64,000 nucleotides of DNA from Catelliglobosispora koreensis DSM 44566 (GTDB lineage: Bacteria; Actinomycetota; Actinomycetes; Mycobacteriales; Micromonosporaceae), in contig NZ_KB903283.1 of NCBI RefSeq assembly GCF_000379685.1, positions 336,820-400,819 on the forward strand. The letters are read 5' to 3'. Each line of letters begins with the position of its first letter. The stretch's first letter is position 1. The notes beneath the pieces were generated by a model. The model was not told where the DNA came from and ran no database searches. It saw nothing but the letters and a program-made list of their open reading frames with translations. Below, piece after piece: positions 1 to 64,000 of the stretch. The position numbers and the translations under genes are program-made.

Positions 1-1
1 G

Positions 2-1372
2 GCCATGCGCCGTGACCTCAACCTCACCCAGGCGCAGGTGCGCGTCCTGCTCGCACACGAAGCCGCCGCCGCGGTCAACTCGCAGCGCGTGCAGTCCTCG
101 CTCGGCGAACGGTTCGCCGGCGCGTGGTTTGACGGGCGGCTGCGAGCCGGTGTCACCAGCGACGCTGACGCCCAGCGTGCCCGGCAGCTGGGCGCCGAGC
201 CCGTGCGCGTACGCTGGACGCTGCGGCAGCTTGAGACCGGAAAGTCGGCCTTGGACCAACGGCAAGCCGGCGCCCAGGTGCACAGCTGGTACACCGACGT
301 GACGGCTAACCGTGTCGTGGTCACGGCGGCCAGTGCCGAAGCGGCCGGTCAGTTCACCCGTGGCCTCGACCCAGAGCTGATCAAACTGACCGTCAGCGCC
401 GCCGCACCCCGGCCGCTCTATGACACCCGTGGCGGCGACCAGTTCGTCATCAACGGAAACACGTTGTGCTCCATAGGTTTCGCCGTGGCCGGTGGCTTTG
501 TCACGGCCGGGCACTGTGGTGGCGTCAATAGCCCCACGCTGGGATACAACAACGTTTCACAAGGCACCTTCCGCGGATCGTCCTTCCCGGTCAACGATTA
601 CGCGTGGGTGCAGACCAACGGCAACTGGGTCTCCCGCCCGTGGGTCAACAACTACGCCGGCGGAAACGTCGGTGTCGCCGGGTCGCAAGAAGCCGCGATC
701 GGCAGCTCTATCTGCCGCTCGGGGCGCACGACCGGCTGGCGCTGTGGCGTCATCCAAGCCAAGAACATCACTGTGAACTACGGCAATGGCGCGCTTGTTT
801 ACGGCCTGACGCAAAGCAACGCGTGTGCCGAGCCCGGTGACTCAGGCGGCTCATGGATTTCCGGGAACCAGGCGCAGGGCATCACCTCCGGCGGGTCAGG
901 CAACTGCTCCTCCGGCGGCACGACGTTCTTCCAGCCGGTCAACGAAGTGCTTGGTGCGTATGGGCTTTCGCTCACGACCACGGGCGGCGGCGGCACAAGC
1001 CGGATCATCGGGTACGCCAACAAGTGCATCGACGTCCCGGGAGGCAACGGAGTCGACGGTGCCTTGCTTCAGCTCTGGGACTGCAACGGCACCGCCGCGC
1101 AGAACTGGACCTTCCCCGGCGACGGCACGATCCGCGCCTTTGGCTTGTGCATGGACGTGGCTTGGGGCTCAACGGCCAACGGTGCCGCGATCCAGCTCGC
1201 CCACTGCAGCGGCAACCCGGCGCAGCAGTTCGTGCTCAGCGGGGCGGGCGATCTGGTCAACCCACAGTCCAACAAGTGTGTTGACGTCAGCGGCTGGAAT
1301 TCGGCCAACGGCACCAAGCTCATCCAATGGGAGTGCCACGGCGGCGCCAACCAGAAGTGGTGGCGCGGCTAG
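2..1372 (+). CDS. secreted S1 (streptogrisin-type) serine protease with C-terminal ricin-B lectin domain, 5' partial
   Basis: The frame is open to the left edge, so the signal peptide and true start lie outside the window. Visible order (numbering from the first in-window Met): pro-region of about 135 residues, a chymotrypsin-fold domain to about residue 328, a Gly/Thr-rich linker, then a beta-trefoil lectin (CBM13-like) with three QxW-type repeats ending at the C-terminus. The catalytic triad can be read: His in TAGHCG, Asp in VNDYAW, Ser in EPGDSGGSW. This is the alpha-lytic/streptogrisin plan, in which the pro-region assists folding and is then removed. The lectin tail suggests binding to polysaccharide or cell wall outside the cell. 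The family call is secure; the substrate is unknown. Confidence 0.93.
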   Translation, partial: AMRRDLNLTQAQVRVLLAHEAAAAVNSQRVQSSLGERFAGAWFDGRLRAGVTSDADAQRARQLGAEPVRVRWTLRQLETGKSALDQRQAGAQVHSWYTDVTANRVVVTAASAEAAGQFTRGLDPELIKLTVSAAAPRPLYDTRGGDQFVINGNTLCSIGFAVAGGFVTAGHCGGVNSPTLGYNNVSQGTFRGSSFPVNDYAWVQTNGNWVSRPWVNNYAGGNVGVAGSQEAAIGSSICRSGRTTGWRCGVIQAKNITVNYGNGALVYGLTQSNACAEPGDSGGSWISGNQAQGITSGGSGNCSSGGTTFFQPVNEVLGAYGLSLTTTGGGGTSRIIGYANKCIDVPGGNGVDGALLQLWDCNGTAAQNWTFPGDGTIRAFGLCMDVAWGSTANGAAIQLAHCSGNPAQQFVLSGAGDLVNPQSNKCVDVSGWNSANGTKLIQWECHGGANQKWWRG

Positions 1373-1380
1373 CAAATTGT

Positions 1381-1410
1381 GCTGCCAGGATCAGAAATGG
1401 TCTTGGCAGC
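1381..1410 (+). terminator. possible stem-loop downstream of the S1 protease
   Basis: GCTGCCAGGA at 1381-1390 pairs with TCTTGGCAGC at 1401-1410 (ten pairs including one G-T) across a 10-nt loop, nine bases after the protease stop codon. There is no T-tract, so termination is an inference from position. Confidence 0.4.
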
Positions 1411-1519
1411 GATCCATCGGGCTGGCCACTTCGAACTGCGCCATCAGCATGTCGTTCACCTTGGGCTTTCCGGCCCAGGCCCACGGGCGAACGAACGTGG
1501 CGTAAGCGTTCGGACCTGT
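1391..1519 (-). pseudogene. possible C-terminal gene remnant on the minus strand
   Basis: Between the S1 protease and the small secreted protein, the minus-strand frame ending at 1391 reads like real protein for about 40 residues (PWAWAGKPKVNDMLMAQFEV, then PMDRCQDHF and a TGA stop), with mostly G/C third positions. Upstream the frame becomes Arg-rich and looks non-coding, and I see no credible start or ribosome site. It may be the tail of a gene lost by deletion, or chance. I do not recognise the family. Confidence 0.3.
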
Positions 1520-1601
1520 TCGGAAAGGTTCGCTGACCTTCCGCCGTCGCCTCGCCGTCCGAGATGATCCATGCACATCTTCCACTGTTAAGGAGTCCGA
1601 T

Positions 1602-1961
1602 GTGCGCAACAAACTGAAGTACGCCGTGGGTGCGGTGGCAATGGCGGCGACGGTCCTGCTGAGCCCGGGAACAGCCCAAGCCATCGGTGACAACGGCAGC
1701 TGTACCACGCTTTACGGCTCCGGGACCACGAAGGCCCGCGCTTGCGGTAACTACTGGTCGGTCGGCGGCGGAAACTACGACGGCTGGGTAGCCTTTACCA
1801 GCAACAATGGCTATGCCCAACACCAGGTCAACGGTGGACCCTGGTACAACATCAGCGGTAGCAAGGGCTGGACCGGCACCGTGGACTTCCAGAACATGAA
1901 GACCTACTACGTGCGTGTCTGCTCCAACAGCAACGGAACCGGCTGTAGCGGCAAGTGGTAG
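1602..1961 (+). CDS. small secreted protein, function unknown
   Basis: 119 residues. The GTG start is fixed by a strong ribosome site (AAGGAGT at 1590-1596, 5 nt upstream). A Sec signal peptide (charged RNKLK, hydrophobic core, cleavage after GTAQA) is followed by a mature domain of about 92 residues rich in Gly, Ser, Asn and aromatics, with four cysteines that could form two disulfides. No catalytic motif is visible. It resembles small extracellular beta-rich actinomycete proteins. It sits alone downstream of the secreted protease; co-regulation is not demonstrated. Confidence 0.85.
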   Translation: MRNKLKYAVGAVAMAATVLLSPGTAQAIGDNGSCTTLYGSGTTKARACGNYWSVGGGNYDGWVAFTSNNGYAQHQVNGGPWYNISGSKGWTGTVDFQNMKTYYVRVCSNSNGTGCSGKW

Positions 1962-1964
1962 CCC

Positions 1965-1989
1965 ATGAGTGAACCGGGATTCATTCCAT
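1965..1989. promoter_or_regulatory. possible TetR-type operator upstream of the SDR gene
   Basis: An imperfect dyad (left half ATGAGTGAA, right half TTCATTCCAT, centred near 1977) lies 35 bases before the SDR start. A second short dyad (ACTCAC at about 1994, GTGAGT at about 2016) follows. The TetR gene directly downstream of the SDR gene is the obvious candidate binder. The call is inferred from symmetry and position. Confidence 0.3.
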
Positions 1990-2023
1990 AGGCACTCACG
2001 TTTTCATTGGCCATGGTGAGTAC

Positions 2024-2860
2024 ATGACACGCCGATGGCTAGTGACCGGATGTTCGAGTGGGCTGGGCCGAGCTCTGGCCGAGGAACTGGCGGCGCGCGG
2101 TGAGCGGGTTCTCGCCACCGCGCGCAAGCCAGAAACCATAAGCGATCTGGCGGCTCGCTATCCGTCTCATGTGGCCGTTACCGCTCTCGATGTGTGCGAT
2201 CCACACGCCTGCGCCTCGGCTGTCGCGCTGGCGCAGGAGGTGTTCGGCGGCGTCGACGTGCTGGTGAACAACGCGGGCTACGGCCAGTTTGGTGCGGTGG
2301 AAGAGATTTCAGACGCCGAACTGGAAGCTCAGTTTGACACCAACGTTTTTGGCCCCTGGCGGCTGGCCCGCGAGGTGCTCCCCCTGTGGCGTGCTCAGGG
2401 CAGCGGACACGCCATCTTCGTCTCGTCGCTGGCGGCCACGGTTCCGTTGCCAGGGCTGGCCGTTTACGGTGCGAGTAAAGCCGCGCTGGAAGGCCTGGCT
2501 AACGCTTTGGCGGCCGACGCGGGGGCATTCGGTGTGAAGGTGACATCGCTGCAGCTGGGCGGCTTTTCGACCCGTTACGGCGAGGCGCTGCGGGAACCGG
2601 CGCACCCGATCGCCGCCTATGCGCCGGTGACCGCCGAGATGCTCGCCGGCACCAGGGCACTAGCGTCCACAGAGGACATCACAGCGCCGGCTTTGTTCGC
2701 GCGGCTGGTGCTAAAGATCGCCAGCATGGCTGAGCCGCCGCTGAACGTGCCGTTCGGCTCGGGGATCGAGGACTACCTGGCCGGTGTCATGACTGCTCGC
2801 TATGAAGAGTTTCAGAAAGCACTCGCCGGCGGCTGGCACCTGCCTGAATGGGCTGACTGA
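2024..2860 (+). CDS. short-chain dehydrogenase/reductase (SDR), classical type
   Basis: 278 residues, a little longer than the usual 250. The N-terminal TGCSSGLG is the TGxxxGxG nucleotide-binding loop of the Rossmann fold; NNAG and the catalytic YxxxK in VYGASK, with Ser in VSSLA upstream, complete the active site. It should be a cytosolic NAD(P)H-dependent oxidoreductase acting on a carbonyl or hydroxyl group; the substrate cannot be read from sequence. The TetR gene begins 16 nt after the stop codon, so the two are probably co-transcribed. Confidence 0.92.
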   Translation: MTRRWLVTGCSSGLGRALAEELAARGERVLATARKPETISDLAARYPSHVAVTALDVCDPHACASAVALAQEVFGGVDVLVNNAGYGQFGAVEEISDAELEAQFDTNVFGPWRLAREVLPLWRAQGSGHAIFVSSLAATVPLPGLAVYGASKAALEGLANALAADAGAFGVKVTSLQLGGFSTRYGEALREPAHPIAAYAPVTAEMLAGTRALASTEDITAPALFARLVLKIASMAEPPLNVPFGSGIEDYLAGVMTARYEEFQKALAGGWHLPEWAD

Positions 2861-2876
2861 CCGGTAAGATTCGCGG

Positions 2877-3437
2877 GTGGGAAACCGGGAAGCACTGATA
2901 GCGGGGGCTAAGAAAGGGCTGTTCGAAAAGGGCTACACGAGGACGACGGCGCGCGACATCGCCTCGGCCGCGGGGGTGAGCCTGGCAGCCATCGGTTACC
3001 ACTTTGGATCGAAAGAGGCGCTCCTCAACGCCGCGCTATACGAGGCGATCGAGGAGTGGGGCGAGGGGATTCAGCGCAGCTTCGCGGCCGAAATCGACGC
3101 GGGTGCACCGTTGCTCGACCGGTTCGCCGCCATCGCCGACCGGGTGATGCTGTCCTTTAGCGAGCACAGGCAATTCTGGGCGATGCAGTTCGAGATGATC
3201 GCGCAAGCCGAGCACACACCAGCGATCAGAGAAGTTGTCATGGCCGGGCTCGTGGAAGGCAAGCGAGGCTTCGTCGAGCTGTTTCACGGCGAAGTGGACG
3301 CGGCCACCGAGAAACTGGTGGGGCCGTTCTACCACGCGATGGTGACCGGTCTGCTCACCCAGTTTCTCATCGATCCCGCGAGCTTGCCCTCAGGCCGCGA
3401 CCTGGCCCAGACGGTCCGCTTGATCGCCGGAGGTTAG
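2877..3437 (+). CDS. TetR-family transcriptional regulator
   Basis: 186 residues from a GTG start 16 nt after the SDR gene. The N-terminus is a typical TetR helix-turn-helix (TTARDIASAAGVSLAAIGYH followed by FGSKEALL). The C-terminal two-thirds is the variable ligand-binding/dimer domain. It probably represses its own operon, whose product may act on the inducing ligand. Its 3' end overlaps the convergent kinase-like gene by 48 nt, so antisense interference is possible. Confidence 0.9.
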   Translation: MGNREALIAGAKKGLFEKGYTRTTARDIASAAGVSLAAIGYHFGSKEALLNAALYEAIEEWGEGIQRSFAAEIDAGAPLLDRFAAIADRVMLSFSEHRQFWAMQFEMIAQAEHTPAIREVVMAGLVEGKRGFVELFHGEVDAATEKLVGPFYHAMVTGLLTQFLIDPASLPSGRDLAQTVRLIAGG

Positions 3438-3950
3438 CGCCGCGGCCAACGCGGCGACATCGATCGGCTGGCTGGCATCGACACGGTGAACGACGCCAAA
3501 CCCCAACGGGAAAGCCATTTCCGCCCACAAGGCGAACTTGGCCTCGACCGTCTCCTTTGTATCGTCGTGCACGCGGTGCCGCTGCGGGATCCGCGAGATG
3601 ACACGATCGCGCGCGATGTCTGCTGGAAGGTCGCACCACACTTCGTGCAGACTCGCCGGATCCACCCCAGCACGCGCTAGCCCCGCGAGCGCCAAGTGCC
3701 GCACGTTGGCCAGGCAAGGCGCCTCAAGCACGGCACCACCGTGCGCGTCGGCAAGCAGCGCCCACAACGTTTCCATCGACGCGGCGCCGAGGTCACGGCT
3801 CCACTCCCGGCCGTGGCCGGGCAGGTGTTCAGCGAGGGTTTCCTTGATGACGTCCTTGCTTAGCAAGGGAAGGCCCAGCAAAGGGGCGAGCTGCCGGGCC
3901 AGGGTGGTCTTCCCGGCTCCCGGCAGCCCATTGATCAGCACGACAAACAC
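3390..3950 (-). CDS. P-loop AAA-type small kinase/ATPase
   Basis: 186 residues from a GTG start. A Walker A motif (GLPGAGKTT) lies at residues 8-16, followed by LSKDVIKETL, the arrangement seen in small P-loop kinases of the zeta-toxin/chloramphenicol-phosphotransferase/gluconate-kinase type. An Arg-rich segment (DRVISRIPQRHR) could be the lid. Substrate unknown; phosphorylation of a small molecule is the likeliest role. It converges with and overlaps the TetR gene and starts 9 nt after the stop of the PfpI gene, so those two may be one transcript. Confidence 0.75.
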   Translation of the reverse strand: MFVVLINGLPGAGKTTLARQLAPLLGLPLLSKDVIKETLAEHLPGHGREWSRDLGAASMETLWALLADAHGGAVLEAPCLANVRHLALAGLARAGVDPASLHEVWCDLPADIARDRVISRIPQRHRVHDDTKETVEAKFALWAEMAFPLGFGVVHRVDASQPIDVAALAAALTSGDQADRLGQVAA

Positions 3951-3959
3951 GTCATGACA

Positions 3960-4508
3960 CTAGTGCTTGCCCTCGGCAATCTCCTCGATCATCTTGGCGC
4001 AGAACTGTGGCAGGTCAGCTGGTTTGCGGCTTGTCACCAAACCCTGGTCAACGTGAACCGGCTCGTCGACCCAGGTGGCTCCCGCGTTGTGCAAGTCGGT
4101 GCGCAGGCTCGGCCACGAGGTCACTGTCCTGCCGCGGGCCACATCGGCCTCGACCAGAAGCCAGGGACCGTGGCAGATCGACGCGACCGGTTTATGGGTG
4201 TCGAAGAAGGCTTTAACGAACCGGACAGCGTCATCGTTCATCCGCAGCTTGTCCGGGTTCGCGACTCCGCCCGGCAGGACCAGGGCGTCATAGTCGTCCG
4301 GATTCGCTTCGGTCACGAGGCGCTCGACCTGGTACTGGCCGGTCTTCTCCCCGTGCTTCACGGCCTGGATGGACCCGGACTTGATGGAGATCAGCTCCAC
4401 CTGAGCGCCAGCCTTCTCCGCGGCGTGGCGTGGTTCGGTGTATTCGCTTTCCTCGACGCCGTCGGTCGCCAGGAAGGCGACACGCTTGCCTTTCAGCGGC
4501 GTGGGCAT
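3960..4508 (-). CDS. DJ-1/PfpI family protein (class I glutamine-amidotransferase fold)
   Basis: 182 residues, full family length. Visible are the N-terminal strand and Glu in GVEESEYTEP, the LPGGVANPDKLR loop, and the nucleophile elbow ASICHGPW, where Cys is the active-site residue and His follows directly. PfpI proteins are reported as intracellular proteases, chaperones or protein deglycases; which applies cannot be told here. It is the upstream member of a likely minus-strand pair with the P-loop kinase. Confidence 0.9.
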   Translation of the reverse strand: MPTPLKGKRVAFLATDGVEESEYTEPRHAAEKAGAQVELISIKSGSIQAVKHGEKTGQYQVERLVTEANPDDYDALVLPGGVANPDKLRMNDDAVRFVKAFFDTHKPVASICHGPWLLVEADVARGRTVTSWPSLRTDLHNAGATWVDEPVHVDQGLVTSRKPADLPQFCAKMIEEIAEGKH

Positions 4509-4577
4509 GATGAAACTCCTTGCTGTCTGCGACTTCCTTTCCCTGTCGCCATACCCGTGCCTGGCGCGTTTAACCAG

Positions 4578-5108
4578 TTACGGGTTGATCCGTGTCTCGC
4601 CGTGTCCCGGAGCGTCAGGGCGCCCGTGCTGGGCGAAATGACTCAGGTCAACCGCGAGGAACAACGCGTTCGCCTCCACCGCGATCGGCCCGTCGGGGTC
4701 GTTGAGCCGCGCGGTCGCCTTGAGGTAGATCTTCCGCCCGGAGATGCCGATCACCTGCGAGTGCATGTGCAGGATCGTGCCGACCGGCACCGGGGTGCGG
4801 AAGTCTGTTTCGAGCCGTGCGGTCACCGAGGGGATGCCCAGGAGCCAGCCCAGGGTGCCGAGCGCTTCGTCCATGGCGCAGGCGAGCAGGCCGCCGTGAG
4901 CCAAGCCGGGCGCGCCCTGGTGCTCGTCTGTCACTTCGAACTGTCCAAAAACGCTGGTGCCGTCACCGACGGTCATGCGCATGCGCAGGCCAGCTTGATG
5001 CTGCGGCCCGCAGCCGTAACAGCGGTCGTAGTGTGACGGCAACTCCGTCCCTGGTGGCGGTGCGTCCGGGTGGACGGTCGCCGGCTTGGCGTCGTCTGCG
5101 ATGAGCAT
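4578..5108 (-). CDS. PaaI-type hotdog-fold acyl-CoA thioesterase
   Basis: 176 residues. The hotdog signature GLAHGGLLACAMDEALG carries the active-site HGG and the acidic helix residue of the PaaI/4HBT group, and the N-terminal CYGCGPQHQAGLRMR is a common leader of this family in actinomycetes. It should hydrolyse an acyl- or aryl-CoA in the cytosol; chain specificity is not readable. It ends 69 nt before the PfpI gene on the same strand. Confidence 0.85.
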   Translation of the reverse strand: MLIADDAKPATVHPDAPPPGTELPSHYDRCYGCGPQHQAGLRMRMTVGDGTSVFGQFEVTDEHQGAPGLAHGGLLACAMDEALGTLGWLLGIPSVTARLETDFRTPVPVGTILHMHSQVIGISGRKIYLKATARLNDPDGPIAVEANALFLAVDLSHFAQHGRPDAPGHGETRINP

Positions 5109-5154
5109 GACCGCTAACTTACCGGCAGGTCAGCATGTTTCCGCAAGGGGCCCC

Positions 5155-5556
5155 TCAGAGCCGGGCGCAGATCATGATCGGCCGGCCGTCAGGATCGGCG
5201 ACATAGGCCATACGTTCGCCCCACGGCTGATCGACCGGCTGGACGAGCACCTCGACGCCGTGCGCGGATAGCCCGGTGATGGCACTGTCCACATCGGTCG
5301 TGTAGACGCACATCTCGAAGCTGCCGGTCTCCAGCGGGCGCATCGCCCGGCCGTGAGCACCGGTCTGGCCGTCTGCCGCGGCGGCGAGAGCGAGACCTCC
5401 GCCGCCTTCGAGTTCGAGTGAGACGAACACGGCGTCTCCGTCGGCGGGGAACTGGAACGTCTGCCGGAACCCGAGCAGATCGCGGTAGAAGGCAAGGGCC
5501 CGTTCGAGGTCCTCCGTGTAGATGATCGGGAAGGCGTTGAAGTAGGACGTGGTCAT
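5155..5556 (-). CDS. VOC (glyoxalase/bleomycin-resistance fold) protein
   Basis: 133 residues, the usual single-chain length of two beta-alpha-beta-beta-beta modules: FPIIYTEDLERALAFYRDLL at the N-terminus and a matching SAITGLSAHGVEVLVQP module, ending in the typical YVADPDGRPIMIC. A metal-dependent isomerase, dioxygenase or drug-binding role are all possible; the first metal-ligand position is Pro/Ile rather than His, so a glyoxalase I function is unlikely. Divergent from the downstream subtilisin gene. Confidence 0.85.
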   Translation of the reverse strand: MTTSYFNAFPIIYTEDLERALAFYRDLLGFRQTFQFPADGDAVFVSLELEGGGGLALAAAADGQTGAHGRAMRPLETGSFEMCVYTTDVDSAITGLSAHGVEVLVQPVDQPWGERMAYVADPDGRPIMICARL

Positions 5557-5670
5557 GTCTTCCTAACGAATGGCAGGCCCCTGGTTTCGACGCGTTCGCA
5601 ATCCATTGATAACTATAACGCTATCTATGTACGCTCCGGGGCAAGGTTACTCACTCCTTTGGAGGCAGCT

Positions 5671-6846
5671 GTGCCCCGTCGAATCCCCCTTCTCGCGCTG
5701 GCCGTCAGCCTCGCCGCGGCGGCCACTTCACTGGCCGTTCCGGCTTCCGCCGCGGCTGATGTGCCTGGCGCTTACCGCACTGTCCCGCTGCGGGTGCTCA
5801 CTCCCGCCGCGGCGCCGGACGTGGAACTGATTCCGGGCCGCTACATCGTCACCACGCGGTCCTCGTTCAAGAGCACGCTCAGTGTGCGGGAGAGTTTCAC
5901 CGGCGCCCTCAACGGTTTCGTCGCCGACCTCACGCCGGCTCAAGTCAAGTCACTGACGCGCAGCGCCGACGTCCTGTCGGTCGAGCAGGATGCCTGGCAC
6001 CACAACGTCCTTGACACCACGCAGACCAACCCGCCGTCGTGGGGCATCGATCGCATCGATCAGGTCAACCGGCCACTGTCCAACAGCTACACCTACACCG
6101 CGACCGGTGCTGGCGTGCACGCCTACATCATTGACACGGGTGTCGATCCCACCCACGCCAACTTCGGTGGCCGGGCGAGCTTTGACTTCAACTCCATTGA
6201 CAGCAACAACACCGACTGCAACAGCCACGGTACGCACGTCGCCGGCACGATCGGCTCAGCTTCCTATGGCGTGGCCAAAGGCGTTCGCCTGCATGGCGTT
6301 AAGTGGCTCAACTGCAGCGGCAGTGGAACGACCTCCGCGGCCATCTCGGCGGTCAACTGGGTGACGTCAAACAAGATCGCTCCCGCGGTCGCCAACACCT
6401 CGTGGAACGCGACCTACAGTTCGACGCTCGCCACCGCGCTGACGAACATGATGAACTCTGGTGTCTTCCTGGCGACCTCAGGCGGCAACACCGGCGGAAA
6501 CTCCTGCGACCGCCTGCCGCGTAACCTGACCGCCGCCCTCGTGGTCGCCGCCACCACGAACACGGACGCGCGCGCGAGCTATTCGTCAATCGGCACCTGC
6601 ATCGACATCTACGGTCCCGGCAGCAGCATCATCTCGACCATCCCCGGTGGCGGGTCCGGCAGCAAGAGCGGCACGTCCATGTCCACGCCACATGCCGCTG
6701 GCATCGCCGCGCTTTACAAGCAAACGAACGTTAACGCGAGCCAGGCCACCATCCACGCTTGGATCATCAATAACGCCAGCAATGGTGTCGTCACAGGAAG
6801 CCTGTCCGGCACCCCGAACCGCTTGCTCAACAAGCGTTCGCTGTAA
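5671..6846 (+). CDS. secreted subtilisin-like serine protease (peptidase S8) with I9 propeptide
   Basis: The start is placed at GTG 5671 because GGAGG (5661-5665) lies just upstream; an in-frame TTG at 5659 precedes that site. 391 residues: Sec signal peptide ending near ASAAAD, an I9 inhibitor-type propeptide (PGRYIVTTRSSF to VEQDAW), then the S8 catalytic domain. The triad is Asp in YIIDTGVD, His in SHGTHVAG and Ser in GTSMSTPHAAG; the oxyanion Asn is in SGGNTGG. It is an extracellular endopeptidase activated by removing its propeptide. Confidence 0.95.
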   Translation: MPRRIPLLALAVSLAAAATSLAVPASAAADVPGAYRTVPLRVLTPAAAPDVELIPGRYIVTTRSSFKSTLSVRESFTGALNGFVADLTPAQVKSLTRSADVLSVEQDAWHHNVLDTTQTNPPSWGIDRIDQVNRPLSNSYTYTATGAGVHAYIIDTGVDPTHANFGGRASFDFNSIDSNNTDCNSHGTHVAGTIGSASYGVAKGVRLHGVKWLNCSGSGTTSAAISAVNWVTSNKIAPAVANTSWNATYSSTLATALTNMMNSGVFLATSGGNTGGNSCDRLPRNLTAALVVAATTNTDARASYSSIGTCIDIYGPGSSIISTIPGGGSGSKSGTSMSTPHAAGIAALYKQTNVNASQATIHAWIINNASNGVVTGSLSGTPNRLLNKRSL

Positions 6847-6903
6847 AAATCCGCGTGCGGGCAACGGCTGCGGCCGGAATACTGACTCCTCGTGCACTCC
6901 TCG

Positions 6904-7593
6904 ATGACAGTAACTCCGGCGCAGCTGCCCGCCGTGCTCTTGCACGTCGCGGTGGTTCGCCCTGTCTTCGTGTGGGGTGCGCCCGGCATCGGCAAGAGCT
7001 CGCTCGTGCGGGCCTTCGCCGATTCCCTTGGCCTGCCTTGTGTCACGCTCGTGGGCACGCAGCTGGCCGCCGAGGACCTGATCGGTGTGTGGGTGCAGCC
7101 ACCCTAGACGGAGGAACCTTTCTCCACCCCACGTTCGTGGCACATGCTTTCCGACGCCCTGCACTCCTATGGCGAGCAGATCGACGAGGAGACGCTCCGG
7201 CTGCTCGCGCACGGGACACTGACGCCGCATCACGCGAATTCCTTTAGCACCTACGTGAAGACGGTCCGGCACCGATACGGGCTCGACGCGATCGTGCGCG
7301 GGGAGGCGTCGTGGCCCAAGGCGATGACAGACCGCGATCTGCTCTACTTCTTCGCCGAGACGTTTCGTGTTCGGCTTATGAAGGATCTTCCGGCCAGCCG
7401 CGAGCACGCCAGCCGGTCGGTGCGGGAATTCGCCGTGCGTGCCAAGGCACTGCTCGTCGAACTGGCCGAGATCTCCCTGGAGTGCGCGCAGCTGGTGATG
7501 GCGGCTGACAGTGAAGGCAAGCCGGTGCTGCTGGCCTGGTTCCTCGTCGAAGTGACGCGGGATCTGCCGCAGCTGGTCGCCGCCCGGGCTTAA
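6904..7593 (+). pseudogene. MoxR-type AAA ATPase, broken by internal deletion and a nonsense codon
   Basis: Two fragments lie in one frame. The first (ATG 6904 to TAG 7105-7107) has Walker A (GAPGIGKSS) and ends right after EDLIGV. The second continues in the same frame after the TAG (TEEPFSTPRSWHMLSDALHS) and resembles the C-terminal part of the same family. Walker B, the sensors and the arginine finger, normally well over 100 residues, are absent. The simplest reading is an in-frame deletion joining DLIGV to a later WVQPP, plus a Lys-to-stop change. An ATP-hydrolysing product is not possible. It sits 10 nt upstream of its usual VWA partner. Confidence 0.8.
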
Positions 7594-7603
7594 GGGATAG
7601 TCC

Positions 7604-9370
7604 ATGGCACGCAAGAAACCTCAGCCGGATCCGCGTTTCGTGGCGTTCGAGGCCGGTTACGCCGGGGCCAAGCGGCACCCGTTCTTCCACCGCGTGGGCA
7701 GCGGTGCCGCCTGGCAGGAGGATCTAGAGCTTGTCAAAGCCAGAGGGTACGCCAGGGTGCGCTCCGATGGCTCGATAGTGGTGAACAAGAACGCCCGCCT
7801 GGAGCCCGACGAGTGGACTTGGGTCATCGCGCACTGCTTGCTGCACCTCGGTTTCGGGCACCTCGACGCGGACCGCTCCGTTGACGAACCGTCGTTCGCG
7901 GCCGCATGCCTTGTGGTGACGCGCTTTCAGCATCAGCTGAAGCTCGGGGAAGCGCCGATCGCTGTCCCGGCAGACCTTCCCGGGGGTGATGAGTCGCGCC
8001 TTGCTGAGGTGTGGCGTGCTCTCGGCGTACCAGCTGAAATGAAGCACTTGGGATGTGGCGGTGCCGCACCTGACCACGAGCCTGGCTTGCCCCCACGGTC
8101 CATTGTGGAGGGAAAGGAACCCACCTGGGTGCAACGGTTCGCGATCGGGCTGGCGTCAGCGGCCGCGAACGCGGTGGAAGAGGCGGGTGAGCGGACCGTC
8201 CGGCAGAAAGGCGAGATCGATCCGGATAACCCTTGGGAGCAAGCGCGGCGCTGGTTCGTTACCGCGTTTCCTTTGCTGGCTGCCCTCGCCGCCGGATTCA
8301 AGATTGTGGCCGACGCGGAACTGGCACGTTCGTGGCAGATCAGTGTGGCCGCGTTCGATGCGAGCGTGGGCGAGATCTACGCGAATCGAGAGCACCGGTT
8401 CGTGCTGGCGCACGAGATGCTGCATGCTGCCCTCAGGCACGGCGACCGGGTAGGGCTCCGTGATCCCTATCAGTGGAACGTCGCCGCTGATTACGTCATC
8501 AACGGCTGGCTCGTGGAGATGGGCGTCGGGCAGATGCCCGAGGACTGCCTCTACGACCCGGCGCTCAAAGGCCGTGGTGCTGAAGACGTCTATGACGAGA
8601 TCGTGCGGAACCTGCGCCGTTATCGCAAACTCGCGACCCTGCGTGGCCGTGGGCTTGGCGACATGATTTCCGGAGCCCGCGGCGACGAAAGGCAACGCGG
8701 CGGCGATCTCGACGACTTCTACCGCAGGGCTTTGCTCGGCGGACTGTCCTATCACGAGCAATCCGGCCGTGGGCTCCTGCCGTCCGGGCTGGTGGAGGAA
8801 ATCCGGGTACTAGAGCACCCGCCCCCGCCGTGGGAGGTGGAACTGGCGCGGTGGTTCGACCGGCACTTCGCGCCGCTGGAGCGCTTGCGCAGCTTCGCCA
8901 GGGCATCGCGGCGGCAGGCCTCCACGCCTGCCATTCCGCGCCCGGGCTGGGTGCGGCCCGAAGTCCCGGTGCAGGAAAGGACTTTTGGCATCGTCCTCGG
9001 CACGTCGGGGTCGATGGACCCGGCCGTGCTCGGAAAAGCCTTGGGTGCCATCGCTTCTTACACCGCGGCGCGGGATGTCCCAGCGGCCCGGATCGTGTTT
9101 TGCGATGCGGCCGCCTACGACGCTGGTTATGTCGCGGTGGAAGACATCGCCGGGCGGGTCCGGGTGCGGGGCCGTGGCGGCACCGTCTTGCAGCCCGGCG
9201 TCAATCTGCTGGAGCACGCGGATGACTTTCCGCTGGACGGCCCGATCCTGATCATCACGGACGGGGCGTGCGACGTGCTGAGGATCCGGCGCGAGCATGC
9301 CTTCCTCCTGCCGCGCGGAGCCACCCTTCCGTTCACTCCCCGTGGTGAGGTTTTCCGCATCAAGCCTTAA
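7604..9370 (+). CDS. DUF2201-type putative metallopeptidase with C-terminal VWA-like domain
   Basis: 588 residues. The N-terminal half has an HCLLHLGFGH segment and a second HExxH-type motif (LAHEMLHAALRHGDR). The C-terminal quarter is a VWA-like domain (FGIVLGTSGSMD ... ILIITDGACDVLRI). Family members are normally encoded beside a MoxR ATPase and thought to work with it, as in other MoxR/VWA chaperone pairs. Here the partner is broken, and the first MIDAS aspartate of the usual DTSGS is Gly (GTSGS), so metal binding by the VWA domain is doubtful. The reading frame is otherwise intact. Confidence 0.82.
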   Translation: MARKKPQPDPRFVAFEAGYAGAKRHPFFHRVGSGAAWQEDLELVKARGYARVRSDGSIVVNKNARLEPDEWTWVIAHCLLHLGFGHLDADRSVDEPSFAAACLVVTRFQHQLKLGEAPIAVPADLPGGDESRLAEVWRALGVPAEMKHLGCGGAAPDHEPGLPPRSIVEGKEPTWVQRFAIGLASAAANAVEEAGERTVRQKGEIDPDNPWEQARRWFVTAFPLLAALAAGFKIVADAELARSWQISVAAFDASVGEIYANREHRFVLAHEMLHAALRHGDRVGLRDPYQWNVAADYVINGWLVEMGVGQMPEDCLYDPALKGRGAEDVYDEIVRNLRRYRKLATLRGRGLGDMISGARGDERQRGGDLDDFYRRALLGGLSYHEQSGRGLLPSGLVEEIRVLEHPPPPWEVELARWFDRHFAPLERLRSFARASRRQASTPAIPRPGWVRPEVPVQERTFGIVLGTSGSMDPAVLGKALGAIASYTAARDVPAARIVFCDAAAYDAGYVAVEDIAGRVRVRGRGGTVLQPGVNLLEHADDFPLDGPILIITDGACDVLRIRREHAFLLPRGATLPFTPRGEVFRIKP

Positions 9371-9466
9371 ATGCGGGCAAAACTCATGTGCCGAGCGTCA
9401 CTCACGGTTAAACCCTTGAAAGTCTAGTGGTGTAGTGGGATATTCGTCGTCAGCTAGTTCCGCTTC

Positions 9467-9550
9467 GTGAGCCGCCGGCATTGGGGCCCCGCCTCGCCAA
9501 GTGGAACGTGGCTTTGCGCCTCGAACCTCTCCAACCTCATTAATCGATAG
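9467..9550 (+). CDS. possible leader peptide of the sulfate-uptake operon
   Basis: A 27-residue frame from GTG 9467 to TAG 9550 ends 21 nt before the start chosen for the substrate-binding protein. It begins with an SRRH motif and carries one Cys (residue 17, LCAS). From general knowledge, many actinomycetes have short SRRH-containing, Cys-bearing leader peptides upstream of sulfur-assimilation genes, thought to sense cysteine supply. No strong ribosome site or poly-Cys run is seen here, so the call rests on the motif and position. Confidence 0.4.
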   Translation: MSRRHWGPASPSGTWLCASNLSNLINR

Positions 9551-9571
9551 ATTTCAATGTTAGGGTCCCGC

Positions 9572-10597
9572 ATGAAGAACCGGATCAGGGCAACAGTCGC
9601 ACTCTTAGCCGCCGCCGGCCTTGCACTGGCCGGCTGCGGCACGGGTAACAACGCTGCGGCGGAGAACTCCGCGACGCTGTCCATCGTGGGGTTCGCCGTT
9701 CCTGAGGCGGCCAACAAGGCGATCGCCGCGGAGTGGAACAAGACCGTCGAGGGCAAGGGCGTGAAGTTCCAGACGTCCTATGGCGCGTCCGGCGACCAGA
9801 GCCGCGCTGTCGTGAATGGACTGAAGGCCGACTACGTGCACTTCTCCGTCAGCAGCGACGTGACCCGCCTGGTCGACGCCGGGCTCGTCGATGCCAGCTG
9901 GAACAAGGGCGCCACCAAGGGCATCGTGTCGTCCTCGGTCGTGGTTCTCGCCGTGCGTGAGGGAAACCCTAAGAACATCAAGGGCTGGGACGACCTCATC
10001 AAGCCAGGGGTGGGCATCGTGACGCCAAACCCGGCTTCGTCGGGCGCGGCCCGCTGGAACGCCCTGGCCGCATGGGGCCACATCACTGCCAATGGGGGTA
10101 CTGACGCACAGGCCGCCGAATTCGTGACCAAGCTGTTCACGAATGTGGTGTCCCTGCCCAACAGTGGCCGTGACGCCACGACGAGCTTCCTCGGTGGCAC
10201 CGGTGATGTGCTGCTCGCCTATGAGAACGAGGCGATCCTCGCGACTCAGGCCGGCGAGAAGCTCGACTGGATCCTGCCGGACACCACTATCCTCATCGAG
10301 AACCCGGGCGCGATCCTGAACAACGCTGACCCCAAGGCCAAGCAGTGGCTCGACTTCGTGCTTAGTGACAAGGGACAGCGTCAGTTCGCCCTCAAGGGCT
10401 TCCGCCCGATCATCCAGGGCGTCGACACCAAGGGCGTGCAAGGCGCGATCGACCCGAGCAACCCGTTCCCGGCGCCGAAGAAGCTGCTGACCGTCGAGAA
10501 AGACTTCGGTAGCTGGTCGGCACTGTCGAAGAAGTACTTCGATGAGAAAGAGGGTCTCATCGTGAAGATCATTGCAGCGTCAGGCAAAGCGAAGTGA
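9572..10597 (+). CDS. sbp: sulfate ABC transporter substrate-binding lipoprotein
   Basis: The start is placed at ATG 9572, with AGGG 6 nt upstream, rather than the in-frame ATG 9557, which lacks a ribosome site. 341 residues: lipoprotein signal peptide with lipobox LAGC (Cys near residue 21), then the SBP_bac_11/CysP-Sbp fold (NGLKADYVHFSVSSDVTRLV, NPASSGAARWN, YENEAI). It captures sulfate or thiosulfate outside the membrane for CysTWA. First structural gene of a tight operon: its stop overlaps the next start (GTGA). Confidence 0.92.
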   Translation: MKNRIRATVALLAAAGLALAGCGTGNNAAAENSATLSIVGFAVPEAANKAIAAEWNKTVEGKGVKFQTSYGASGDQSRAVVNGLKADYVHFSVSSDVTRLVDAGLVDASWNKGATKGIVSSSVVVLAVREGNPKNIKGWDDLIKPGVGIVTPNPASSGAARWNALAAWGHITANGGTDAQAAEFVTKLFTNVVSLPNSGRDATTSFLGGTGDVLLAYENEAILATQAGEKLDWILPDTTILIENPGAILNNADPKAKQWLDFVLSDKGQRQFALKGFRPIIQGVDTKGVQGAIDPSNPFPAPKKLLTVEKDFGSWSALSKKYFDEKEGLIVKIIAASGKAK

Positions 10598-11445
10598 GTT
10601 CCGCGCTCCTTGTCCCGGATCGCCCGGCGGCTTCACGCCGCCGGGCGGCCCGGGGCGGCCGTCGTTTGACCCGGGTCTCTGGCCTGGGTCTTGGCATTGC
10701 CATGATGTGGTTCAGTTTGCTCGTCCTGATCCCACTGGCCGCCGTGGTCGTCACGGGCACCAGCGGTGGCTGGTCTGGCTTCTGGGACGCGGTCACCAAT
10801 GAGCAGACCGCCGCGGCGATCAGGCTGACCGTCGGCACCGCGTTTCTCGTGACCGTCGTGAATGTCATCATGGGCACCCTCATCGCCTGGGTGCTGGTGC
10901 GGGACCGGTTCCCCGGCCAGCGGGCGCTGGAAGTGCTCATCGACATTCCGTTCGCGTTACCTACCATCGTCGCGGGACTGGTGCTGCTATCGCTTTACGG
11001 GCCGAACAGTCCACTGGGGATCAACATCGCCAACGCCCGCCCAGCGGTGTTCCTGGCGTTCCTGTTCGTAACGCTGCCCTTCGTGGTGCGCACGGTTCAG
11101 CCGGTGTTAGCGGAGCTTGACAAGGAGGCCGAAGAGGCGGCGATGTCGCTCGGGGCGAGCAAGTTCACCGTGTTCCGCCGGATCATCCTGCCGAGTCTGA
11201 CGCCCGCCATCGCCGCCGGTGCCGCGCTGTCGTTCGCCCGTGGCGTGAGCGAATATGGCTCCCTCGTGCTGCTTTCCGGGAACCTGCCGATGCGTACCGA
11301 AGTCACCTCGGTCCGCATCCTCAGCAGTATCGAAAATGACAATGTGGACAGTGCCGCCGCCGTGGCCACCGTGCTGCTCGTCATCTCGTTCGCCGTGATC
11401 GTCATCTTGGATCTGCTTCAGCGAAGGATGGTGCGGCGTGGCTAA
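10594..11445 (+). CDS. cysT: sulfate ABC transporter permease CysT
   Basis: 283 residues from a GTG start overlapping the sbp stop by 4 nt. About six hydrophobic helices are visible, and the cytoplasmic EAA loop, which contacts the ATPase, is clear (EEAAMSLGASKFTVFRRIIL). With CysW it forms the membrane channel for sulfate/thiosulfate import. It overlaps cysW by 8 nt, so translational coupling is likely. Confidence 0.93.
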   Translation: MSSALLVPDRPAASRRRAARGGRRLTRVSGLGLGIAMMWFSLLVLIPLAAVVVTGTSGGWSGFWDAVTNEQTAAAIRLTVGTAFLVTVVNVIMGTLIAWVLVRDRFPGQRALEVLIDIPFALPTIVAGLVLLSLYGPNSPLGINIANARPAVFLAFLFVTLPFVVRTVQPVLAELDKEAEEAAMSLGASKFTVFRRIILPSLTPAIAAGAALSFARGVSEYGSLVLLSGNLPMRTEVTSVRILSSIENDNVDSAAAVATVLLVISFAVIVILDLLQRRMVRRG

Positions 11446-12229
11446 ATACGCCTTGCGGCTCACCGTCATCGCCTACCTGTTCTTTCTGGTGGCGTGGCCG
11501 CTTTACCTCGTCGGCAAGAACGCCTTCGCCAACGGGCTCGACAACATCACCGGCATCCTCGAAGACCCCGACATCGTGCACGCGCTCACGCTGACCGTGC
11601 AGGTCGCCGTCATCGCGGTCATCATCAACACGGTGTTCGGCGTCGGGATCTCGCTTTTGCTGGTGCGCTATGAGTTTCCGGGCAAGCGGCTGCTGAGCGC
11701 GATGCTTGACGTTCCGCTGTCGGTCTCGCCCATCGTCGTGGGACTGGCGCTGGTGCTCGTGTACGGCGGGCGTAACGGCTGGTTCGGCCCGGCTCTGGAA
11801 AACGCTGGCTTCCAAGTGATTTTCTCGACCCCGGGCATCGTGCTCGCGACCGTCTTCGTGGCTTTGCCGCTCGTGATCCGCGAAGTGGTGCCCGTGCTCG
11901 AAGAGGTTGGCGATGAACAGGAACAGGCGGCCCGCAGCCTCGGGGCCAATGCCGTGCAAACGTTCCGCCGGATCACGCTTCCGTCCATCAAGTGGGGCGT
12001 GATTTACGGTGTCGTGCTTAGCCTGGCGCGGTCGCTGGGTGAGTTCGGCGCGGTCAAGGTCGTGTCGGGCAACGTGCTTGGCCAGACGCGCACCGCCACG
12101 CTGGTGGTTGAGGAGAAGTATCTCAACTTCGACAAGGGTGGCGCTTACGCGACGGCGTTCCTGCTCGCTCTCGTGGCCGTCGCCTGCATCATCACCGTTT
12201 CCATTCTCAGGCCTAAGGAAGACCGTTGA
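11438..12229 (+). CDS. cysW: sulfate ABC transporter permease CysW
   Basis: 263 residues from GTG 11438, overlapping cysT by 8 nt. It has six predicted membrane helices and an EAA loop ([20 protein letters not shown]). The C-terminal [14 protein letters not shown] resembles the CysW consensus. It pairs with CysT as the heterodimeric pore, and its stop overlaps the cysA start (TTGA), keeping subunit synthesis coupled. Confidence 0.93.
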
Positions 12230-13194
12230 GCATCGAGATCAAGAATGTGAACAAGCGCTTCGGCGATTTCGTGGCGCTCGACAACGTCTCCGTGAGCATC
12301 CCCTCCGGTCAGCTCACCGCGCTGCTTGGCCCTTCCGGCGGCGGAAAGTCAACTCTTCTGCGCATCATCGCCGGCCTCGAGAGCGCTGAAAGCGGCACGG
12401 TGGAGATCGAGGGCCTCAACGCCACGAAACTCCCGCCGCAGAAACGTAACGTGGGCTTCGTCTTCCAGCACTATGCCGCCTTCAAGCACCTGTCGGTCGC
12501 CCGCAACGTCGCGTTTGGACTGGAGATCCGCAAACGTCCCAAGGACGAGATTCGTGAGCGGGTCAACGAATTGCTCGATCTGGTGCACTTGCGCCAGTTC
12601 GCTGACCGGCTGCCCTCGCAGCTGTCCGGTGGGCAGCGTCAGCGCATGGCACTGGCCCGCGCTCTGGCCGTCCAGCCCACGGTCCTGTTACTAGACGAAC
12701 CTTTCGGCGCCCTGGATGCCAAGGTGCGCAAGGAACTGCGGGACTGGTTGCGCCGCCTGCACGACGAGGTGCACGTCACGACGGTGTTCGTGACACACGA
12801 CCAGGAGGAGGCGCTCGAGGTCGCCGACGAGATCGTGGTGATTAACGAAGGCCGCGTGGAGCAGATCGGTTCCCCCGACGAACTCTATGACCAGCCGGCC
12901 AACGACTTCGTCATGAAGTTCCTCGGCCCTGTGACGCAACTAGGCGACCGTCTCGTGCGCCCACACGACTTGCACCTGCAGGTGGGGGAGCGCGACGCTG
13001 AAGCGGTCAGTGGCCGCGTCACCCGCGTGACCCGCATCGGCTTCGAGATCCGGGTTGAGGTGAGCACCGGGGACCAGGTTGTCACGGTCACCTTGAACCG
13101 CAATGAGTTCTTGTCTCTGGGCATCGGCACGGGCGCGGAGGTTCAGGTGCGCGTGGCGCCTGACGTCCCGGCTGTCGTGCGGGCCGCCGCCTGA
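12226..13194 (+). CDS. cysA: sulfate ABC transporter ATP-binding protein CysA
   Basis: 322 residues from a TTG start that overlaps the cysW stop. Walker [10 protein letters not shown] (near residue 36), signature LSGGQRQR, Walker [13 protein letters not shown] and the switch His in VTHDQEEA are all present. The C-terminal third is a TOBE-like regulatory domain ([10 protein letters not shown] ... VTLNRNEF). It hydrolyses ATP to drive CysTW. An inverted repeat terminator follows the stop codon by 5 nt. Confidence 0.94.
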
Positions 13195-13198
13195 GCCG

Positions 13199-13224
13199 TC
13201 TCCGGGCCGGTGCGGGCCCGGAGA
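13199..13224. terminator. bidirectional stem-loop between cysA and the Rrf2 gene
   Basis: TCTCCGGGCC (13199-13208) and GGCCCGGAGA (13215-13224) form a perfect 10-bp stem with a 6-nt loop in the gap between convergent genes. No T-tract is present, which is common for actinomycete terminators. Confidence 0.7.
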
Positions 13225-13227
13225 TGC

Positions 13228-13627
13228 TCACTCCTGCATCAAGTCGCTGAGCATCGTGTTGTCTAGCAACGCATTGGTGGCCGTGTGCAGCGTGCGCCAG
13301 AACGTGGGCAGTTTCACCGGCCGCTCCGTTGTAGCGCAAGCTCTTTGGCGGCCCGCCCCGGATGCTCGCCAGCATGCCTTCAACCGCGCGCATCACATCG
13401 CCGACACTGATTTCGGTGACAGGCCTCGTCAGGCTGTAGCCACCGTCGATTCCCGTGCGCCCGCTGAGCAACCTAGCGCGGCGAAGGTCGGCCAGAATCG
13501 ACGGCAGATAGCTGACGGGAATGTTCCGCATATGCGCCAGCTCCGCTGTCTTCACGGGACCGCCATGGTGCCAGGCGATGGCCAGCATCGCTTGCACCGC
13601 ATAGTCACTTCGCGCCGAAATATGCAC
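13228..13627 (-). pseudogene. Rrf2-family transcriptional regulator with a one-base frameshift
   Basis: From a GTG at 13627 the frame gives a normal Rrf2 winged helix (HISARSDYAVQAMLAIAWHH, IPVSYLPSILADLRRARLL, GGYSLTRP) and continues to RYNGAA near 13320. There it leaves the family sequence; shifting one base restores VKLPTFWRTLHTATNALLDN and a stop at 13228-13230, immediately before the shared terminator. The unshifted frame runs on into cysA and is Arg/Pro-rich nonsense. It is either a recent inactivation or a sequencing error. It sits convergent to the sulfate importer; CymR, an Rrf2 member, controls cysteine metabolism in other Gram-positives, so a sulfur-sensing role is an inference. 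Confidence 0.8.
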
Positions 13628-13659
13628 GGGATCAACGGACCTCTCATGCTATTCCTATC

Positions 13660-13673
13660 TTGTCTATAGACAA
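13660..13673. promoter_or_regulatory. perfect 14-bp palindrome upstream of the Rrf2 gene (candidate operator)
   Basis: TTGTCTATAGACAA is a perfect palindrome in an AT-rich patch 33 nt upstream of the Rrf2 start codon. Position and symmetry fit an autoregulatory operator for an Rrf2 dimer. I found no other copy when reading the cys promoter region. Confidence 0.6.
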
Positions 13674-13781
13674 TAAAGACTATCTGTGGCGTTGGCAATG
13701 TGGACCGTCCAATGTGGGCAAACGATGTGGCCACAATGGATCTAGCCGCTCGTCACGCGCGAAGTTACCGGCCGGTACTTA

Positions 13782-13822
13782 TTGACTTAACGCGATTGCA
13801 ACAAATAGAACTTGTTGCAATC
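13782..13822 (+). promoter_or_regulatory. cholesterol oxidase promoter with overlapping inverted repeat and KstR-like box
   Basis: A candidate -35 TTGACT (13782-13787) and -10 TAGAAC (13806-13811) are 18 nt apart. The -10 lies inside a perfect 11-bp inverted repeat, GATTGCAACAA (13794-13804) and TTGTTGCAATC (13812-13822), with a 7-nt spacer. Within it, 13806-13819 reads TAGAACTTGTTGCA, an exact match to the KstR consensus TNNAACNNGTTNNA. Repressor binding here would block RNA polymerase. Recognition by a KstR-type TetR regulator is inferred from the consensus and the steroid-active gene downstream. Confidence 0.65.
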
Positions 13823-13829
13823 CGTCTAG

Positions 13830-15491
<1,662 letters not shown>

Positions 15492-15504
15492 GAACGTCAC
15501 TGGG

Positions 15505-15531
15505 ACGGGGGCCCCGAACCGGGGCCCCCGT
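15505..15531. terminator. strong stem-loop terminator between convergent genes
   Basis: ACGGGGGCCCC (15505-15515) and GGGGCCCCCGT (15521-15531) form a perfect 11-bp stem with a 5-nt loop, between the cholesterol oxidase stop and the stop of the AhpD-like gene on the other strand. It can serve both. Confidence 0.9.
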
Positions 15532-15541
15532 TGTGCTTTGC

Positions 15542-16027
15542 TTAGCTTGAGTGTCCGGGCAGGACGCAGATCGCGTCGAGGCCGAGGACGTGATTGAGCC
15601 GTCCAAACGCGAGCCACGATCCGATGCTCATGCTCAACTCGACGATTTCGACCTGGGTGTAGTGCTTGCCCATGCGGTCCCAGAACTCTTGGTCGATCCC
15701 GTGATGGTCAATGGCGTAACGCTCGGCGTATTCGGCCGCCATCCGCGTGCGCTCGTCAAAGCGGTCCGTCGTGCGCCACTCGGTGACGGCGTCGGCGAAC
15801 TCCTCTTCCACCTTCTGCCCTTCCCGGTCCGTGCGCCAGTCGAGGCAGAACAAGCACCCGTTGATTTGCGCGATCCGCAGCCGGGCGGCTTCGAACTCAC
15901 GCAGCCCTAGCGTCGAATACTGATAGACAGACAGCGAAAACGCTGACGCGGCAACACCTATGCCGGGAACGAGCTCGCCCCACACGTAGGCGATGGGGTC
16001 TTTGCCTTCGGGGATGTCGAGGTTCAT
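15542..16027 (-). CDS. AhpD-like / carboxymuconolactone decarboxylase family protein
   Basis: The start is placed at ATG 16027 (MNLDIPEG), with GGAAGGA upstream; the longer Arg-rich extension is non-coding in character. 161 residues. The family's CxxC redox motif is seen in NGCLFCLDWR, followed by the helical ELSMSIGSWLAFGRLNHVLG tail. AhpD-fold proteins are thiol peroxidase partners or decarboxylases; the CxxC favours redox activity. It overlaps the upstream oxidoreductase gene by 4 nt (ATGA), so they form one transcript. Confidence 0.85.
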   Translation of the reverse strand: MNLDIPEGKDPIAYVWGELVPGIGVAASAFSLSVYQYSTLGLREFEAARLRIAQINGCLFCLDWRTDREGQKVEEEFADAVTEWRTTDRFDERTRMAAEYAERYAIDHHGIDQEFWDRMGKHYTQVEIVELSMSIGSWLAFGRLNHVLGLDAICVLPGHSS

Positions 16028-17103
16028 GCTGAGGTCCTTCCGAACTTGCCAACGGCGGGGCGCAACGGGACGTCGAGCGCGTCGTAGAAACCTGGTTCCG
16101 CAGCGGCGAGCCAGTCGATGGCGTTGACGAGACGGGCCGCCGCGGTGGCGTTGCCGCCAGCGGAACGGTTTCCGCCTTCGTCGCTGCACTCAACGGTCAC
16201 CTCGATGGTGGGCCGGCCTTCGACGATGACGCGGTGGGCGCCAACGCCATCGGGAGCCTGTGGCCAGTCGGGTGCGCACGACGAGTGGATGCGGGTGACG
16301 TGCTCGATGACGATCCGTGGCTCGCCGGCGATGATGCCCTGCACCTCGAAACGGATGGCTCCCTGCGTGCCGGCTTCGAACTCGCCCATCGTCTTGGTGC
16401 TGATGGTGGTTTCGAGCGCACGCCTTTCTTGCGTTTCGCGAACCTCATCGAGTTCGGCGCCCAGAGCCCGGGCCATCATGCGGATCTGGCCGCCCCACAC
16501 CATGGTCGGCACCGTTGGCGCGAGCATGGGTGGCTCATAATCCATGGGCTGACCCATGCCCACGAGCCAGCGGACCGAGTCCTCCTGGTCGTAGGTGGAG
16601 TAGTCAAAGATCTCCTGGCACCGCAGCACATCGATGGTGGAGCCGAGGCCGCTAACGAGCAGGGGGAGCAAATCGTTGCCCCAGCCCGGATCGACACCCG
16701 AGACGAACAGTGAACCGCCACCTTCGGCGATCGCGGCAAGCACCGGCTCACGCAACTCTGGTGCCGCGTTGCGCTGGTCGTAGAGCGCGTAAATAGAGGG
16801 GGTAACGACAATGGCGCCAACGCGGATCGCCTTGACGATGTCGTCGAGCGCTTCGTCGGCGCGGATCTCGCCGGAGGCCGCGTAAACCACGGCGCGGGGA
16901 CCCGTTGCCAGGACGGCGCCGACGTCGTCGGTCGCGGCGATGCCGAGCTGATAGCCAAGTCCGGCAAGCTCACCCACGTCGCGGCCAACCTTCGCCGGAT
17001 CGTTTACCAAAATTGCAACGAGTTGCAACTCCGGGTGGGCGACCGTGGCCCGGATCGCGGCCCGGCCGACGTTGCCGGTCCCCCAAACAACCGTGGGAAT
17101 CAT
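16024..17103 (-). CDS. DapB-N-like NAD(P)H-dependent oxidoreductase (amine dehydrogenase/DHDPR-like)
   Basis: 359 residues. The N-terminus VVWGTGNVGRAAIRATVAHP is a Rossmann GxGxxG resembling dihydrodipicolinate reductase and 2,4-diaminopentanoate dehydrogenase. Databases usually name such proteins generically, and many occur in mycobacterial/rhodococcal lipid and steroid loci. It is too long and divergent to be lysine-pathway DapB. The first gene of a two-gene operon with the AhpD-like protein; a KstR-like box lies 36 nt upstream of its start. A steroid-related role is inferred from that box and the convergent cholesterol oxidase. Confidence 0.72.
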   Translation of the reverse strand: MIPTVVWGTGNVGRAAIRATVAHPELQLVAILVNDPAKVGRDVGELAGLGYQLGIAATDDVGAVLATGPRAVVYAASGEIRADEALDDIVKAIRVGAIVVTPSIYALYDQRNAAPELREPVLAAIAEGGGSLFVSGVDPGWGNDLLPLLVSGLGSTIDVLRCQEIFDYSTYDQEDSVRWLVGMGQPMDYEPPMLAPTVPTMVWGGQIRMMARALGAELDEVRETQERRALETTISTKTMGEFEAGTQGAIRFEVQGIIAGEPRIVIEHVTRIHSSCAPDWPQAPDGVGAHRVIVEGRPTIEVTVECSDEGGNRSAGGNATAAARLVNAIDWLAAAEPGFYDALDVPLRPAVGKFGRTSA

Positions 17104-17138
17104 GTGTTGGAGGGTAGCAATACTGTAAGCCAGATTTC

Positions 17139-17152
17139 TAGAACAGGTTACA
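17139..17152. promoter_or_regulatory. KstR-like operator upstream of the DapB-like/AhpD-like operon
   Basis: TAGAACAGGTTACA is an exact match to TNNAACNNGTTNNA, located 36 nt upstream of the start of the minus-strand operon and overlapping the stop codon of the DUF4383 gene by 5 nt. The second such match in the window is at the cholesterol oxidase promoter 3.3 kb away. Confidence 0.6.
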
Positions 17153-17576
17153 ATTCTGATTCCACGGTGACCCGGTTGTTCAGGCCAATCCCCAAGCCGA
17201 TCATGCCGAAGCAGAAGACCAAGTGGAGCCAGTTGTCCGCCGTGTTGACAGGGACGATGTTGGCCACGCTGTCGTGATCGATGACGATGCCGTAGACCCA
17301 GACTCCTAAGTAGATCAGACCGCAGCCGATCAGGTAAGACCGCGCGGCCTTGCGTGCCAGTAGCAGACCGGCGACGCCGAAAGCCAGGTGTATCAGATTG
17401 TGCAGCACCGAAACCTGGAAGATGCCGAGCAGCCGTGCTTGCGAGTGGTGTCCAGCGAACGTGAGGTCGTCGAAGTTCGCCGTCACGCCCGGTACGAAGC
17501 CTAGCGCCCCGATCAGCAGGAAGAAAAGCCCGACGGACAGGGCCGCGATATGCAGGGCTTTGGTCTCGGGTCGCAT
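17148..17576 (-). CDS. DUF4383 integral membrane protein
   Basis: 142 residues from ATG 17576; a longer frame to 17690 adds a polar, unlikely N-terminus. Four hydrophobic helices are visible (IAALSVGLFFLLIGALGFVP; LLGIFQVSVLHNLIHLAFGV; YLIGCGLIYLGVWVYGIVI; WLHLVFCFGMIGLGIGL), with the DUF4383 HNLIH and NxxDNWLH motifs. Function unknown. Upstream, TTGACT and TACTGT spaced 16 nt lie so close to the ATG (8 nt) that the mRNA may be leaderless. Confidence 0.85.
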   Translation of the reverse strand: MRPETKALHIAALSVGLFFLLIGALGFVPGVTANFDDLTFAGHHSQARLLGIFQVSVLHNLIHLAFGVAGLLLARKAARSYLIGCGLIYLGVWVYGIVIDHDSVANIVPVNTADNWLHLVFCFGMIGLGIGLNNRVTVESEL

Positions 17577-17702
17577 GTTGTCCGACAGTACGTCCGCTAT
17601 AGCGCCAGTCAAGGGGCTATGTGGACAGAACCGCAGCGCGCACTGTAGGTTACCTTCGCGCTTAGCTATGTCAGTGTAGCTATTCTTCAAGCGGAGGCCG
17701 CC

Positions 17703-19265
17703 TTGATAAGACGAACACTGGCCGCCCTGGTCACGTTAGCGCTGGCGGCAGGAGTCAGCGCCGCCGCTCCCGCGACCGCGGCGGCACCACTACCATCACA
17801 ATGGCGTGGCTATTGGGTGGACGCGTTCAACGAGGGCGTCTACACGCCAGCACAGGTAACGAAACTCGTGCAGGACGCCCAAAAGATCAAAGCGAACGCT
17901 CTCATCGTGCAGATCGCACGGCGGTACGACTGCTTCTGCAACCGTGCGCTTTACCCGCGCACGGACGCGGCTATCGCACCATTGCCCTACGACCCGCTCG
18001 ACGAGGTGATCGCGCAGGGACACGCCGCCGGCATGCAGGTCCACGCGTGGGTGAACGTCAACACGATGTGGAACTCGGCGACACCGCACTCGTCACCAGA
18101 GCACGTGTTCAACAAGCACGGGCTCAACGCGACGGGCGCGGACCGGTGGCTGAACAAGCGCGCCGACGGTCTGGAACGTATGGGCAACAACGCCTATATG
18201 GACCCGGCCAACCCCGGTGCGGTGAACTACATCGTGCAGGCGATCCAAAGCATCATGCGTGAATACGATGTGGACGGTATCAACCTCGACTACGTCCGTT
18301 ACCCGGATTTCAACTCCACGACGACGCACAGCGACTGGGGCTACAGCGAAACCTCACTCGCGCGCTTCCACGCGGCGACCGGGCGAACGGATGTGCCCGC
18401 TGCTTCCGATCCACAATTTTCGGACTGGCGGCGTACCCAAATGACGAACTTGGTCCGCAAGATTTATCTGGGTATGTGGGAAGTGGACCCGCGGGCGAGG
18501 CTGTCGATGGACGGCATCACCTATAGCTATGGTCCGCAAACCATGGGCGGCTGGGAGAAGACCCGGCCTTACGCCGAGGTGCTGCAGGACTGGAAAGGCT
18601 GGCAAGCCGAGGGGATCATGGACACGGTCGTGGCCATGAACTACAAGCGCAACTGGATGCCAGACCAGAAGCAGATGTTCGACGAGTGGACCGAAGTGCT
18701 CGCGGACTGGCAGGGGGAGCGGCAGGCCGTCGTTGGGCCCGCGCTTTACCTCAACGACATCCCCGACAGCGTGACTCAGGTGCGGACGGCCTTGGCGCCA
18801 ACCGCGGCGGGAAACACTGTCGCGGGCTGGAGTGGTTACTCCTACGCCAATCCCACGAGGGCTGGGGTAGGGCAGAGTGCCGCGGTGCGCGACGCGGAGC
18901 GGGATCTGCTGGTTCAGGCACTGACGCAGGGACCGGATGCTCCGTTCGCCAACGAGGTAGCCGTGCCTTCGATGCCGTGGAAGTACACGCCATCGGAGGG
19001 ACACGTGGCCGGCCGGGTGACCTTGCGCGATGGCACCCCGCTCGACCAGATCAAGGTGACGTTGCAACCGCTCACCACGGGCGGGTCGGCCGTGAGCCGT
19101 CTCGCCGACGGTGACGGATGGTTTGGCTTCGTGCACCTGGACCCGGGCTTCTACCTGGTGCAGATCGAGCTTCCCAACGGGACGGTCGGCAGGCCGGTGG
19201 CGGTGGCCAGGGTCACGGCAGGTGGCGTCGCGAAAACCGATTTCACCCAGCTGATCAGGCTGTAA
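17703..19265 (+). CDS. secreted glycoside hydrolase-like protein (GHL10/YngK family) with C-terminal beta-sandwich
   Basis: The TTG start is supported by GGAGG at 17693-17697. 520 residues: Sec signal peptide (cleavage near ATAAAP), a TIM-barrel resembling PF02638 (WRGYWVDAFNEGVYTPAQVT, GMQVHAWVNVNT, VDGINLDYVRYP), and a C-terminal carboxypeptidase-regulatory-like domain from about residue 435 (VAGRVTLRDGTPLDQ). Acidic residues in DGINLDYVR are candidates for catalysis. Substrate unknown; cell-wall or exopolysaccharide is usual for the family. Two TAGCTAT direct repeats (17663, 17677) lie just upstream. Confidence 0.85.
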   Translation: MIRRTLAALVTLALAAGVSAAAPATAAAPLPSQWRGYWVDAFNEGVYTPAQVTKLVQDAQKIKANALIVQIARRYDCFCNRALYPRTDAAIAPLPYDPLDEVIAQGHAAGMQVHAWVNVNTMWNSATPHSSPEHVFNKHGLNATGADRWLNKRADGLERMGNNAYMDPANPGAVNYIVQAIQSIMREYDVDGINLDYVRYPDFNSTTTHSDWGYSETSLARFHAATGRTDVPAASDPQFSDWRRTQMTNLVRKIYLGMWEVDPRARLSMDGITYSYGPQTMGGWEKTRPYAEVLQDWKGWQAEGIMDTVVAMNYKRNWMPDQKQMFDEWTEVLADWQGERQAVVGPALYLNDIPDSVTQVRTALAPTAAGNTVAGWSGYSYANPTRAGVGQSAAVRDAERDLLVQALTQGPDAPFANEVAVPSMPWKYTPSEGHVAGRVTLRDGTPLDQIKVTLQPLTTGGSAVSRLADGDGWFGFVHLDPGFYLVQIELPNGTVGRPVAVARVTAGGVAKTDFTQLIRL

Positions 19266-19274
19266 GCTAGGACC

Positions 19275-19328
19275 ATGCTGCAGGTTAAAGCCACGACGAC
19301 GCCGGTATCCCCGGCGCGATCATGCTGA
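19275..19328 (+). CDS. leader peptide with three consecutive threonine codons
   Basis: An 17-residue frame, MLQVKATTTPVSPARSC then TGA, begins 10 nt after the preceding gene, with a weak AGGA site upstream. Residues 7-9 are Thr-Thr-Thr (ACG ACG ACG, 19293-19301). It precedes an intrinsic terminator and a threonyl-tRNA-synthetase-like gene. In classical attenuation, ribosomes stall at runs of the cognate codon when the charged tRNA is scarce. Here the codon, the gene and the terminator all agree. Confidence 0.7.
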   Translation: MLQVKATTTPVSPARSC

Positions 19329-19385
19329 CCTGCAAGCGTTAGTCATCATGCGGCTCCGGGTTCATCCCGGGGCCGCATTCTTTCT
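19300..19385 (+). terminator. transcription attenuator upstream of the ThrRS-like gene
   Basis: The terminator hairpin is ATGCGGCTCCGGG (19348-19360) with CCCGGGGCCGCAT (19366-19378), 13 pairs with one G-U, a 5-nt loop, followed by TCTTTCT. Upstream, CGCCGG (19300-19305) pairs with CCGGCG (19311-19316) right after the Thr codons. CCCGG (19310-19314) can instead pair with CCGGG (19356-19360) of the terminator arm, giving an antiterminator. TGCAGGT (19279-19285) and ACCTGCA (19328-19334) can also pair. A ribosome stalled on the Thr codons would block the first hairpin and favour readthrough. Structures are from base pairing by eye. Confidence 0.7.
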
Positions 19386-19429
19386 GCCCTCCTGATGAGC
19401 CCAGCCGCTTATCCCAGGGAGAGAGCATC

Positions 19430-20623
19430 ATGGTTGATCACCGCAAACTCGGGCGCGAACTTGAGCTGTTCCACAGCGATCCGCTGATCGGTGCTGGCTT
19501 GCCCGTGTGGCTGCCCGCCGGGGCGGCCGCCAGACACGCCGTAGAGGAGTATCTGCGTGAGCAAGAACGCCTCGCCGGTTATGAGCACGTGTATTCCCCG
19601 CCTATGGCCAAACGCGAGCTATTCGAACGCTCAGGGCACTTGGCGAAGTTTGGCGACGATATGTTTCCCGGCATGCCCGATGGCGACAGCGAGCTGATGC
19701 TCAGACCGAGCCTGTGCCCGCAACATGCCCTCGTCTTCGCCGCGAGGGGACGCTCCTATCGCGACCTTCCGTTGCGGATCGCGGAACTGGGCGGCATGTA
19801 CCGGGCGGAACGCTCCGGTGTGGTCGGTGGGCTAAGCCGGGTGCGCTCGATTTGGCTTAACGACGCGCATATCTTCTGTGCGCTGGATCAAGTGGGCGAT
19901 GAGGTGGCCGCGGTATTAAGGCTGATGCGCCGTGTGCACGCCGCGCTCGGCTTGGTCCCGTACAGGTTCCGGCTATCGCTGCGGGGGCAGAGCATTCTTG
20001 GCAGTCCCGCGGACTGGGACCGCGCGGAAGACTTTCTGCGCCAAGCACTTGTCGCCGAAGGCATCGACTATTACGAAGCGCCCGGCGAGGCGGCGTTCTA
20101 CGGTCCGAAGATCGATGTGCAGATGCTTGACTCGGCTGGCCGTGAGTGGAGCCTCGCGACCGTCCAAATTGACTTCGCCCAGCCTGAGCGGTTTGGCCTG
20201 GAATATGTTGACGCGCAAGGCAACCGGCAACGGCCCGTCATGGTTCACCGCAGTCTCGCCGGCAGCATGGAGCGGCTGTTCGCCATGCTGATCGAAATAC
20301 ACGAAGGGGCGTTTCCCGCTTGGTACGCCCCGGTCCAGCTAGCGATCGCTCCGGTTGGCGAGGCGCAACACGACTATGCCTATGAATTCGCGGCCTCGGC
20401 GCGCCGGGCAGGGCTGCGTGTTGACCTGCTGGCGGACGGTTCGGTCGGGTTGCGCGTGCGTGAGGCGATCCAGCGAAAGATTCCCTACGCCGCCGTCATC
20501 GGAGCCCGGGAAGTTAGTAGTGGCAACGTTTCTTTGCGCCGGCGTGATGGCAGTGAGTTACCGCCTCAAAGCAGAGAGGAAGCGATCGGGGAGATCCTGC
20601 GGAAGAAACCTTCAAATGAATGA
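19430..20623 (+). CDS. threonyl-tRNA synthetase-like protein lacking TGS and editing domains
   Basis: 397 residues against about 640-690 for housekeeping ThrRS. ATG follows GGGAGAG. It starts directly at the class II catalytic core: motif 2 region YRAERSGVVGGLSRVRSIWL, motif 3 HRSLAGSMERLF, and the zinc ligands of ThrRS in RPSLCPQH, NDAHIFC and MVHRS. An anticodon-binding domain (WYAPVQLAIAPVG to the end) follows. It could charge tRNA-Thr without proofreading, act as a resistance or stress paralogue, or activate Thr for another purpose. The Thr-codon leader suggests it is induced by Thr-tRNA shortage. Confidence 0.88.
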   Translation: MVDHRKLGRELELFHSDPLIGAGLPVWLPAGAAARHAVEEYLREQERLAGYEHVYSPPMAKRELFERSGHLAKFGDDMFPGMPDGDSELMLRPSLCPQHALVFAARGRSYRDLPLRIAELGGMYRAERSGVVGGLSRVRSIWLNDAHIFCALDQVGDEVAAVLRLMRRVHAALGLVPYRFRLSLRGQSILGSPADWDRAEDFLRQALVAEGIDYYEAPGEAAFYGPKIDVQMLDSAGREWSLATVQIDFAQPERFGLEYVDAQGNRQRPVMVHRSLAGSMERLFAMLIEIHEGAFPAWYAPVQLAIAPVGEAQHDYAYEFAASARRAGLRVDLLADGSVGLRVREAIQRKIPYAAVIGAREVSSGNVSLRRRDGSELPPQSREEAIGEILRKKPSNE

Positions 20624-20714
20624 CACAACTTCGCAAAGCATCTTCAGTGATTCTTTGACATTAGTTATAGTCGCGCCGTGAACCCTTAACACATCCCCCA
20701 CGTGAGAGGTACAC

Positions 20715-21779
20715 ATGGTCAATCACCCCTTGGCCCGGCGGCGCACCCTTCTTGCCGCCGCGGCCGGAGCCGCTATCTCCCCATGGGCGGTATCGGGCGT
20801 AGCGAACGCTGCTCCTCCGAAGATCTACATTGACCCCGGTCACGGCGGCACCGATCCCGGTGCCGTCGCCAATGGCCTGCAGGAAAAGACGTTGACCCTC
20901 AACATCGCTTTGCAGGTACGCAACATTCTGCAAGCGAACTACGACGTCGACATCCGCATGTCGCGCACCACCGACATCACCCGCAGCCTCGACTACCGCA
21001 CCAATGACGCCAACGCCTGGGGAGCTGCGATCTTCGTCAGTGTCCACATCAACTCCGGTGGTGGCACGGGCTTCGAGAGCTACCGTTACCCGACGGCGGA
21101 CACGGCGACGGTCAACCTGCACAACGCGTTGCACTCGAAGATCATCACGAGTATGCGGACGGTCGGTTCGGTGACGGACCGGGGTAAGAAGACCGCGAAC
21201 TTCCACGTGCTGCGTGAGTCGAACATGCCCGCTGTGCTCACGGAAAACCTGTTCATCGACACCACCGCTGACGCGAATCTGCTCAAGAACGCCAGCTTCC
21301 TGACGGCCACCGCCAATGGGCACGCTCAGGGCATCGCGCAGTACCTGGGGCTCAGCGCGCCGCCGCCGACGTATACGTCCACTGTGGACAACGCCACGGC
21401 GGGCCGCTTCACCGCCAGTGCCAACTGGGGCACGTCCACGTTCTCGGCGCAGCGTCACGGCGCCGACTACCGGTTCGCCAACCCAGTGCTGGCAAGCGAT
21501 GCGGCCTGGTTCAAGGTGAACATTCCCAGCGCGGGCAACTACCGCGTGGACGTGTGGCACCCGGCCGACGCTGGCTACTGCAGCTCCGCGCCGCACATCA
21601 TCGCCACCGCCAGCGGCAATCAGACCGTCCACGTCGACCAGCGCAGCGGCGGTGGCGCCTGGAAGTCGCTAGGCACCTTCAGTCTCGCCGCCGGTGACCG
21701 TGACCTCGTCGGCGTGAGCCGCTGGACGAGCGCCACGGGTTACGTCATCGCCGACGCGGTGCGGGTGACTCGCGTTTAA
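20715..21779 (+). CDS. secreted N-acetylmuramoyl-L-alanine amidase (Amidase_3) with golvesin-like C-terminal domain
   Basis: 354 residues with a Tat-like signal ([14 protein letters not shown]). The Amidase_3 zinc site can be read: His in [10 protein letters not shown], Glu in LQEKTL, His in FVSVHINSG, catalytic Glu in LTENLF. From about residue 215, a golvesin/xly-type beta domain ([20 protein letters not shown] ... ADAVRVTRV) probably binds the wall. It cleaves the amide between MurNAc and the stem peptide. It may be independently transcribed: TTGACA occurs at 20655, but no good -10 hexamer was found. Confidence 0.92.
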
Positions 21780-21789
21780 GGCGACGCCA

Positions 21790-21824
21790 TGATGATGCGC
21801 GGGTCGTGCTCCCGCGCATCATCA
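21790..21824. terminator. bidirectional stem-loop between amidase and LigD-like gene
   Basis: TGATGATGCGCGGG (21790-21803) and CCCGCGCATCATCA (21811-21824) form a perfect 14-bp stem with a 7-nt loop. Its right arm includes the stop codon of the LigD-like gene on the opposite strand. Confidence 0.85.
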
Positions 21825-23258
21825 CGTCAGCTTCGGCAGCCGCTGCGTGTGCTTGAGGACATCGCGGAACGGATCGCCTTTGACAGCAAGACGTTGCGGC
21901 ACGGTATGGATCGTGAATCCGTCCGGGCGCAGCTCGGGATCGTCGAGCTCGTCCCAGGCGATCGGCACGGAAACCGGAGCGCCCGCAGCGGGACGTGTGC
22001 TGTAGGGCGCGACAAGGGTCTTGTTGATCGCGTTTTGCGTGTAATCAAGGCGTGCCAAGCCCGCGCGGTCGCTCTTTTGCCACTTCCAGCTCACCAGCTC
22101 GGGGACGACCGCACCGATGTTTTTGGACAGTTGCTCCACCCACGCTCTTGTTTCCTCGAAGCTAGGGCCGGGCTTTATGGGTACCCATATTTGAATGCCG
22201 CGGCGGCCGGTCACCTTGGCACAGGCTTTGAGCCGCAGATGCTCGAAAGCCGTGCGGTGCAACCGCGCCAGCACGAGCAAGTCCTCCCACGAGGTCTTAC
22301 CCCCAGGATCAAGATCTATGAGGGCGTACGAGGGAAGGCGCGGCTCTGAGATTTCCGAAGTCCACGGATGCCATTCCAGGGCACCAAAGTTGGCCGCCCA
22401 CACGAGCGCGGCAGGCTCATTGACGACGAGATAAGTGCGCGTCTCTCCCGGATCGGCTTCAGGATTGTCCCACCGGCCGACCCAGTCCGGCGCGTGATCG
22501 GGCAACTGCTTATGCCAGAACCCTTTGGTGTCAGCACCATTGGGGAAACGATGCAGATTCAGCGCTCGGTTGGCCAGATAAGGCGTGAGCGCGGGTGCGA
22601 TCTGAGCGGTGTAACGCAGGAACTCCCGTTTGGTGACTGGCTTTTCCCCGCGCCGGGCCGGAAACAGCACCTTGTCCAAATTGGTCACGCGCAGTTCGCG
22701 GCCGAAGATGTGCCACTTACCGTTGGCACGAAAGGAATCCAGCTCGGCGAACTCCTCTTCGTGCTCGGAATCCCAAATGCGGGCCGGATTCGCCTTGACC
22801 TCATCGTTGGTGCGGTCGCTAAGCACCGAACGCGGATAGTCCTCGGGGTCCCATCCGTCCACCGCGAACTCGTCGTTCTTGTGGAACATCAGCCAGTCCT
22901 TCTCGCTGCGCGTGCGCACGAGCACGAACCGGCCCTGTAACTTCTCGCCCGACAGATCGACGTGGATCTCGCCGTTGGCGACCGCCTCGCCCGGGTCGGG
23001 TTCCTTCGCCTCGTAGGTGCCCACATCCCAGACGATGACGTCACCGGCACCGTACTGACCCGACGGGATGACTCCCTCGAAGTCGAAATAGCTCAGGGGG
23101 TGATCCTCCACTTTGAAGGCGGCCCGCCGTGCCTTCGCGTCGAGCGTCGGGCCCTTCGGCACCGCCCAGCTCACGAGCACGCCGTCCATCTCCAGGCGAA
23201 AGTCGTAGTGCAGCCGGCGTGCCCGGTGCCGCTGAACCACGAACCGCCTAGGTTTCAC
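21822..23258 (-). CDS. LigD-type 3'-phosphoesterase plus primase-polymerase, without ligase domain
   Basis: 478 residues from a GTG start. Residues 1-150 are the phosphoesterase domain (HYDFRLEMDGVLVSWAVPKG, DHPLSYFDFEGVIPSGQYGA). From about 190 the LigD polymerase (archaeo-eukaryotic primase) domain follows, with the metal-binding ALIDLDPG. This pair of activities trims and fills broken ends in Ku-dependent non-homologous end joining. The ATP-dependent ligase module of full LigD is absent, as in many actinomycetes that encode it separately. No Ku gene is in the window. The order PE-Pol is the reverse of mycobacterial LigD (Pol-PE-Lig). Confidence 0.9.
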   Translation of the reverse strand: MKPRRFVVQRHRARRLHYDFRLEMDGVLVSWAVPKGPTLDAKARRAAFKVEDHPLSYFDFEGVIPSGQYGAGDVIVWDVGTYEAKEPDPGEAVANGEIHVDLSGEKLQGRFVLVRTRSEKDWLMFHKNDEFAVDGWDPEDYPRSVLSDRTNDEVKANPARIWDSEHEEEFAELDSFRANGKWHIFGRELRVTNLDKVLFPARRGEKPVTKREFLRYTAQIAPALTPYLANRALNLHRFPNGADTKGFWHKQLPDHAPDWVGRWDNPEADPGETRTYLVVNEPAALVWAANFGALEWHPWTSEISEPRLPSYALIDLDPGGKTSWEDLLVLARLHRTAFEHLRLKACAKVTGRRGIQIWVPIKPGPSFEETRAWVEQLSKNIGAVVPELVSWKWQKSDRAGLARLDYTQNAINKTLVAPYSTRPAAGAPVSVPIAWDELDDPELRPDGFTIHTVPQRLAVKGDPFRDVLKHTQRLPKLT

Positions 23259-23305
23259 CCTTTCGTTATACCCACGGTGGAAGCCGATTATGGGCTAACT
23301 GCCGT

Positions 23306-24418
23306 ATGGTTCATCGCGTGAAGAAGGCGGCTGTGCTGACGTGTGCGCTGCTCGCCGCAGGTGTGGCCGCGTTTGGGCTGGCGTCACAGGGCATGTCCCA
23401 CCTGTTCGGGCCGACGCCCGAGCCGCCGGGCACCTTCGCCTATGAAGAGGTGATTGTCGATCCGGCGACGGAGCCGCAGCCGTGGATGAAGGCGGCCGGC
23501 GACCTCAACGGCGACGGCCGGATGGACCTCATCGTCTCGGGGCGCAACGGGCCTGTCGTCTGGTACGAGAATCCGCATTGGACCCGGCACGTCATCGCCG
23601 AAACCGCGCTCAGTGAGAGCGGCAGCGCCGCCGCTGACCTCGACAACGACGGCGATGTCGACGTGATCATCGGCGTCACCTGGTACGAGAACGGCGCCTC
23701 CTGGGCTCCGCACGCCCTTTTCGCTGGCAACCTCAACATGACCCACGACGTCGTCGTCGCCGACCTCAACGACGACGGCAGGCTTGATATCGCCATGCGC
23801 GGCGAATCGCACAGCACGGTATATGTCTACCTTCAGGACAACCCAGCTAAGTGGACGTTGTTCACCGTCGACCCGGAAATCGGCCTCAACGGGCTAGAGG
23901 TCGCTGACGTTGACGGCGATGGGCTGCAAGACCTCATCGTCGGCGGCCGCTGGATGCGCAACCCCGGCGGCGACATCGCGAACGCGACATGGCCGGTGCA
24001 CAAGTTCGCCGACTGGGCCGGTTACGCGGCGGTCAAGTTCTCACACGCCGACATCGTGCTTTCCGTTTCTGAGGAGCCGGGAAAGCTGTCGTGGTTCACC
24101 GGTCCATCGTGGACAGAGACTGTCGTCGACACCGGCCTGGATTCCGTGCACGGCTTCATCCTCACCGACATCGACCGTGACGGCAGTGTCGACATCGTGG
24201 CTTCTGAGTACCGTGGCCAGGGCCGGTTTCTCATCTACCGGCAGACCGCCCCGTTGTCTTTCACCCCAACGGTTCTGGGCACCCAGAAGCTGCACAACAT
24301 TCAGATGGCCGACATGAACGGTGACTGCCGGCCTGACTTCTTCGGCGCTTTCTCGCTCAGCGACACGGCCCCACTGGTCCTCTACCGCAGCAAAGGCCGT
24401 TCCGTCTGCGCCCGTTAA
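23306..24418 (+). CDS. secreted or anchored FG-GAP/VCBS-repeat protein
   Basis: 370 residues. An N-terminal hydrophobic segment (AAVLTCALLAAGVAAFGLAS) is a signal or anchor. At least six calcium-loop repeats follow (DLNGDGRMD, DLDNDGDVD, DLNDDGRLD, DVDGDGLQD, DIDRDGSVD, DMNGDCRPD), giving a beta-propeller of the integrin-alpha type. Extracellular binding is the usual role; the ligand is unknown. A GTG at 23318 is an alternative start. No operon partner is evident. Confidence 0.88.
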   Translation: MVHRVKKAAVLTCALLAAGVAAFGLASQGMSHLFGPTPEPPGTFAYEEVIVDPATEPQPWMKAAGDLNGDGRMDLIVSGRNGPVVWYENPHWTRHVIAETALSESGSAAADLDNDGDVDVIIGVTWYENGASWAPHALFAGNLNMTHDVVVADLNDDGRLDIAMRGESHSTVYVYLQDNPAKWTLFTVDPEIGLNGLEVADVDGDGLQDLIVGGRWMRNPGGDIANATWPVHKFADWAGYAAVKFSHADIVLSVSEEPGKLSWFTGPSWTETVVDTGLDSVHGFILTDIDRDGSVDIVASEYRGQGRFLIYRQTAPLSFTPTVLGTQKLHNIQMADMNGDCRPDFFGAFSLSDTAPLVLYRSKGRSVCAR

Positions 24419-24427
24419 CCGTTTAGG

Positions 24428-25108
24428 TCAGGCACGGGTAATGCGGGTGCCGCCGAGATCAGCGTTATGGCCGGCCGCGGCTCCGGCGTCGTAACCAGAT
24501 CTCGACTGCCCGCTGGATCGCTTGCGAACCTTCAGATATGGATATTGCTCGGAGATCCGTTGTTCGATCTGGTCACCGCGATCGGCCAGGACGAGGGCGA
24601 CGGAGACCCCGGTTGGAGCGGCCGCCTCGGCCTCGGCTTGGCGAGCGGCCTGATACAGCCTAGTGCTGACGGCGGAGGTAAAGCCGGCGATCCAGCTGTG
24701 CCTGAAGGCGCGCAACCCTTCCCGGGCTGGACGCGGCGCGCGGGCCAGCCCGGTGTAGATCTGCACGAGCAGCGAGGTGAAGAGATATTCCACGCGTTCG
24801 CAATCGCCCGCATAGCCGAACAGGTGGAACTTGTCGCCGATGGTGATCGTGCGGCAGCCGAGGTGACTGGCGACGATGTGAGCGAGGGTTTGCTTGCCCG
24901 AAATATAAGGCGGGGAAACGGTTATCACCCGGTCGACGATGGTTTGCCGATGCGGCAGGGAAGCGGCGAGCAGCGCTTCTTCGACGCCGTATTTCGCCAT
25001 CAACTCCATCGCCTTGGCGGTTAGCGCCTCGGCTTCGTCTGGAAACTCCGTGCTCTCGGCCTTCGCCAGCAGACTTCTGACGCGTGAGAGCCATCGCTCG
25101 TCTGTCAT
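24428..25108 (-). CDS. DUF2786 domain protein
   Basis: The start is taken as ATG 25108, which overlaps the MFS stop codon (TGATG); the longer frame is unlikely. 226 residues. The N-terminal RVRSLLAKAESTEFPDEAEALTAKAMELMAKYGV matches DUF2786, a short helical domain of unknown role found in phage and actinobacterial proteins. The C-terminal half is Ala/Arg-rich helical and ends in a basic tail (KVRKRSSGQSRSGY), suggesting nucleic-acid contact. Coupling to an MFS exporter has no obvious explanation. Confidence 0.78.
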   Translation of the reverse strand: MTDERWLSRVRSLLAKAESTEFPDEAEALTAKAMELMAKYGVEEALLAASLPHRQTIVDRVITVSPPYISGKQTLAHIVASHLGCRTITIGDKFHLFGYAGDCERVEYLFTSLLVQIYTGLARAPRPAREGLRAFRHSWIAGFTSAVSTRLYQAARQAEAEAAAPTGVSVALVLADRGDQIEQRISEQYPYLKVRKRSSGQSRSGYDAGAAAGHNADLGGTRITRA

Positions 25109-26460
25109 CAGTCGAGCTTGGACTTGGCCAGAGCGCTTGGAGCAGGCTGATCGCTCGTCGCGTCGGCGAGCTCGGCGGCTTGCTCCTCGGGCACGAGGTC
25201 GAGCGGATGGGCCAGCTCGTCTTTGGGCATCTTCGCCAGCACGATGGCCAGCACGGCGATCAGTGTCGGCAGGGCGCCCGCGAGAACGAAAGTCGTGCTG
25301 ACACCAATCGCGAGACTGACCGGGCCGGCGATCGCCATCGAGACGGGCATGAAGGCCAGCGAGACGAAGAAGTCCAAACTCGACACCCGGCCGAGCATGT
25401 GCGCGGGCACACGGCGCTGAAGCAGTGTGCCCCAGATGACCATCGGGGCGGAAAAGCAAATGCCCACGACGAAAACCGCGGCCGCGATGACCCAGACCTC
25501 GCTCGCGAAACCGACGAGCACCAGGGGCAGGCAGCCCGCGCCCCAGAACAGGTTCATGATGGTCAGGTAGCGCCGTGGCATCCGGAACGACGCCATGCCT
25601 AGTGAGCCAATCGCGCCGCCGATGCCGAACGCGGCCATCACCATGGCGTGCTCGCCGGGACCGCCGCCCGCCCGGTCCTTAACCGCGAAGGGCACCAGCA
25701 CCTCGATCGGGCCCATGATGAGCAGGATGAGCACCGAGGCGAACAGTAACGTCGCGAGCAGCCAAGGTGTCCGGATCATGTAGACGAACCCATCACGCAA
25801 GTCGATGAGCGTGCTGCGCACGGGATGCAAGTCGCTGGGCGCACGGTCGCCACGCAGCGGCACCGGCTTGAGCACGAGCAAGAACAAGACGCCCGCTAGC
25901 TCAAGCGCCGCCGCGACCACGATGGCCCACGCGGGTGAAGTCGCGGCGATCATCGCGCTGGCGAGAGCCGGGCCGGCCGCCTGCATCACGGTGGGGCGCA
26001 GCATGCCCTCAACACCGTTGGCGGCCATCAGCTCTTCGGCGGGAAGGATCGAGGGCAGCAAGGCCGAGTAGGCGGGATAGGTGAAGCCGTTGCCGACGCC
26101 GATCACGAGCCCGGCGACCACCAGTTGCCACAACTTCACCGAGCCGGCGACCGCTAGCGCGGCGATGAACGCGACGGTCAGCGTGCGGGACGCGGCGACG
26201 ACGAGCAGGATGTTGCGCTGGGGGATGCGGTCGGCCAGCACACCGCCGAGCAAAGTGGACGCCAGCATGCCTGCCGCCGTGGCGGCCGCGACGACCGAGA
26301 GCTGTGCCGGGCCGCCGCCCATAGCGATGATCTGCCAGACGAGAGCGATCAGCCAGACACCAGCGGCGAATAGGGACATGATGACGGAACTGATGAGAAG
26401 CCGGTATTGCCCGCGGAGGAAGGGACGCAACGGTCCCCGGAAAACGCTCCGATCACCCAT
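25108..26460 (-). CDS. MFS exporter (EntS-like MFS_3 type)
   Basis: 450 residues from ATG 26460 with AGGG upstream; a TTG extension to 26490 is possible. Twelve hydrophobic helices can be traced, with the loop 2-3 motif GVLADRIPQRN characteristic of MFS drug and siderophore exporters. The C-terminal tail is acidic and cytoplasmic. Substrate unknown. The TetR gene just upstream (42 nt) on the same strand may control it, making TetR-MFS-DUF2786 a unit. Confidence 0.88.
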   Translation of the reverse strand: MGDRSVFRGPLRPFLRGQYRLLISSVIMSLFAAGVWLIALVWQIIAMGGGPAQLSVVAAATAAGMLASTLLGGVLADRIPQRNILLVVAASRTLTVAFIAALAVAGSVKLWQLVVAGLVIGVGNGFTYPAYSALLPSILPAEELMAANGVEGMLRPTVMQAAGPALASAMIAATSPAWAIVVAAALELAGVLFLLVLKPVPLRGDRAPSDLHPVRSTLIDLRDGFVYMIRTPWLLATLLFASVLILLIMGPIEVLVPFAVKDRAGGGPGEHAMVMAAFGIGGAIGSLGMASFRMPRRYLTIMNLFWGAGCLPLVLVGFASEVWVIAAAVFVVGICFSAPMVIWGTLLQRRVPAHMLGRVSSLDFFVSLAFMPVSMAIAGPVSLAIGVSTTFVLAGALPTLIAVLAIVLAKMPKDELAHPLDLVPEEQAAELADATSDQPAPSALAKSKLD

Positions 26461-26502
26461 GCCCTGAACCCTATAAAAGCGGTCTGACAAACTCCGCTTC
26501 TT

Positions 26503-27072
26503 TTACGGCGCCACGGTGAGGCGGCGAGGCCGCAGGCCGAGGAGCCGCCGGCACGACGTGAGCAACTGTTCGCGCAAGGTGTCATCGTCGACGTGGGTGA
26601 GCAGAGGCGACGACGCGGTGCAGGCGATGCCGCTCAGCACGAGACTGGCGTTGATCTCGCCGCCGGGGCTGGGCTCATTTCCCGCGAGCAGGGAAAGTGG
26701 CTTGCCGAACAGCTCAACGATGTCCGGGTGCGTGCCCAGGGCGTGGTTCACGCCCGGGTCCATCCCGATCATGGCGATGAGCTTGCGGTGACGGACCGCC
26801 ATGTCGACGAAGCCGGTTAGCAGCACGTCCATGCGGGCACTTGGCGTGCGCTGGGCTTCGGCCTTGTCGATGAGCTCGCGCAGCTCCAGCAGCGCTGGCT
26901 GCACGACCGCGGTCAGGATGTCGTCGCGCGTGCGGAAATGGTGGTAGACCGCCGCTTTGGTCACTCCGAGGTGGTCAGCGATCATCTGCAATGAGGTGCC
27001 CGCGAAGCTGTGCATCGCAAACAGCCGCAGCGCCGCGTTGAGCAGACGCTCACGGGTATTCGCCTCGCTCAC
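26503..27072 (-). CDS. TetR-family regulator facing the MMPL exporter
   Basis: The start is placed at GTG 27072 (SEANTRERLL), 8 nt after GGGAG; ATG 27090 is an upstream alternative. 189 residues: HTH (TSLQMIADHLGVTKAAVYHH, FRTRDDIL) and a C-terminal ligand domain. It is divergent from the MMPL gene across an intergenic region with three related inverted-repeat sites, the classic layout of an exporter repressor. It may also govern the MFS gene downstream on its own strand. Confidence 0.9.
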   Translation of the reverse strand: MSEANTRERLLNAALRLFAMHSFAGTSLQMIADHLGVTKAAVYHHFRTRDDILTAVVQPALLELRELIDKAEAQRTPSARMDVLLTGFVDMAVRHRKLIAMIGMDPGVNHALGTHPDIVELFGKPLSLLAGNEPSPGGEINASLVLSGIACTASSPLLTHVDDDTLREQLLTSCRRLLGLRPRRLTVAP

Positions 27073-27123
27073 GGCCGGGACTCCCTTCATCGCGAGATCA
27101 AGGTGAACTCTAGGTCATAAGTC

Positions 27124-27191
27124 AAGCTAGCCGAACGGCAAGTGATGAACTTTACGTTCGGCTAGTTTTAGCCTTGCCGATCGGCTAGCTT
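27124..27191. promoter_or_regulatory. cluster of three related TetR-type operator sites
   Basis: AAGCTAGCCGAACGGCAAG (27124-27142) and CTTGCCGATCGGCTAGCTT (27173-27191) are inverted copies differing at one position. CGTTCGGCTAG (27155-27165) is an exact inverted copy of 27127-27137. Each full site has its own inner dyad (GCCGATCGGC is perfect). The cluster lies in the gap between the divergent TetR and MMPL genes, so one regulator could control both. Confidence 0.7.
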
Positions 27192-27236
27192 CAGAAGCGT
27201 TGCACTTCACCCTTCTGCACCCTGGGAGCCCACGTC

Positions 27237-29408
27237 ATGGCGACGTTCCTCTATCGCATCGGCCGCTTTTCCTTCCGTCGGCGATGGCTTGTCGCTGGCG
27301 TTTGGGCGGCCATTATTGTCGCGCTCGGCGTGAGCGCCGCCACATTCGCCGGTAAGACTTCCAACGACTTCTCGATCCCGGGCACCGAAGCCCAGCAGGC
27401 GATCGATGACCTCAGCGACCGGTTCCCGCAGGCCAACGCCGGTGGCGCCACGGCACGGATCGTTTTCGCCGCGCCCGAGGGCAAGACCGTGATGGATCCC
27501 GCGAGCCAGGCGGCTATCGCCCAGGTGGTGCAAGCAGCAGCCAAGGCGCCCGAGGTCAACTCGGTTCTCGACCCGTTCACGGCAAAGACCATCTCCCCGG
27601 ACGGGAAGTACGCCTTCGCTCAGGTCAGCTACACCATCCAGGGACCCGAACTAACTGAGGAAGACCGCGAAGCGCTATTCGCGACCGCTGAATCCGGCCG
27701 GGCAGCCGGGCTGACCGTCGAGTTCGGCGGCGACGCCCTGCGGGCAAACCCGGAGACGGGCATCGTCGAGGTCCTCGGTATCGCGATCGCGGCGATCGTG
27801 CTCGTGATCACGCTTGGTTCCCTTATCGCGGCAGGCCTTCCGCTGCTGACCGCTCTGGTGGGTGTCGGCATTGGAACGGCAGGACTTCTCCTGGCCGCGA
27901 ACTTCGCTGACATCAACGCCAACAGCCTCATCCTGGCCCTGATGCTGGGCATCGCGGTCGGCATCGACTACGCCCTGTTCATCGTGACGCGCTACCGCCA
28001 TGAAATGCGGCTCACCAAGGACGGTGCCGAGGCCGCTGGCCGTGCCGTCGGGACCGCTGGCTCAGCGGTGGTGTTCGCTGGCCTGACCGTCATCATCGCC
28101 TTGGCCGCCCTCACCGTGGTTGGCATTCCGATGCTGGGCTCCATGGGCTTGTCCGCAGCGGCCGCGGTCGCGGTGTCCGTGCTCGTCGCTTTGACGCTCC
28201 TGCCTGCCCTGCTCGGTTTCGCGGGTAAGAAGGTCGCGCTGGGACGGTCCACTCCGGACCCGGAGTCCGACTCGGGACCGACGCCGATGGGAGAGCGCTG
28301 GGCTCGCCTGGTCGTTCGCTTCCGGTGGCCCGTGCTGATCCTGTCTCTAGTGGGTCTCGGAGCCCTCGCCATCCCAGCGGCGGACCTGCGTCTCGGTTTG
28401 CCCGATGACGGCATGGCCGCTGTGGACACCACGCAGCGCAAGGCTTATGACATGCTCAGCGCCGGGTTCGGGCCGGGCTTCAACGGTCCGCTCACGCTGG
28501 TCGTCGACGCTCAGGGCAAGAACCCGCAAGAGGTCATCGGCCAGGCGACAGCCACGATCCAGTCCATTAAGGACGTCGCTTACGTCAGCCCGATCGGCGT
28601 CAGCCCCGACGGTGGAACCGTTCTGCTCGCGGTCATCCCGGCTCAGGGCCCGAATGACGAGTCGACAACCGAGCTGGTGCACGCCATCCGCGACCACGCC
28701 GGCCTCGGCAACGTCTCGGTGACCGGCCCGACCGCGCTGAACATCGACATCTCGCAGACCCTTAACGACGCGATGGTGCCCTACCTGCTTGTCGTCGTTG
28801 GGCTCGCGTTCCTGTTGCTGATCCTCGTGTTCCGGTCGATCCTCGTGCCGCTCAAGGCGACCCTGGGCTTCCTGCTCAGCGTCGCGGCGACCTTCGGCGC
28901 GGTGGTGGCCGTGTTCCAGTGGGGCTGGCTCTCGGATGTGTTCGGTGTCAAGGAAACCGGGCCCATCATGAGCATGCTGCCGGTGTTGCTGATCGGCATC
29001 CTGTTCGGCTTGGCCATGGACTACCAGGTGTTCCTGGTGACTCGCATGCGCGAGGAATTCGTGCACGGCATGCCGGCTCAGCGGGCCGTCATCAGTGGAT
29101 TCCGGCACGGGGCACGGGTGGTGACAGCCGCCGCGATCATCATGATCAGTGTGTTCGGCGGGTTCGTCTTCTCCGGTGAGCCGCTCATCCAGTCGATCGG
29201 GTTCGCGCTGGCCTTCGGTGTGCTGGTGGACGCCTTCATCGTCCGCATGACGATCATCCCGGCGGTCATGTCGCTATTGGACAAAGCCGCCTGGTGGCTG
29301 CCGCGCTGGCTGGGCAAGATCCTGCCCAACGTGGACGTCGAGGGCGCTGGCCTCAAGACCGCCGAGCAGGAGCCCGCCGAGGAGAAAGAACTGGTGGGAG
29401 TCAGCTGA
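27237..29408 (+). CDS. MMPL/RND-superfamily membrane transporter
   Basis: 723 residues, the short MMPL (ActII-3/YdfJ) size. Two repeated halves each have one helix, a large extracytoplasmic domain, then five helices. Signature segments are GIAVGIDYALFIVTRYRHE and GLAMDYQVFLVTRMREE. These transporters use the proton gradient to export lipids or natural products. An ATG with GGGAG upstream starts the gene directly after the operator cluster. Its last 8 nt overlap the convergent DUF2470 gene. Confidence 0.93.
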   Translation: MATFLYRIGRFSFRRRWLVAGVWAAIIVALGVSAATFAGKTSNDFSIPGTEAQQAIDDLSDRFPQANAGGATARIVFAAPEGKTVMDPASQAAIAQVVQAAAKAPEVNSVLDPFTAKTISPDGKYAFAQVSYTIQGPELTEEDREALFATAESGRAAGLTVEFGGDALRANPETGIVEVLGIAIAAIVLVITLGSLIAAGLPLLTALVGVGIGTAGLLLAANFADINANSLILALMLGIAVGIDYALFIVTRYRHEMRLTKDGAEAAGRAVGTAGSAVVFAGLTVIIALAALTVVGIPMLGSMGLSAAAAVAVSVLVALTLLPALLGFAGKKVALGRSTPDPESDSGPTPMGERWARLVVRFRWPVLILSLVGLGALAIPAADLRLGLPDDGMAAVDTTQRKAYDMLSAGFGPGFNGPLTLVVDAQGKNPQEVIGQATATIQSIKDVAYVSPIGVSPDGGTVLLAVIPAQGPNDESTTELVHAIRDHAGLGNVSVTGPTALNIDISQTLNDAMVPYLLVVVGLAFLLLILVFRSILVPLKATLGFLLSVAATFGAVVAVFQWGWLSDVFGVKETGPIMSMLPVLLIGILFGLAMDYQVFLVTRMREEFVHGMPAQRAVISGFRHGARVVTAAAIIMISVFGGFVFSGEPLIQSIGFALAFGVLVDAFIVRMTIIPAVMSLLDKAAWWLPRWLGKILPNVDVEGAGLKTAEQEPAEEKELVGVS

Positions 29409-30093
29409 CCGCACGGTGGCCGAAGCCGAGAATCCGCGTGATGCAGCACGGGCCACTGACGGCATAAGGAAACTCCAGCCGGGCCAGATCGGTGTCATTG
29501 ACCCGAACGATCAGCCCGTACCTGTCGAGGCGCACCGCTTTCAGGTGCGCCTCTGGCATTTCGGCGGCGGCCGCAATATCAGCGCGGTGATGGTCGCGAA
29601 GGTCCAGCAGAAGGCTGTGCTCGTCGGCGTGGAACGGATCCGGCGCGGCGGCGGCGAACGCCTCAGCCTCGATCTCGTCAGTGCCGTCGTCGTCGGTAAG
29701 GCGCACTTCAGCGGTCTCGATCCGGAACACATCAGCGCTCACGCCGACGTCGAGCAGCCGGTCGACGGGGTTCACACTGGCGAATTCCAGCGCGGCCTCC
29801 CGCGCGGCCGAACCGGTCAGCCTGCTGACCCAGCCGGCGATCCAGACCGTACCCAGATGGGGTGAATCGTCGAACGGTGGCACGTCTTCGATGGCGAGCA
29901 CCGCCGCGAGATCGTCGGCGTCTCGCAGCGCCTGGCCGAGCTCGCTGCCGTGTGACGCGAGGATGAGGATGTCACCGCGTCCGTCGACCGCGTGGACAGT
30001 CTGCAGGCCATCGGGCTTGTCAGCGACGCGAACCGTCCCGGCGAGCCGCCCCGTGGCGAGCGTCCGGGCGATTTCGGCGGGAGTCAGTGGCAC
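29401..30093 (-). CDS. DUF2470 (HugZ-like split-barrel) protein under an iron box
   Basis: The GTG start at 30093 is fixed by GGAGG 5 nt upstream. 230 residues: an N-terminal split-barrel flavin-reductase-like region (RLAGTVRVADKPDGLQTVHA, DDLAAVLAIEDVPPF) and a C-terminal DUF2470 domain (FHADEHSLLLDLRDHHRADI ... LKAVRLDRYGLIVRV). HugZ/HutZ haem-degrading proteins share this layout. The IdeR/DtxR-type box just upstream supports a role in iron or haem use; enzymatic haem cleavage is an inference. Confidence 0.8.
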   Translation of the reverse strand: MPLTPAEIARTLATGRLAGTVRVADKPDGLQTVHAVDGRGDILILASHGSELGQALRDADDLAAVLAIEDVPPFDDSPHLGTVWIAGWVSRLTGSAAREAALEFASVNPVDRLLDVGVSADVFRIETAEVRLTDDDGTDEIEAEAFAAAAPDPFHADEHSLLLDLRDHHRADIAAAAEMPEAHLKAVRLDRYGLIVRVNDTDLARLEFPYAVSGPCCITRILGFGHRAVS

Positions 30094-30107
30094 GGTGTCC
30101 TCCAAAG

Positions 30108-30126
30108 TTAGGTAAGGGTAACCTAA
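30108..30126. promoter_or_regulatory. IdeR/DtxR-type iron box
   Basis: TTAGGTAAGGGTAACCTAA closely matches the 19-bp iron-box consensus TTAGGTTAGSCTAACCTAA, with perfect TTAGGT/ACCTAA ends. It is 15 nt upstream of the DUF2470 start codon and 55 nt from the divergent DUF2637 gene. Repression when Fe(II) is plentiful is expected. Confidence 0.85.
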
Positions 30127-30181
30127 CTTACGATGAGGCCCCCGGCAAGCGAGATCGAGTAGCGCACCGGAAAATAGGCGC

Positions 30182-31873
30182 ATGAGCTTGGATCTGCTTA
30201 CCAGCGGGGCGGTGCCTACCTGGGTGATGGTGCTGGTCACCGGCACTCTCACGCTCAGTTTGCTGCTCGGCGTGCCCCTGGCGCGGGCCGCTGGCAAGCG
30301 GCGTGGGCGTCGCCTGGCCCATCCCGAGCTCTATCTGACAAAACGGGAAAAGGCTAAGGACACAGCGCTTTTCCTCGCCGCCCTCGTGCCATCAGTGCTG
30401 GTTTGGCTCGCTGTCATGGGCGTGTCGTTCCTCGGCCTGACCGGCTTCGCCGCCGACGTCATGCACTGGACACATTGGACGAACATGCTCGTGCCGCTCA
30501 GCTTGGACGGCATCTCGGTCAGCTTTGGCGCGTGGGCCTTCGTCGCCGTCAAGCGTGGCCGCCATCCGGGGCGTGCCTACAAGATCGTGCTAGCGGCGGC
30601 GGCGATGAGCGCCGTGCTCAACTTCGTTCACGGCCGCTCGGAGTGGTCGCTGTGGGCCGGTCTCTACTTGGCGTTCCTGTCCTTCGCGGGCATGGCCATG
30701 TTCCATGAGCTGCTGGAGCAGTTCATGGCGGCCTATGACGACGAGGTCGCGCTCAAGAGCCGCTACCCAAGGTTCGGCCAGCGCTGGTTCTACGCTCCGT
30801 TCTCGACCTTCGCCGCGCGCCGGGCCTGGATCGTCAACCCGCCCCGGGAACAGTTGCGGCCCACTGTCCGCAATGCCTTGACGCACCTGGAGGACACGCG
30901 CGAGGCGCGCCGTCAGCGGCGGCTCGGCGGGGCGATGCTCGTGCGCGAGGAACAGCAAGCGAAACTGGTCGAGATCCAGGCTCGCGGTCAGGTTAAGGCC
31001 GCGCGCAGGGGAGACTATGTGCCGCAGTTGCCAGGGCTCACTGAGTACCCGCCGCAAGAGAAGGAGCCTGAGCCCCGCGGACCGGAACTCATCGAAGAAA
31101 AGCCCACGGCCCAGGAAGTTGATGCGGTTTTCGACCGGCTCCGCCGGGAACTGTCCGATCCGGAACCAGAGCCTGAGCCAGAACCCGCGGCGCCACCACG
31201 CAAACTGGCGGCCGAATTCGTGCCGCCCACCGAACCGGCGCCCGAGCCGCAACCCGAAGCAAGCGAAGGAACCACCATCCGCACCCAGCAGATGGTCGAA
31301 GAGGATGACGACTACCCGTCGCTTCCCCTGCTGCCGGAACAGATGCGGCGCCAGCAACGCGAGCAGTACGAACCGATTCCGTTGTTCAGCGGCACTGATC
31401 AGCGGCCCACGCTGCCCGGCCGGGTGCGCCAGGCGCTGGACGCGCACGTGAGGGCAGGTGACCCACTAGACGTCGCCGACCTGACGAGCCTGGTCGTGCG
31501 GGCGCTCGGTGCGCCTGCCAACCGCGATGACGTGGCCCGTCACGTGAGCACGTGGGTCAGCGAGGTGCGCCAAGGCGACCACGGCCTGCCACAGGGCGCC
31601 CGTGCCGCGATCGTCACGCAAAAACCAGGGCACCGCCTCGAGTACCCGTTCGAACTGCTCACTCTGAAGCCGGTCACCGTGAACAAGAACGTGGTGGCCT
31701 GCCCCGACTGTGGAACCACCGCGACCTTGCAGTTCTCGGGATTCCACCCGCGGCGGCCGCTTGATGCACGCTGCGGGTGCGGCAGGCGCTGGCCGATCGT
31801 CGGCCTGGGCTCGGAGCGGGTGTGGGACGTGCTGTCCGACGAAATCGCTGCCGGGCGAGCGCAGCTGCTTTAA
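30182..31873 (+). CDS. DUF2637 membrane protein with long disordered linker and C-terminal zinc ribbon
   Basis: 563 residues. Residues 1-190 hold about five hydrophobic helices matching DUF2637. A Pro/Glu-rich disordered segment follows (about 285-400, with EPEPEPEPEP runs), then a folded C-terminus with a CPDCG ... CGCG zinc-ribbon-like set (Cys near residues 505-535). DUF2637 proteins are common in actinobacteria and sometimes linked to integrative elements, but no such element is seen here. Function unknown; the ribbon suggests binding of nucleic acid or protein at the membrane. Confidence 0.75.
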   Translation: MSLDLLTSGAVPTWVMVLVTGTLTLSLLLGVPLARAAGKRRGRRLAHPELYLTKREKAKDTALFLAALVPSVLVWLAVMGVSFLGLTGFAADVMHWTHWTNMLVPLSLDGISVSFGAWAFVAVKRGRHPGRAYKIVLAAAAMSAVLNFVHGRSEWSLWAGLYLAFLSFAGMAMFHELLEQFMAAYDDEVALKSRYPRFGQRWFYAPFSTFAARRAWIVNPPREQLRPTVRNALTHLEDTREARRQRRLGGAMLVREEQQAKLVEIQARGQVKAARRGDYVPQLPGLTEYPPQEKEPEPRGPELIEEKPTAQEVDAVFDRLRRELSDPEPEPEPEPAAPPRKLAAEFVPPTEPAPEPQPEASEGTTIRTQQMVEEDDDYPSLPLLPEQMRRQQREQYEPIPLFSGTDQRPTLPGRVRQALDAHVRAGDPLDVADLTSLVVRALGAPANRDDVARHVSTWVSEVRQGDHGLPQGARAAIVTQKPGHRLEYPFELLTLKPVTVNKNVVACPDCGTTATLQFSGFHPRRPLDARCGCGRRWPIVGLGSERVWDVLSDEIAAGRAQLL

Positions 31874-31883
31874 CGTTGGCTGG

Positions 31884-33038
31884 GTGGAACGGCTCACGCG
31901 CCGGGGATTGCTCTCGGCCGCACTCGCGGCCGGGGTAAGCGCCTGTAGCGAAACGGCGACGCAGAATCCGAGCCCAGCGCCAGTGCCCATAGCGAGTGCT
32001 TTCGATGAAGCCGCCCTGCGCAAGAAGATCGCCAGTTTGCTCATCGTCGGATTCCGCGGTGAGCAAGTCACACCCGATGACTGGATCATGAAGGCGATAG
32101 CCGAGCAGGGCCTTGGTGGCGTGATCCTGTTTGACCGCGATCAGATCACCGGTGGCACTCGCAACATCATCTCCCCGCCGCAGGTCACGGCTCTCGTCAA
32201 GACACTGGCTGATGCCGCGCCAGGCCGCAAGCTGCTGGTCTCGATTGACCAGGAGGGCGGCCAGATCGCGCGGCTCAGCCCGCGCAACGGATTCCCGGCC
32301 ACGAGGTCGGCGGCCGAGATCGGTGCCATCAATTCCCCTGATGTGACAAGGGAATGGGCCGCTGGCATCGCCGGGATGGTGGCCTCCATTGGCGCCAACG
32401 TCAACTTCACTCCGGTCGTGGACCTGGCGTCCAATCCGGACAATCCAGCGATCGCCCGGCTCGAACGCAGCTTTTCGGACAATCCCGATGTCGTGGTCGA
32501 GTGCGCGACCGAAGAGGTCCGGCAGCATCGCGAGCGCGGCGTGCGCACGTCTATCAAGCATTTCCCCGGCTTCGGCAGCGCGACCGGCAACACTGATTTC
32601 GAGGTCGTCGACATCAGCGACACCTGGCAGCGCAGTGACTTGGTGCCGTTTCAGCGCCTGATCGCCAACGGCAGCACCGACATGGTGATGGTGGCGCACT
32701 TCCTTAACCGTCAGCTTGACCCCAGCAAGCCGGTGTCGCTGTCAAAGGCCGTGGTGACCGGCTTGCTGCGCGGCGAACTCGGCTGGGACGGGGTGGTCGT
32801 GACCGACGACATGCAAGCGGTCGCCATCAAGAGCTTTGGCGATCGCGACGAGGCGGTCGCCCTCGCCTTCGAAGCAGGCGTTGACCTGCTCACTATGTGC
32901 AATCAAGAGACCTACGACCCCAACGTCGTTGAGGCGACGGTGAACCACGTCGTCGCCCTCGTCAAGTCGGGCCGGCTCACTGAAGCACAGCTTGACCGGT
33001 CCGTTGCGCGGGTAGATGCACTTCGGCCACCTCGCTAA
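31884..33038 (+). CDS. glycoside hydrolase family 3-like lipoprotein (NagZ-like)
   Basis: The start is taken as GTG 31884, giving a Tat-like twin-Arg signal (LTRRGLLSAALAAG) with lipobox VSAC. 384 residues, the GH3 N-terminal barrel: SIDQEGGQIARL, VNFTPVVDL, SIKHFPGFG, and the nucleophile region VVTDDMQAVA. NagZ enzymes use an Asp-His pair within KHFPGHG...DSH as acid/base; here the segment reads GFGSATGNTDFE, without that His. Either another residue replaces it or activity differs. It overlaps the convergent DUF3754 gene by 62 nt. Confidence 0.82.
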   Translation: MERLTRRGLLSAALAAGVSACSETATQNPSPAPVPIASAFDEAALRKKIASLLIVGFRGEQVTPDDWIMKAIAEQGLGGVILFDRDQITGGTRNIISPPQVTALVKTLADAAPGRKLLVSIDQEGGQIARLSPRNGFPATRSAAEIGAINSPDVTREWAAGIAGMVASIGANVNFTPVVDLASNPDNPAIARLERSFSDNPDVVVECATEEVRQHRERGVRTSIKHFPGFGSATGNTDFEVVDISDTWQRSDLVPFQRLIANGSTDMVMVAHFLNRQLDPSKPVSLSKAVVTGLLRGELGWDGVVVTDDMQAVAIKSFGDRDEAVALAFEAGVDLLTMCNQETYDPNVVEATVNHVVALVKSGRLTEAQLDRSVARVDALRPPR

Positions 33039-34242
33039 ACACCTTGCCTAGCCGCATCCGGGCCTCTGTCAGCGAAATAGCGGTCAGGCGCCCTTCGGGG
33101 TCTTCAGAAACGAGGCCGAGCTGCCGGAGCTTGCGCAAACCGTCCTCGACCTCGAAGTCGACCTGGGCATCCCAGCGGGCCGAGAACCATTGCTCGATCT
33201 GGCGGTCAAGGCCGGCCACCACCAACGGGTCTGGCGACTTGCGCAAGAAGTGGTATGCCAGAACAGCTTCGGAGACTTCGGCTTCCTCCGCGGCATCGAG
33301 CAGGTGGTGGAACACGCCAGCGTCGTTGTCCAGATTGCGGAAGTAGAGGTTCTCCGACAGGGCTTTCATGAACAGTATCTTGCGGTTCTTGAAGTTCGAG
33401 ATCTGCCGCACGAGGTAGGCACCGATCGCGGCCAGTCCGATCCCGAGGGACAGGAGCGACGTCTGGTCGATGGGCACCGGCTCGCGCCGCAGGCCAAACC
33501 AGAACGCGACGAGCAATAGCAGCAAGCCAAACGACGTGATGAGCTTGGTGGCGATCATGAAGATCCCGGACACGAGAGCGGGAACGCCGATGAGCCACTT
33601 GTCGATGCGCCGCATCCGCACCTGAACGTTGGGGAACACCATCTCCAGATCGTCGCGGGGGACGTTCTGGAACAGCTTGATGATCGTCGAACCTGGGCGG
33701 AAGGGCAGCCGGTCCACGTCGGTGCCCTCGAAGTGGCTCGCGTCCTTGAACGTGGCGTAGACCAGCACACGGGCGTATTCGATAAGCGTGACAGTCCGTT
33801 TGCGGAACCCGAACAGGAACGGGATCTCGCGCGTCACCGTCCTTTCCCCACGCCGGAAGAACATCAGCCGGTCAACGGCATCGAGGTTGGCGGTCAGCCG
33901 CACCTTGAGCAGCGAGTGTTCCGTGAACGCCCGGTCGATCTCGGCCGCGTCGCCTTCGATGTAGTTGGCGGCTTTCGCCAGGGCGGCGAGCTCGGCTTCC
34001 AGCCGCTGTCTGGCCGCTGCGCGCTCGTCATCGGTGAGTGGCTTTACCGTGCGGGTGTCGGCTTCCGGGTTGAACGGATGGTAGGCATCCTTAAGCGCTT
34101 CGATCCGCTCGTGGAACCGGTGGTGCAGCACGCTGCTGAGCATGCTGGCAAAACCGAGGAACGCGTCTCGGTCTCCGGACTCCTCGGCGCACATCGCCAC
34201 AATGTCCGTCTTACGGAACGGAATGAAATGCTCGCCACGCAT
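32977..34242 (-). CDS. DUF3754 membrane protein (TMEM143-like)
   Basis: 421 residues from ATG 34242 (MRGEHFIPFRKTDIV). A soluble N-terminal region with the DUF3754 core (RPGSTIIKLFQNVPRDDLEM) precedes two membrane helices (VPALVSGIFMIATKLITSFG onward, and LSLGIGLAAIGAYLV), then a soluble helical C-terminus. The family also occurs in plants and animals (TMEM143) without a known function. It overlaps GH3 at the 3' end and follows the VOC gene by 10 nt on the same strand. Confidence 0.82.
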   Translation of the reverse strand: MRGEHFIPFRKTDIVAMCAEESGDRDAFLGFASMLSSVLHHRFHERIEALKDAYHPFNPEADTRTVKPLTDDERAAARQRLEAELAALAKAANYIEGDAAEIDRAFTEHSLLKVRLTANLDAVDRLMFFRRGERTVTREIPFLFGFRKRTVTLIEYARVLVYATFKDASHFEGTDVDRLPFRPGSTIIKLFQNVPRDDLEMVFPNVQVRMRRIDKWLIGVPALVSGIFMIATKLITSFGLLLLLVAFWFGLRREPVPIDQTSLLSLGIGLAAIGAYLVRQISNFKNRKILFMKALSENLYFRNLDNDAGVFHHLLDAAEEAEVSEAVLAYHFLRKSPDPLVVAGLDRQIEQWFSARWDAQVDFEVEDGLRKLRQLGLVSEDPEGRLTAISLTEARMRLGKVFSEVAEVHLPAQRTGQAVLQ

Positions 34243-34252
34243 GGGGGATACC

Positions 34253-34672
34253 TTACGACGTGTGGTACTCCACCAGTTCAATGAGAAGGCCAGTCGACAG
34301 CCCTAAGTAGACAAAGGCCACTTTCATTCCTTCCCGGGCACCGGCGCACGGTTCCCGGTCGATCGCAATGGCGCCTTTGCCGCGAAGACGGCTTAGTTCT
34401 TTATCGATGTCATCAACCTCGAACGCGACGTGATAGAGACCGGGACCCTGGCGATCCAGCTGGCCCTGAATTGAGGCTCCCTTTCGGACCGGGGCGACCA
34501 GTTCAATAGCGACGCCTTTCGATTGCTCAGGTGAGCCCCAAAACTCGCAGGCCACGCCGTACTTTTCGGCGATTCCGGCGTCGAATTTGGACAGTGCGAG
34601 CAACTCCATTGCTTCGCCTGCCGCCTCCATATCGACAACCGCAATTCCAATGTGGTCAATGCCCAAAATCAC
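34253..34672 (-). CDS. methylmalonyl-CoA epimerase-like VOC protein
   Basis: 139 residues from a GTG start with AGGAG 6 nt upstream. Metal ligands of the epimerase are visible: His in IDHIGIAV, an acidic/amide position in VAIELVAP, His in GLYHVAFEVDDI and Glu in LIELVEY. The family interconverts (R)- and (S)-methylmalonyl-CoA. The chain matches epimerase length, but loop differences leave a related VOC lyase possible. It is divergent from the biosynthetic operon, with 76 nt between starts, so a link to it is only positional. Confidence 0.75.
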   Translation of the reverse strand: MILGIDHIGIAVVDMEAAGEAMELLALSKFDAGIAEKYGVACEFWGSPEQSKGVAIELVAPVRKGASIQGQLDRQGPGLYHVAFEVDDIDKELSRLRGKGAIAIDREPCAGAREGMKVAFVYLGLSTGLLIELVEYHTS

Positions 34673-34702
34673 TAAAGACTCCTGCGGTTACTGTAAATAT
34701 TC

Positions 34703-34731
34703 TTGACTATTGTGGATACGGTCAATACCGT
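34703..34731 (+). promoter_or_regulatory. candidate promoter of the biosynthetic operon
   Basis: TTGACT (34703-34708) and TACCGT (34726-34731) are spaced 17 nt. A short dyad, TATTG (34708) and CAATA (34723), lies between them and could be an operator. GGAGG (34738-34742) and ATG 34749 follow. The gap is short, so the transcript leader would be about 10 nt. Confidence 0.4.
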
Positions 34732-34748
34732 AGCCGTGGAGGTTCGAC

Positions 34749-36731
34749 ATGTCCAAGGATTCGTTATCGCTGGTCATTGCGGCTTCGTTTACCGCCGAGC
34801 CATTGACTGCGGGGTTCGCGCACTGGGGCGCACAGCTCGGCATTCAGATTGACGTTGCTTACTGTCCATTTGGGCAGGTATTTCAGTCCTTGCTTGACCC
34901 GGCGAGTGCGGTTAACCGCAATACGAGCGGCATCAATGTTTTGCTGATTCAGGAAGTGACCGCTGAACTGTCCGCCGCGATCACGGCGGCGGCACAAAGC
35001 AACCCGGCTCCACTGCTCGTCGCTGTGTGCCCGCCAGAAGTCGCTGACCTGGGGGTGACCGAGCCAAACGTGTACGCCGTCGCCGTGCACGAGTGGTATC
35101 CGGTCGCCGACTACGCCGACGACTTCGCCGCCCACCTCGGCGGCGTTCCTTATACGCCAGCTTTCTTCGCCGCTTTGAGCACCGCGGTCATCCGTACAGC
35201 CGAAGCCATCCGCACGCCACGGCCCAAGGTGATCGTGGCCGACGCCGACAACACGCTGTGGGACGGCACCGTGGGCGAAGACGGCCCCGGCGCGGTCGCT
35301 ATCCGCCGTGACGTGATGGAGTTCCTTGTCGCGCAACAGGCCGCTGGACGGTTGATCTGCCTCGCGAGCCGCAACCACGAAGACGATGTCTTCGCCGTGC
35401 TCAGCCGGGCGGATTCTCCACTCAAGCGGGAGCATCTGGCCGCGTGGCGGATCGACTGGAATGCCAAGTCCACCAACATCCGCGGTCTCGCCGCGGAACT
35501 CGGCGTCGGACTGGACAGCTTCGTCTTCATCGATGACAACCCGGTCGAGTGCGCACAGGTCCGCGCGGACTGCCCTGAGGTGCTGACATTGCACCTGCCT
35601 GCGGACGCGAGCGAGGCGTACCAGTTCCTGCGGCACATCTGGCCCCTCGACATCCTCCGCGTCACCGGGGACGACCGCCTGCGAACCTTGCGCTATCAGC
35701 AAGAACGCGACCGCCGCGACTTCCAGGCCAGCGCGCCGACGCTTGAGGAGTTCCTCGCCGGGCTGGAGCTCGACGTGAACATTGAGCCGCTGTCCCCGGC
35801 CGACTGGGAGCGCGCGGCACAGTTGAGCCAGCGCACGAATCAGTTCAACATCAACGGAATCCGGCTGTCGGCGACCGTGTTCGCCGAGGGCAACTGGCTC
35901 ACGGTGCGGGTCAGCGACCGCTTCGGCGACTACGGCCTGACCGGCCTGCTCGGACACTCCACAGTGGACGGTGTGCTGGAGGTCAGCGCCTTCATGCTCA
36001 GCTGCCGCGTCCTCGGCCGCGGTGTCGAGCACCGGATCCTGAACTACCTCAGTGGCCTCGGCCCCGAAACCATCGCCTTCTGTTTCGCCGACACCGAACG
36101 CAACCAGCCCGCCAGAGATTTCTTTACGACCTTCGGCGGGTACGCCATAGCCGCCGCCATCGCCCGCGCCGCCCGCCCGCGCACGGCCAGCCTTCCTCCC
36201 GTCGCCGCGGCTGGAACCGCCGCGGCTGGAACCGCCGCGACCGGAACTGCCGCGACCGGCACCGCCGCGACTGGAGCGGCCGCGACTGGAGTCGGCCCGG
36301 CCGCGCCGAGCCAAACGTATGCCGAACTCGTCACGGCCATCGCGGCGAACTACGCCACTCCCGCTCAACTGCTAGCCGCTATCACCGCGGCGCCGCAGGA
36401 GGTGAGCGCTGAGGCCACGCCGTTGGAAGCGAAAGTCATCCAGCTGTGGGCCGAACTGCTCGGCAAGGCACCAGCGAACGTGACCGACAACTTCTTCGCC
36501 CTCGGCGGCCAGTCGCTGCAAGTCGTGCAGTTCATGGCGCGAGTGCGGCAGGTGTTCGGCGTCGAGCTGCCGGTGGATCTGCTGTTCACGCCAGCGTTCA
36601 CGGTCGCCGAGGTGTCAGCGGCGATCCTGGAACTGCAAGTCAGCGACTCGGCCGCGTTGCTCGAAGAGATCGAGTCACTGTCCGATGACGAGATTGAGGC
36701 ACTGTTGGCGGCAGAGGAGACGGGCCGGTGA
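34749..36731 (+). CDS. FkbH-type HAD phosphatase/glyceryltransferase fused to a carrier (PCP/ACP) domain
   Basis: 660 residues, ATG with GGAGG 6 nt upstream. Residues 1-450 are FkbH-like: the HAD motif is VADADNTLWDGTVGEDG (Asp165, Asp167), with SRNHEDDVFAVLS and FVFIDDNPVE downstream. FkbH proteins dephosphorylate 1,3-bisphosphoglycerate and load a glyceryl unit on a carrier protein. After an Ala/Thr/Gly repeat linker, a carrier domain follows with the phosphopantetheine Ser589 in LGGQSLQV. The fusion would charge its own carrier and offer the glyceryl unit to the first condensation domain of the NRPS. Its stop overlaps the next gene (GTGA). Confidence 0.9.
   Translation: MSKDSLSLVIAASFTAEPLTAGFAHWGAQLGIQIDVAYCPFGQVFQSLLDPASAVNRNTSGINVLLIQEVTAELSAAITAAAQSNPAPLLVAVCPPEVADLGVTEPNVYAVAVHEWYPVADYADDFAAHLGGVPYTPAFFAALSTAVIRTAEAIRTPRPKVIVADADNTLWDGTVGEDGPGAVAIRRDVMEFLVAQQAAGRLICLASRNHEDDVFAVLSRADSPLKREHLAAWRIDWNAKSTNIRGLAAELGVGLDSFVFIDDNPVECAQVRADCPEVLTLHLPADASEAYQFLRHIWPLDILRVTGDDRLRTLRYQQERDRRDFQASAPTLEEFLAGLELDVNIEPLSPADWERAAQLSQRTNQFNINGIRLSATVFAEGNWLTVRVSDRFGDYGLTGLLGHSTVDGVLEVSAFMLSCRVLGRGVEHRILNYLSGLGPETIAFCFADTERNQPARDFFTTFGGYAIAAAIARAARPRTASLPPVAAAGTAAAGTAATGTAATGTAATGAAATGVGPAAPSQTYAELVTAIAANYATPAQLLAAITAAPQEVSAEATPLEAKVIQLWAELLGKAPANVTDNFFALGGQSLQVVQFMARVRQVFGVELPVDLLFTPAFTVAEVSAAILELQVSDSAALLEEIESLSDDEIEALLAAEETGR
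36204..36293 (+). repeat. six tandem 15-bp repeats coding a flexible linker
   Basis: Six 15-base units (GCCGCG followed by a variable Ala/Thr-Gly-Thr part) encode AAAGT or AATGT pentapeptides between the FkbH and carrier domains. Units 1 and 2 are identical; later ones drift at one to four bases. Repeat number may vary between strains and sets linker length. Confidence 0.9.
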
Positions 36732-37915
36732 GGGCGGTCCTCATCACGCACGGGACGAACGGCGATGTCCTGCCGTTCCTGCGCCTCAGCGAGGAACTGG
36801 CCGCTCGCGGGCACGAGGTCACCCTCATCACCCACGCCGTGTACGCCACAGCAGCCCACGGCTACGAGTTTGTCGCGCTGGACACGCCTGAGGAATATAC
36901 GCACTACCTCGACGACGCGCGCGACGTTTTGCTTGCCCGGCAAGGCTCGCCCAGCCCGCCCGACCTCCTGGCGCACTACGAGCGCACGGGCTGGTTCCGC
37001 CACATCCGTTTCGCTATCGAGCAAACGCGGCAGCGAGCCGTGAAAGGCGACACTGTCGTCATTGGACGGCACACCTCGGGGCTCGCCGCGCTCATCGCGG
37101 CGGAGGCCTGCGGCGTCCCGTCAGCGTGGGTCGCGCTAACGCCTGCGCAGCACCTGCTGTTGCCCATCACCGAATACCTGCACCGCACCGCGCTCGCGAA
37201 CCCGCTCAACGAGATCCGTGCCGAGGCAGGGCTAGCCCCGGTGACGGACTGGAACGCCTGGCTTCGCTCAGCTGACCGTCAGCTTGGCTTCTGGCCAGAG
37301 TGGTTCGACCGCAGTGGGACGCCCACGGACGCCGACATCAAACGGGTCGGGTTCGTCCTCGGGGGACAGGCCGAGTCAGGCGAGCTGCCAGCCGGGCTTG
37401 ACGATCTGCTCAGTGAACCGGAACCGCCTGTTCTCATCGCGGGCAGCAGTGGCACGATCCTGTTCGACGAATTCTACGCGGCCGCCGTGCACGCCTGTCA
37501 GGCCGCGGGGCGGACAGCGATCCTCGTGACTCCCTTCAAAAGCCTTGTCCCGCAGACTCTTCCAGCGCATGTGCACTGGTTCCCACGGTTGCCTTATCGC
37601 GAAGTGATGCCCCGCGTCGCGGCGGTCATTCACCACGGCGGGATCGGGACTCTGGCACGGGCGCTCGTGTCTGGTACGCCCCAGTTGATTTTGGCTCATA
37701 GCTTCGACCAGCCGGACACGGCGGCGCGGCTGCGCAAGCTCGGCGTCGCGGAATGGCTGCCGTCAACGCAATGGGAGCCGGCGCAGGCGGCCGTTCTGCT
37801 CAAGCAGATCCTCGCCGATTCGAGCGCCGCCGCCCGCTCGTCCAGGCTTGGTGCGGCTATCAATCCGGCTCGCTCGGCCGAACTGGCCGCTATCGCGATA
37901 GAGGATCTGTTGTGA
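36728..37915 (+). CDS. GT1-type glycosyltransferase (UGT/MGT-like)
   Basis: 395 residues from a GTG overlapping the FkbH-PCP stop by 4 nt. The N-terminal GT-B half begins VLITHGTNGDVLPFLRLSEE; the C-terminal donor-binding half contains HHGGIGTLARALVSGTPQLI and HSFDQPDTAARL, as in natural-product and rhamnosyl transferases. It should transfer a nucleotide-activated sugar to the peptide or its glyceryl hydroxyl. No sugar-nucleotide genes lie nearby, so a common cellular donor is likely. Its stop overlaps the NRPS start (GTGA). Confidence 0.88.
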   Translation: MRAVLITHGTNGDVLPFLRLSEELAARGHEVTLITHAVYATAAHGYEFVALDTPEEYTHYLDDARDVLLARQGSPSPPDLLAHYERTGWFRHIRFAIEQTRQRAVKGDTVVIGRHTSGLAALIAAEACGVPSAWVALTPAQHLLLPITEYLHRTALANPLNEIRAEAGLAPVTDWNAWLRSADRQLGFWPEWFDRSGTPTDADIKRVGFVLGGQAESGELPAGLDDLLSEPEPPVLIAGSSGTILFDEFYAAAVHACQAAGRTAILVTPFKSLVPQTLPAHVHWFPRLPYREVMPRVAAVIHHGGIGTLARALVSGTPQLILAHSFDQPDTAARLRKLGVAEWLPSTQWEPAQAAVLLKQILADSSAAARSSRLGAAINPARSAELAAIAIEDLL

Positions 37916-40900
37916 GCGTTGACGTGCTGACCCCTCGGCGTCAGGAACTCTTGTCGCGCTTGCTTGCCAAGCGGGCCGCCGCCGAGACGGTAAAACCCGT
38001 GCCGCGCGAGGAGTCCGAGCCTTTGTCGGCGGCCCAGCGGCGGGTGCTATTCGCCAGTCAGCTCGACGGGGGAACGGCGTTTCACACGTCATTCGCGTTG
38101 CGGCTGACCGGCGAGCTCGATCTGGCAGCGCTGCGCCATGCGATTGACGCTCTGGTGCGGCGGCACGAAAGCCTGCGCACGACTTTCCTTGACCTGCATA
38201 GCGAGCCGCGCCAGCGGGTTCACGCCACGATGGAGATTCCGTTACGGACAGCGCAAGCCGATACGCCAGAGGAAGCGCAAGAGCTCGCCGCGCTGGAAGC
38301 CACCCGCCCGTTCGACTTGGCGACAGGGCCGCTCATGCGGTTCCTGTTGCTGCGTCTCGGTCCGCAGGAACATGTGCTGCACGCCGTCGCGCACCACGTC
38401 ATCCTCGACGGCTGGTCGGTTTCGATCGCGCTGCGCGAGCTGTCCGAAACGTATTCAGGGCAGGCCGTTGCTCCGCCGGCCCTGCACTACGCGGATTTCG
38501 CGCGCTGGGAAGCCGCTCAGGAGCAACCGGAAGCCAGCCTCGCCTACTGGCGCGAGGCGCTCGCCCAGCCACGGCCGGCGCTTGAGCTTCCGTTCGCCGC
38601 CACCGCAAGGCATTCCGAGCGCCAAGGAGCCAAACACCATTTTCTGGTACGCCGTGAGCTGCTCGCCGCCCTGCCAAGCGAACAAGGCACCACGTTGTTC
38701 GTCACGCTCCTGACCGCGTTCAAGGCGACCCTCGCCCGGTACTGCGGCGAATACGACCTCACGATCGGCACCGTTCTCGCGGGCAGACGCCGGGCGGAAA
38801 TCGAGCCCGTGATCGGCAACTTCATCAATATGCTCGCCCTGCGGACCCAACTGGACCCACGCGACAGTTTCCTTGACGCCCTGCGGAAAGTGCGTTCGTC
38901 CACCGTGGACGGTTTCGCGCACCAGGACGTCCCGTTCGAAAGGGTCGTTCAGGAACTCGCGGAGTCCCGTGACCCGAACCGGCATCCGCTGTTTCAGGTG
39001 GCGTTCAACCTGCACAACTTCGCCGAGCCGCACCGGTCGTGGAACGGCTTGACTGAACAGCCGTGGGCGCACGAGATCGATGACGTGACTTACGATCTGG
39101 CGTTCGTGGCGGTGCCTTCGGCTGACGGCGTGGACGTGGCGCTGCAGTACCGTTCCGATCTCATCGCCAAACCGGCCATCCAGCGGTTCGCCGGGCACTT
39201 CCTCGCGCTGCTCGCATCCGCTGCCGCGCAGCCAACGCTTGCGCTCAGTGAACTGAATCTGCTCACCGAAGCGGAAAAGGCTGAACTGCAACAGCTTTCT
39301 GCCGGGCCGGTGCTGCCGTTGCCCGAAGGCACCGTGCTCGATCAGATCCTGCGCGCGGGCGAGACACACCCCGGCCGCACGGCACTGATCGCCGGCGACA
39401 CCACGCTTACCTACCGCGAGCTGCTCGACGCCGTGACCCAAAGATCCGCCGCCCTGCGCGCCGAAGGCATCGGCCCTGGCGACGTGGTTGGCGTCAGCCT
39501 CTCCCGCACCGCCGACCTCCTGATCGCCCTGCTGGCCATCTGGCACACTGGCGCGGCCTACCTGCCGCTCGATCCGTCCTACCCGGACGACCGGCTCGCC
39601 TTCATGCTCGAAGACAGCGCCGCCCGCCTCCTGCCCGGCACTGCCCTGCCCGCGTCCGGAGGCGAAGCCTGGGACGACGCCGGTTCGCGCGCGGCCAGCA
39701 CCGTCCCATGCACCGCTTCGGGCGCGGTTATCGAAGCGGGCGGCGTGCGCGACGATGGCACCGCGGCGGGCGCGGCGAAAGAAGCGGGGAGCGGGCTGGC
39801 CTACGTGATGTACACGTCGGGCTCGACGGGCAAGCCCAAGGGTGTGCTCATCGAGCACCGGTCGCTGCTGAACTTCATCCTGGCCATGCGCCAGGAACTG
39901 GACGCCGACGAGACGCAGACGTGGGTGGCGCAGACCTCGCTGAGCTTCGATATCTCGACGCTGGAGTTGTTCCTGCCGTTGACCGTCGGCGGCACTGTCG
40001 TGCTCGCGGGCGATGAGGCTGGGCGTGACGGGGCGCAGATGCTGCGCCTGATCCGTGAGCATGGTGTGACGCACGTTCAGGCGACGCCGTCGGGATGGCG
40101 GGTCATGCTGGCGGCGGGTTTCCAGGAGCAGCACGTCACCGCGCTCGTGGGTGGCGAGGCGCTTCCGGAACCGTTGGCCGGCACACTGCGCGGGGCGACA
40201 AGACGCCTCATCAACGTTTACGGACCAACCGAGACAACCGTCTGGTCCACTAGCGCGACCGTTACCGGCCCGGTGACGATCGGCCGCCCGATCGCCAACA
40301 CATGGGCCTACGTCTTGGATGAGGCGCACCAGCCGGTCGCCATTGGACTTGCCGGCGAGCTTTACCTCGGTGGCGACGGCGTGGCCCGTGGATATCACGA
40401 GCGCCCTGAGCTGACCGCCGAACGCTTCCTGCCCAATCCTTTCCACCCCGGGCGCATGTATCGCACCGGAGACCGCGTGCGCTGGCGTGCCGATGGCGAG
40501 CTGGAATTCATTGGCCGCCTGGACAATCAGGTCAAGGTGCGGGGCCACCGCATCGAGCTTGGCGAAATCGAGGCGGCGCTCACGGCGCATCCCAATGTTC
40601 GCGTCGCCGCCGTCGTCGTGCGACCCGACGCCAGCGGCGAGCCAGCGCTCGTGGCTTACACCGTGGGCGAGGCGACCGGTGCGGTGCTTAAAAGCCATCT
40701 CGCGGCGACATTGCCCGCACACCTTGTCCCGTCGGCGTTTGTCGGCCTCAGCGAGCTGCCGTTGACGCCCAACGGGAAACTGGACCGCAAAGCGCTGCCC
40801 GCCCCGGCATTCGAAACCTCCCGTGAGCGGACCGCCCCACGTACGCCGATGGAGCAGCTGATCGCCGTCGTCTGGGCCGAAGTCCTTGGCCTGCCAGACA

Positions 40901-43900
40901 TCGGCGTGCACGACGACTTCTTCGAGCGCGGCGGGCATTCCTTGCTAGCTGCCCGGGTCATCGCCCGGCTGCGTGACGCTGCCGGGATAGATCTGCCGTT
41001 GCGTGAGCTTTTCGCTCACCCGACCATCGAGGGCCTGGCCCGCGTTGCCGCATCGGCAGGGCAGGCCGACTCGTGGGCGCCTGACCCGAACGCGGCTCCG
41101 GTCCTGTCCTATGGCCAGGAGCGGCTGTGGTTCATGGACCAGTTCGCGCCGGACAACGCCGCCTACATCATCGCGGCCGGGCTCCGCATACGCCAAAGCG
41201 TTGACCCGCAAGCACTTCAAGTCGCGCTCAACGCGCTGGCCGACCGGCACGAGCCATTGCGCAGCCGCTTCGCCGCCACCGCCACCGGCGAAGCCACCGT
41301 CAGCATCGCCGGCGCAGGGCACATCCCGCTGGAAGTCGTTGCGGCGGAAGATGAGCGGCACGCGCACGAGCCGTTCACGGAAGCTTCCGCGAGACCGTTT
41401 GATCTGGCGACGGGGCCGGTCGCGCGAGCGGTACTTATCCGGATCGCCGAGGACGACCACGCGCTTCTGCTTGCCGTGCATCACATCGCCAGCGACGGCT
41501 GGTCGACTGAGATCCTGTTGCGTGAGCTGACGGTCCTCCTCGACGGCGGCACCTTACCGCCAATGCCGGCCCGCTACCGGGATTACGCGGCGTGGCAACG
41601 AGACCGGCTCGCTACCGGGACACAGCTCGATTACTGGCGCGAGCAGCTCGCCGACGTTCCCGCGCTTGAGTTGCCCACGGACCGCGCGCGGCCAGCCGAG
41701 CAAACCTTCAACGGTGCCATGCACCACTTCGCGCTGACCCCTGAACTCACAGAAGCGTTGCACCGCCTGAGCCGTGAGCACCGGTCCACATTGTATATGA
41801 CGCTGCTCGCCGCCTTCGACGTGTTGCTCTACCGCTACACCGGGCAGAAGGATTTCGCGATCGGATCGCCCGTCGCCGGGCGGCCCCGAGCGGAGTGGGA
41901 GGGCCTGGCCGGGCTGTTCATCAACATGCTCACCATGCGGGCCAACCTGCACGACGATCCGGCCTTCGCCGAGGTGCTCAAGCGCACGCGCGAGACTGCC
42001 CTTGCCGCTTATGCTCACGGTGACATTCCGTTTGAGTTTCTGGTCAAGGAACTCAATGTGCCGCGTGACGTCAGCCGGTCACCGCTTTTCCAGGCTGTCT
42101 TCGCGTTGCACAACTATGCCGCCTCAGGGCTGGAAAGCTTTGGCGGGGAAGCGAAGTTCACCCGCTTCGAGCTAGGGCTCTACTTCACCGAACGCGAAGG
42201 GCGCCTCGACGGCTCGCTCGCCTACAACACGGCACTGTTCGATGACGCCACCGCACAGCAGATGACCGGTCACCTCATCCGCATCCTCGAAGCGGTAACC
42301 GCCGACGCCGCAACACCTATCGGCGAACTGCGCATGCTCGCCGAAGCGGAAGCCGACCAGATCATTAACGGCTTCAACGATATCCCAGTGGCCGAGCCGG
42401 CGGTCAGCGCGCTGCACCATGTGCTGCAGGGTCACGATCCGCAGGCACCCGCGATCACCGATGGCATAACGACACTTAGCTACGGTGAGCTGGACCGCCG
42501 CTCCAGCCAAGTCGCGCACTACCTCTTGAAGCGGGGAGTCACGGCTGACACTCCCGTGGCCATCAAACTCGCGCAGACAACGGACATCGCGGTCGCCATC
42601 TTCGGCGTGCTCAAAGCCGGCGGTGCCTATCTTCCGGTCGATTCGGAGCAGCCGGCCGCTCGCTTGGCGGATCTGCTAACAGGCATCGAACACGTGCTGA
42701 GCGAAGCCGAGCTGACCGGCACACTGTCCGAACCGGACAACGATCCGGATGTAGACATCGATCCGAGTCAGCTGGCTTATGTCATCTTCACTTCGGGATC
42801 GACCGGCAAGCCTAAAGGCGTTGCCATCGCTCACGCTCAGATTCTGAACTATCTCGCGGGCGTGCACGACCGGTTCCGGCCCGAGCCTGGCTCCAGCTTC
42901 GGGCTGATTCAGTCGCTCGCCTTCGACTTTGGTATCACGACGTTTTACCTGTGCTTCCTGACTGGCGGCTGCCTGCACCTGTTGCCCAAGCACTCGTCGG
43001 GGCAAGACTTGGCCGCTAGGCGAGTGGACTACTTCAAACTGACACCGTCGCATTTGGCCGCGCTCGCTGCCGATGTCAGCGACGTCGCGGAGCTGTTGCC
43101 GCACAAGATGCTGATTTTGGGTGGCGAGGCGTCGCAGCTGGAGTGGGCCCGCTCGCTGGTGCGGCCCGGCGGCTGCGAGGTGTGGAACCATTACGGCCCA
43201 ACGGAAACCACCGTCGGTGTCACGACCTATCACGTCACCGCCGACGGCACCGGCGGCACCCTGACGCCGATTGGGCAGCCGCTATCCAAAGCCCGGCTCT
43301 ACGTCCTCGATGAGCACCGCAGACCCGTGCCCGTTGGCGTCGTAGGCGAGGTCTACATCGGCGGTGACCGGCTCGCCCGCGGCTACCTCGGCCGGCCCGA
43401 CCTCACCGAAGAACGGTTCGTGCCAGACCCGTTCACGGGACACAGGATGTACCGCACCGGCGATCAGGGCCGGTGGCTGCCGAGCGGCGACGTCGAGTTC
43501 CTTGGCAGACAAGACAATCAGATCAAGATTCGCGGGTACCGGGTAGAGCTCGGCGAGATCGAGGCCGCCCTGAACACCTGCCCTGGCGTGGTGCAGTCGG
43601 TCGTGGACCTGCGAGACGGCCGCCTTGTCGCCTACTTGACCGGTCAGGAGACGGAACTCAGGCACTTCCTGACAGACCGCCTGCCCGACTACATGGTCCC
43701 CTCGTGGTTCGTCTGGCTGGACGCCTTGCCGCTCAAGGCACACGGCAAAGTCGACAAGGCGTTGCTGCCCGCACCAGACCAGTCCACGGGCACGGACTAT
43801 GTCGCGCCCGCCGGGCCGGTGCAAGTCGCGCTGGCCGAGGTCTTCGCTGAAGTCCTTGAGGTGGCCCAGGTTGGCGTCCACGATGACTTCTTCGCCCTCG

Positions 43901-46146
43901 GTGGGCACTCCCTGCTCGCGATCGGGGTGGTGGCCCGGACGCGCCGGCGGCTTGCGCCTAGTACCCGCCAAATCAGTGTCCTTGATGTCTTTAAATCCCC
44001 CACGGTGGCCGGCCTTGCCGCCCTGATCGAGCGCGGCGAGGACGGCCCACGGCAACTCCTGCACGAGCTAACACCCCGACGGCCGCGAGTGGACGCCACC
44101 ATCGTCACCGTCCCTTATGGCGGGGCCAGTGCCGTGGTCTTCCAGCCTCTGGCCGATGCGCTGCCGGCGACACACCGGCTGCTGTCGGTCGCGGTGCCTG
44201 GGCACGACATCGGATTCGACGAGGAGCAGCAGCCGCTGGATACGGTGGCGCGGCGGTGTGCCGGCGAGATCCTGGAGCGAGTCACCGGCCCGCTGATCCT
44301 CTATGGACACTGCGGGCCCGGTGGCGCACTGACCGTCGCTATCGCCCAACTGCTTGAGGCGGCCGGCCGGCCACTGGAGGCTGTGTATCTCGGCGGCGTC
44401 TTCCCGTTCGCCGCGCCGTCGGGCAAGGTGCTCGGCCCGCTGGCCCGGCTCACCCGGATGGACCGGCTGCGCAACGATCAGGTGCACGCGAACTGGCTGC
44501 GCGGGCTCGGCGCCGATCTCGACGGGCTCGACGAGTCGCAGATCCGTTTCCTCATCCGCACCATGCGCGAGGACGCCCGCATGGCCGAAAGCTACTTCAC
44601 CGGCTTGTACGAGGCGAACGTGTGCCCGATCTCGGCTCCCGTGATCTCAGTGGTGGGGGAGCGTGACCCGAGCACGGAGTTCTACGCTGAGCGGTTCGCC
44701 GAGTGGGGTTTCCTTACCACACAAGCGACAGCGGTCGTCGTGCTCGACGAGGCTGGGCATTTCTTCCTGCGTTATCGAGCTAACGAACTAGCCGACATCA
44801 TTACTAGTACCCATCAAAGTCTGGAAAAGTCCGAAGGCGAAACCTGGTGGGTGCAAGACGTCCGCCAGCCGCAAGAGGTCAAGGCGCCAACGCACGGCAT
44901 GGGCCGTTTCCTCGCTGTCGCGGCCGGTCAGCTGATATCCATGACCGGCACGGCGCTGACCGAGTTCGCCCTGCCGATCTGGATCTATCTGCAAACCGGG
45001 TCGCTGGTGCAGTTCGCGCTGTTCTTCGCGATCGGTGTGGTGCCGGGCCTGCTGGCCGCGCCCGTCGCCGGTGCGGTGGCCGACCGGTTCGACCGGCGCA
45101 AGGTCATGCTGGCCGGAGACCTTGGCGCAGGCTCGATTCAGGCTGTCCTCTTAGGACTTGTGCTGTCGGACGCGCTGAGAATCGGGCACGTCTACGTTTT
45201 GCTGGCCGCCTTGTCCGCGATCCTGCCCTTCCAGCGGGTCGCCTATCAAGCGGCCGTGCCACAGCTGGTGCCCAAGCGGTTTCTCGGGCACGCCAACGGC
45301 ATCAACCAGATGCTGCTGGGCACCGGCCAGCTGATGGTGCCGTTGTTCGCGGCGGGCATGCTCGCGGGCGTTGGCCTCAAAGGCATCTTGCTCATTGACG
45401 TCATCAGCTACACGTGCGCGGTGATCCTGCTGCTGTTTGTCAAGTTCCCGCCCTTGCTGGGCCAGAAGCGCCGTGAGACTTTCCGCGCTGAGATCGCGGG
45501 CGGATTCCGTTACTCCATCGGCAAACCGGGCTTGCGGGCGATGGTGCTGTTCTTCGTCGTGTTCAACCTGTTCTTCTCACCGCTGTCCAATATGATCGCG
45601 CCGCTCGTGCTCGGCTACGGCTCACTGGCCGATGTGGCTTACGTGTCAACGGCCGCGGCCATCGGCGTGATCGGTGGCGGCCTGCTGATGACGGTGTGGG
45701 GCGGACCGCGCCAGCGCCGGATGACGGGCATGCTGCTGGCCGTGATCGCTCTAGGCGTGGCGTGCGCGCTGACCGGGGTGCATCCGTCGGTCCCGGTCGC
45801 TGCGGCTGGAGCGCTGGCCATGACCTTCAGCCTGACTGTCGTCAACGGAATCTATACGACCATCGTGCAAGTGAAGGTGGAACAGCGCTATCACGCCCGG
45901 GTCTTCGCCCTCAACATGATGGTGGCCTGGTCCACGCTGCCCATAGGAATCGCGTTACTCGGGCCGCTAGCGGTCGTGTGGCTGGACAGCATCGGCCTGC
46001 TCTATCAGGTGTTCGGCGGCGTCATCGTCCTGATAGCACTGGTCTCGCTACGCCTTCCCGTGCTGTCGCGCTTTGACACCCGGGTGCCCGACGCCCTACC
46101 CGACGACGAAGTCGGCTTGCGGGCAGTGCGAGCGCGGTTGGGCTAG
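37912..46146 (+). CDS. dimodular NRPS fused to an MFS exporter: C-A-PCP-C-A-PCP-TE-MFS
   Basis: 2744 residues. C1 has HHVILDG at 161-167. A1 spans about 465-960 (YTSGSTGKPKG at about 633); reading the ten code positions by eye gives DILQLGVVWK, close to glycine codes. PCP1 Ser1010. C2 has HHIASDG at 1190-1196. A2 starts near 1500 (core motif at 1623); its code reads DFTKIGHVGK, close to aspartate codes. PCP2 Ser2000. The TE, about 2055-2300, has GHCGPG, so the nucleophile is Cys2134, with Asp in GERDPS and His in EAGHFF. From about 2325 an MFS transporter of 11-12 helices ends the protein. No epimerase, methyltransferase or MbtH is seen. C1 needs a donor in trans, fitting the FkbH-PCP protein. 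Confidence 0.93.
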   Translation: MSVDVLTPRRQELLSRLLAKRAAAETVKPVPREESEPLSAAQRRVLFASQLDGGTAFHTSFALRLTGELDLAALRHAIDALVRRHESLRTTFLDLHSEPRQRVHATMEIPLRTAQADTPEEAQELAALEATRPFDLATGPLMRFLLLRLGPQEHVLHAVAHHVILDGWSVSIALRELSETYSGQAVAPPALHYADFARWEAAQEQPEASLAYWREALAQPRPALELPFAATARHSERQGAKHHFLVRRELLAALPSEQGTTLFVTLLTAFKATLARYCGEYDLTIGTVLAGRRRAEIEPVIGNFINMLALRTQLDPRDSFLDALRKVRSSTVDGFAHQDVPFERVVQELAESRDPNRHPLFQVAFNLHNFAEPHRSWNGLTEQPWAHEIDDVTYDLAFVAVPSADGVDVALQYRSDLIAKPAIQRFAGHFLALLASAAAQPTLALSELNLLTEAEKAELQQLSAGPVLPLPEGTVLDQILRAGETHPGRTALIAGDTTLTYRELLDAVTQRSAALRAEGIGPGDVVGVSLSRTADLLIALLAIWHTGAAYLPLDPSYPDDRLAFMLEDSAARLLPGTALPASGGEAWDDAGSRAASTVPCTASGAVIEAGGVRDDGTAAGAAKEAGSGLAYVMYTSGSTGKPKGVLIEHRSLLNFILAMRQELDADETQTWVAQTSLSFDISTLELFLPLTVGGTVVLAGDEAGRDGAQMLRLIREHGVTHVQATPSGWRVMLAAGFQEQHVTALVGGEALPEPLAGTLRGATRRLINVYGPTETTVWSTSATVTGPVTIGRPIANTWAYVLDEAHQPVAIGLAGELYLGGDGVARGYHERPELTAERFLPNPFHPGRMYRTGDRVRWRADGELEFIGRLDNQVKVRGHRIELGEIEAALTAHPNVRVAAVVVRPDASGEPALVAYTVGEATGAVLKSHLAATLPAHLVPSAFVGLSELPLTPNGKLDRKALPAPAFETSRERTAPRTPMEQLIAVVWAEVLGLPDIGVHDDFFERGGHSLLAARVIARLRDAAGIDLPLRELFAHPTIEGLARVAASAGQADSWAPDPNAAPVLSYGQERLWFMDQFAPDNAAYIIAAGLRIRQSVDPQALQVALNALADRHEPLRSRFAATATGEATVSIAGAGHIPLEVVAAEDERHAHEPFTEASARPFDLATGPVARAVLIRIAEDDHALLLAVHHIASDGWSTEILLRELTVLLDGGTLPPMPARYRDYAAWQRDRLATGTQLDYWREQLADVPALELPTDRARPAEQTFNGAMHHFALTPELTEALHRLSREHRSTLYMTLLAAFDVLLYRYTGQKDFAIGSPVAGRPRAEWEGLAGLFINMLTMRANLHDDPAFAEVLKRTRETALAAYAHGDIPFEFLVKELNVPRDVSRSPLFQAVFALHNYAASGLESFGGEAKFTRFELGLYFTEREGRLDGSLAYNTALFDDATAQQMTGHLIRILEAVTADAATPIGELRMLAEAEADQIINGFNDIPVAEPAVSALHHVLQGHDPQAPAITDGITTLSYGELDRRSSQVAHYLLKRGVTADTPVAIKLAQTTDIAVAIFGVLKAGGAYLPVDSEQPAARLADLLTGIEHVLSEAELTGTLSEPDNDPDVDIDPSQLAYVIFTSGSTGKPKGVAIAHAQILNYLAGVHDRFRPEPGSSFGLIQSLAFDFGITTFYLCFLTGGCLHLLPKHSSGQDLAARRVDYFKLTPSHLAALAADVSDVAELLPHKMLILGGEASQLEWARSLVRPGGCEVWNHYGPTETTVGVTTYHVTADGTGGTLTPIGQPLSKARLYVLDEHRRPVPVGVVGEVYIGGDRLARGYLGRPDLTEERFVPDPFTGHRMYRTGDQGRWLPSGDVEFLGRQDNQIKIRGYRVELGEIEAALNTCPGVVQSVVDLRDGRLVAYLTGQETELRHFLTDRLPDYMVPSWFVWLDALPLKAHGKVDKALLPAPDQSTGTDYVAPAGPVQVALAEVFAEVLEVAQVGVHDDFFALGGHSLLAIGVVARTRRRLAPSTRQISVLDVFKSPTVAGLAALIERGEDGPRQLLHELTPRRPRVDATIVTVPYGGASAVVFQPLADALPATHRLLSVAVPGHDIGFDEEQQPLDTVARRCAGEILERVTGPLILYGHCGPGGALTVAIAQLLEAAGRPLEAVYLGGVFPFAAPSGKVLGPLARLTRMDRLRNDQVHANWLRGLGADLDGLDESQIRFLIRTMREDARMAESYFTGLYEANVCPISAPVISVVGERDPSTEFYAERFAEWGFLTTQATAVVVLDEAGHFFLRYRANELADIITSTHQSLEKSEGETWWVQDVRQPQEVKAPTHGMGRFLAVAAGQLISMTGTALTEFALPIWIYLQTGSLVQFALFFAIGVVPGLLAAPVAGAVADRFDRRKVMLAGDLGAGSIQAVLLGLVLSDALRIGHVYVLLAALSAILPFQRVAYQAAVPQLVPKRFLGHANGINQMLLGTGQLMVPLFAAGMLAGVGLKGILLIDVISYTCAVILLLFVKFPPLLGQKRRETFRAEIAGGFRYSIGKPGLRAMVLFFVVFNLFFSPLSNMIAPLVLGYGSLADVAYVSTAAAIGVIGGGLLMTVWGGPRQRRMTGMLLAVIALGVACALTGVHPSVPVAAAGALAMTFSLTVVNGIYTTIVQVKVEQRYHARVFALNMMVAWSTLPIGIALLGPLAVVWLDSIGLLYQVFGGVIVLIALVSLRLPVLSRFDTRVPDALPDDEVGLRAVRARLG

Positions 46147-47690
46147 CTGGGCCCGCCCACGAACCAGATCGGGGGAGCGTCCATGGGCTTGCGGCTGACT
46201 TTCTTGAGTTCAAGAGCCGCGTCGTCACGGTTCTTGATGACGGGCCAGCGATCGACGCGCATCGCGGTCTGCTTGCCCATGCCGTCGGTGAGGACGAGCT
46301 GCCCGTCGCAGTAGATTTTGAAGATCAATTCGTGGTGCCCAAAACGGACCGGCAGGCGGTCAATGTCAGTCCCGTCAACGGCCAGCCGGACGGGTTTGCC
46401 TGTGGGGGACACCACGCGAAGATGACCCCGTCCTTGGCGTGGCAGGCGCAGTCCCCGTCCGCGGCGCTCGTAGTTGAGCCGTGCGCGACCCGACTTCGCT
46501 TGCCACTCTTGATAAAGCGGCGTGTACGCCTCGTAGAGCAGCCTGCGCTGGGAACCGCCGTTCCACTCGAGGATGAAGTCAAACGCGGGCCGGTGCAGGT
46601 TGATCCGCTCATAACCCGTGTTGTCGGTCAGTCCTTTGACGACAGCCTCCACCGGATCGGCGGGCACGAACGTGACGTCGGGAAGGCGGGCCGCGAGCCG
46701 TTGGCGTACATAGGGAATCTGGCTCATCCCACCCACGAGCAGCACATAATCGATGTCATTGCCCAGGAACCGGGCCGGCCCCGAGCGCGGGGCGTCGCTG
46801 AAACGTTCCTTGAGCTGTGCTTCCAGCAGGGCTTCGGCGATCACTTGCTCTGCCTCGACCATGAGCGGGTGGAATGCTTCCTCGACCTCTTCGCGGGTGT
46901 AGTCGATTTCCACGAACTTGCCGAACACGTAGGCCGGCAAGACGACGGTGTGCAGTTCCTGAGTGGACAGCGCGATTTTGGCCTCACGTGCCATGCGGCC
47001 GAGCAGGCCGAGCGCTTGAGCCGGTTTGCGCAGCGACGAGAAGTCAACACCTGACCGGCGTTTGAGGTCCGCGGTGATCGTGTCGTCGAGCTTGTCGCCG
47101 GCGACGGGATTGCCGCGGCTCGACAAGACGGTGACTTCCTTGCCGCTGATCTCCAGCACGGCGACGTCAAGCGTCCCGCCGCCCATGTCGAAGACCAGCA
47201 CGCGTCCCGACACCGGCTCGGGGTGATCGGCCAACCAGGACAGCCCGGCGGCCACCGGCTCATCGACGAGCGTGGCCTCGGTGAGCGCGAGCCCAGCGCG
47301 CTTGGCGATCTGGATCAGGCGTTTGCGCTGCTGGCCATCCCACATCGCCGGGCAGCCGAGCCTGACCTCGCTATCGTCCAAAGCCGACCCGGCGCGTTCG
47401 CGGATCTCGGTGAAGATGGCACCGATGACCTCATCGGCGTTGAGGATGACCCCATCCCCGGTGACGATGTCCTGCTGGCGGTCCGTTATCGCGCGCTTGA
47501 CCGACCTGATGAGCTGCTCGGGCGCAAAGCTGTCCTCATCGCCGACGACCAGCTGCGCTCCGTCGAAGGCCACGACCGAGGGCAGATAAGGCGTGCCAGG
47601 CGAGAGCGGCAGGACGGTCGCGGGGCCGGAGTCATCCCGGCGCGCCACGAAAGAAGTGGTTGTGCCGAAATCAATGGCCACTGTCGCCAT
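46143..47690 (-). CDS. short Hsp70/DnaK-family protein
   Basis: 515 residues. The ATPase domain is clear: phosphate loop AIDFGTTTSFVA, connecting VDEPVAAGLSWL, second phosphate loop VFDMGGGTLDVAVLE, and adenosine loop LLVGGMSQIPYV. After about residue 375 comes only a 140-residue beta-rich tail without the usual substrate-binding and lid domains, so client recognition must differ from DnaK. It lies 12 nt after the GrpE-head-like gene, last in a four-gene operon, and overlaps the convergent NRPS gene by 4 nt. Confidence 0.9.
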   Translation of the reverse strand: MATVAIDFGTTTSFVARRDDSGPATVLPLSPGTPYLPSVVAFDGAQLVVGDEDSFAPEQLIRSVKRAITDRQQDIVTGDGVILNADEVIGAIFTEIRERAGSALDDSEVRLGCPAMWDGQQRKRLIQIAKRAGLALTEATLVDEPVAAGLSWLADHPEPVSGRVLVFDMGGGTLDVAVLEISGKEVTVLSSRGNPVAGDKLDDTITADLKRRSGVDFSSLRKPAQALGLLGRMAREAKIALSTQELHTVVLPAYVFGKFVEIDYTREEVEEAFHPLMVEAEQVIAEALLEAQLKERFSDAPRSGPARFLGNDIDYVLLVGGMSQIPYVRQRLAARLPDVTFVPADPVEAVVKGLTDNTGYERINLHRPAFDFILEWNGGSQRRLLYEAYTPLYQEWQAKSGRARLNYERRGRGLRLPRQGRGHLRVVSPTGKPVRLAVDGTDIDRLPVRFGHHELIFKIYCDGQLVLTDGMGKQTAMRVDRWPVIKNRDDAALELKKVSRKPMDAPPIWFVGGPS

Positions 47691-47702
47691 GCCCGCCCCT
47701 CC

Positions 47703-48416
47703 CTACGGTTCGACCACCACGGCCTTGGCGACCAGCACTTCTTCGCCGCCGGTCTGCCAGACGTAACCTGGCCGGATCACCAGCACCTCGGATCCGTCCG
47801 GTGTGGAGGCGACCACAGGGTCATGGCGCAGGCGATCGAATCTTATCGTTGCTCCCGCGCTCTCGATAGGGCTAAGCCCGTGAGCTTGGGCGGCGGCGTG
47901 AATCCGCTGCAGGAGCGCACGCGGGCTCGCCCCGCTCGCGATCAGCTCTTCGAGCTCCATCGCGACTTTGGCATAGGCGCGGGCACTTTCGGCCCGCAGC
48001 CGCTCCTCGAAGATCCGCTGGCGTTCCGCTTCTTCCCGCCCACCTGGGCTAGGGCTCGGCTTACGCTTGGCCTCCAGCGCGGCAAGGACGATGTCACCCA
48101 GCTTCTTACGGTCCGGATTGATCTGTGCCTTGCCACTTGCCAAACGTTCGACCGCTTCCTTCGCGTCGGGCAGTTCAGCGGGCGGGCCCCACCGGTAGGT
48201 GCGCGTCTCCGGAAGATAAGAAATGTGCACATCGTCGCGCACTTGCGCCTCAAACCGTCCCCACTGGGTGCGCACTGAATACTCCGGGAGCCCCGCCCGC
48301 AGCAGCCGCGACAGGATGTCATCAAAGGTGAGCGGGCCTGCCGCATACTCGATCACCTCAAGGAACACCGCCAGCGGGTCCCGCAGAAACGTGCCGTGGA
48401 GATCGGTCAGCGTCAC
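47703..48416 (-). CDS. winged-helix/coiled-coil protein with a GrpE-head-like C-terminus (candidate Hsp70 exchange factor)
   Basis: 237 residues from a GTG overlapping the upstream stop (GTGA). Residues 1-75 look like a winged helix (PLTFDDILSRLLRAGLPEYS). Residues about 115-160 form a charged helical coil (REEAERQRIFEERLRAESAR). The last 55 residues (GLSPIESAGATIRFDRLRHD, then VLVIRPGYVWQTGGEEVLVA) follow the pattern of the GrpE beta head: G-I-E, FD, H..V, PGY, VL..A.V. An exchange factor for the Hsp70 12 nt downstream is inferred. It is not a standard GrpE. Confidence 0.6.
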   Translation of the reverse strand: MTLTDLHGTFLRDPLAVFLEVIEYAAGPLTFDDILSRLLRAGLPEYSVRTQWGRFEAQVRDDVHISYLPETRTYRWGPPAELPDAKEAVERLASGKAQINPDRKKLGDIVLAALEAKRKPSPSPGGREEAERQRIFEERLRAESARAYAKVAMELEELIASGASPRALLQRIHAAAQAHGLSPIESAGATIRFDRLRHDPVVASTPDGSEVLVIRPGYVWQTGGEEVLVAKAVVVEP

Positions 48417-50425
48417 AGTTTCTCATCATCAGGCGCTGCGCCGGGTTCGTCTACCCAGCCCGCGATGAGGATGAGGTTGGATGGCCGGTGTACAGCGGCG
48501 AAACCGAACGGGCGCAAGAACTCCACGTGCAGAATGCGTTTTGTCAGCATGGGTTTTGGCGGCAGTCCAGCCGCGACCGCGCCAAACGCTGTCACGACGG
48601 CGGCTTCGAATCCGGTCGCGGTGAACTCGGCCATGGCCCGCTGTTTGGCCGCCGAGATGGCCAAGGGCTGCGGGCTGATGCCCGGGAAGTGCCCGTGACT
48701 GGTGTCGGTCGCGGCGGACAGTCCAAACAGGACGGCTTGCCGCAAGAGATCGTGTTCGGCGGTCACGCTGAAGCCAACCGTGGTCGCCGAAAGCTCGTCG
48801 ACGTCATCGAGGCTGGTTATTGTGCTTTCGTGTAGCCCCGGCCCCTGCGGCCAAGCTGACCCAGGCGTGCCCGCGTCACCCTCGGCTATCGAGCGCAATC
48901 CGGCGGAGAGCACGTCGCCCGCCTCCCGGTCCGCTTCACCCAAGAACAAATAGACATCAATTTCCTGGGTACCGCGAACGCGCAGCCTCGTCAGAAGGCC
49001 TGCCTGCCCGTCCACGACGGACACGTCATCAAGCTCCCGGCTGCGCCGGGTGAGCCGTCCAGATGATTCGCGGAACGGTTGCGCCCACTCGGTTTTGATC
49101 GCGAGCGCGGTGGCGAGCAGCATCAGCGTTTGTGGCGTCACGGCGATGGGCATCTGGGTGATGCGCCCGTTGGTGTTGCGGGTTACCCAGTCGTCCAGCG
49201 GCTTCTGATCGTCCGTGAGCACCGCTCGCGCCGGGGCCGGAATGCCCGCGAGGAACTCGGGCGTCAGCGGCAGCCCGGCGCGCACCCACACCCCGAGCGC
49301 CGAACGCATCCCCGGAATCGTGCTCATAGCCGCCATCAGGTCGACCGCTAGCTGCAGCTCACCTGCCCGCTGCCCGGCGCTCTCATCTTGGTCCACCGCT
49401 TCGGCCGGCGCCTGGCCGTCGGTCTCGGAGCCTAGGCGCAGGGCGGCGTGAAGTTCGGTGCGGGCCGGGCCGTCAGCGTGGGCTGCCAGGATAGCGAGCA
49501 GTGGCCACACGGAAGCCGCGGACGCTACACCGGTTGTTTCGCGAGCCCAGTGCACGGCGAGCTGATTCGTGGCGGCGACGGCAGCTGCCGGAGGGGTGTG
49601 CTCGACCTGGAAATAGGCCGTTTCGTCGAGCAGTTCGAACCCGATGCGCTGATAGATCTTGTTGCTGACCGGATTGGCGGCGTCGGCGTAGAGCATCGCC
49701 TCGTGACCACGGTCGAGGATGGACTGTCCGATGTGGGCGGTCAGCGCACTGGCGTAGCCACGTCCCCGCAGGAACGAAGGTGTGTATACGTAGTTGATTC
49801 GCACGACTCCGGCGGCGGGCTCGGTCCACGCGGCCATCGACTTGGCACGCCCGTGCCCGTCGCGCCACAGCCAGAACCTGCCGTCATCGATTTTGCGCCT
49901 CAACACGGCCTCATCGACCGGTTCACCGGCTTCGCCGATGTCGCGCATGAACTCCTCGCACCAGCCCTGCACCAGCCACAGGTCATCGGGCGTCGCCAAG
50001 CCCGCCGCGCCCGCGGGCCACGCCGGAGCGATAACGGCGCCAAGGCGGTAGCGCCCGGTGCGGCGCGCTAACCGCACTGGAGCACCATCGGCGACCTGTT
50101 CCGCGATCGCCTGCGCGGTCTCACGCGTCCCGTTGAACCCGCTCACCTGCTGCGCCGCGGCCTCCCGGGCGATCACCTGTGCCGCGTCGGGTGTCATCGT
50201 CGAAAGGAGCAAAGGCATCGGGGGAGTACGCACAGCGGCGCCCACGATCGCACCGTCGTCACTGGACACGTGCCATAGCTGAATGCCCGGCTCAATCGGC
50301 ACCGTCCCATCGAGACGGCTCTGGATGATCGTGGCGAGCACGTTGTTGCGCACCGGATCGGCCGCCAGCCAGGGCAAAACGAGGGCCGCGAAGCTTTCCA
50401 AGTCATCGTGCGAGGTGAGACGCAT
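48413..50425 (-). CDS. fusion of a GNAT acetyltransferase and a serpin-like domain
   Basis: 670 residues from ATG 50425. Residues 1-270 are GNAT-like (VYTPSFLRGRGYASALTAHI with the acetyl-CoA loop; NPVSNKIYQRIGFELLDET). From about 290 a serpin fold begins (NQLAVHWARETTGVASAASV) and ends with the typical FLRPFGFAAVHRPSNLILIA. The hinge reads ATGFEAAVVTAFG: the P14 position is Phe, not Thr/Ser, so loop insertion and protease inhibition are doubtful. No signal peptide, so it is intracellular. It follows YchJ by 11 nt and overlaps the GrpE-head-like gene. Confidence 0.8.
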   Translation of the reverse strand: MRLTSHDDLESFAALVLPWLAADPVRNNVLATIIQSRLDGTVPIEPGIQLWHVSSDDGAIVGAAVRTPPMPLLLSTMTPDAAQVIAREAAAQQVSGFNGTRETAQAIAEQVADGAPVRLARRTGRYRLGAVIAPAWPAGAAGLATPDDLWLVQGWCEEFMRDIGEAGEPVDEAVLRRKIDDGRFWLWRDGHGRAKSMAAWTEPAAGVVRINYVYTPSFLRGRGYASALTAHIGQSILDRGHEAMLYADAANPVSNKIYQRIGFELLDETAYFQVEHTPPAAAVAATNQLAVHWARETTGVASAASVWPLLAILAAHADGPARTELHAALRLGSETDGQAPAEAVDQDESAGQRAGELQLAVDLMAAMSTIPGMRSALGVWVRAGLPLTPEFLAGIPAPARAVLTDDQKPLDDWVTRNTNGRITQMPIAVTPQTLMLLATALAIKTEWAQPFRESSGRLTRRSRELDDVSVVDGQAGLLTRLRVRGTQEIDVYLFLGEADREAGDVLSAGLRSIAEGDAGTPGSAWPQGPGLHESTITSLDDVDELSATTVGFSVTAEHDLLRQAVLFGLSAATDTSHGHFPGISPQPLAISAAKQRAMAEFTATGFEAAVVTAFGAVAAGLPPKPMLTKRILHVEFLRPFGFAAVHRPSNLILIAGWVDEPGAAPDDEKL

Positions 50426-50436
50426 GGCTCCAAACC

Positions 50437-50817
50437 CTATACCGGCCCGGTGTAGCGCCACTGCCCGTCTTCGCGCGTGAAGTGGCTGTTCTCCCGCATC
50501 GTCGCGCGCTCGCCCGCCTCGGTGTAATGCGCCTCGAACATCACCGTGCCATGGTCGTCGAACAAGCCGCCCTTGGTGCCGCTGAGCACTTCGAGCCGGA
50601 GCCAGCGAAGGCCATCGCTGAAATCGATCTGCTTTGGACGGCTGCGCGAGTGCCAGCTTCGCAGCAGATAGCCCTCGTCTTTGAGGGCGAACGCGGTAAA
50701 CCGCGACCGCATGAGCGCCTCCGCCGTCGGTGGGCTGGCCGCGCCACGATGAAACGGCTCGCAACACTCGCCGTAGGTCAGTCCGGTTCCGCATGGGCAT
50801 CTCTGCATAGCGCTCAT
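50437..50817 (-). CDS. YchJ-family (UPF0225) protein with SEC-C zinc motif
   Basis: 126 residues. The N-terminal CPCGTGLTYGECCEPFH is the SEC-C-type CxC...CC zinc motif, followed by the YchJ NTF2-like body (ALMRSRFTAFALKDEGYLLR, SWHSRSRP, FEAHYTEAG). Family function is not established. It is the first gene of the minus-strand operon ending in Hsp70; SEC-C motifs also occur in SecA, so a link to protein handling would fit, but that is speculation. Confidence 0.9.
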   Translation of the reverse strand: MSAMQRCPCGTGLTYGECCEPFHRGAASPPTAEALMRSRFTAFALKDEGYLLRSWHSRSRPKQIDFSDGLRWLRLEVLSGTKGGLFDDHGTVMFEAHYTEAGERATMRENSHFTREDGQWRYTGPV

Positions 50818-50856
50818 TCTGCGCGACAGGCGTGACTAACGCGTAAAGTGTTTCCT

Positions 50857-51093
50857 ATGACGCAATACGGGCAGGCCCAGACGCCGCAGCCCCGCTGGCG
50901 AATATCCCCCAAGTGGATCGCCGCCGCTCTCATTGCGATCGCCGCGATTTGGTTCATCGTCGCCAACAACCAGTCGGCTCAGATCAGTTTGTGGGTCAAG
51001 TCGGTGCAGGCGCCGGTGTGGCTCGTGCTGGCGCTGACGTTCGCGGCCGGGATGCTGACCGGGTGGCTTTTGCGCCGTCGCCGGGTGGGGTAG
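50857..51093 (+). CDS. small LapA-domain (DUF1049-like) membrane protein
   Basis: 78 residues from ATG 50857 (a GTG at 50848 is an alternative). Two hydrophobic helices (WIAAALIAIAAIWFIVANNQ and PVWLVLALTFAAGMLTGWLL) are joined by SAQISLWV, the LapA pattern, with an Arg-rich end. Role unknown, probably envelope-related. The GCS2 gene starts 10 nt later, so the two may share a transcript. Confidence 0.8.
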   Translation: MTQYGQAQTPQPRWRISPKWIAAALIAIAAIWFIVANNQSAQISLWVKSVQAPVWLVLALTFAAGMLTGWLLRRRRVG

Positions 51094-51103
51094 GGACTAC
51101 TCC

Positions 51104-52204
51104 GTGACCCGCATCGGCGAGACGATCGGGGTGGAGGAAGAATTCCACCTGGTTAGCCCGGAAACTGGCATGCCCGCGTCCGGGGCCGAGGCGGTCCTTG
51201 CCACGGTGCCCGAGGGCATAAACGTTATGCAGCAAGAGTTTCAGCGCTCGATGCTGGAGACAGCCACGGAAGTATGCACCGACCTTGATGGCTTGCGTGC
51301 TGCCGTCGTCAGGGCCCGCAGCCAGGTCATCGCCGCCGTGGAGCAATCCGGGCTCGCGCTGGCCGCCGTCGGCACGGTGCCGGGTGGCGGGCTCCCTCTG
51401 GGCGCGGTGTTCCCGGATGAGCGGTATCGCCGGATCTCCGACGAATATCAGCAACTCGCCGTCGAGCAGCAGGTTTGTGCGTGTCAGGTCCAGGTCGGCA
51501 TCGAGGACAAGGAGCTGGCCGTGCGCAGCATCCGGCGCGTGCGGCCGTGGCTGCCCGCCTTGCTGGCGCTGTCAGCTGGCTCGCCCTATTTCCGCCACGG
51601 TGACACCGGCTATTCGTCCTACCGCAACATCATCACCTCGCGCTGGCCGACCGGCGGGCCACCGCCGGCTTTCAATGGGCTTGAGGACTACGAAAGGCGT
51701 ACCAGCAAATTGGTCGAAGCCGGCGTCATCAGTGACCTCGGAATGATCTATTACGACGTTCGCCCGTCGGCCCGGTTTCCCACGCTGGAGGTGCGCATCG
51801 CTGACGCCTGCCCGCTCGTCGACGACGTCATCACGATCGCGGCATTGTCGCGGGCGCTCGTCATCACCGCTGGCGAAGCTGAGCTGCGCGGCGACCCGCC
51901 GCCCGCCATCGAGGACGAAATGCTGCGGGCGGCGACGTGGAAAGCGGCACGGTCCGGTCTGACCGGCCAGCTCGTCGACCCCGTCGCCGGACAGCCCGTC
52001 AAGGCGGCGGAGCTGTTGCGGCACTTCGTTTCCTACGTGCGCGACGCTCTCGACGACCGGGGCGAAACGCAACGCGCACTGGACGGCATCGAAGCGATTC
52101 AGAAGCGCGGCACGTCGTCACAACGCCAGCGGCGCGTTCTCAACTCCGGCACGGGTTTCGAGGGTGTGGTCGCCTCCGTGACAGCGGAAACCCGCTTGCC
52201 CTGA
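51104..52204 (+). CDS. YbdK-type carboxylate-amine ligase (GCS2 family)
   Basis: 366 residues from a GTG. The start GVEEEFHLVSPETG and EFQRSMLETATEV are the ATP/metal and substrate motifs of glutamate-cysteine ligase 2, and RIADACPLVDDV lies in the C-terminal half. Members join a carboxylate to an amine using ATP; weak glutamate-cysteine ligase activity has been reported for E. coli YbdK, while the native substrate in actinomycetes is unsettled. Its stop abuts the spermidine-synthase-like gene on the other strand. Confidence 0.9.
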   Translation: MTRIGETIGVEEEFHLVSPETGMPASGAEAVLATVPEGINVMQQEFQRSMLETATEVCTDLDGLRAAVVRARSQVIAAVEQSGLALAAVGTVPGGGLPLGAVFPDERYRRISDEYQQLAVEQQVCACQVQVGIEDKELAVRSIRRVRPWLPALLALSAGSPYFRHGDTGYSSYRNIITSRWPTGGPPPAFNGLEDYERRTSKLVEAGVISDLGMIYYDVRPSARFPTLEVRIADACPLVDDVITIAALSRALVITAGEAELRGDPPPAIEDEMLRAATWKAARSGLTGQLVDPVAGQPVKAAELLRHFVSYVRDALDDRGETQRALDGIEAIQKRGTSSQRQRRVLNSGTGFEGVVASVTAETRLP

Positions 52205-53734
52205 CTAGGGCCCGGTCAGCAACTGGTCCACGGGGGCGTAGTCGTCGGTCAATACGCGTGCTCCACCGATGAACGCCGTGAGCTTGTCGCCGAACAGCAG
52301 CACGACCGGGTCTTCCAGGAACGTCTTGAGCGCATGGCTCATCTCGCTGAGCGGCAGCGGCGCCTGGGACGCCACGATGACGAAATTCGAGCCCGCCTTG
52401 GCGTCGAGCGCGGCCTGCGGAGCGATCAGCGCGACGTGCGGGAAGGCTGAGGCCACGGTGGCCATCTCCGCCTTGATGAACCGGTTCGGCGGGTAGTCGA
52501 TGACGTTCTGGACGTAGATCGCGTCAGGACGCATGACCCGCTTGATTTCTTGTGCCATCTCACGTGTCGTGAGATGCCACGGCACGGCCAGGTAGCCGAA
52601 CGCGTCACCCACCACGAGATCCGCCGACGCGCTCGGGTGCTGGCTGATGAGCATGCGGGCGTCCCCGACGCTGACTTGCAGCTGCGGGCCGGTTTGCAAC
52701 CCCAGCAACTCCCGGCCGACCTTCACCAGGCCACCGTCGATTTCAAAAACCACATTGCTGGTACCAGGACGCGCTGTCATGAAATAGCGAGGCAACGTGA
52801 ACCCACCGCCGCCCAGGTGCACCGCGTCAAACGGACGTTGCGGCGTCACGAAGCCGGCTACGACGGCCATCCACTTGACGTAGGCGTATTCGAGATGCGT
52901 CGCGTCGGTCAAGTCCACATAGGAGTGTTCGGCGGAGTTGAGTTTGAGGCTGCGCCCGCTCGGGTTATTGGGATCGGTGGACACCGACGCGCAGTGGTAG
53001 GCGGTCTCCAGATCACACGGATGCGGTGCCGCGGCTGACGCCCCCGCGGCCAGCAGCGCCACCACCGTCAGCACCGCGCGCGTGCGTGGCGCGGCCCGAA
53101 GCGTGTACGGGTATTTGCGCCGCAGGTACACAGCGATCGCCAAGCCAGCGACACCAAGGCATCCGGCTAGTCCCATGACGATGACACTGCTGGGAAAGGA
53201 TGCCACCAACACGAACCCGGTCACCAGAGTGGCCGTCACCGCGCCGAGGGTGCCGATGCTCGACAGCTTGCCGACCACTTGACCGGTGCGGCGCAAGTCG
53301 CCGAGCTGAAGCTTCACCACGAGCGGGGGGATAGCTGACAGCAGCAGGATCGGAATGAACACGGCCACGGCGGTCAGCAACAGGATGCCCATCGTGGCAC
53401 TGCCACGGAGGATCTCACCGGCATACCGCACGAGCGGCAGCGTGATGCCGGTGGCGATCGCGGCGAGAATCAGCGCCGGGGCGATGAGGTGCCGTGGGTC
53501 GCGCCGGTCCGCCATCCAGCCGCCGAGCCAGGCGCCGTAGGCGATGGCGAGCAGAGACAGTCCAATGACCGCGCTGGTGACTTGCAGCGTGACGCCGATG
53601 TAGGGACCGACGAGACGCAGTGACACCGTTTCCAGGACAAGGACCGCTCCACTGGCGAAGAACACCAAGAAGGCGGACAGTTTGCTGGGCAGCGGACGCG
53701 TGCTCGCCGCGGCGGTGGGCAGGAAGTCACTCAC
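52205..53734 (-). CDS. membrane-fused spermidine-synthase-like protein
   Basis: 509 residues from a GTG. About seven hydrophobic helices occupy residues 20-235, followed by a class I methyltransferase/aminopropyltransferase fold (DAVHLGGGGFTLPRYFMTAR, VVFEIDGGLVKVGRE, VGDARMLISQHP, DLVVGDAFG). The first loop is GGGG and DGG is seen where an acidic residue contacts the cofactor, as in fused MFS/spermidine-synthase proteins. True spermidine synthesis is unproven for this group. It may share a transcript with the membrane protein 20 nt upstream. Confidence 0.85.
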   Translation of the reverse strand: MSDFLPTAAASTRPLPSKLSAFLVFFASGAVLVLETVSLRLVGPYIGVTLQVTSAVIGLSLLAIAYGAWLGGWMADRRDPRHLIAPALILAAIATGITLPLVRYAGEILRGSATMGILLLTAVAVFIPILLLSAIPPLVVKLQLGDLRRTGQVVGKLSSIGTLGAVTATLVTGFVLVASFPSSVIVMGLAGCLGVAGLAIAVYLRRKYPYTLRAAPRTRAVLTVVALLAAGASAAAPHPCDLETAYHCASVSTDPNNPSGRSLKLNSAEHSYVDLTDATHLEYAYVKWMAVVAGFVTPQRPFDAVHLGGGGFTLPRYFMTARPGTSNVVFEIDGGLVKVGRELLGLQTGPQLQVSVGDARMLISQHPSASADLVVGDAFGYLAVPWHLTTREMAQEIKRVMRPDAIYVQNVIDYPPNRFIKAEMATVASAFPHVALIAPQAALDAKAGSNFVIVASQAPLPLSEMSHALKTFLEDPVVLLFGDKLTAFIGGARVLTDDYAPVDQLLTGP

Positions 53735-53754
53735 CGCGCTGATGATACGTGCCG

Positions 53755-55512
53755 CTACTCGACGAACTCACCGATGGCTTCCCGGTAATCAGCTAGCGAC
53801 GGCTGGGCGAAGACGCGCCCGGCCTGCGCGGCGGCCGGGCACGGTGCCGAGGTGATGGTGATGACGGTGGATCCGACGAGCGCGGCCGTGCGCACAGAAT
53901 AGACCTCGACCTCGTAAGTCGCTTGGTGCACAAGCAGTTCCGGCCCATTGGGCTGCTGGCAGGTGGCAATCTTCGGCCCGGTGCGCGTGCGGGTGACGCA
54001 ACCGGTCAGTTGCGTGCGGCTCACGGTGGCGGCCGTGGCGCGCCAATGCTCGGGCACCTGCCCGCTTAACCGCTCGGCGGAAAACGAATCCGAAATGGAC
54101 TCACGCGCGAACAACTGGATCTGATGCGGCCCGGGTGGCGCGTATTCCGGAGCGTCAGGGTAGAACCGCTGACGGTCAGCGCACAGCTCCTGCAAATCAG
54201 CGACGGTCTGCAGCGGATGGTCCGCCGGTTGCGGACGCGACAGGTAAGCCTCCCGCCCCAACAGCCCGCCGACGAGCACCGCCGCGATCAGGACCACGAT
54301 TGACAGACCGAGAGCCAGGATCCTGTGCTCTGGCATAGGTTCCCGGGCGCGGCGCGATCCCCGAGGAGTCGCCACCGACAGCAGCCGGAAGGACTCGATC
54401 GCCGCTGGACTGACCGCCAGGTTGGCCCTGATGATGTTCGCCTGCTCCGACGCGGTGCCAAACGCCTCGGCCGCGCACGCGAGCGCGAGGTGCAACGCGT
54501 CTGCCGCTTCCGTGGCCCGGTCAGTGAATAGCAGGTATCCGGCGACCTGGTTCAGCAGCAGAGCAGCGGCACCTCGGTCGGCGTCGAGCTCATACGCGTG
54601 AGCGCCAGCCGCGAGGGCGTGGGGCGCCAGCCTTTCACACCAGGCCGGATTCTCCGTGTAGTTCTCGGGAAAGAACGCCGCGATCTCCCGGACCGCCTTG
54701 GCCGACCATTCGCGCCGCTGTGACTGGGCGAGCCGGTGATAGGCCAGGCGCTGCGTGAGCGGATCGATGTTCAGCGAATCGGGGCCCGACTCTTGAAACG
54801 CTTGTGCCGCCAGGGTGTTCAGCGAGGTCGCCCGCCCGGGCTTGGTGTCCATGGCGACCCGGATAACCAGGGACCGGGGGATATCGCCGGGCGCGAGGAA
54901 GATGCAGAACGCGAGAGCTTCTTCCTGGTACCCCGAAAGGGAATGAAGGTTTTGGGTCTGAGCCGGGCGTAAACCAAAAGCTGGCAGCGGCTGGGTGATG
55001 CGGGTCAGCCAGGCCAGCATCACCGGCACCGGCAGCACGAGCGTCGCGAGCCAGCCGGTCAGCACGCCAATGCCCGTGATTTCCCGGTGCCCCAGCGCGA
55101 ACCGGAACGCGACGATGGCGAGGATGACCACGATCGTCAGCGCCAGCGAGAGCCGGTATCGCTGCCACGAGCCCCTGCTGACAACGGTGCGGCGGCTGGC
55201 GAAAAGCCCGGTGAGCCCGGCCGGGATGGCCGCTAAGGCGCCCGGGAGGCCAAACACCACCAGCCCGACCGCGAGCACGGCCGCGGCACAGAACGCGCCG
55301 GTCAGCACCGATCGCCGCCATCGCGGCGCAATGACGGCCGCGACGGGTAAGCGATGGGCAGCCGTCAGCATGACTCCAGCGCCCAGTCCAAACAGGAAAC
55401 CCGCCACCATTTCCCCGGCCCGGGTGCTGTCCAGGGACGAGAAATAAGCGACGAGATACCAGGCGAGGGCGGCGCTACCGACAACGGCCGCGGGGGCAGC
55501 GACAACCGGCAT
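53755..55512 (-). CDS. large membrane protein of unknown function
   Basis: 585 residues. Six N-terminal hydrophobic helices (to about residue 180) are followed by a soluble helical region (about 190-380, TPR-like character, NQVAGYLLFTDRATEAADAL), one further helix (LALGLSIVVLIAAVLVGGLL) and an extracytoplasmic C-terminal domain with several Cys (QELCADRQ, TGCVTRTR, ATCQQP, APCPAA), probably disulfide-bonded. I do not recognise the family. It looks like a membrane-anchored scaffold or sensor conserved in actinomycetes. Confidence 0.7.
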   Translation of the reverse strand: MPVVAAPAAVVGSAALAWYLVAYFSSLDSTRAGEMVAGFLFGLGAGVMLTAAHRLPVAAVIAPRWRRSVLTGAFCAAAVLAVGLVVFGLPGALAAIPAGLTGLFASRRTVVSRGSWQRYRLSLALTIVVILAIVAFRFALGHREITGIGVLTGWLATLVLPVPVMLAWLTRITQPLPAFGLRPAQTQNLHSLSGYQEEALAFCIFLAPGDIPRSLVIRVAMDTKPGRATSLNTLAAQAFQESGPDSLNIDPLTQRLAYHRLAQSQRREWSAKAVREIAAFFPENYTENPAWCERLAPHALAAGAHAYELDADRGAAALLLNQVAGYLLFTDRATEAADALHLALACAAEAFGTASEQANIIRANLAVSPAAIESFRLLSVATPRGSRRAREPMPEHRILALGLSIVVLIAAVLVGGLLGREAYLSRPQPADHPLQTVADLQELCADRQRFYPDAPEYAPPGPHQIQLFARESISDSFSAERLSGQVPEHWRATAATVSRTQLTGCVTRTRTGPKIATCQQPNGPELLVHQATYEVEVYSVRTAALVGSTVITITSAPCPAAAQAGRVFAQPSLADYREAIGEFVE

Positions 55513-55535
55513 GCCGCGATGCTGGCACGCCAGCG

Positions 55536-56375
55536 TCAGAAGCGAAAGCCCATACGCCGAATCATTTCTGAAGCCGCGTCTTGAATCAGAGCGGTGTCAT
55601 CCGTTGACCGTCCGTAGTGGACGGCGTGAGCTGAACCCATCCACCAGTAGAAATGGACTCGTTCCCAGCTCACAGACTTGCTATAGCTTTTCAGGACCCG
55701 TTTCGTGGCCTCGGGGCCCAAGCCCGCCAGGATTCCGGCGAGGTCGATGGCGGGATCGCCCACGGTCGCGTCCTCGAAATCGATGAGCGCCTGCGGGCGG
55801 CCTGTGTCGTCGCTCAGGATGTGCTCGATGCCTAGATCGCGGTGTACCAGCACCGGTTCGAAGTCCGCGGCGCTTTCGACGAACCGTGCGTAGGCGGCGG
55901 TTACGGCCACTCGCTGATCGGTGGCCGGGAGAACGTCGCGTTCCATCCACTGCCATGACTCCTGATACTGCCGCTGCCAGTCCAGCCCTGTCCCCGGGCA
56001 GCCCAGCAACTCCCGTGCCCGGTCAGCCGGAAACGCGTGCAGCTCGCGCAGCATCCCGCCGAGCCGGTCCAAGTCGTCGCCTTCCGCGAGTTGCCGGCCC
56101 GCAATCTTGGCGTAAAGCATGTACGTGTGGCCTTGGTCCACGCCCACCTTGATGGGCACGGGCACCGTGAACGACACCGCCTCAGCTAACGCGGGCAACA
56201 ACCGTTCCTCCCGCCGGTGCGCCGCCGCGACCTCGTCATCACGGGCGATCCGCAAAATGAACTGACCGTCCACATCGAACGTCCACGACGCCCACCCACC
56301 GTGAATAGGCTTCGCCCGCGCACCCACCAGCCCACACGCCCGCAGCACCGACTGCACATCCGCCTTCACGCTCAC
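55536..56375 (-). CDS. aminoglycoside/macrolide phosphotransferase-like kinase (APH fold)
   Basis: The GTG start at 56375 is supported by a GGGGGGA ribosome site. 279 residues. The APH core is complete: nucleotide Lys/Arg region FILRIARDDEV, Brenner motif VLVHRDLGIEHIL and metal motif LIDFEDATVGDPAIDLA. The spacing resembles macrolide 2'-phosphotransferases, but many such genes phosphorylate small metabolites, so resistance is not assured. Upstream lies the TGTGGATCA repeat cluster. Confidence 0.85.
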   Translation of the reverse strand: MSVKADVQSVLRACGLVGARAKPIHGGWASWTFDVDGQFILRIARDDEVAAAHRREERLLPALAEAVSFTVPVPIKVGVDQGHTYMLYAKIAGRQLAEGDDLDRLGGMLRELHAFPADRARELLGCPGTGLDWQRQYQESWQWMERDVLPATDQRVAVTAAYARFVESAADFEPVLVHRDLGIEHILSDDTGRPQALIDFEDATVGDPAIDLAGILAGLGPEATKRVLKSYSKSVSWERVHFYWWMGSAHAVHYGRSTDDTALIQDAASEMIRRMGFRF

Positions 56376-56401
56376 GCGAAGTTCCCCCCTTCGGGCAAAC
56401 A

Positions 56402-56484
56402 TGATCCACATCCCGCAGGACGTGATCAAATCGTCTGTGGATCACGCCTGGCGGGATGTGGATCACCGCTAGGGCTGTGGATCA
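56402..56484. repeat. four TGTGGATCA 9-mers and a long interrupted inverted repeat
   Basis: TGATCCACATCCCGC (56402-56416) and GCGGGATGTGGATCA (56451-56465) are perfect 15-bp inverted arms; inside them CGTGATC (56421) and GATCACG (56440) also pair, leaving a 12-nt loop. The 9-mer TGTGGATCA occurs at 56436, 56457 and 56476, and inverted at 56402. It lies between the divergent APH-like and DynA-like genes. It could be a multi-site operator; the 9-mer is one base from the DnaA box TTATCCACA. Confidence 0.75.
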
Positions 56485-56593
56485 AGACAATGTTCGCTCG
56501 GGAACTTCAGCGCCAGGGCACAGAAATGAGCGCCAGCGATTCGTCATTGAGGAAACGTGAGTACGCCACCGCATAAATGGTAATGGTTAGGGC

Positions 56594-58255
56594 ATGGGTA
56601 TGACGGAAGCGCTGAATGGTCTGCGGGATGTGCTGAGCGCGTCCGCGTACCCGCTCAATCTGCCGGGTGCGGAGACGGCCCGGAACCTGGCGAAGGCCAC
56701 CTCAGGGCAGCTGGACGACTATCTGATCCCGCGCCTGGCGCGGCTGGACGCCCCGCTGCTGGCGGTGGCCGGCGGGTCGACCGGGGCGGGGAAGTCGACG
56801 TTGGTCAATAGCATCGTGGGGGAGGCGGTCAGCGTGGCAGGGGCGCGGCGGCCGACGACGCGGGCGCCGGTGCTGGTGTGCCATCCGGAGGATTCGCGCT
56901 GGTTCACGGAGGCGAATCTGCTGCCGAAGCTGACCCGGACCGTGACCGAAGGCGTGGGGCTGCGGATCGTCCAGTCGGCGGCGATTCCGTCGGGGCTGGC
57001 GCTGCTCGACGCGCCTGACATCGACTCGGTGGAGGAAGCCAACCGTGTGCTGGCCGAACAGCTGCTCGCGGCCGCTGATCTGTGGCTGTTCGTCACGACG
57101 GCGATCCGTTACGCCGACGCGGTGCCGTGGGAGCTGCTGACCGACGCGCGCAATCGCGGTACGTCGCTGGCCATCATCCTCAATCGCGTGCCGCCGGGAG
57201 CGGCCGGTGAAGTCGCGCCGCACCTGACGGAAATGCTCGCTGAACACGGGCTCGGCAGCACGCGCATGTTCACTGTGGACGAACAGCAGCTCAGCCCGGA
57301 CGGCCTGCTGCCGCAGCGTTCCGTCCAGGAGCTCAAGACGTGGCTCGATGACCTGGCCCAGTCGGCCGCCGAACGGGCGAAGGTCGTGCGGCAGACCGTT
57401 GACGGGGCGATCAAAGCCCTCGAACCGACCGCGGCACGGCTCGCGGCCGAGGCTGACGCTCAAGCCGAAGCGGTCGATTCGCTAAAAGATTCCGTGGGCA
57501 TCGCCTATCGTGAGGCGGAACTCCAAGTAGCGCAAGGGGTCCACGACGGTGTCCTGTTCCGCGGTGAGGTGCTCGCGCGCTGGCAAGAGCTCGCGGGAAC
57601 CGGCGAATTCATGCGCGGTCTGCAAGCGACGGTCGGCCGCTGGCGCGATCAGCTCGTGAGCGCGATCACGGGCAAACCCCGGCCCACGGAACAACTTCAG
57701 TCCGCTCTGGAGTCTGGCCTAGTGACGTTCGTGCACGGGGCAGCCGAGGACGCGGCGGAGAAGACTGCCCGTGCCTGGCGCGCTCACCCGGCCGGGGCGG
57801 CGTTGCTCAGGCCCGGATTATCCAGCGCTGGCAAGGATATCGACGAGCGCGCCGACCGGATGGTACGCGACTGGCAGCGCGCGGTCCTGGAACTCGTGCG
57901 CACGGAATCGTCGAAGAAGCTCTACGTCGCGAAAGCCAGCGCCTACGCGGTCAATGCGCTCGGGTTCGCGCTGATGATCGCGGTATTCGCGGCGACAGCG
58001 TTCATCCCCACCGGAGCCGAGATCGCTGTCGGGGCGGGGACAACCGTTGCGGCGCAAAAGCTTCTGGAGGCCATCTTCGGCGATGAAGCCGTGCGGCGCC
58101 TGGCTGGCACGGCCCGCGAAGATCTGCTGAACCGCGTGCACGACGTGCTGGGCGAGGAAGCGCAGCGGTTCTATGACGTTCTGGCTTCCTCCGGCGTGGA
58201 TCCCGCCGCTGGTGACCGGATTCGCTCCGCCGCGCAGGCGGTGCGGATCGCATGA
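56594..58255 (+). CDS. dynamin-like GTPase (DynA-type)
   Basis: 553 residues. The G1 loop GGSTGAGKST is at residues 60-69, followed by the switch TTRAPVLV, G3 DAPD and G4-like NRVP. A long helical region (about 260-440) and a hydrophobic hairpin near 465-500 (ALGFALMIAVFAATAFIP) fit a bacterial dynamin fold. Streptomyces encode tandem DynA/DynB proteins that stabilise sporulation septa; this tandem arrangement agrees. The next gene overlaps by 4 nt (ATGA). Confidence 0.82.
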   Translation: MGMTEALNGLRDVLSASAYPLNLPGAETARNLAKATSGQLDDYLIPRLARLDAPLLAVAGGSTGAGKSTLVNSIVGEAVSVAGARRPTTRAPVLVCHPEDSRWFTEANLLPKLTRTVTEGVGLRIVQSAAIPSGLALLDAPDIDSVEEANRVLAEQLLAAADLWLFVTTAIRYADAVPWELLTDARNRGTSLAIILNRVPPGAAGEVAPHLTEMLAEHGLGSTRMFTVDEQQLSPDGLLPQRSVQELKTWLDDLAQSAAERAKVVRQTVDGAIKALEPTAARLAAEADAQAEAVDSLKDSVGIAYREAELQVAQGVHDGVLFRGEVLARWQELAGTGEFMRGLQATVGRWRDQLVSAITGKPRPTEQLQSALESGLVTFVHGAAEDAAEKTARAWRAHPAGAALLRPGLSSAGKDIDERADRMVRDWQRAVLELVRTESSKKLYVAKASAYAVNALGFALMIAVFAATAFIPTGAEIAVGAGTTVAAQKLLEAIFGDEAVRRLAGTAREDLLNRVHDVLGEEAQRFYDVLASSGVDPAAGDRIRSAAQAVRIA

Positions 58256-59802
58256 AGTCCGTCGTCGACCGCATGGAGGCGCTGGGACGGTTCGTCTCGG
58301 TCGCCTCGCCGCATCTTCCAGACGATCAGCTCGCGCCCGCGCGGGAACTCATCGCCCGCGCGGGGGAGCGGCTTAGCCTGTCGCGCACACATACCGTGGT
58401 GGCGCTGGCGGGCTCAACTGGTGCCGGCAAATCTAGTATTTTCAACGCTCTTTCCGGCCAGTCGTTGTCACAGACGGGAGTGCGCCGGCCCACAACGGGC
58501 GATACGCACGCGTGCGTCTTTGGTTCCGAGGAAGCGGACACGTTGCTCGACTGGCTAAAAGTCGGGCGCCGCTTTCATCGCGACGCTGGACCGGGTCTGG
58601 ATGGCTTGGTATTACTGGACCTTCCCGACTTCGACTCCGTCGCCTCGGCGCACCGCGTCGAAGCCGACCGGCTGCTGTCCATTGTGGACCTGATCGTGTG
58701 GGTGCTACATCCGCAGAAATACGCCGACAAAGTCGTGCACAAGAGCTATCTCGCCAAGTTCCACGAGCATCGTGACATCACCGTCGTGGTGCTCAACCAG
58801 GCAGACCTGTTGTCCCCGGCCGATTTGCAGGAGTGTGTGGCCGACTTACGCCAGCTCCTGCGGGCGGACGGTCTCGGCGACGTGCCTGTGATCACCGCGT
58901 CAACCGTTGCGGCGCCGGGGCTTTCAGGCCTGACGGACACGTTGCGGGAAGCGGTGGCCGCTCGCAAGGCCGCGCTGCGCAGGCTGGGCGCCGACCTCAC
59001 GACCGTTGTGGCGACCTACAACTTCCCGGTGGTACGCCGTGAGCCGTTCAGCAAGCCCGTCATCACCCGCCTGAACGACGCGCTAGCACGGGCCGCCGGG
59101 GTGCCGGCCGTCGCTAGAGCGACGGAGAACGCGTACGTTCACCGCGCACGGAAGGTCACCGGCTGGCCGCCGCTGCGCTGGCTTCGCCGGCTGCGTCCCG
59201 ATCCGCTCAGCCGCCTGCACGTCGGCGACAGCAAAGGTGACGCGACGTCCATCGGGCCGGCCGCCCCGGCGGCACAAGCCGGCGTAACCCTGGCCCTCAA
59301 AGAGACCGCCGCGCAAGTGGAGTTGCCGTCGCCTTGGGACGACGAGGTGCTGGCGGCGGCCCGGTCGCGAAAGGACGATCTGCCCGACGCGCTCGACCAG
59401 GTCATCGCCCGCACCGACCTCGGCTTGACCCGCGCCCGCTGGTGGTGGCGGATTTTCGGGCTGCTGCAATGGGTCTTCTTCGCCGGTGTCGTGGCCGGGT
59501 TGCTGTGGCTGGCAGTCCGTTACGTGTTGTTCGCGCTGGCCCTGCCCGAACCGCCGATGCCCTCGTTTGGCCGGCTGCCTCTGCCTACGGCGTTACTGAT
59601 TGGCGGTGTGCTCGCGGGTTTGCTGACATCTTTGATGGCACGCATCTTCGTACGTGTCGCCGCCCGCAGGCACCGCCGCCGGATCGAGAAACGGATGCGA
59701 GCCGGGGTAACCCAAGTGGCACAAGACTTCGTCGTCACCCCGGCCACGGCTGTCGTGTCGGCTTACAACCAGGCTACGGACGCTTTAGCGCAAGCTCGAT
59801 GA
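58252..59802 (+). CDS. dynamin-like/YfjP-type GTPase (DynB-type)
   Basis: 516 residues, ATG overlapping the DynA-like stop. G1 AGSTGAGKSS at residues 53-62, switch Thr in RRPTTGDTH, G3 DLPDFDS and G4 NQAD. Two membrane helices near 400-460 (GLLQWVFFAGVVAGLLWLAV, PTALLIGGVLAGLLTSLMA) anchor it, followed by a basic tail. With DynA it is expected to form a membrane-remodelling complex at septa. The 3' end overlaps the convergent serine hydrolase gene by 29 nt. Confidence 0.85.
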   Translation: MKSVVDRMEALGRFVSVASPHLPDDQLAPARELIARAGERLSLSRTHTVVALAGSTGAGKSSIFNALSGQSLSQTGVRRPTTGDTHACVFGSEEADTLLDWLKVGRRFHRDAGPGLDGLVLLDLPDFDSVASAHRVEADRLLSIVDLIVWVLHPQKYADKVVHKSYLAKFHEHRDITVVVLNQADLLSPADLQECVADLRQLLRADGLGDVPVITASTVAAPGLSGLTDTLREAVAARKAALRRLGADLTTVVATYNFPVVRREPFSKPVITRLNDALARAAGVPAVARATENAYVHRARKVTGWPPLRWLRRLRPDPLSRLHVGDSKGDATSIGPAAPAAQAGVTLALKETAAQVELPSPWDDEVLAAARSRKDDLPDALDQVIARTDLGLTRARWWWRIFGLLQWVFFAGVVAGLLWLAVRYVLFALALPEPPMPSFGRLPLPTALLIGGVLAGLLTSLMARIFVRVAARRHRRRIEKRMRAGVTQVAQDFVVTPATAVVSAYNQATDALAQAR

Positions 59803-60916
59803 ACTCCGTCGCACTGCCGTTGAACAGAAAGTCGGTATTCTGCGTCAGCGCGATTGCCGTCGCGTCCTGCGACGGATCGTTGAACCAGACCGTGCCTGAG
59901 CCACCTTCCCAGCCGTAGCGCCCGTCCACGACAGACAGGCCATAGCCCCAGCCCCGCCCGTCCAGCAGCATCCCGGCGCTGCCGATCTGGTCCTGCGTGA
60001 GGTGATTGACCGTCATCGCCTCCACGGTCCGCTCGGGCAGCAGTTGCATGCCCCCAAACGCGCCGCGGTTGAGCATCATGCGGGCGAACTTGTGGTAGTC
60101 GTCCACTGTGGACAGCAGTCCACTGGACCCACTCGGAAACGGCGGCGCCGCCGTCCACTGCTCGGCTTTGGAGAGCGGTTGCTCTTCCAGGACACCGGTT
60201 TCGAAGTTCGTCATGTACTGCCGCGGAATGCGCGCGGTGTTCTCAAGCGCGGTGTGGAACCCGGTGTCACCCATGCCCAGCGGATCGAAGAGGCGCCGCT
60301 TGAGGAAATCCGCGAACGGCATCCCGGACGCTCGTGCGATCAGCACGCCCTGCAGGAGGCTGCCCGGGTTGTACCGCCAGTGCGTACCAGGCTGATCCAT
60401 CAACGGCAGCGTCCCGAAGCGCCGCATCCACTCGTCAGGCTCATGCGGCGTACGCGGGTCCGGCTCGGCAAGCACGAGGTTGAGCTCACGCGGCTTTTCC
60501 ACGATGGGATAAGGCGGGTTGTAGCTCGGTTCCGTGATGAGCCCGAGCCCCATGCGGAACGTCAGCAGATCTTCGACGGTGATCGGACGGTCCGCCGGCA
60601 CCGTGTCGTCAAGCGGCCCATCGATGTTCCTCAGCACCCGTGGCTCGGCAAGCTCTGGCAGCAGCCGGTCCACTGGCTCATCGAGACTGAACGCCCCGTC
60701 CTCGGCGAGCATCATGACCGCGACAGCCGTGATGGGCTTGGTCAGCGAAGCGATCCGGAACAATGTGTCCCGCCGCATCGGCCGCTCGTCACCGAACCCC
60801 ATCTTCCCGATGACATCGACTTGCGTCTCCTCGCCGCGCGCGACCAGCGTCACGAGCCCCGGCAACTCACCCCGCGCCACGCGCGCCTTCATCACGTCCA
60901 CAACGTCATTCCCCAT
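59774..60916 (-). CDS. beta-lactamase-fold serine hydrolase (class C/esterase type)
   Basis: 380 residues. Active-site SxxK is in IASLTKPIT (near residue 57), the YxN motif in WRYNPGS, and a HTG/KTG-equivalent GGSGT near the C-terminus. No signal peptide is visible, so it is probably a cytosolic esterase, D-aminopeptidase or carboxylic-ester hydrolase rather than a secreted beta-lactamase. It converges with the DynB-like gene. Confidence 0.9.
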   Translation of the reverse strand: MGNDVVDVMKARVARGELPGLVTLVARGEETQVDVIGKMGFGDERPMRRDTLFRIASLTKPITAVAVMMLAEDGAFSLDEPVDRLLPELAEPRVLRNIDGPLDDTVPADRPITVEDLLTFRMGLGLITEPSYNPPYPIVEKPRELNLVLAEPDPRTPHEPDEWMRRFGTLPLMDQPGTHWRYNPGSLLQGVLIARASGMPFADFLKRRLFDPLGMGDTGFHTALENTARIPRQYMTNFETGVLEEQPLSKAEQWTAAPPFPSGSSGLLSTVDDYHKFARMMLNRGAFGGMQLLPERTVEAMTVNHLTQDQIGSAGMLLDGRGWGYGLSVVDGRYGWEGGSGTVWFNDPSQDATAIALTQNTDFLFNGSATEFIELALKRP

Positions 60917-60969
60917 GCCCTACATTCTTGCTCTCGATACATTTTCGTGATGCCCTACCATGGCGCTTT

Positions 60970-61689
60970 GTGCGCACCGTCATCTTCTACCCGCTTATGG
61001 ACCATGTGTGGGCTGAGGAAATCGTTCGCGATCTCAGTGGGCGAATGAAGGACATATACCTCGATGTGCTTACGGGTGAAGACTTTGGGCCCAGAAACGG
61101 GTTCGATGACGCGGAGGTGGAGCTACTGGCGTTCACCTTGGGCACGAGACCACAGTTCGCGGTATGCGCGGGTATCTCCGGGCGGGTGGACGGACGGTCT
61201 GAGGTCAGGCAGGTGGCCCACGCCTTGCTGTCGCCACATGGGGGTTGTGCCCAAGACGACTTCTGCCAGCACGCATGGAGCCTCGCCGAAATTGATGCGG
61301 GTACGGCGAGCGGGCATGAGATCCTTCGGGGCAATCGAGGCGAAGCCTATCGAGCGCCGTTTCGTGTACCCGAGGAGTTTGCCCATGGGGTTGCGTTCCT
61401 GTCGGTGGAGGACGTCGCGGCCGGTGCGCGTGCAGGCTGGCTGGGCGGGCCACAAGAAGGCGCATTGGCAAGCGATCCACCGTATGCGATGGAACTGTGG
61501 GAATACATTGCCGTCGCCTGGACGATGACACTCGAGCCGAGTCAGTGTGCTGCGCACCTTAGGAGACTCGCTCAACGATCGGGCAGCCTTGATATTGCTG
61601 ATGTTGCGGCAGATCCCGAAGGCTATGGCCAGGCGTGGCTGACCTGCCTTCGTGACCGCTTTCTGACCGAAGCCGTCGATGAGCGTTAG
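60970..61689 (+). CDS. hypothetical protein
   Basis: 239 residues from GTG 60970 (MRTVIFYPLMDHVWAEEIVR); the frame extends to a TTG at 60928. No signal, membrane segment or catalytic motif is recognised. The chain is acidic, with ELLAFTLGTRPQFAVCAGIS in the first half and scattered Cys/His (HGGCAQDDFCQHAW). The HD-domain gene overlaps its end by 11 nt, so they are co-transcribed. Third-position G+C is slightly lower than in neighbours, which may mean transfer or relaxed selection. Confidence 0.6.
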   Translation: MRTVIFYPLMDHVWAEEIVRDLSGRMKDIYLDVLTGEDFGPRNGFDDAEVELLAFTLGTRPQFAVCAGISGRVDGRSEVRQVAHALLSPHGGCAQDDFCQHAWSLAEIDAGTASGHEILRGNRGEAYRAPFRVPEEFAHGVAFLSVEDVAAGARAGWLGGPQEGALASDPPYAMELWEYIAVAWTMTLEPSQCAAHLRRLAQRSGSLDIADVAADPEGYGQAWLTCLRDRFLTEAVDER

Positions 61690-62278
61690 GATGGCGGGCG
61701 TGGCTTCGCCTGCCCTGGATCGTGCGCTGAAGGATGCAGCTTGCGGGCGGCCGCTGCCTGAGCCGGTGGCGGACGTGCTGATCGCCCTGAATGCGCCGCC
61801 ACGGCTGGCGGCTCACCTGCGCTTGGTGCATGACACGGCGGTGGAGCTGACCGCCGCGATCGCTAAACAGTTCCCTGGCGTCCCGTTCGACCGCGAGGCT
61901 GTCCTGTTCGGAGCGGCGACGCACGATATCGGGAAATGCTTTTACCCCAACGAACTGTCCGGTCCCGGTTCCGCGCACGAGATGGCCGGATATGAGCTGC
62001 TGCTTTCACACGGCTACGCGGAACACTTGGCGCGGTTCGCCCGGACCCATGCCTCATGGGCGGGCCCTGGCATCGAACTGGAAGATCTGCTGGTCAGCCT
62101 CGCTGACAAAGTGTGGAAGGGTAAGCGCGCCGAGGACCTTGAGCAGCTGGCCGTCTCCCGGCTCGCGGGCGACCGGACGCCTTGGGAGGCGTTCATGGCG
62201 CTCGATGATCTGCTCATCCCGATCGCCAGCAAGGCTGATAAGCGTTTGGCGGCACAGGGCGGGCACGGGTTAACGTGA
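61679..62278 (+). CDS. HD-domain phosphohydrolase
   Basis: 199 residues from ATG 61679 (ATG 61691 is an alternative). Metal-site residues are visible: His in RLVHDTAVEL, the HD pair in AATHDIGKCF, and a later His in EMAGYELLLSHGY and RTHASW. HD proteins hydrolyse phosphomonoesters or nucleotides; the substrate is not readable. It overlaps the upstream hypothetical gene and is 4 nt from the GNAT gene, forming a short operon. Confidence 0.85.
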   Translation: MSVRMAGVASPALDRALKDAACGRPLPEPVADVLIALNAPPRLAAHLRLVHDTAVELTAAIAKQFPGVPFDREAVLFGAATHDIGKCFYPNELSGPGSAHEMAGYELLLSHGYAEHLARFARTHASWAGPGIELEDLLVSLADKVWKGKRAEDLEQLAVSRLAGDRTPWEAFMALDDLLIPIASKADKRLAAQGGHGLT

Positions 62279-62282
62279 GGCT

Positions 62283-62759
62283 GTGCCTGAACTGCAACGC
62301 CTCCGCCTAGACCACGCTGATGCCTTGCTCGCCTTTGAGCTTGAGAACCGCGACTACTTCGCCGAGTCGATTCCCGACCGTGGCGACGCCTACTTCGCTG
62401 AGTTCGGCGAGCGCTTGCGCGGCCTCATCGAGGAGCAAGAAGCCGGGCTCTGCCACTTCCACGTGCTCGTTAACAATGACGGCAGCATCGCTGGCCGGAT
62501 CAACCTCGTCGACGTTGCTGACGGTCAAGCCGAACTCGGGTACCGCATCGCGAAGAAGGCCTCTGGACAGGGTGTCGCGACGGCAGCCGTGCGGGAGATC
62601 TGCTTGCTGGCGGTGTCCTACGGGCTGAGAACGCTCATTGCCGAAACGACAGCCGGCAATGCGGGCTCGCAAGCGGTGCTCAAGAAGGCGGGATTCGTCC
62701 AAACTGGAGAAAAGTCGTTCGACGGCCGTCCCGGGCTGATGTTCAAGCGCGAGTTGTAG
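62283..62759 (+). CDS. GNAT acetyltransferase (RimJ/RimL-like)
   Basis: 158 residues from a GTG. The acetyl-CoA binding segment ELGYRIAKKASGQGVATAAV matches the Q/RxxGxG/A motif, and AETTAGNAGSQAVLKKAGFV is the typical C-terminal helix-strand of RimJ/RimL proteins. It transfers an acetyl group to an amine, possibly a protein N-terminus or an antibiotic. Fourth in a run of closely packed genes. Confidence 0.9.
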   Translation: MPELQRLRLDHADALLAFELENRDYFAESIPDRGDAYFAEFGERLRGLIEEQEAGLCHFHVLVNNDGSIAGRINLVDVADGQAELGYRIAKKASGQGVATAAVREICLLAVSYGLRTLIAETTAGNAGSQAVLKKAGFVQTGEKSFDGRPGLMFKREL

Positions 62760-62770
62760 GGTCTTCAGAC

Positions 62771-63691
62771 GTGGACACCGTCGCCGATATCGTGCAGCAC
62801 GCGTGCGCCGAGCAGGAGGTTAGCGAAGAGCTGCTGCAGGTCGCCAGGACGAACCCGCAAGCGCTTGAGCCCTTCCACCGGCAGCTGTTCGACGCTGAGC
62901 TGCACTGGCCGTGGCTACTTTACGATCACGCGAGCGAAGAGTTCGCCGCATACGTGGCGCAACAAGCGCAGGACGATCCGCGGCTGCTCAGCCTGCTGGC
63001 CGCGACGCAGACGCTGACGGCCGTGCAGGCGTTCAAGAACTGGGCCAGCATCGAGCCTGACAAGCCTTGGCACACCTGGACTCACGCCGGCGGCTGGGAG
63101 TTAACAGGACTGGGCACGAAACGTTCCCTGGGCTTTAGCGAAGGGTTCCAGCTCGTGCCCGGCGGCACCATGGGTGAGCAGATCGAGCAGGCGTGCGGCT
63201 GGTGCGGCATGAAGTTGTGGAAGATCCTCGACCTCGATCTCGCTGATCCCACGTATGCCCCGCTGGGACTGCCCGCCGCGGGCCGCATCACTGTCGCGAT
63301 GTGCTTGCGCTGCGTGTGTTACGCCCCGGCGTTCCTGAGCTATGACGGCACCGGTGGTGTCGCGTGGCACGAGTCGAACGTGCGGCCCGAATACAACGGC
63401 AACGACGACGACGAGTGGGACGCCCCCGAGTCAGGCATGTCCCTTGGCGAACCGTTGCCGCCCGGCTCGTGGTGCGATCCGTGGCACGCGGGCGGCTCGG
63501 TGCTCGGTGGCCGTCCAGATTGGATCCAGGACAACGATTTTCAGGCTTGCCCGGCGTGCGGTCAGACCATGACGTTCTTCGGCGCGATCACCGGCACCGA
63601 TCTGTATGACGACGACCTGTCGGAGGGCTGCTACTACCTGATGGCCGACCCGGTGTGCCGGGTGTCCACGGTGGTCTATCAGCAGAGCTGA
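62771..63691 (+). CDS. DUF1963-like protein with several Cys pairs
   Basis: 306 residues. The second half has CGWCGMKLWKIL, CLRCVCYAP and ACPACGQTMTFFGAI: three CxxC-type pairs that probably bind zinc. VLGGRPDWIQDNDFQACPAC resembles the GGxPxWIQ signature of DUF1963 (YwqG-like). Function unknown. It follows the GNAT gene by 11 nt. Confidence 0.7.
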   Translation: MDTVADIVQHACAEQEVSEELLQVARTNPQALEPFHRQLFDAELHWPWLLYDHASEEFAAYVAQQAQDDPRLLSLLAATQTLTAVQAFKNWASIEPDKPWHTWTHAGGWELTGLGTKRSLGFSEGFQLVPGGTMGEQIEQACGWCGMKLWKILDLDLADPTYAPLGLPAAGRITVAMCLRCVCYAPAFLSYDGTGGVAWHESNVRPEYNGNDDDEWDAPESGMSLGEPLPPGSWCDPWHAGGSVLGGRPDWIQDNDFQACPACGQTMTFFGAITGTDLYDDDLSEGCYYLMADPVCRVSTVVYQQS

Positions 63692-63740
63692 TGGTATTCG
63701 AGATTACCGATATGTTTGACCGGGCGCGAGAGTCGTGCCC

Positions 63741-64000
63741 ATGTATCGGTATATCGCATTGCCATTGGCGGTCATCCTCGCGGCTGGCACGCCCGCAAAG
63801 GCCGAGCAGCGGGAGTGGCGCGAGGTCTTCTCACCCGACGGTACGATCACTCAACTCTATGTGAAGAAGCAGGTCGACAGCCCCCTTAGTCCCTTCGCCT
63901 CGATGGCCGCTGACGTCGTCGCCTTGCAGGAGACCGGGCCGTCCAGCCAGCGGTTCGACCTCGTGTTCGTGGGCGACGGTTACACTTCCAGCCAGATGAG
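63741..64000 (+). CDS. secreted M64-type metallopeptidase, 3' partial
   Basis: From ATG 63741 the frame runs to the right edge. A Sec signal peptide (YRYIALPLAVILAAGTPAKA) is followed by a short pro-like region and DLVFVGDGYTSSQM, the conserved opening of IgA-peptidase M64 catalytic domains. The zinc-binding HExxH would lie beyond the window. GTG 63735 is an alternative start. Confidence 0.78.
   Translation, partial: MYRYIALPLAVILAAGTPAKAEQREWREVFSPDGTITQLYVKKQVDSPLSPFASMAADVVALQETGPSSQRFDLVFVGDGYTSSQM

Follow-up and report, generated by a model that had tools for sequence, protein, structure and literature searches.

A conserved threonine-codon leader with competing hairpins, predicted to attenuate a short threonyl-tRNA synthetase gene in actinomycetes

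A short threonyl-tRNA synthetase (ThrRS) paralogue of Catelliglobosispora koreensis DSM 44566 is preceded by a leader frame with three consecutive ACG threonine codons and by three mutually exclusive RNA pairings. In all likelihood, this arrangement is a classical ribosome-mediated transcription attenuator that senses the charging of tRNA-Thr and controls an emergency or backup ThrRS. The same anatomy lies upstream of 94 of the 95 assessable paralogue loci, more than chance would give, which span several families of filamentous soil bacteria, and the comparison of these loci supports the attenuation reading well.

Results

Anatomy of the leader region

We analyzed a stretch of 64,000 nucleotides of contig NZ_KB903283.1 (positions 336,820 to 400,819, forward strand), which we call the window and in whose numbering all coordinates are given. 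For brevity, we refer to the short paralogue gene as thrS2, to the full-length ThrRS of a genome as its primary ThrRS, and to the pairing segments of the leader RNA as elements 1 to 4. The features of the region are as follows.

19232..19237, + strand: putative WblC/WhiB7-type box GAAAAC (consensus GAAAWY), 3 nt 5' of the putative -35 hexamer
19241..19246, + strand: putative -35 hexamer TTTCAC, assigned by position only, with a 16-nt spacer to the -10 box
19263..19268, + strand: putative -10 box TAAGCT (TANNNT), at a conserved position before the leader start
19275..19328, + strand: leader peptide ORF MLQVKATTTPVSPARSC, 17 codons, ATG at 19275, TGA at 19326-19328
19281..19332, + strand: leader hairpin, element 1:2, with inner stem CGCCGG (19300-19305)/CCGGCG (19311-19316) and outer helices
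19293..19301, + strand: sensor codons 7 to 9, ACG ACG ACG (three Thr codons), from the sequence and homologous leaders
19310..19360, + strand: antiterminator, element 2:3, CCCGG (19310-19314) with CCGGG (19356-19360) plus inner helices
19348..19378, + strand: intrinsic terminator hairpin, element 3:4, 13-bp stem with 10 G-C pairs and a 5-nt loop
19379..19387, + strand: T-rich terminator tail TCTTTCTGC, from the terminator scan and T enrichment in homologues
19416..19423, + strand: Shine-Dalgarno-like AGGGAGAG of thrS2, from the sequence
19430..20623, + strand: thrS2, 397 aa, catalytic core and anticodon-binding domain without TGS or editing domains

The original prediction had described a 17-codon frame with three ACG codons, an intrinsic terminator with a U-rich tail, an antiterminator and a ThrRS-like gene under ribosome-mediated attenuation, and all of these attenuator parts lie exactly where it had placed them. 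The leader hairpin and the promoter directly upstream were absent from it. The preceding glycosyl-hydrolase-like gene (PF02638, 17703-19265) ends with a stop codon (19263-19265) that overlaps the putative -10 box. Directly downstream of thrS2 lies a gene for an N-acetylmuramoyl-L-alanine amidase with a Golvesin C-terminal domain (20715-21779), a neighbor not common to the other loci. No Rfam family matched positions 17000 to 23000 of the window at E <= 1, including the T-box (RF00230) and the enterobacterial threonine leader (RF00506), and both identities were rejected.

The Thr-Thr-Thr-Pro leader is conserved at paralogue loci

To survey the paralogue, we searched 301 Micromonosporaceae genomes with a cut of E <= 1e-110 and found it in 221; it also occurs in further families of Actinomycetia, a class in which paralogues (E <= 5e-126) are separated by a clear gap from primary ThrRS proteins (E >= 4e-110). 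Genomes with related loci include Rhizocola, Catellatospora, Hamadaea, Allorhizocola, Catenuloplanes and Amorphoplanes. We inspected 96 paralogue loci from two combined genome collections, with a few species counted under two locus numbers, and left out the one cut by a contig end (L066). An in-frame Thr-Thr-Thr-Pro leader is present at 94 of the remaining 95 loci, and the last (L052) reads Thr-Thr-Pro. The leader-finding script demanded TTTP, and the loci that it missed were viewed individually, so the count was not produced by the filter. The leaders form two types: type A, found in Micromonosporaceae, is exemplified by MHQQLSTTTPGHPGVTAC, and type B, mostly from other families, by MKRAAMTTTPESVPAR, with the consensus M[KQ]RA..TTTPE[ST]VPAR.

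The choice of threonine codon is strongly biased. Among 86 unique TTTP leaders, the first sensor position is ACG in 75, ACC in 10 and ACT in 1, the second is ACG in 85 and ACC in 1, and the third is invariably ACG (86/86), which makes ACG 246 of the 258 Thr sensor codons (~95%). The window leader is of the form seen in classical attenuators, a short ORF with an in-frame run of cognate codons (TTT), and is predicted to be translated.

The promoter points to a probable leaderless transcript and a possible WblC input

Upstream of the ATG, the window promoter is laid out as GAAAAC-CGA-TTTCAC-N16-TAAGCT-N6-ATG. Of the 92 loci analyzed in detail, 91 have a TANNNT hexamer 6 to 8 nt 5' of the leader ATG or equivalent start, and TAnnnT is the -10 consensus of Streptomyces lividans (PMC8079986). 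With this spacing, transcription would begin at the start codon or right beside it, and the leader is therefore probably translated from a leaderless mRNA that begins at or adjoins ATG 19275. A sigma70 consensus scan of the window found no promoter, which is unsurprising for promoters of the TANNNT type.

The published WblC box is GAAAWY located 3 nt upstream of the -35 hexamer (PMC7157823), the arrangement present in the window. Across 85 unique homologous promoters, GAAAWY occurs 24 to 29 nt before the -10 box in 27, at exactly 27 nt in 22 of them, compared with a mean of 0.16 and a maximum of 2 in shuffled regions; the distance in the window is 25 nt. The C. koreensis genome has six Whib-domain genes. 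The leader promoter looks WblC/WhiB7-dependent.

This raises the question of whether the main signal is general translation stress, as caused by antibiotics and relayed through WblC/WhiB7, with the leader as a minor relay. The box at a fixed distance speaks for such a signal, as does the S. coelicolor WblC regulon, which lists both thrS2 and trpS as WblC-activated (PMC7157823). However, virtually all leaders retain the Thr codons, but the strict GAAAWY box is present in about a third of the promoters, and the leader can also sit on primary thrS genes. We consider a dominant WblC signal unlikely, though it would be compatible with attenuation.

Three competing pairings have co-adapted arms

Folding the window leader for alternative structures, as the original prediction had proposed, yields three competing pairings. 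The leader hairpin, whose outer helices connect the leader start with the leader stop region, has a predicted energy of -23.2 kcal/mol (z -3.2). We mimicked a ribosome stalled on ACG by masking the 5' arm of this hairpin; with the 3' arm of the terminator not yet made, the antiterminator then folds at -22.1 kcal/mol, with inner helices CAUG/CAUG and UGAC/GUCA. Its outer helix is exactly the pairing of 19310-19314 with 19356-19360 that had been predicted, and 89 of 92 loci folded under the same constraints likewise form the 2:3 pairing. By itself the window antiterminator reaches a z of only -1.9, so its support comes from the homologues. A terminator scan recovered the hairpin at 19348-19378 with the tail TCTTTCTGCC, against 0.0 expected in shuffles, and its fold has a predicted energy of -27.6 kcal/mol (z -7.2). 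The window therefore carries an intrinsic terminator with a U-rich tail.

RNAalifold on a MAFFT alignment recovered 8 pairs only, because the terminator columns were out of register, and we used arm swapping in place of column covariation. This test exchanges arms between loci within each leader type and is independent of any single sequence. Among 37 nonredundant type A loci, native folds were better than swapped ones for 1:2 (z -9.1), 2:3 (z -5.7) and 3:4 (z -15.9), with 0 of 5000 permutations reaching the native value in each case. Among 13 type B loci, whose sequences vary little, the result is clear for 3:4 (z -6.6, 0/5000), while 1:2 (z -1.9) and 2:3 (z -1.6) are not significant alone. 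Arm swapping thus shows that the predicted arms of the leader hairpin, antiterminator and terminator are co-adapted, all three in type A and 3:4 in type B. Threonine codons and hairpins, on whose conservation in homologues the original prediction had been staked, are both kept across several actinomycete families among the genomes sampled.

Could the same leader sense threonine and act on translation or through Rho instead, by governing access to the thrS2 start or access of Rho? Tails are T-enriched relative to control frames in both type A (3.2 versus 1.3) and type B (2.6 versus 1.1) homologues, yet in about a third of them the tail contains no more than two T, and some of these may rely on a weak terminator, on Rho or on control of translation. 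The authors of the S. lividans reannotation also describe a hairpin after thrL with no uridine-rich stretch (PMC8079986), and in the predicted fold of the window the sequence after the terminator (19379-19427) can pair with the thrS2 Shine-Dalgarno region, a possible second, translational layer. On the other side, the window combines a strong hairpin with a T-rich tail, the 3:4 hairpin has the strongest arm co-adaptation of all elements, and in most loci its end is about 40 to 60 nt away from the start codon, too far for direct occlusion. A translational or Rho-dependent output in place of intrinsic termination is rather improbable.

The element is associated with thrS genes

A covariance model of the leader (R1), applied to 394 Actinomycetia genomes, separates matches (>44 bits) from background (<38 bits) and has one match in the C. 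koreensis genome. Among the strong matches that lacked a listed paralogue, one (L133) has the paralogue after all and another (L140) runs into a contig end. At three more (L134, L135 and L136), the leader precedes the full-length thrS of the primary enzyme, and these genomes have no short paralogue within the class-wide range (E <= 5e-126). As a control, we examined the upstream regions of 20 primary thrS genes: 19 lack the leader, that of C. koreensis included, and the twentieth (G626) belongs to the genome of L135. A Thr leader as a general feature of primary thrS is therefore rejected, although three paralogue-free lineages have one. An intact-looking leader at a further match of this group (L139, about 376-574, reversed strand) lies beside a 23-residue paralogue remnant and is to all appearances an orphaned attenuator left after gene loss.

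It is barely credible that the hairpin is the 3' terminator of the glycosyl-hydrolase-like gene (stop at 19263-19265) and the 17-codon ORF a product of chance. The hairpin does begin 82 nt downstream of that gene, in the same orientation, and is followed by a proper T tail, but no other tested locus has a homologue of the upstream protein in front of it, and yet the leader and its hairpins stay with the ThrRS gene. The upstream-gene reading is rejected on the first ground and the chance ORF by conservation. Because the leader is found on thrS paralogues and on paralogue-free primaries, and the upstream gene is unshared, the element travels with thrS genes.

The paralogue is a threonine-poor synthetase that avoids ACG

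The identity of the downstream gene as a ThrRS paralogue holds. Its product scores 440 bits against TIGR00418 over model positions 171-561 of 565, with the N-terminal TGS and editing domains absent, and its Pfam domains (tRNA-synt_2b and HGTP_anticodon) correspond to a class II core and an anticodon-binding domain. C. koreensis also encodes a primary ThrRS, 43% identical to the paralogue over the shared part. Residues below are numbered after E. coli ThrRS, by a segment and numbering anchored on C334, T482 and H511. The zinc ligands and catalytic residues (C334, H385, H511, R363, D383, T482, Q484 and R520) are conserved in all 93 paralogues compared.

Threonine itself is strikingly scarce in these enzymes. 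Its mean content is 1.20% in the paralogues versus 4.13% in the corresponding region of the primary ThrRS. Within residues 1-390, the only Thr of the window paralogue is the one at position T482; the C. koreensis primary has 17 in the matching region. Lysine and asparagine are also low in the paralogues, which high G+C could explain, but threonine has G+C-rich codons. The threonines that remain avoid the sensor codon: the paralogues use 428 ACC, 7 ACT and 4 ACG (ACG 4/439), and the primaries 252 ACC, 80 ACG and 7 others (ACG 80/339). The leader-bearing primaries, three cases only, have 10 to 12 Thr in the domain versus 13 to 21 in 21 primary domains.

The paralogues also differ from the primaries at positions that bear on inhibitor binding. 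Every paralogue has Leu at position 381, where 23 of 24 primaries have Gln and the C. koreensis primary has Met; at position 513, the paralogues have Ser or Gly and all primaries Ala. Position 489, with Gln or Lys in almost every paralogue, is less informative, since Gln also occurs in 8 of 24 primaries. In human ThrRS, Gln460 and Ala592 contact borrelidin, and borrelidin-resistant archaeal enzymes carry Met and Ser (PMC4389257). By offset and alignment, these human residues correspond to E. coli 381 and 513. The changes at these contacts suggest natural tolerance to borrelidin-class ThrRS inhibitors. An enzyme without an editing domain may also mischarge Ser, which would favor keeping the paralogue off otherwise.

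Discussion

The order of the parts suggests how the attenuator would work. The Thr codons (19293-19301) run into the 5' arm of the inner leader stem (19300-19305), element 2 begins at 19310 and the stop codon at 19326. For a ribosome footprint of the usual size, this geometry would suit a stalled ribosome that blocks 1:2 and a ribosome at the stop codon that blocks element 2. RNA polymerase would start at or next to ATG 19275 from a WblC/WhiB7-like promoter and produce a leaderless mRNA. With ample charged tRNA-Thr that reads ACG, a ribosome would pass the three ACG codons, stop at UGA 19326 and cover element 2, so that the 3:4 terminator forms and transcription ends. When charged tRNA-Thr is short, through threonine famine or inhibition of the main ThrRS, the ribosome would halt on ACG and cover the leader hairpin's 5' arm, leaving element 2 free to pair with element 3 (CCCGG/CCGGG and the inner helices); no terminator would form and thrS2 would be transcribed. 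Without translation, 1:2 would form and termination would be the default. The paralogue would thus serve as a backup ThrRS, made if the main enzyme fails or threonine is scarce.

The original prediction knew of no described Thr-codon leader for an actinomycete ThrRS paralogue, a remark that needs correcting, since the reannotation of S. lividans TK24 already lists thrL MKRVRPFLETTPGFVPAR before thrS, leaderless by RNA-seq and with termination unclear, without cross-species analysis (PMC8079986). That pair (SLIV_19412/19410) shares with our loci a leaderless short ORF, adjacent Thr codons, Thr-Thr-Pro and a VPAR end, and its leader strongly resembles the type B consensus. It differs in being reported from one species with two Thr codons and with no alternative structures or conservation described (PMC8079986). 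Gene order suggests that SLIV_19410 corresponds to the short paralogue (SCO3778-like). Threonine leaders of thrS are therefore a known kind of element; what is new is how widely this one occurs, how it is built and that the enzyme behind it avoids threonine. Our literature search, in which subscription journals were thinly covered, returned no comparative study of an actinomycete Thr leader.

Related designs exist elsewhere. Enterobacteria have a thr operon leader (RF00506) with Thr codons in the leader peptide and competing hairpins; it regulates biosynthesis genes and has Ile codons as well, whereas the leader described here precedes a ThrRS gene. Among actinomycetes, S. coelicolor trpRS1 is reportedly under attenuation. 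That enzyme is indolmycin-resistant according to the statement in PMC9437257 that cites Kitabatake 2002 and Vecchione and Sello 2009, and a 2005 survey of Actinobacteria reported attenuators of Streptomyces trpS and leuS and no threonine element (PMC1262725). Like thrS2, trpS, leuS and trpRS1 are second or attenuated actinomycete aminoacyl-tRNA synthetase genes whose leaders carry cognate codons, with an inducible backup or resistant enzyme, but for another amino acid. Anabaena T2 is also a second ThrRS with defective editing that is expressed under stress. It differs in that its signal is zinc limitation and a degenerate editing domain is kept (PMC4787780), and it is not known to have a leader peptide.

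The Thr- and ACG-poor enzyme is the less expected part of our findings. More tentatively, and with somewhat less than even confidence, we propose a dedicated threonyl-tRNA famine system in which an ACG-sensing leader is coupled to a Thr-stripped synthetase, of a family that encodes its few threonines by ACC, which could still be produced with hardly any charged tRNA-Thr left. With its altered borrelidin contacts (Gln381 to Leu, Ala513 to Ser/Gly), this enzyme may be an inducible, inhibitor-resistant ThrRS under joint control of WblC and the attenuator.

What had been a one-line prediction in one Streptomyces becomes a conserved, testable control element in several actinomycete families, one that very probably turns a spare ThrRS on when charged threonine tRNA runs short. 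Antibiotic producers would thus possess a natural inducible sensor of Thr-tRNA charging. The pairing of an ACG sensor with a Thr-poor, ACG-avoiding enzyme makes the adaptation of a gene to translation during starvation for its own amino acid directly testable.
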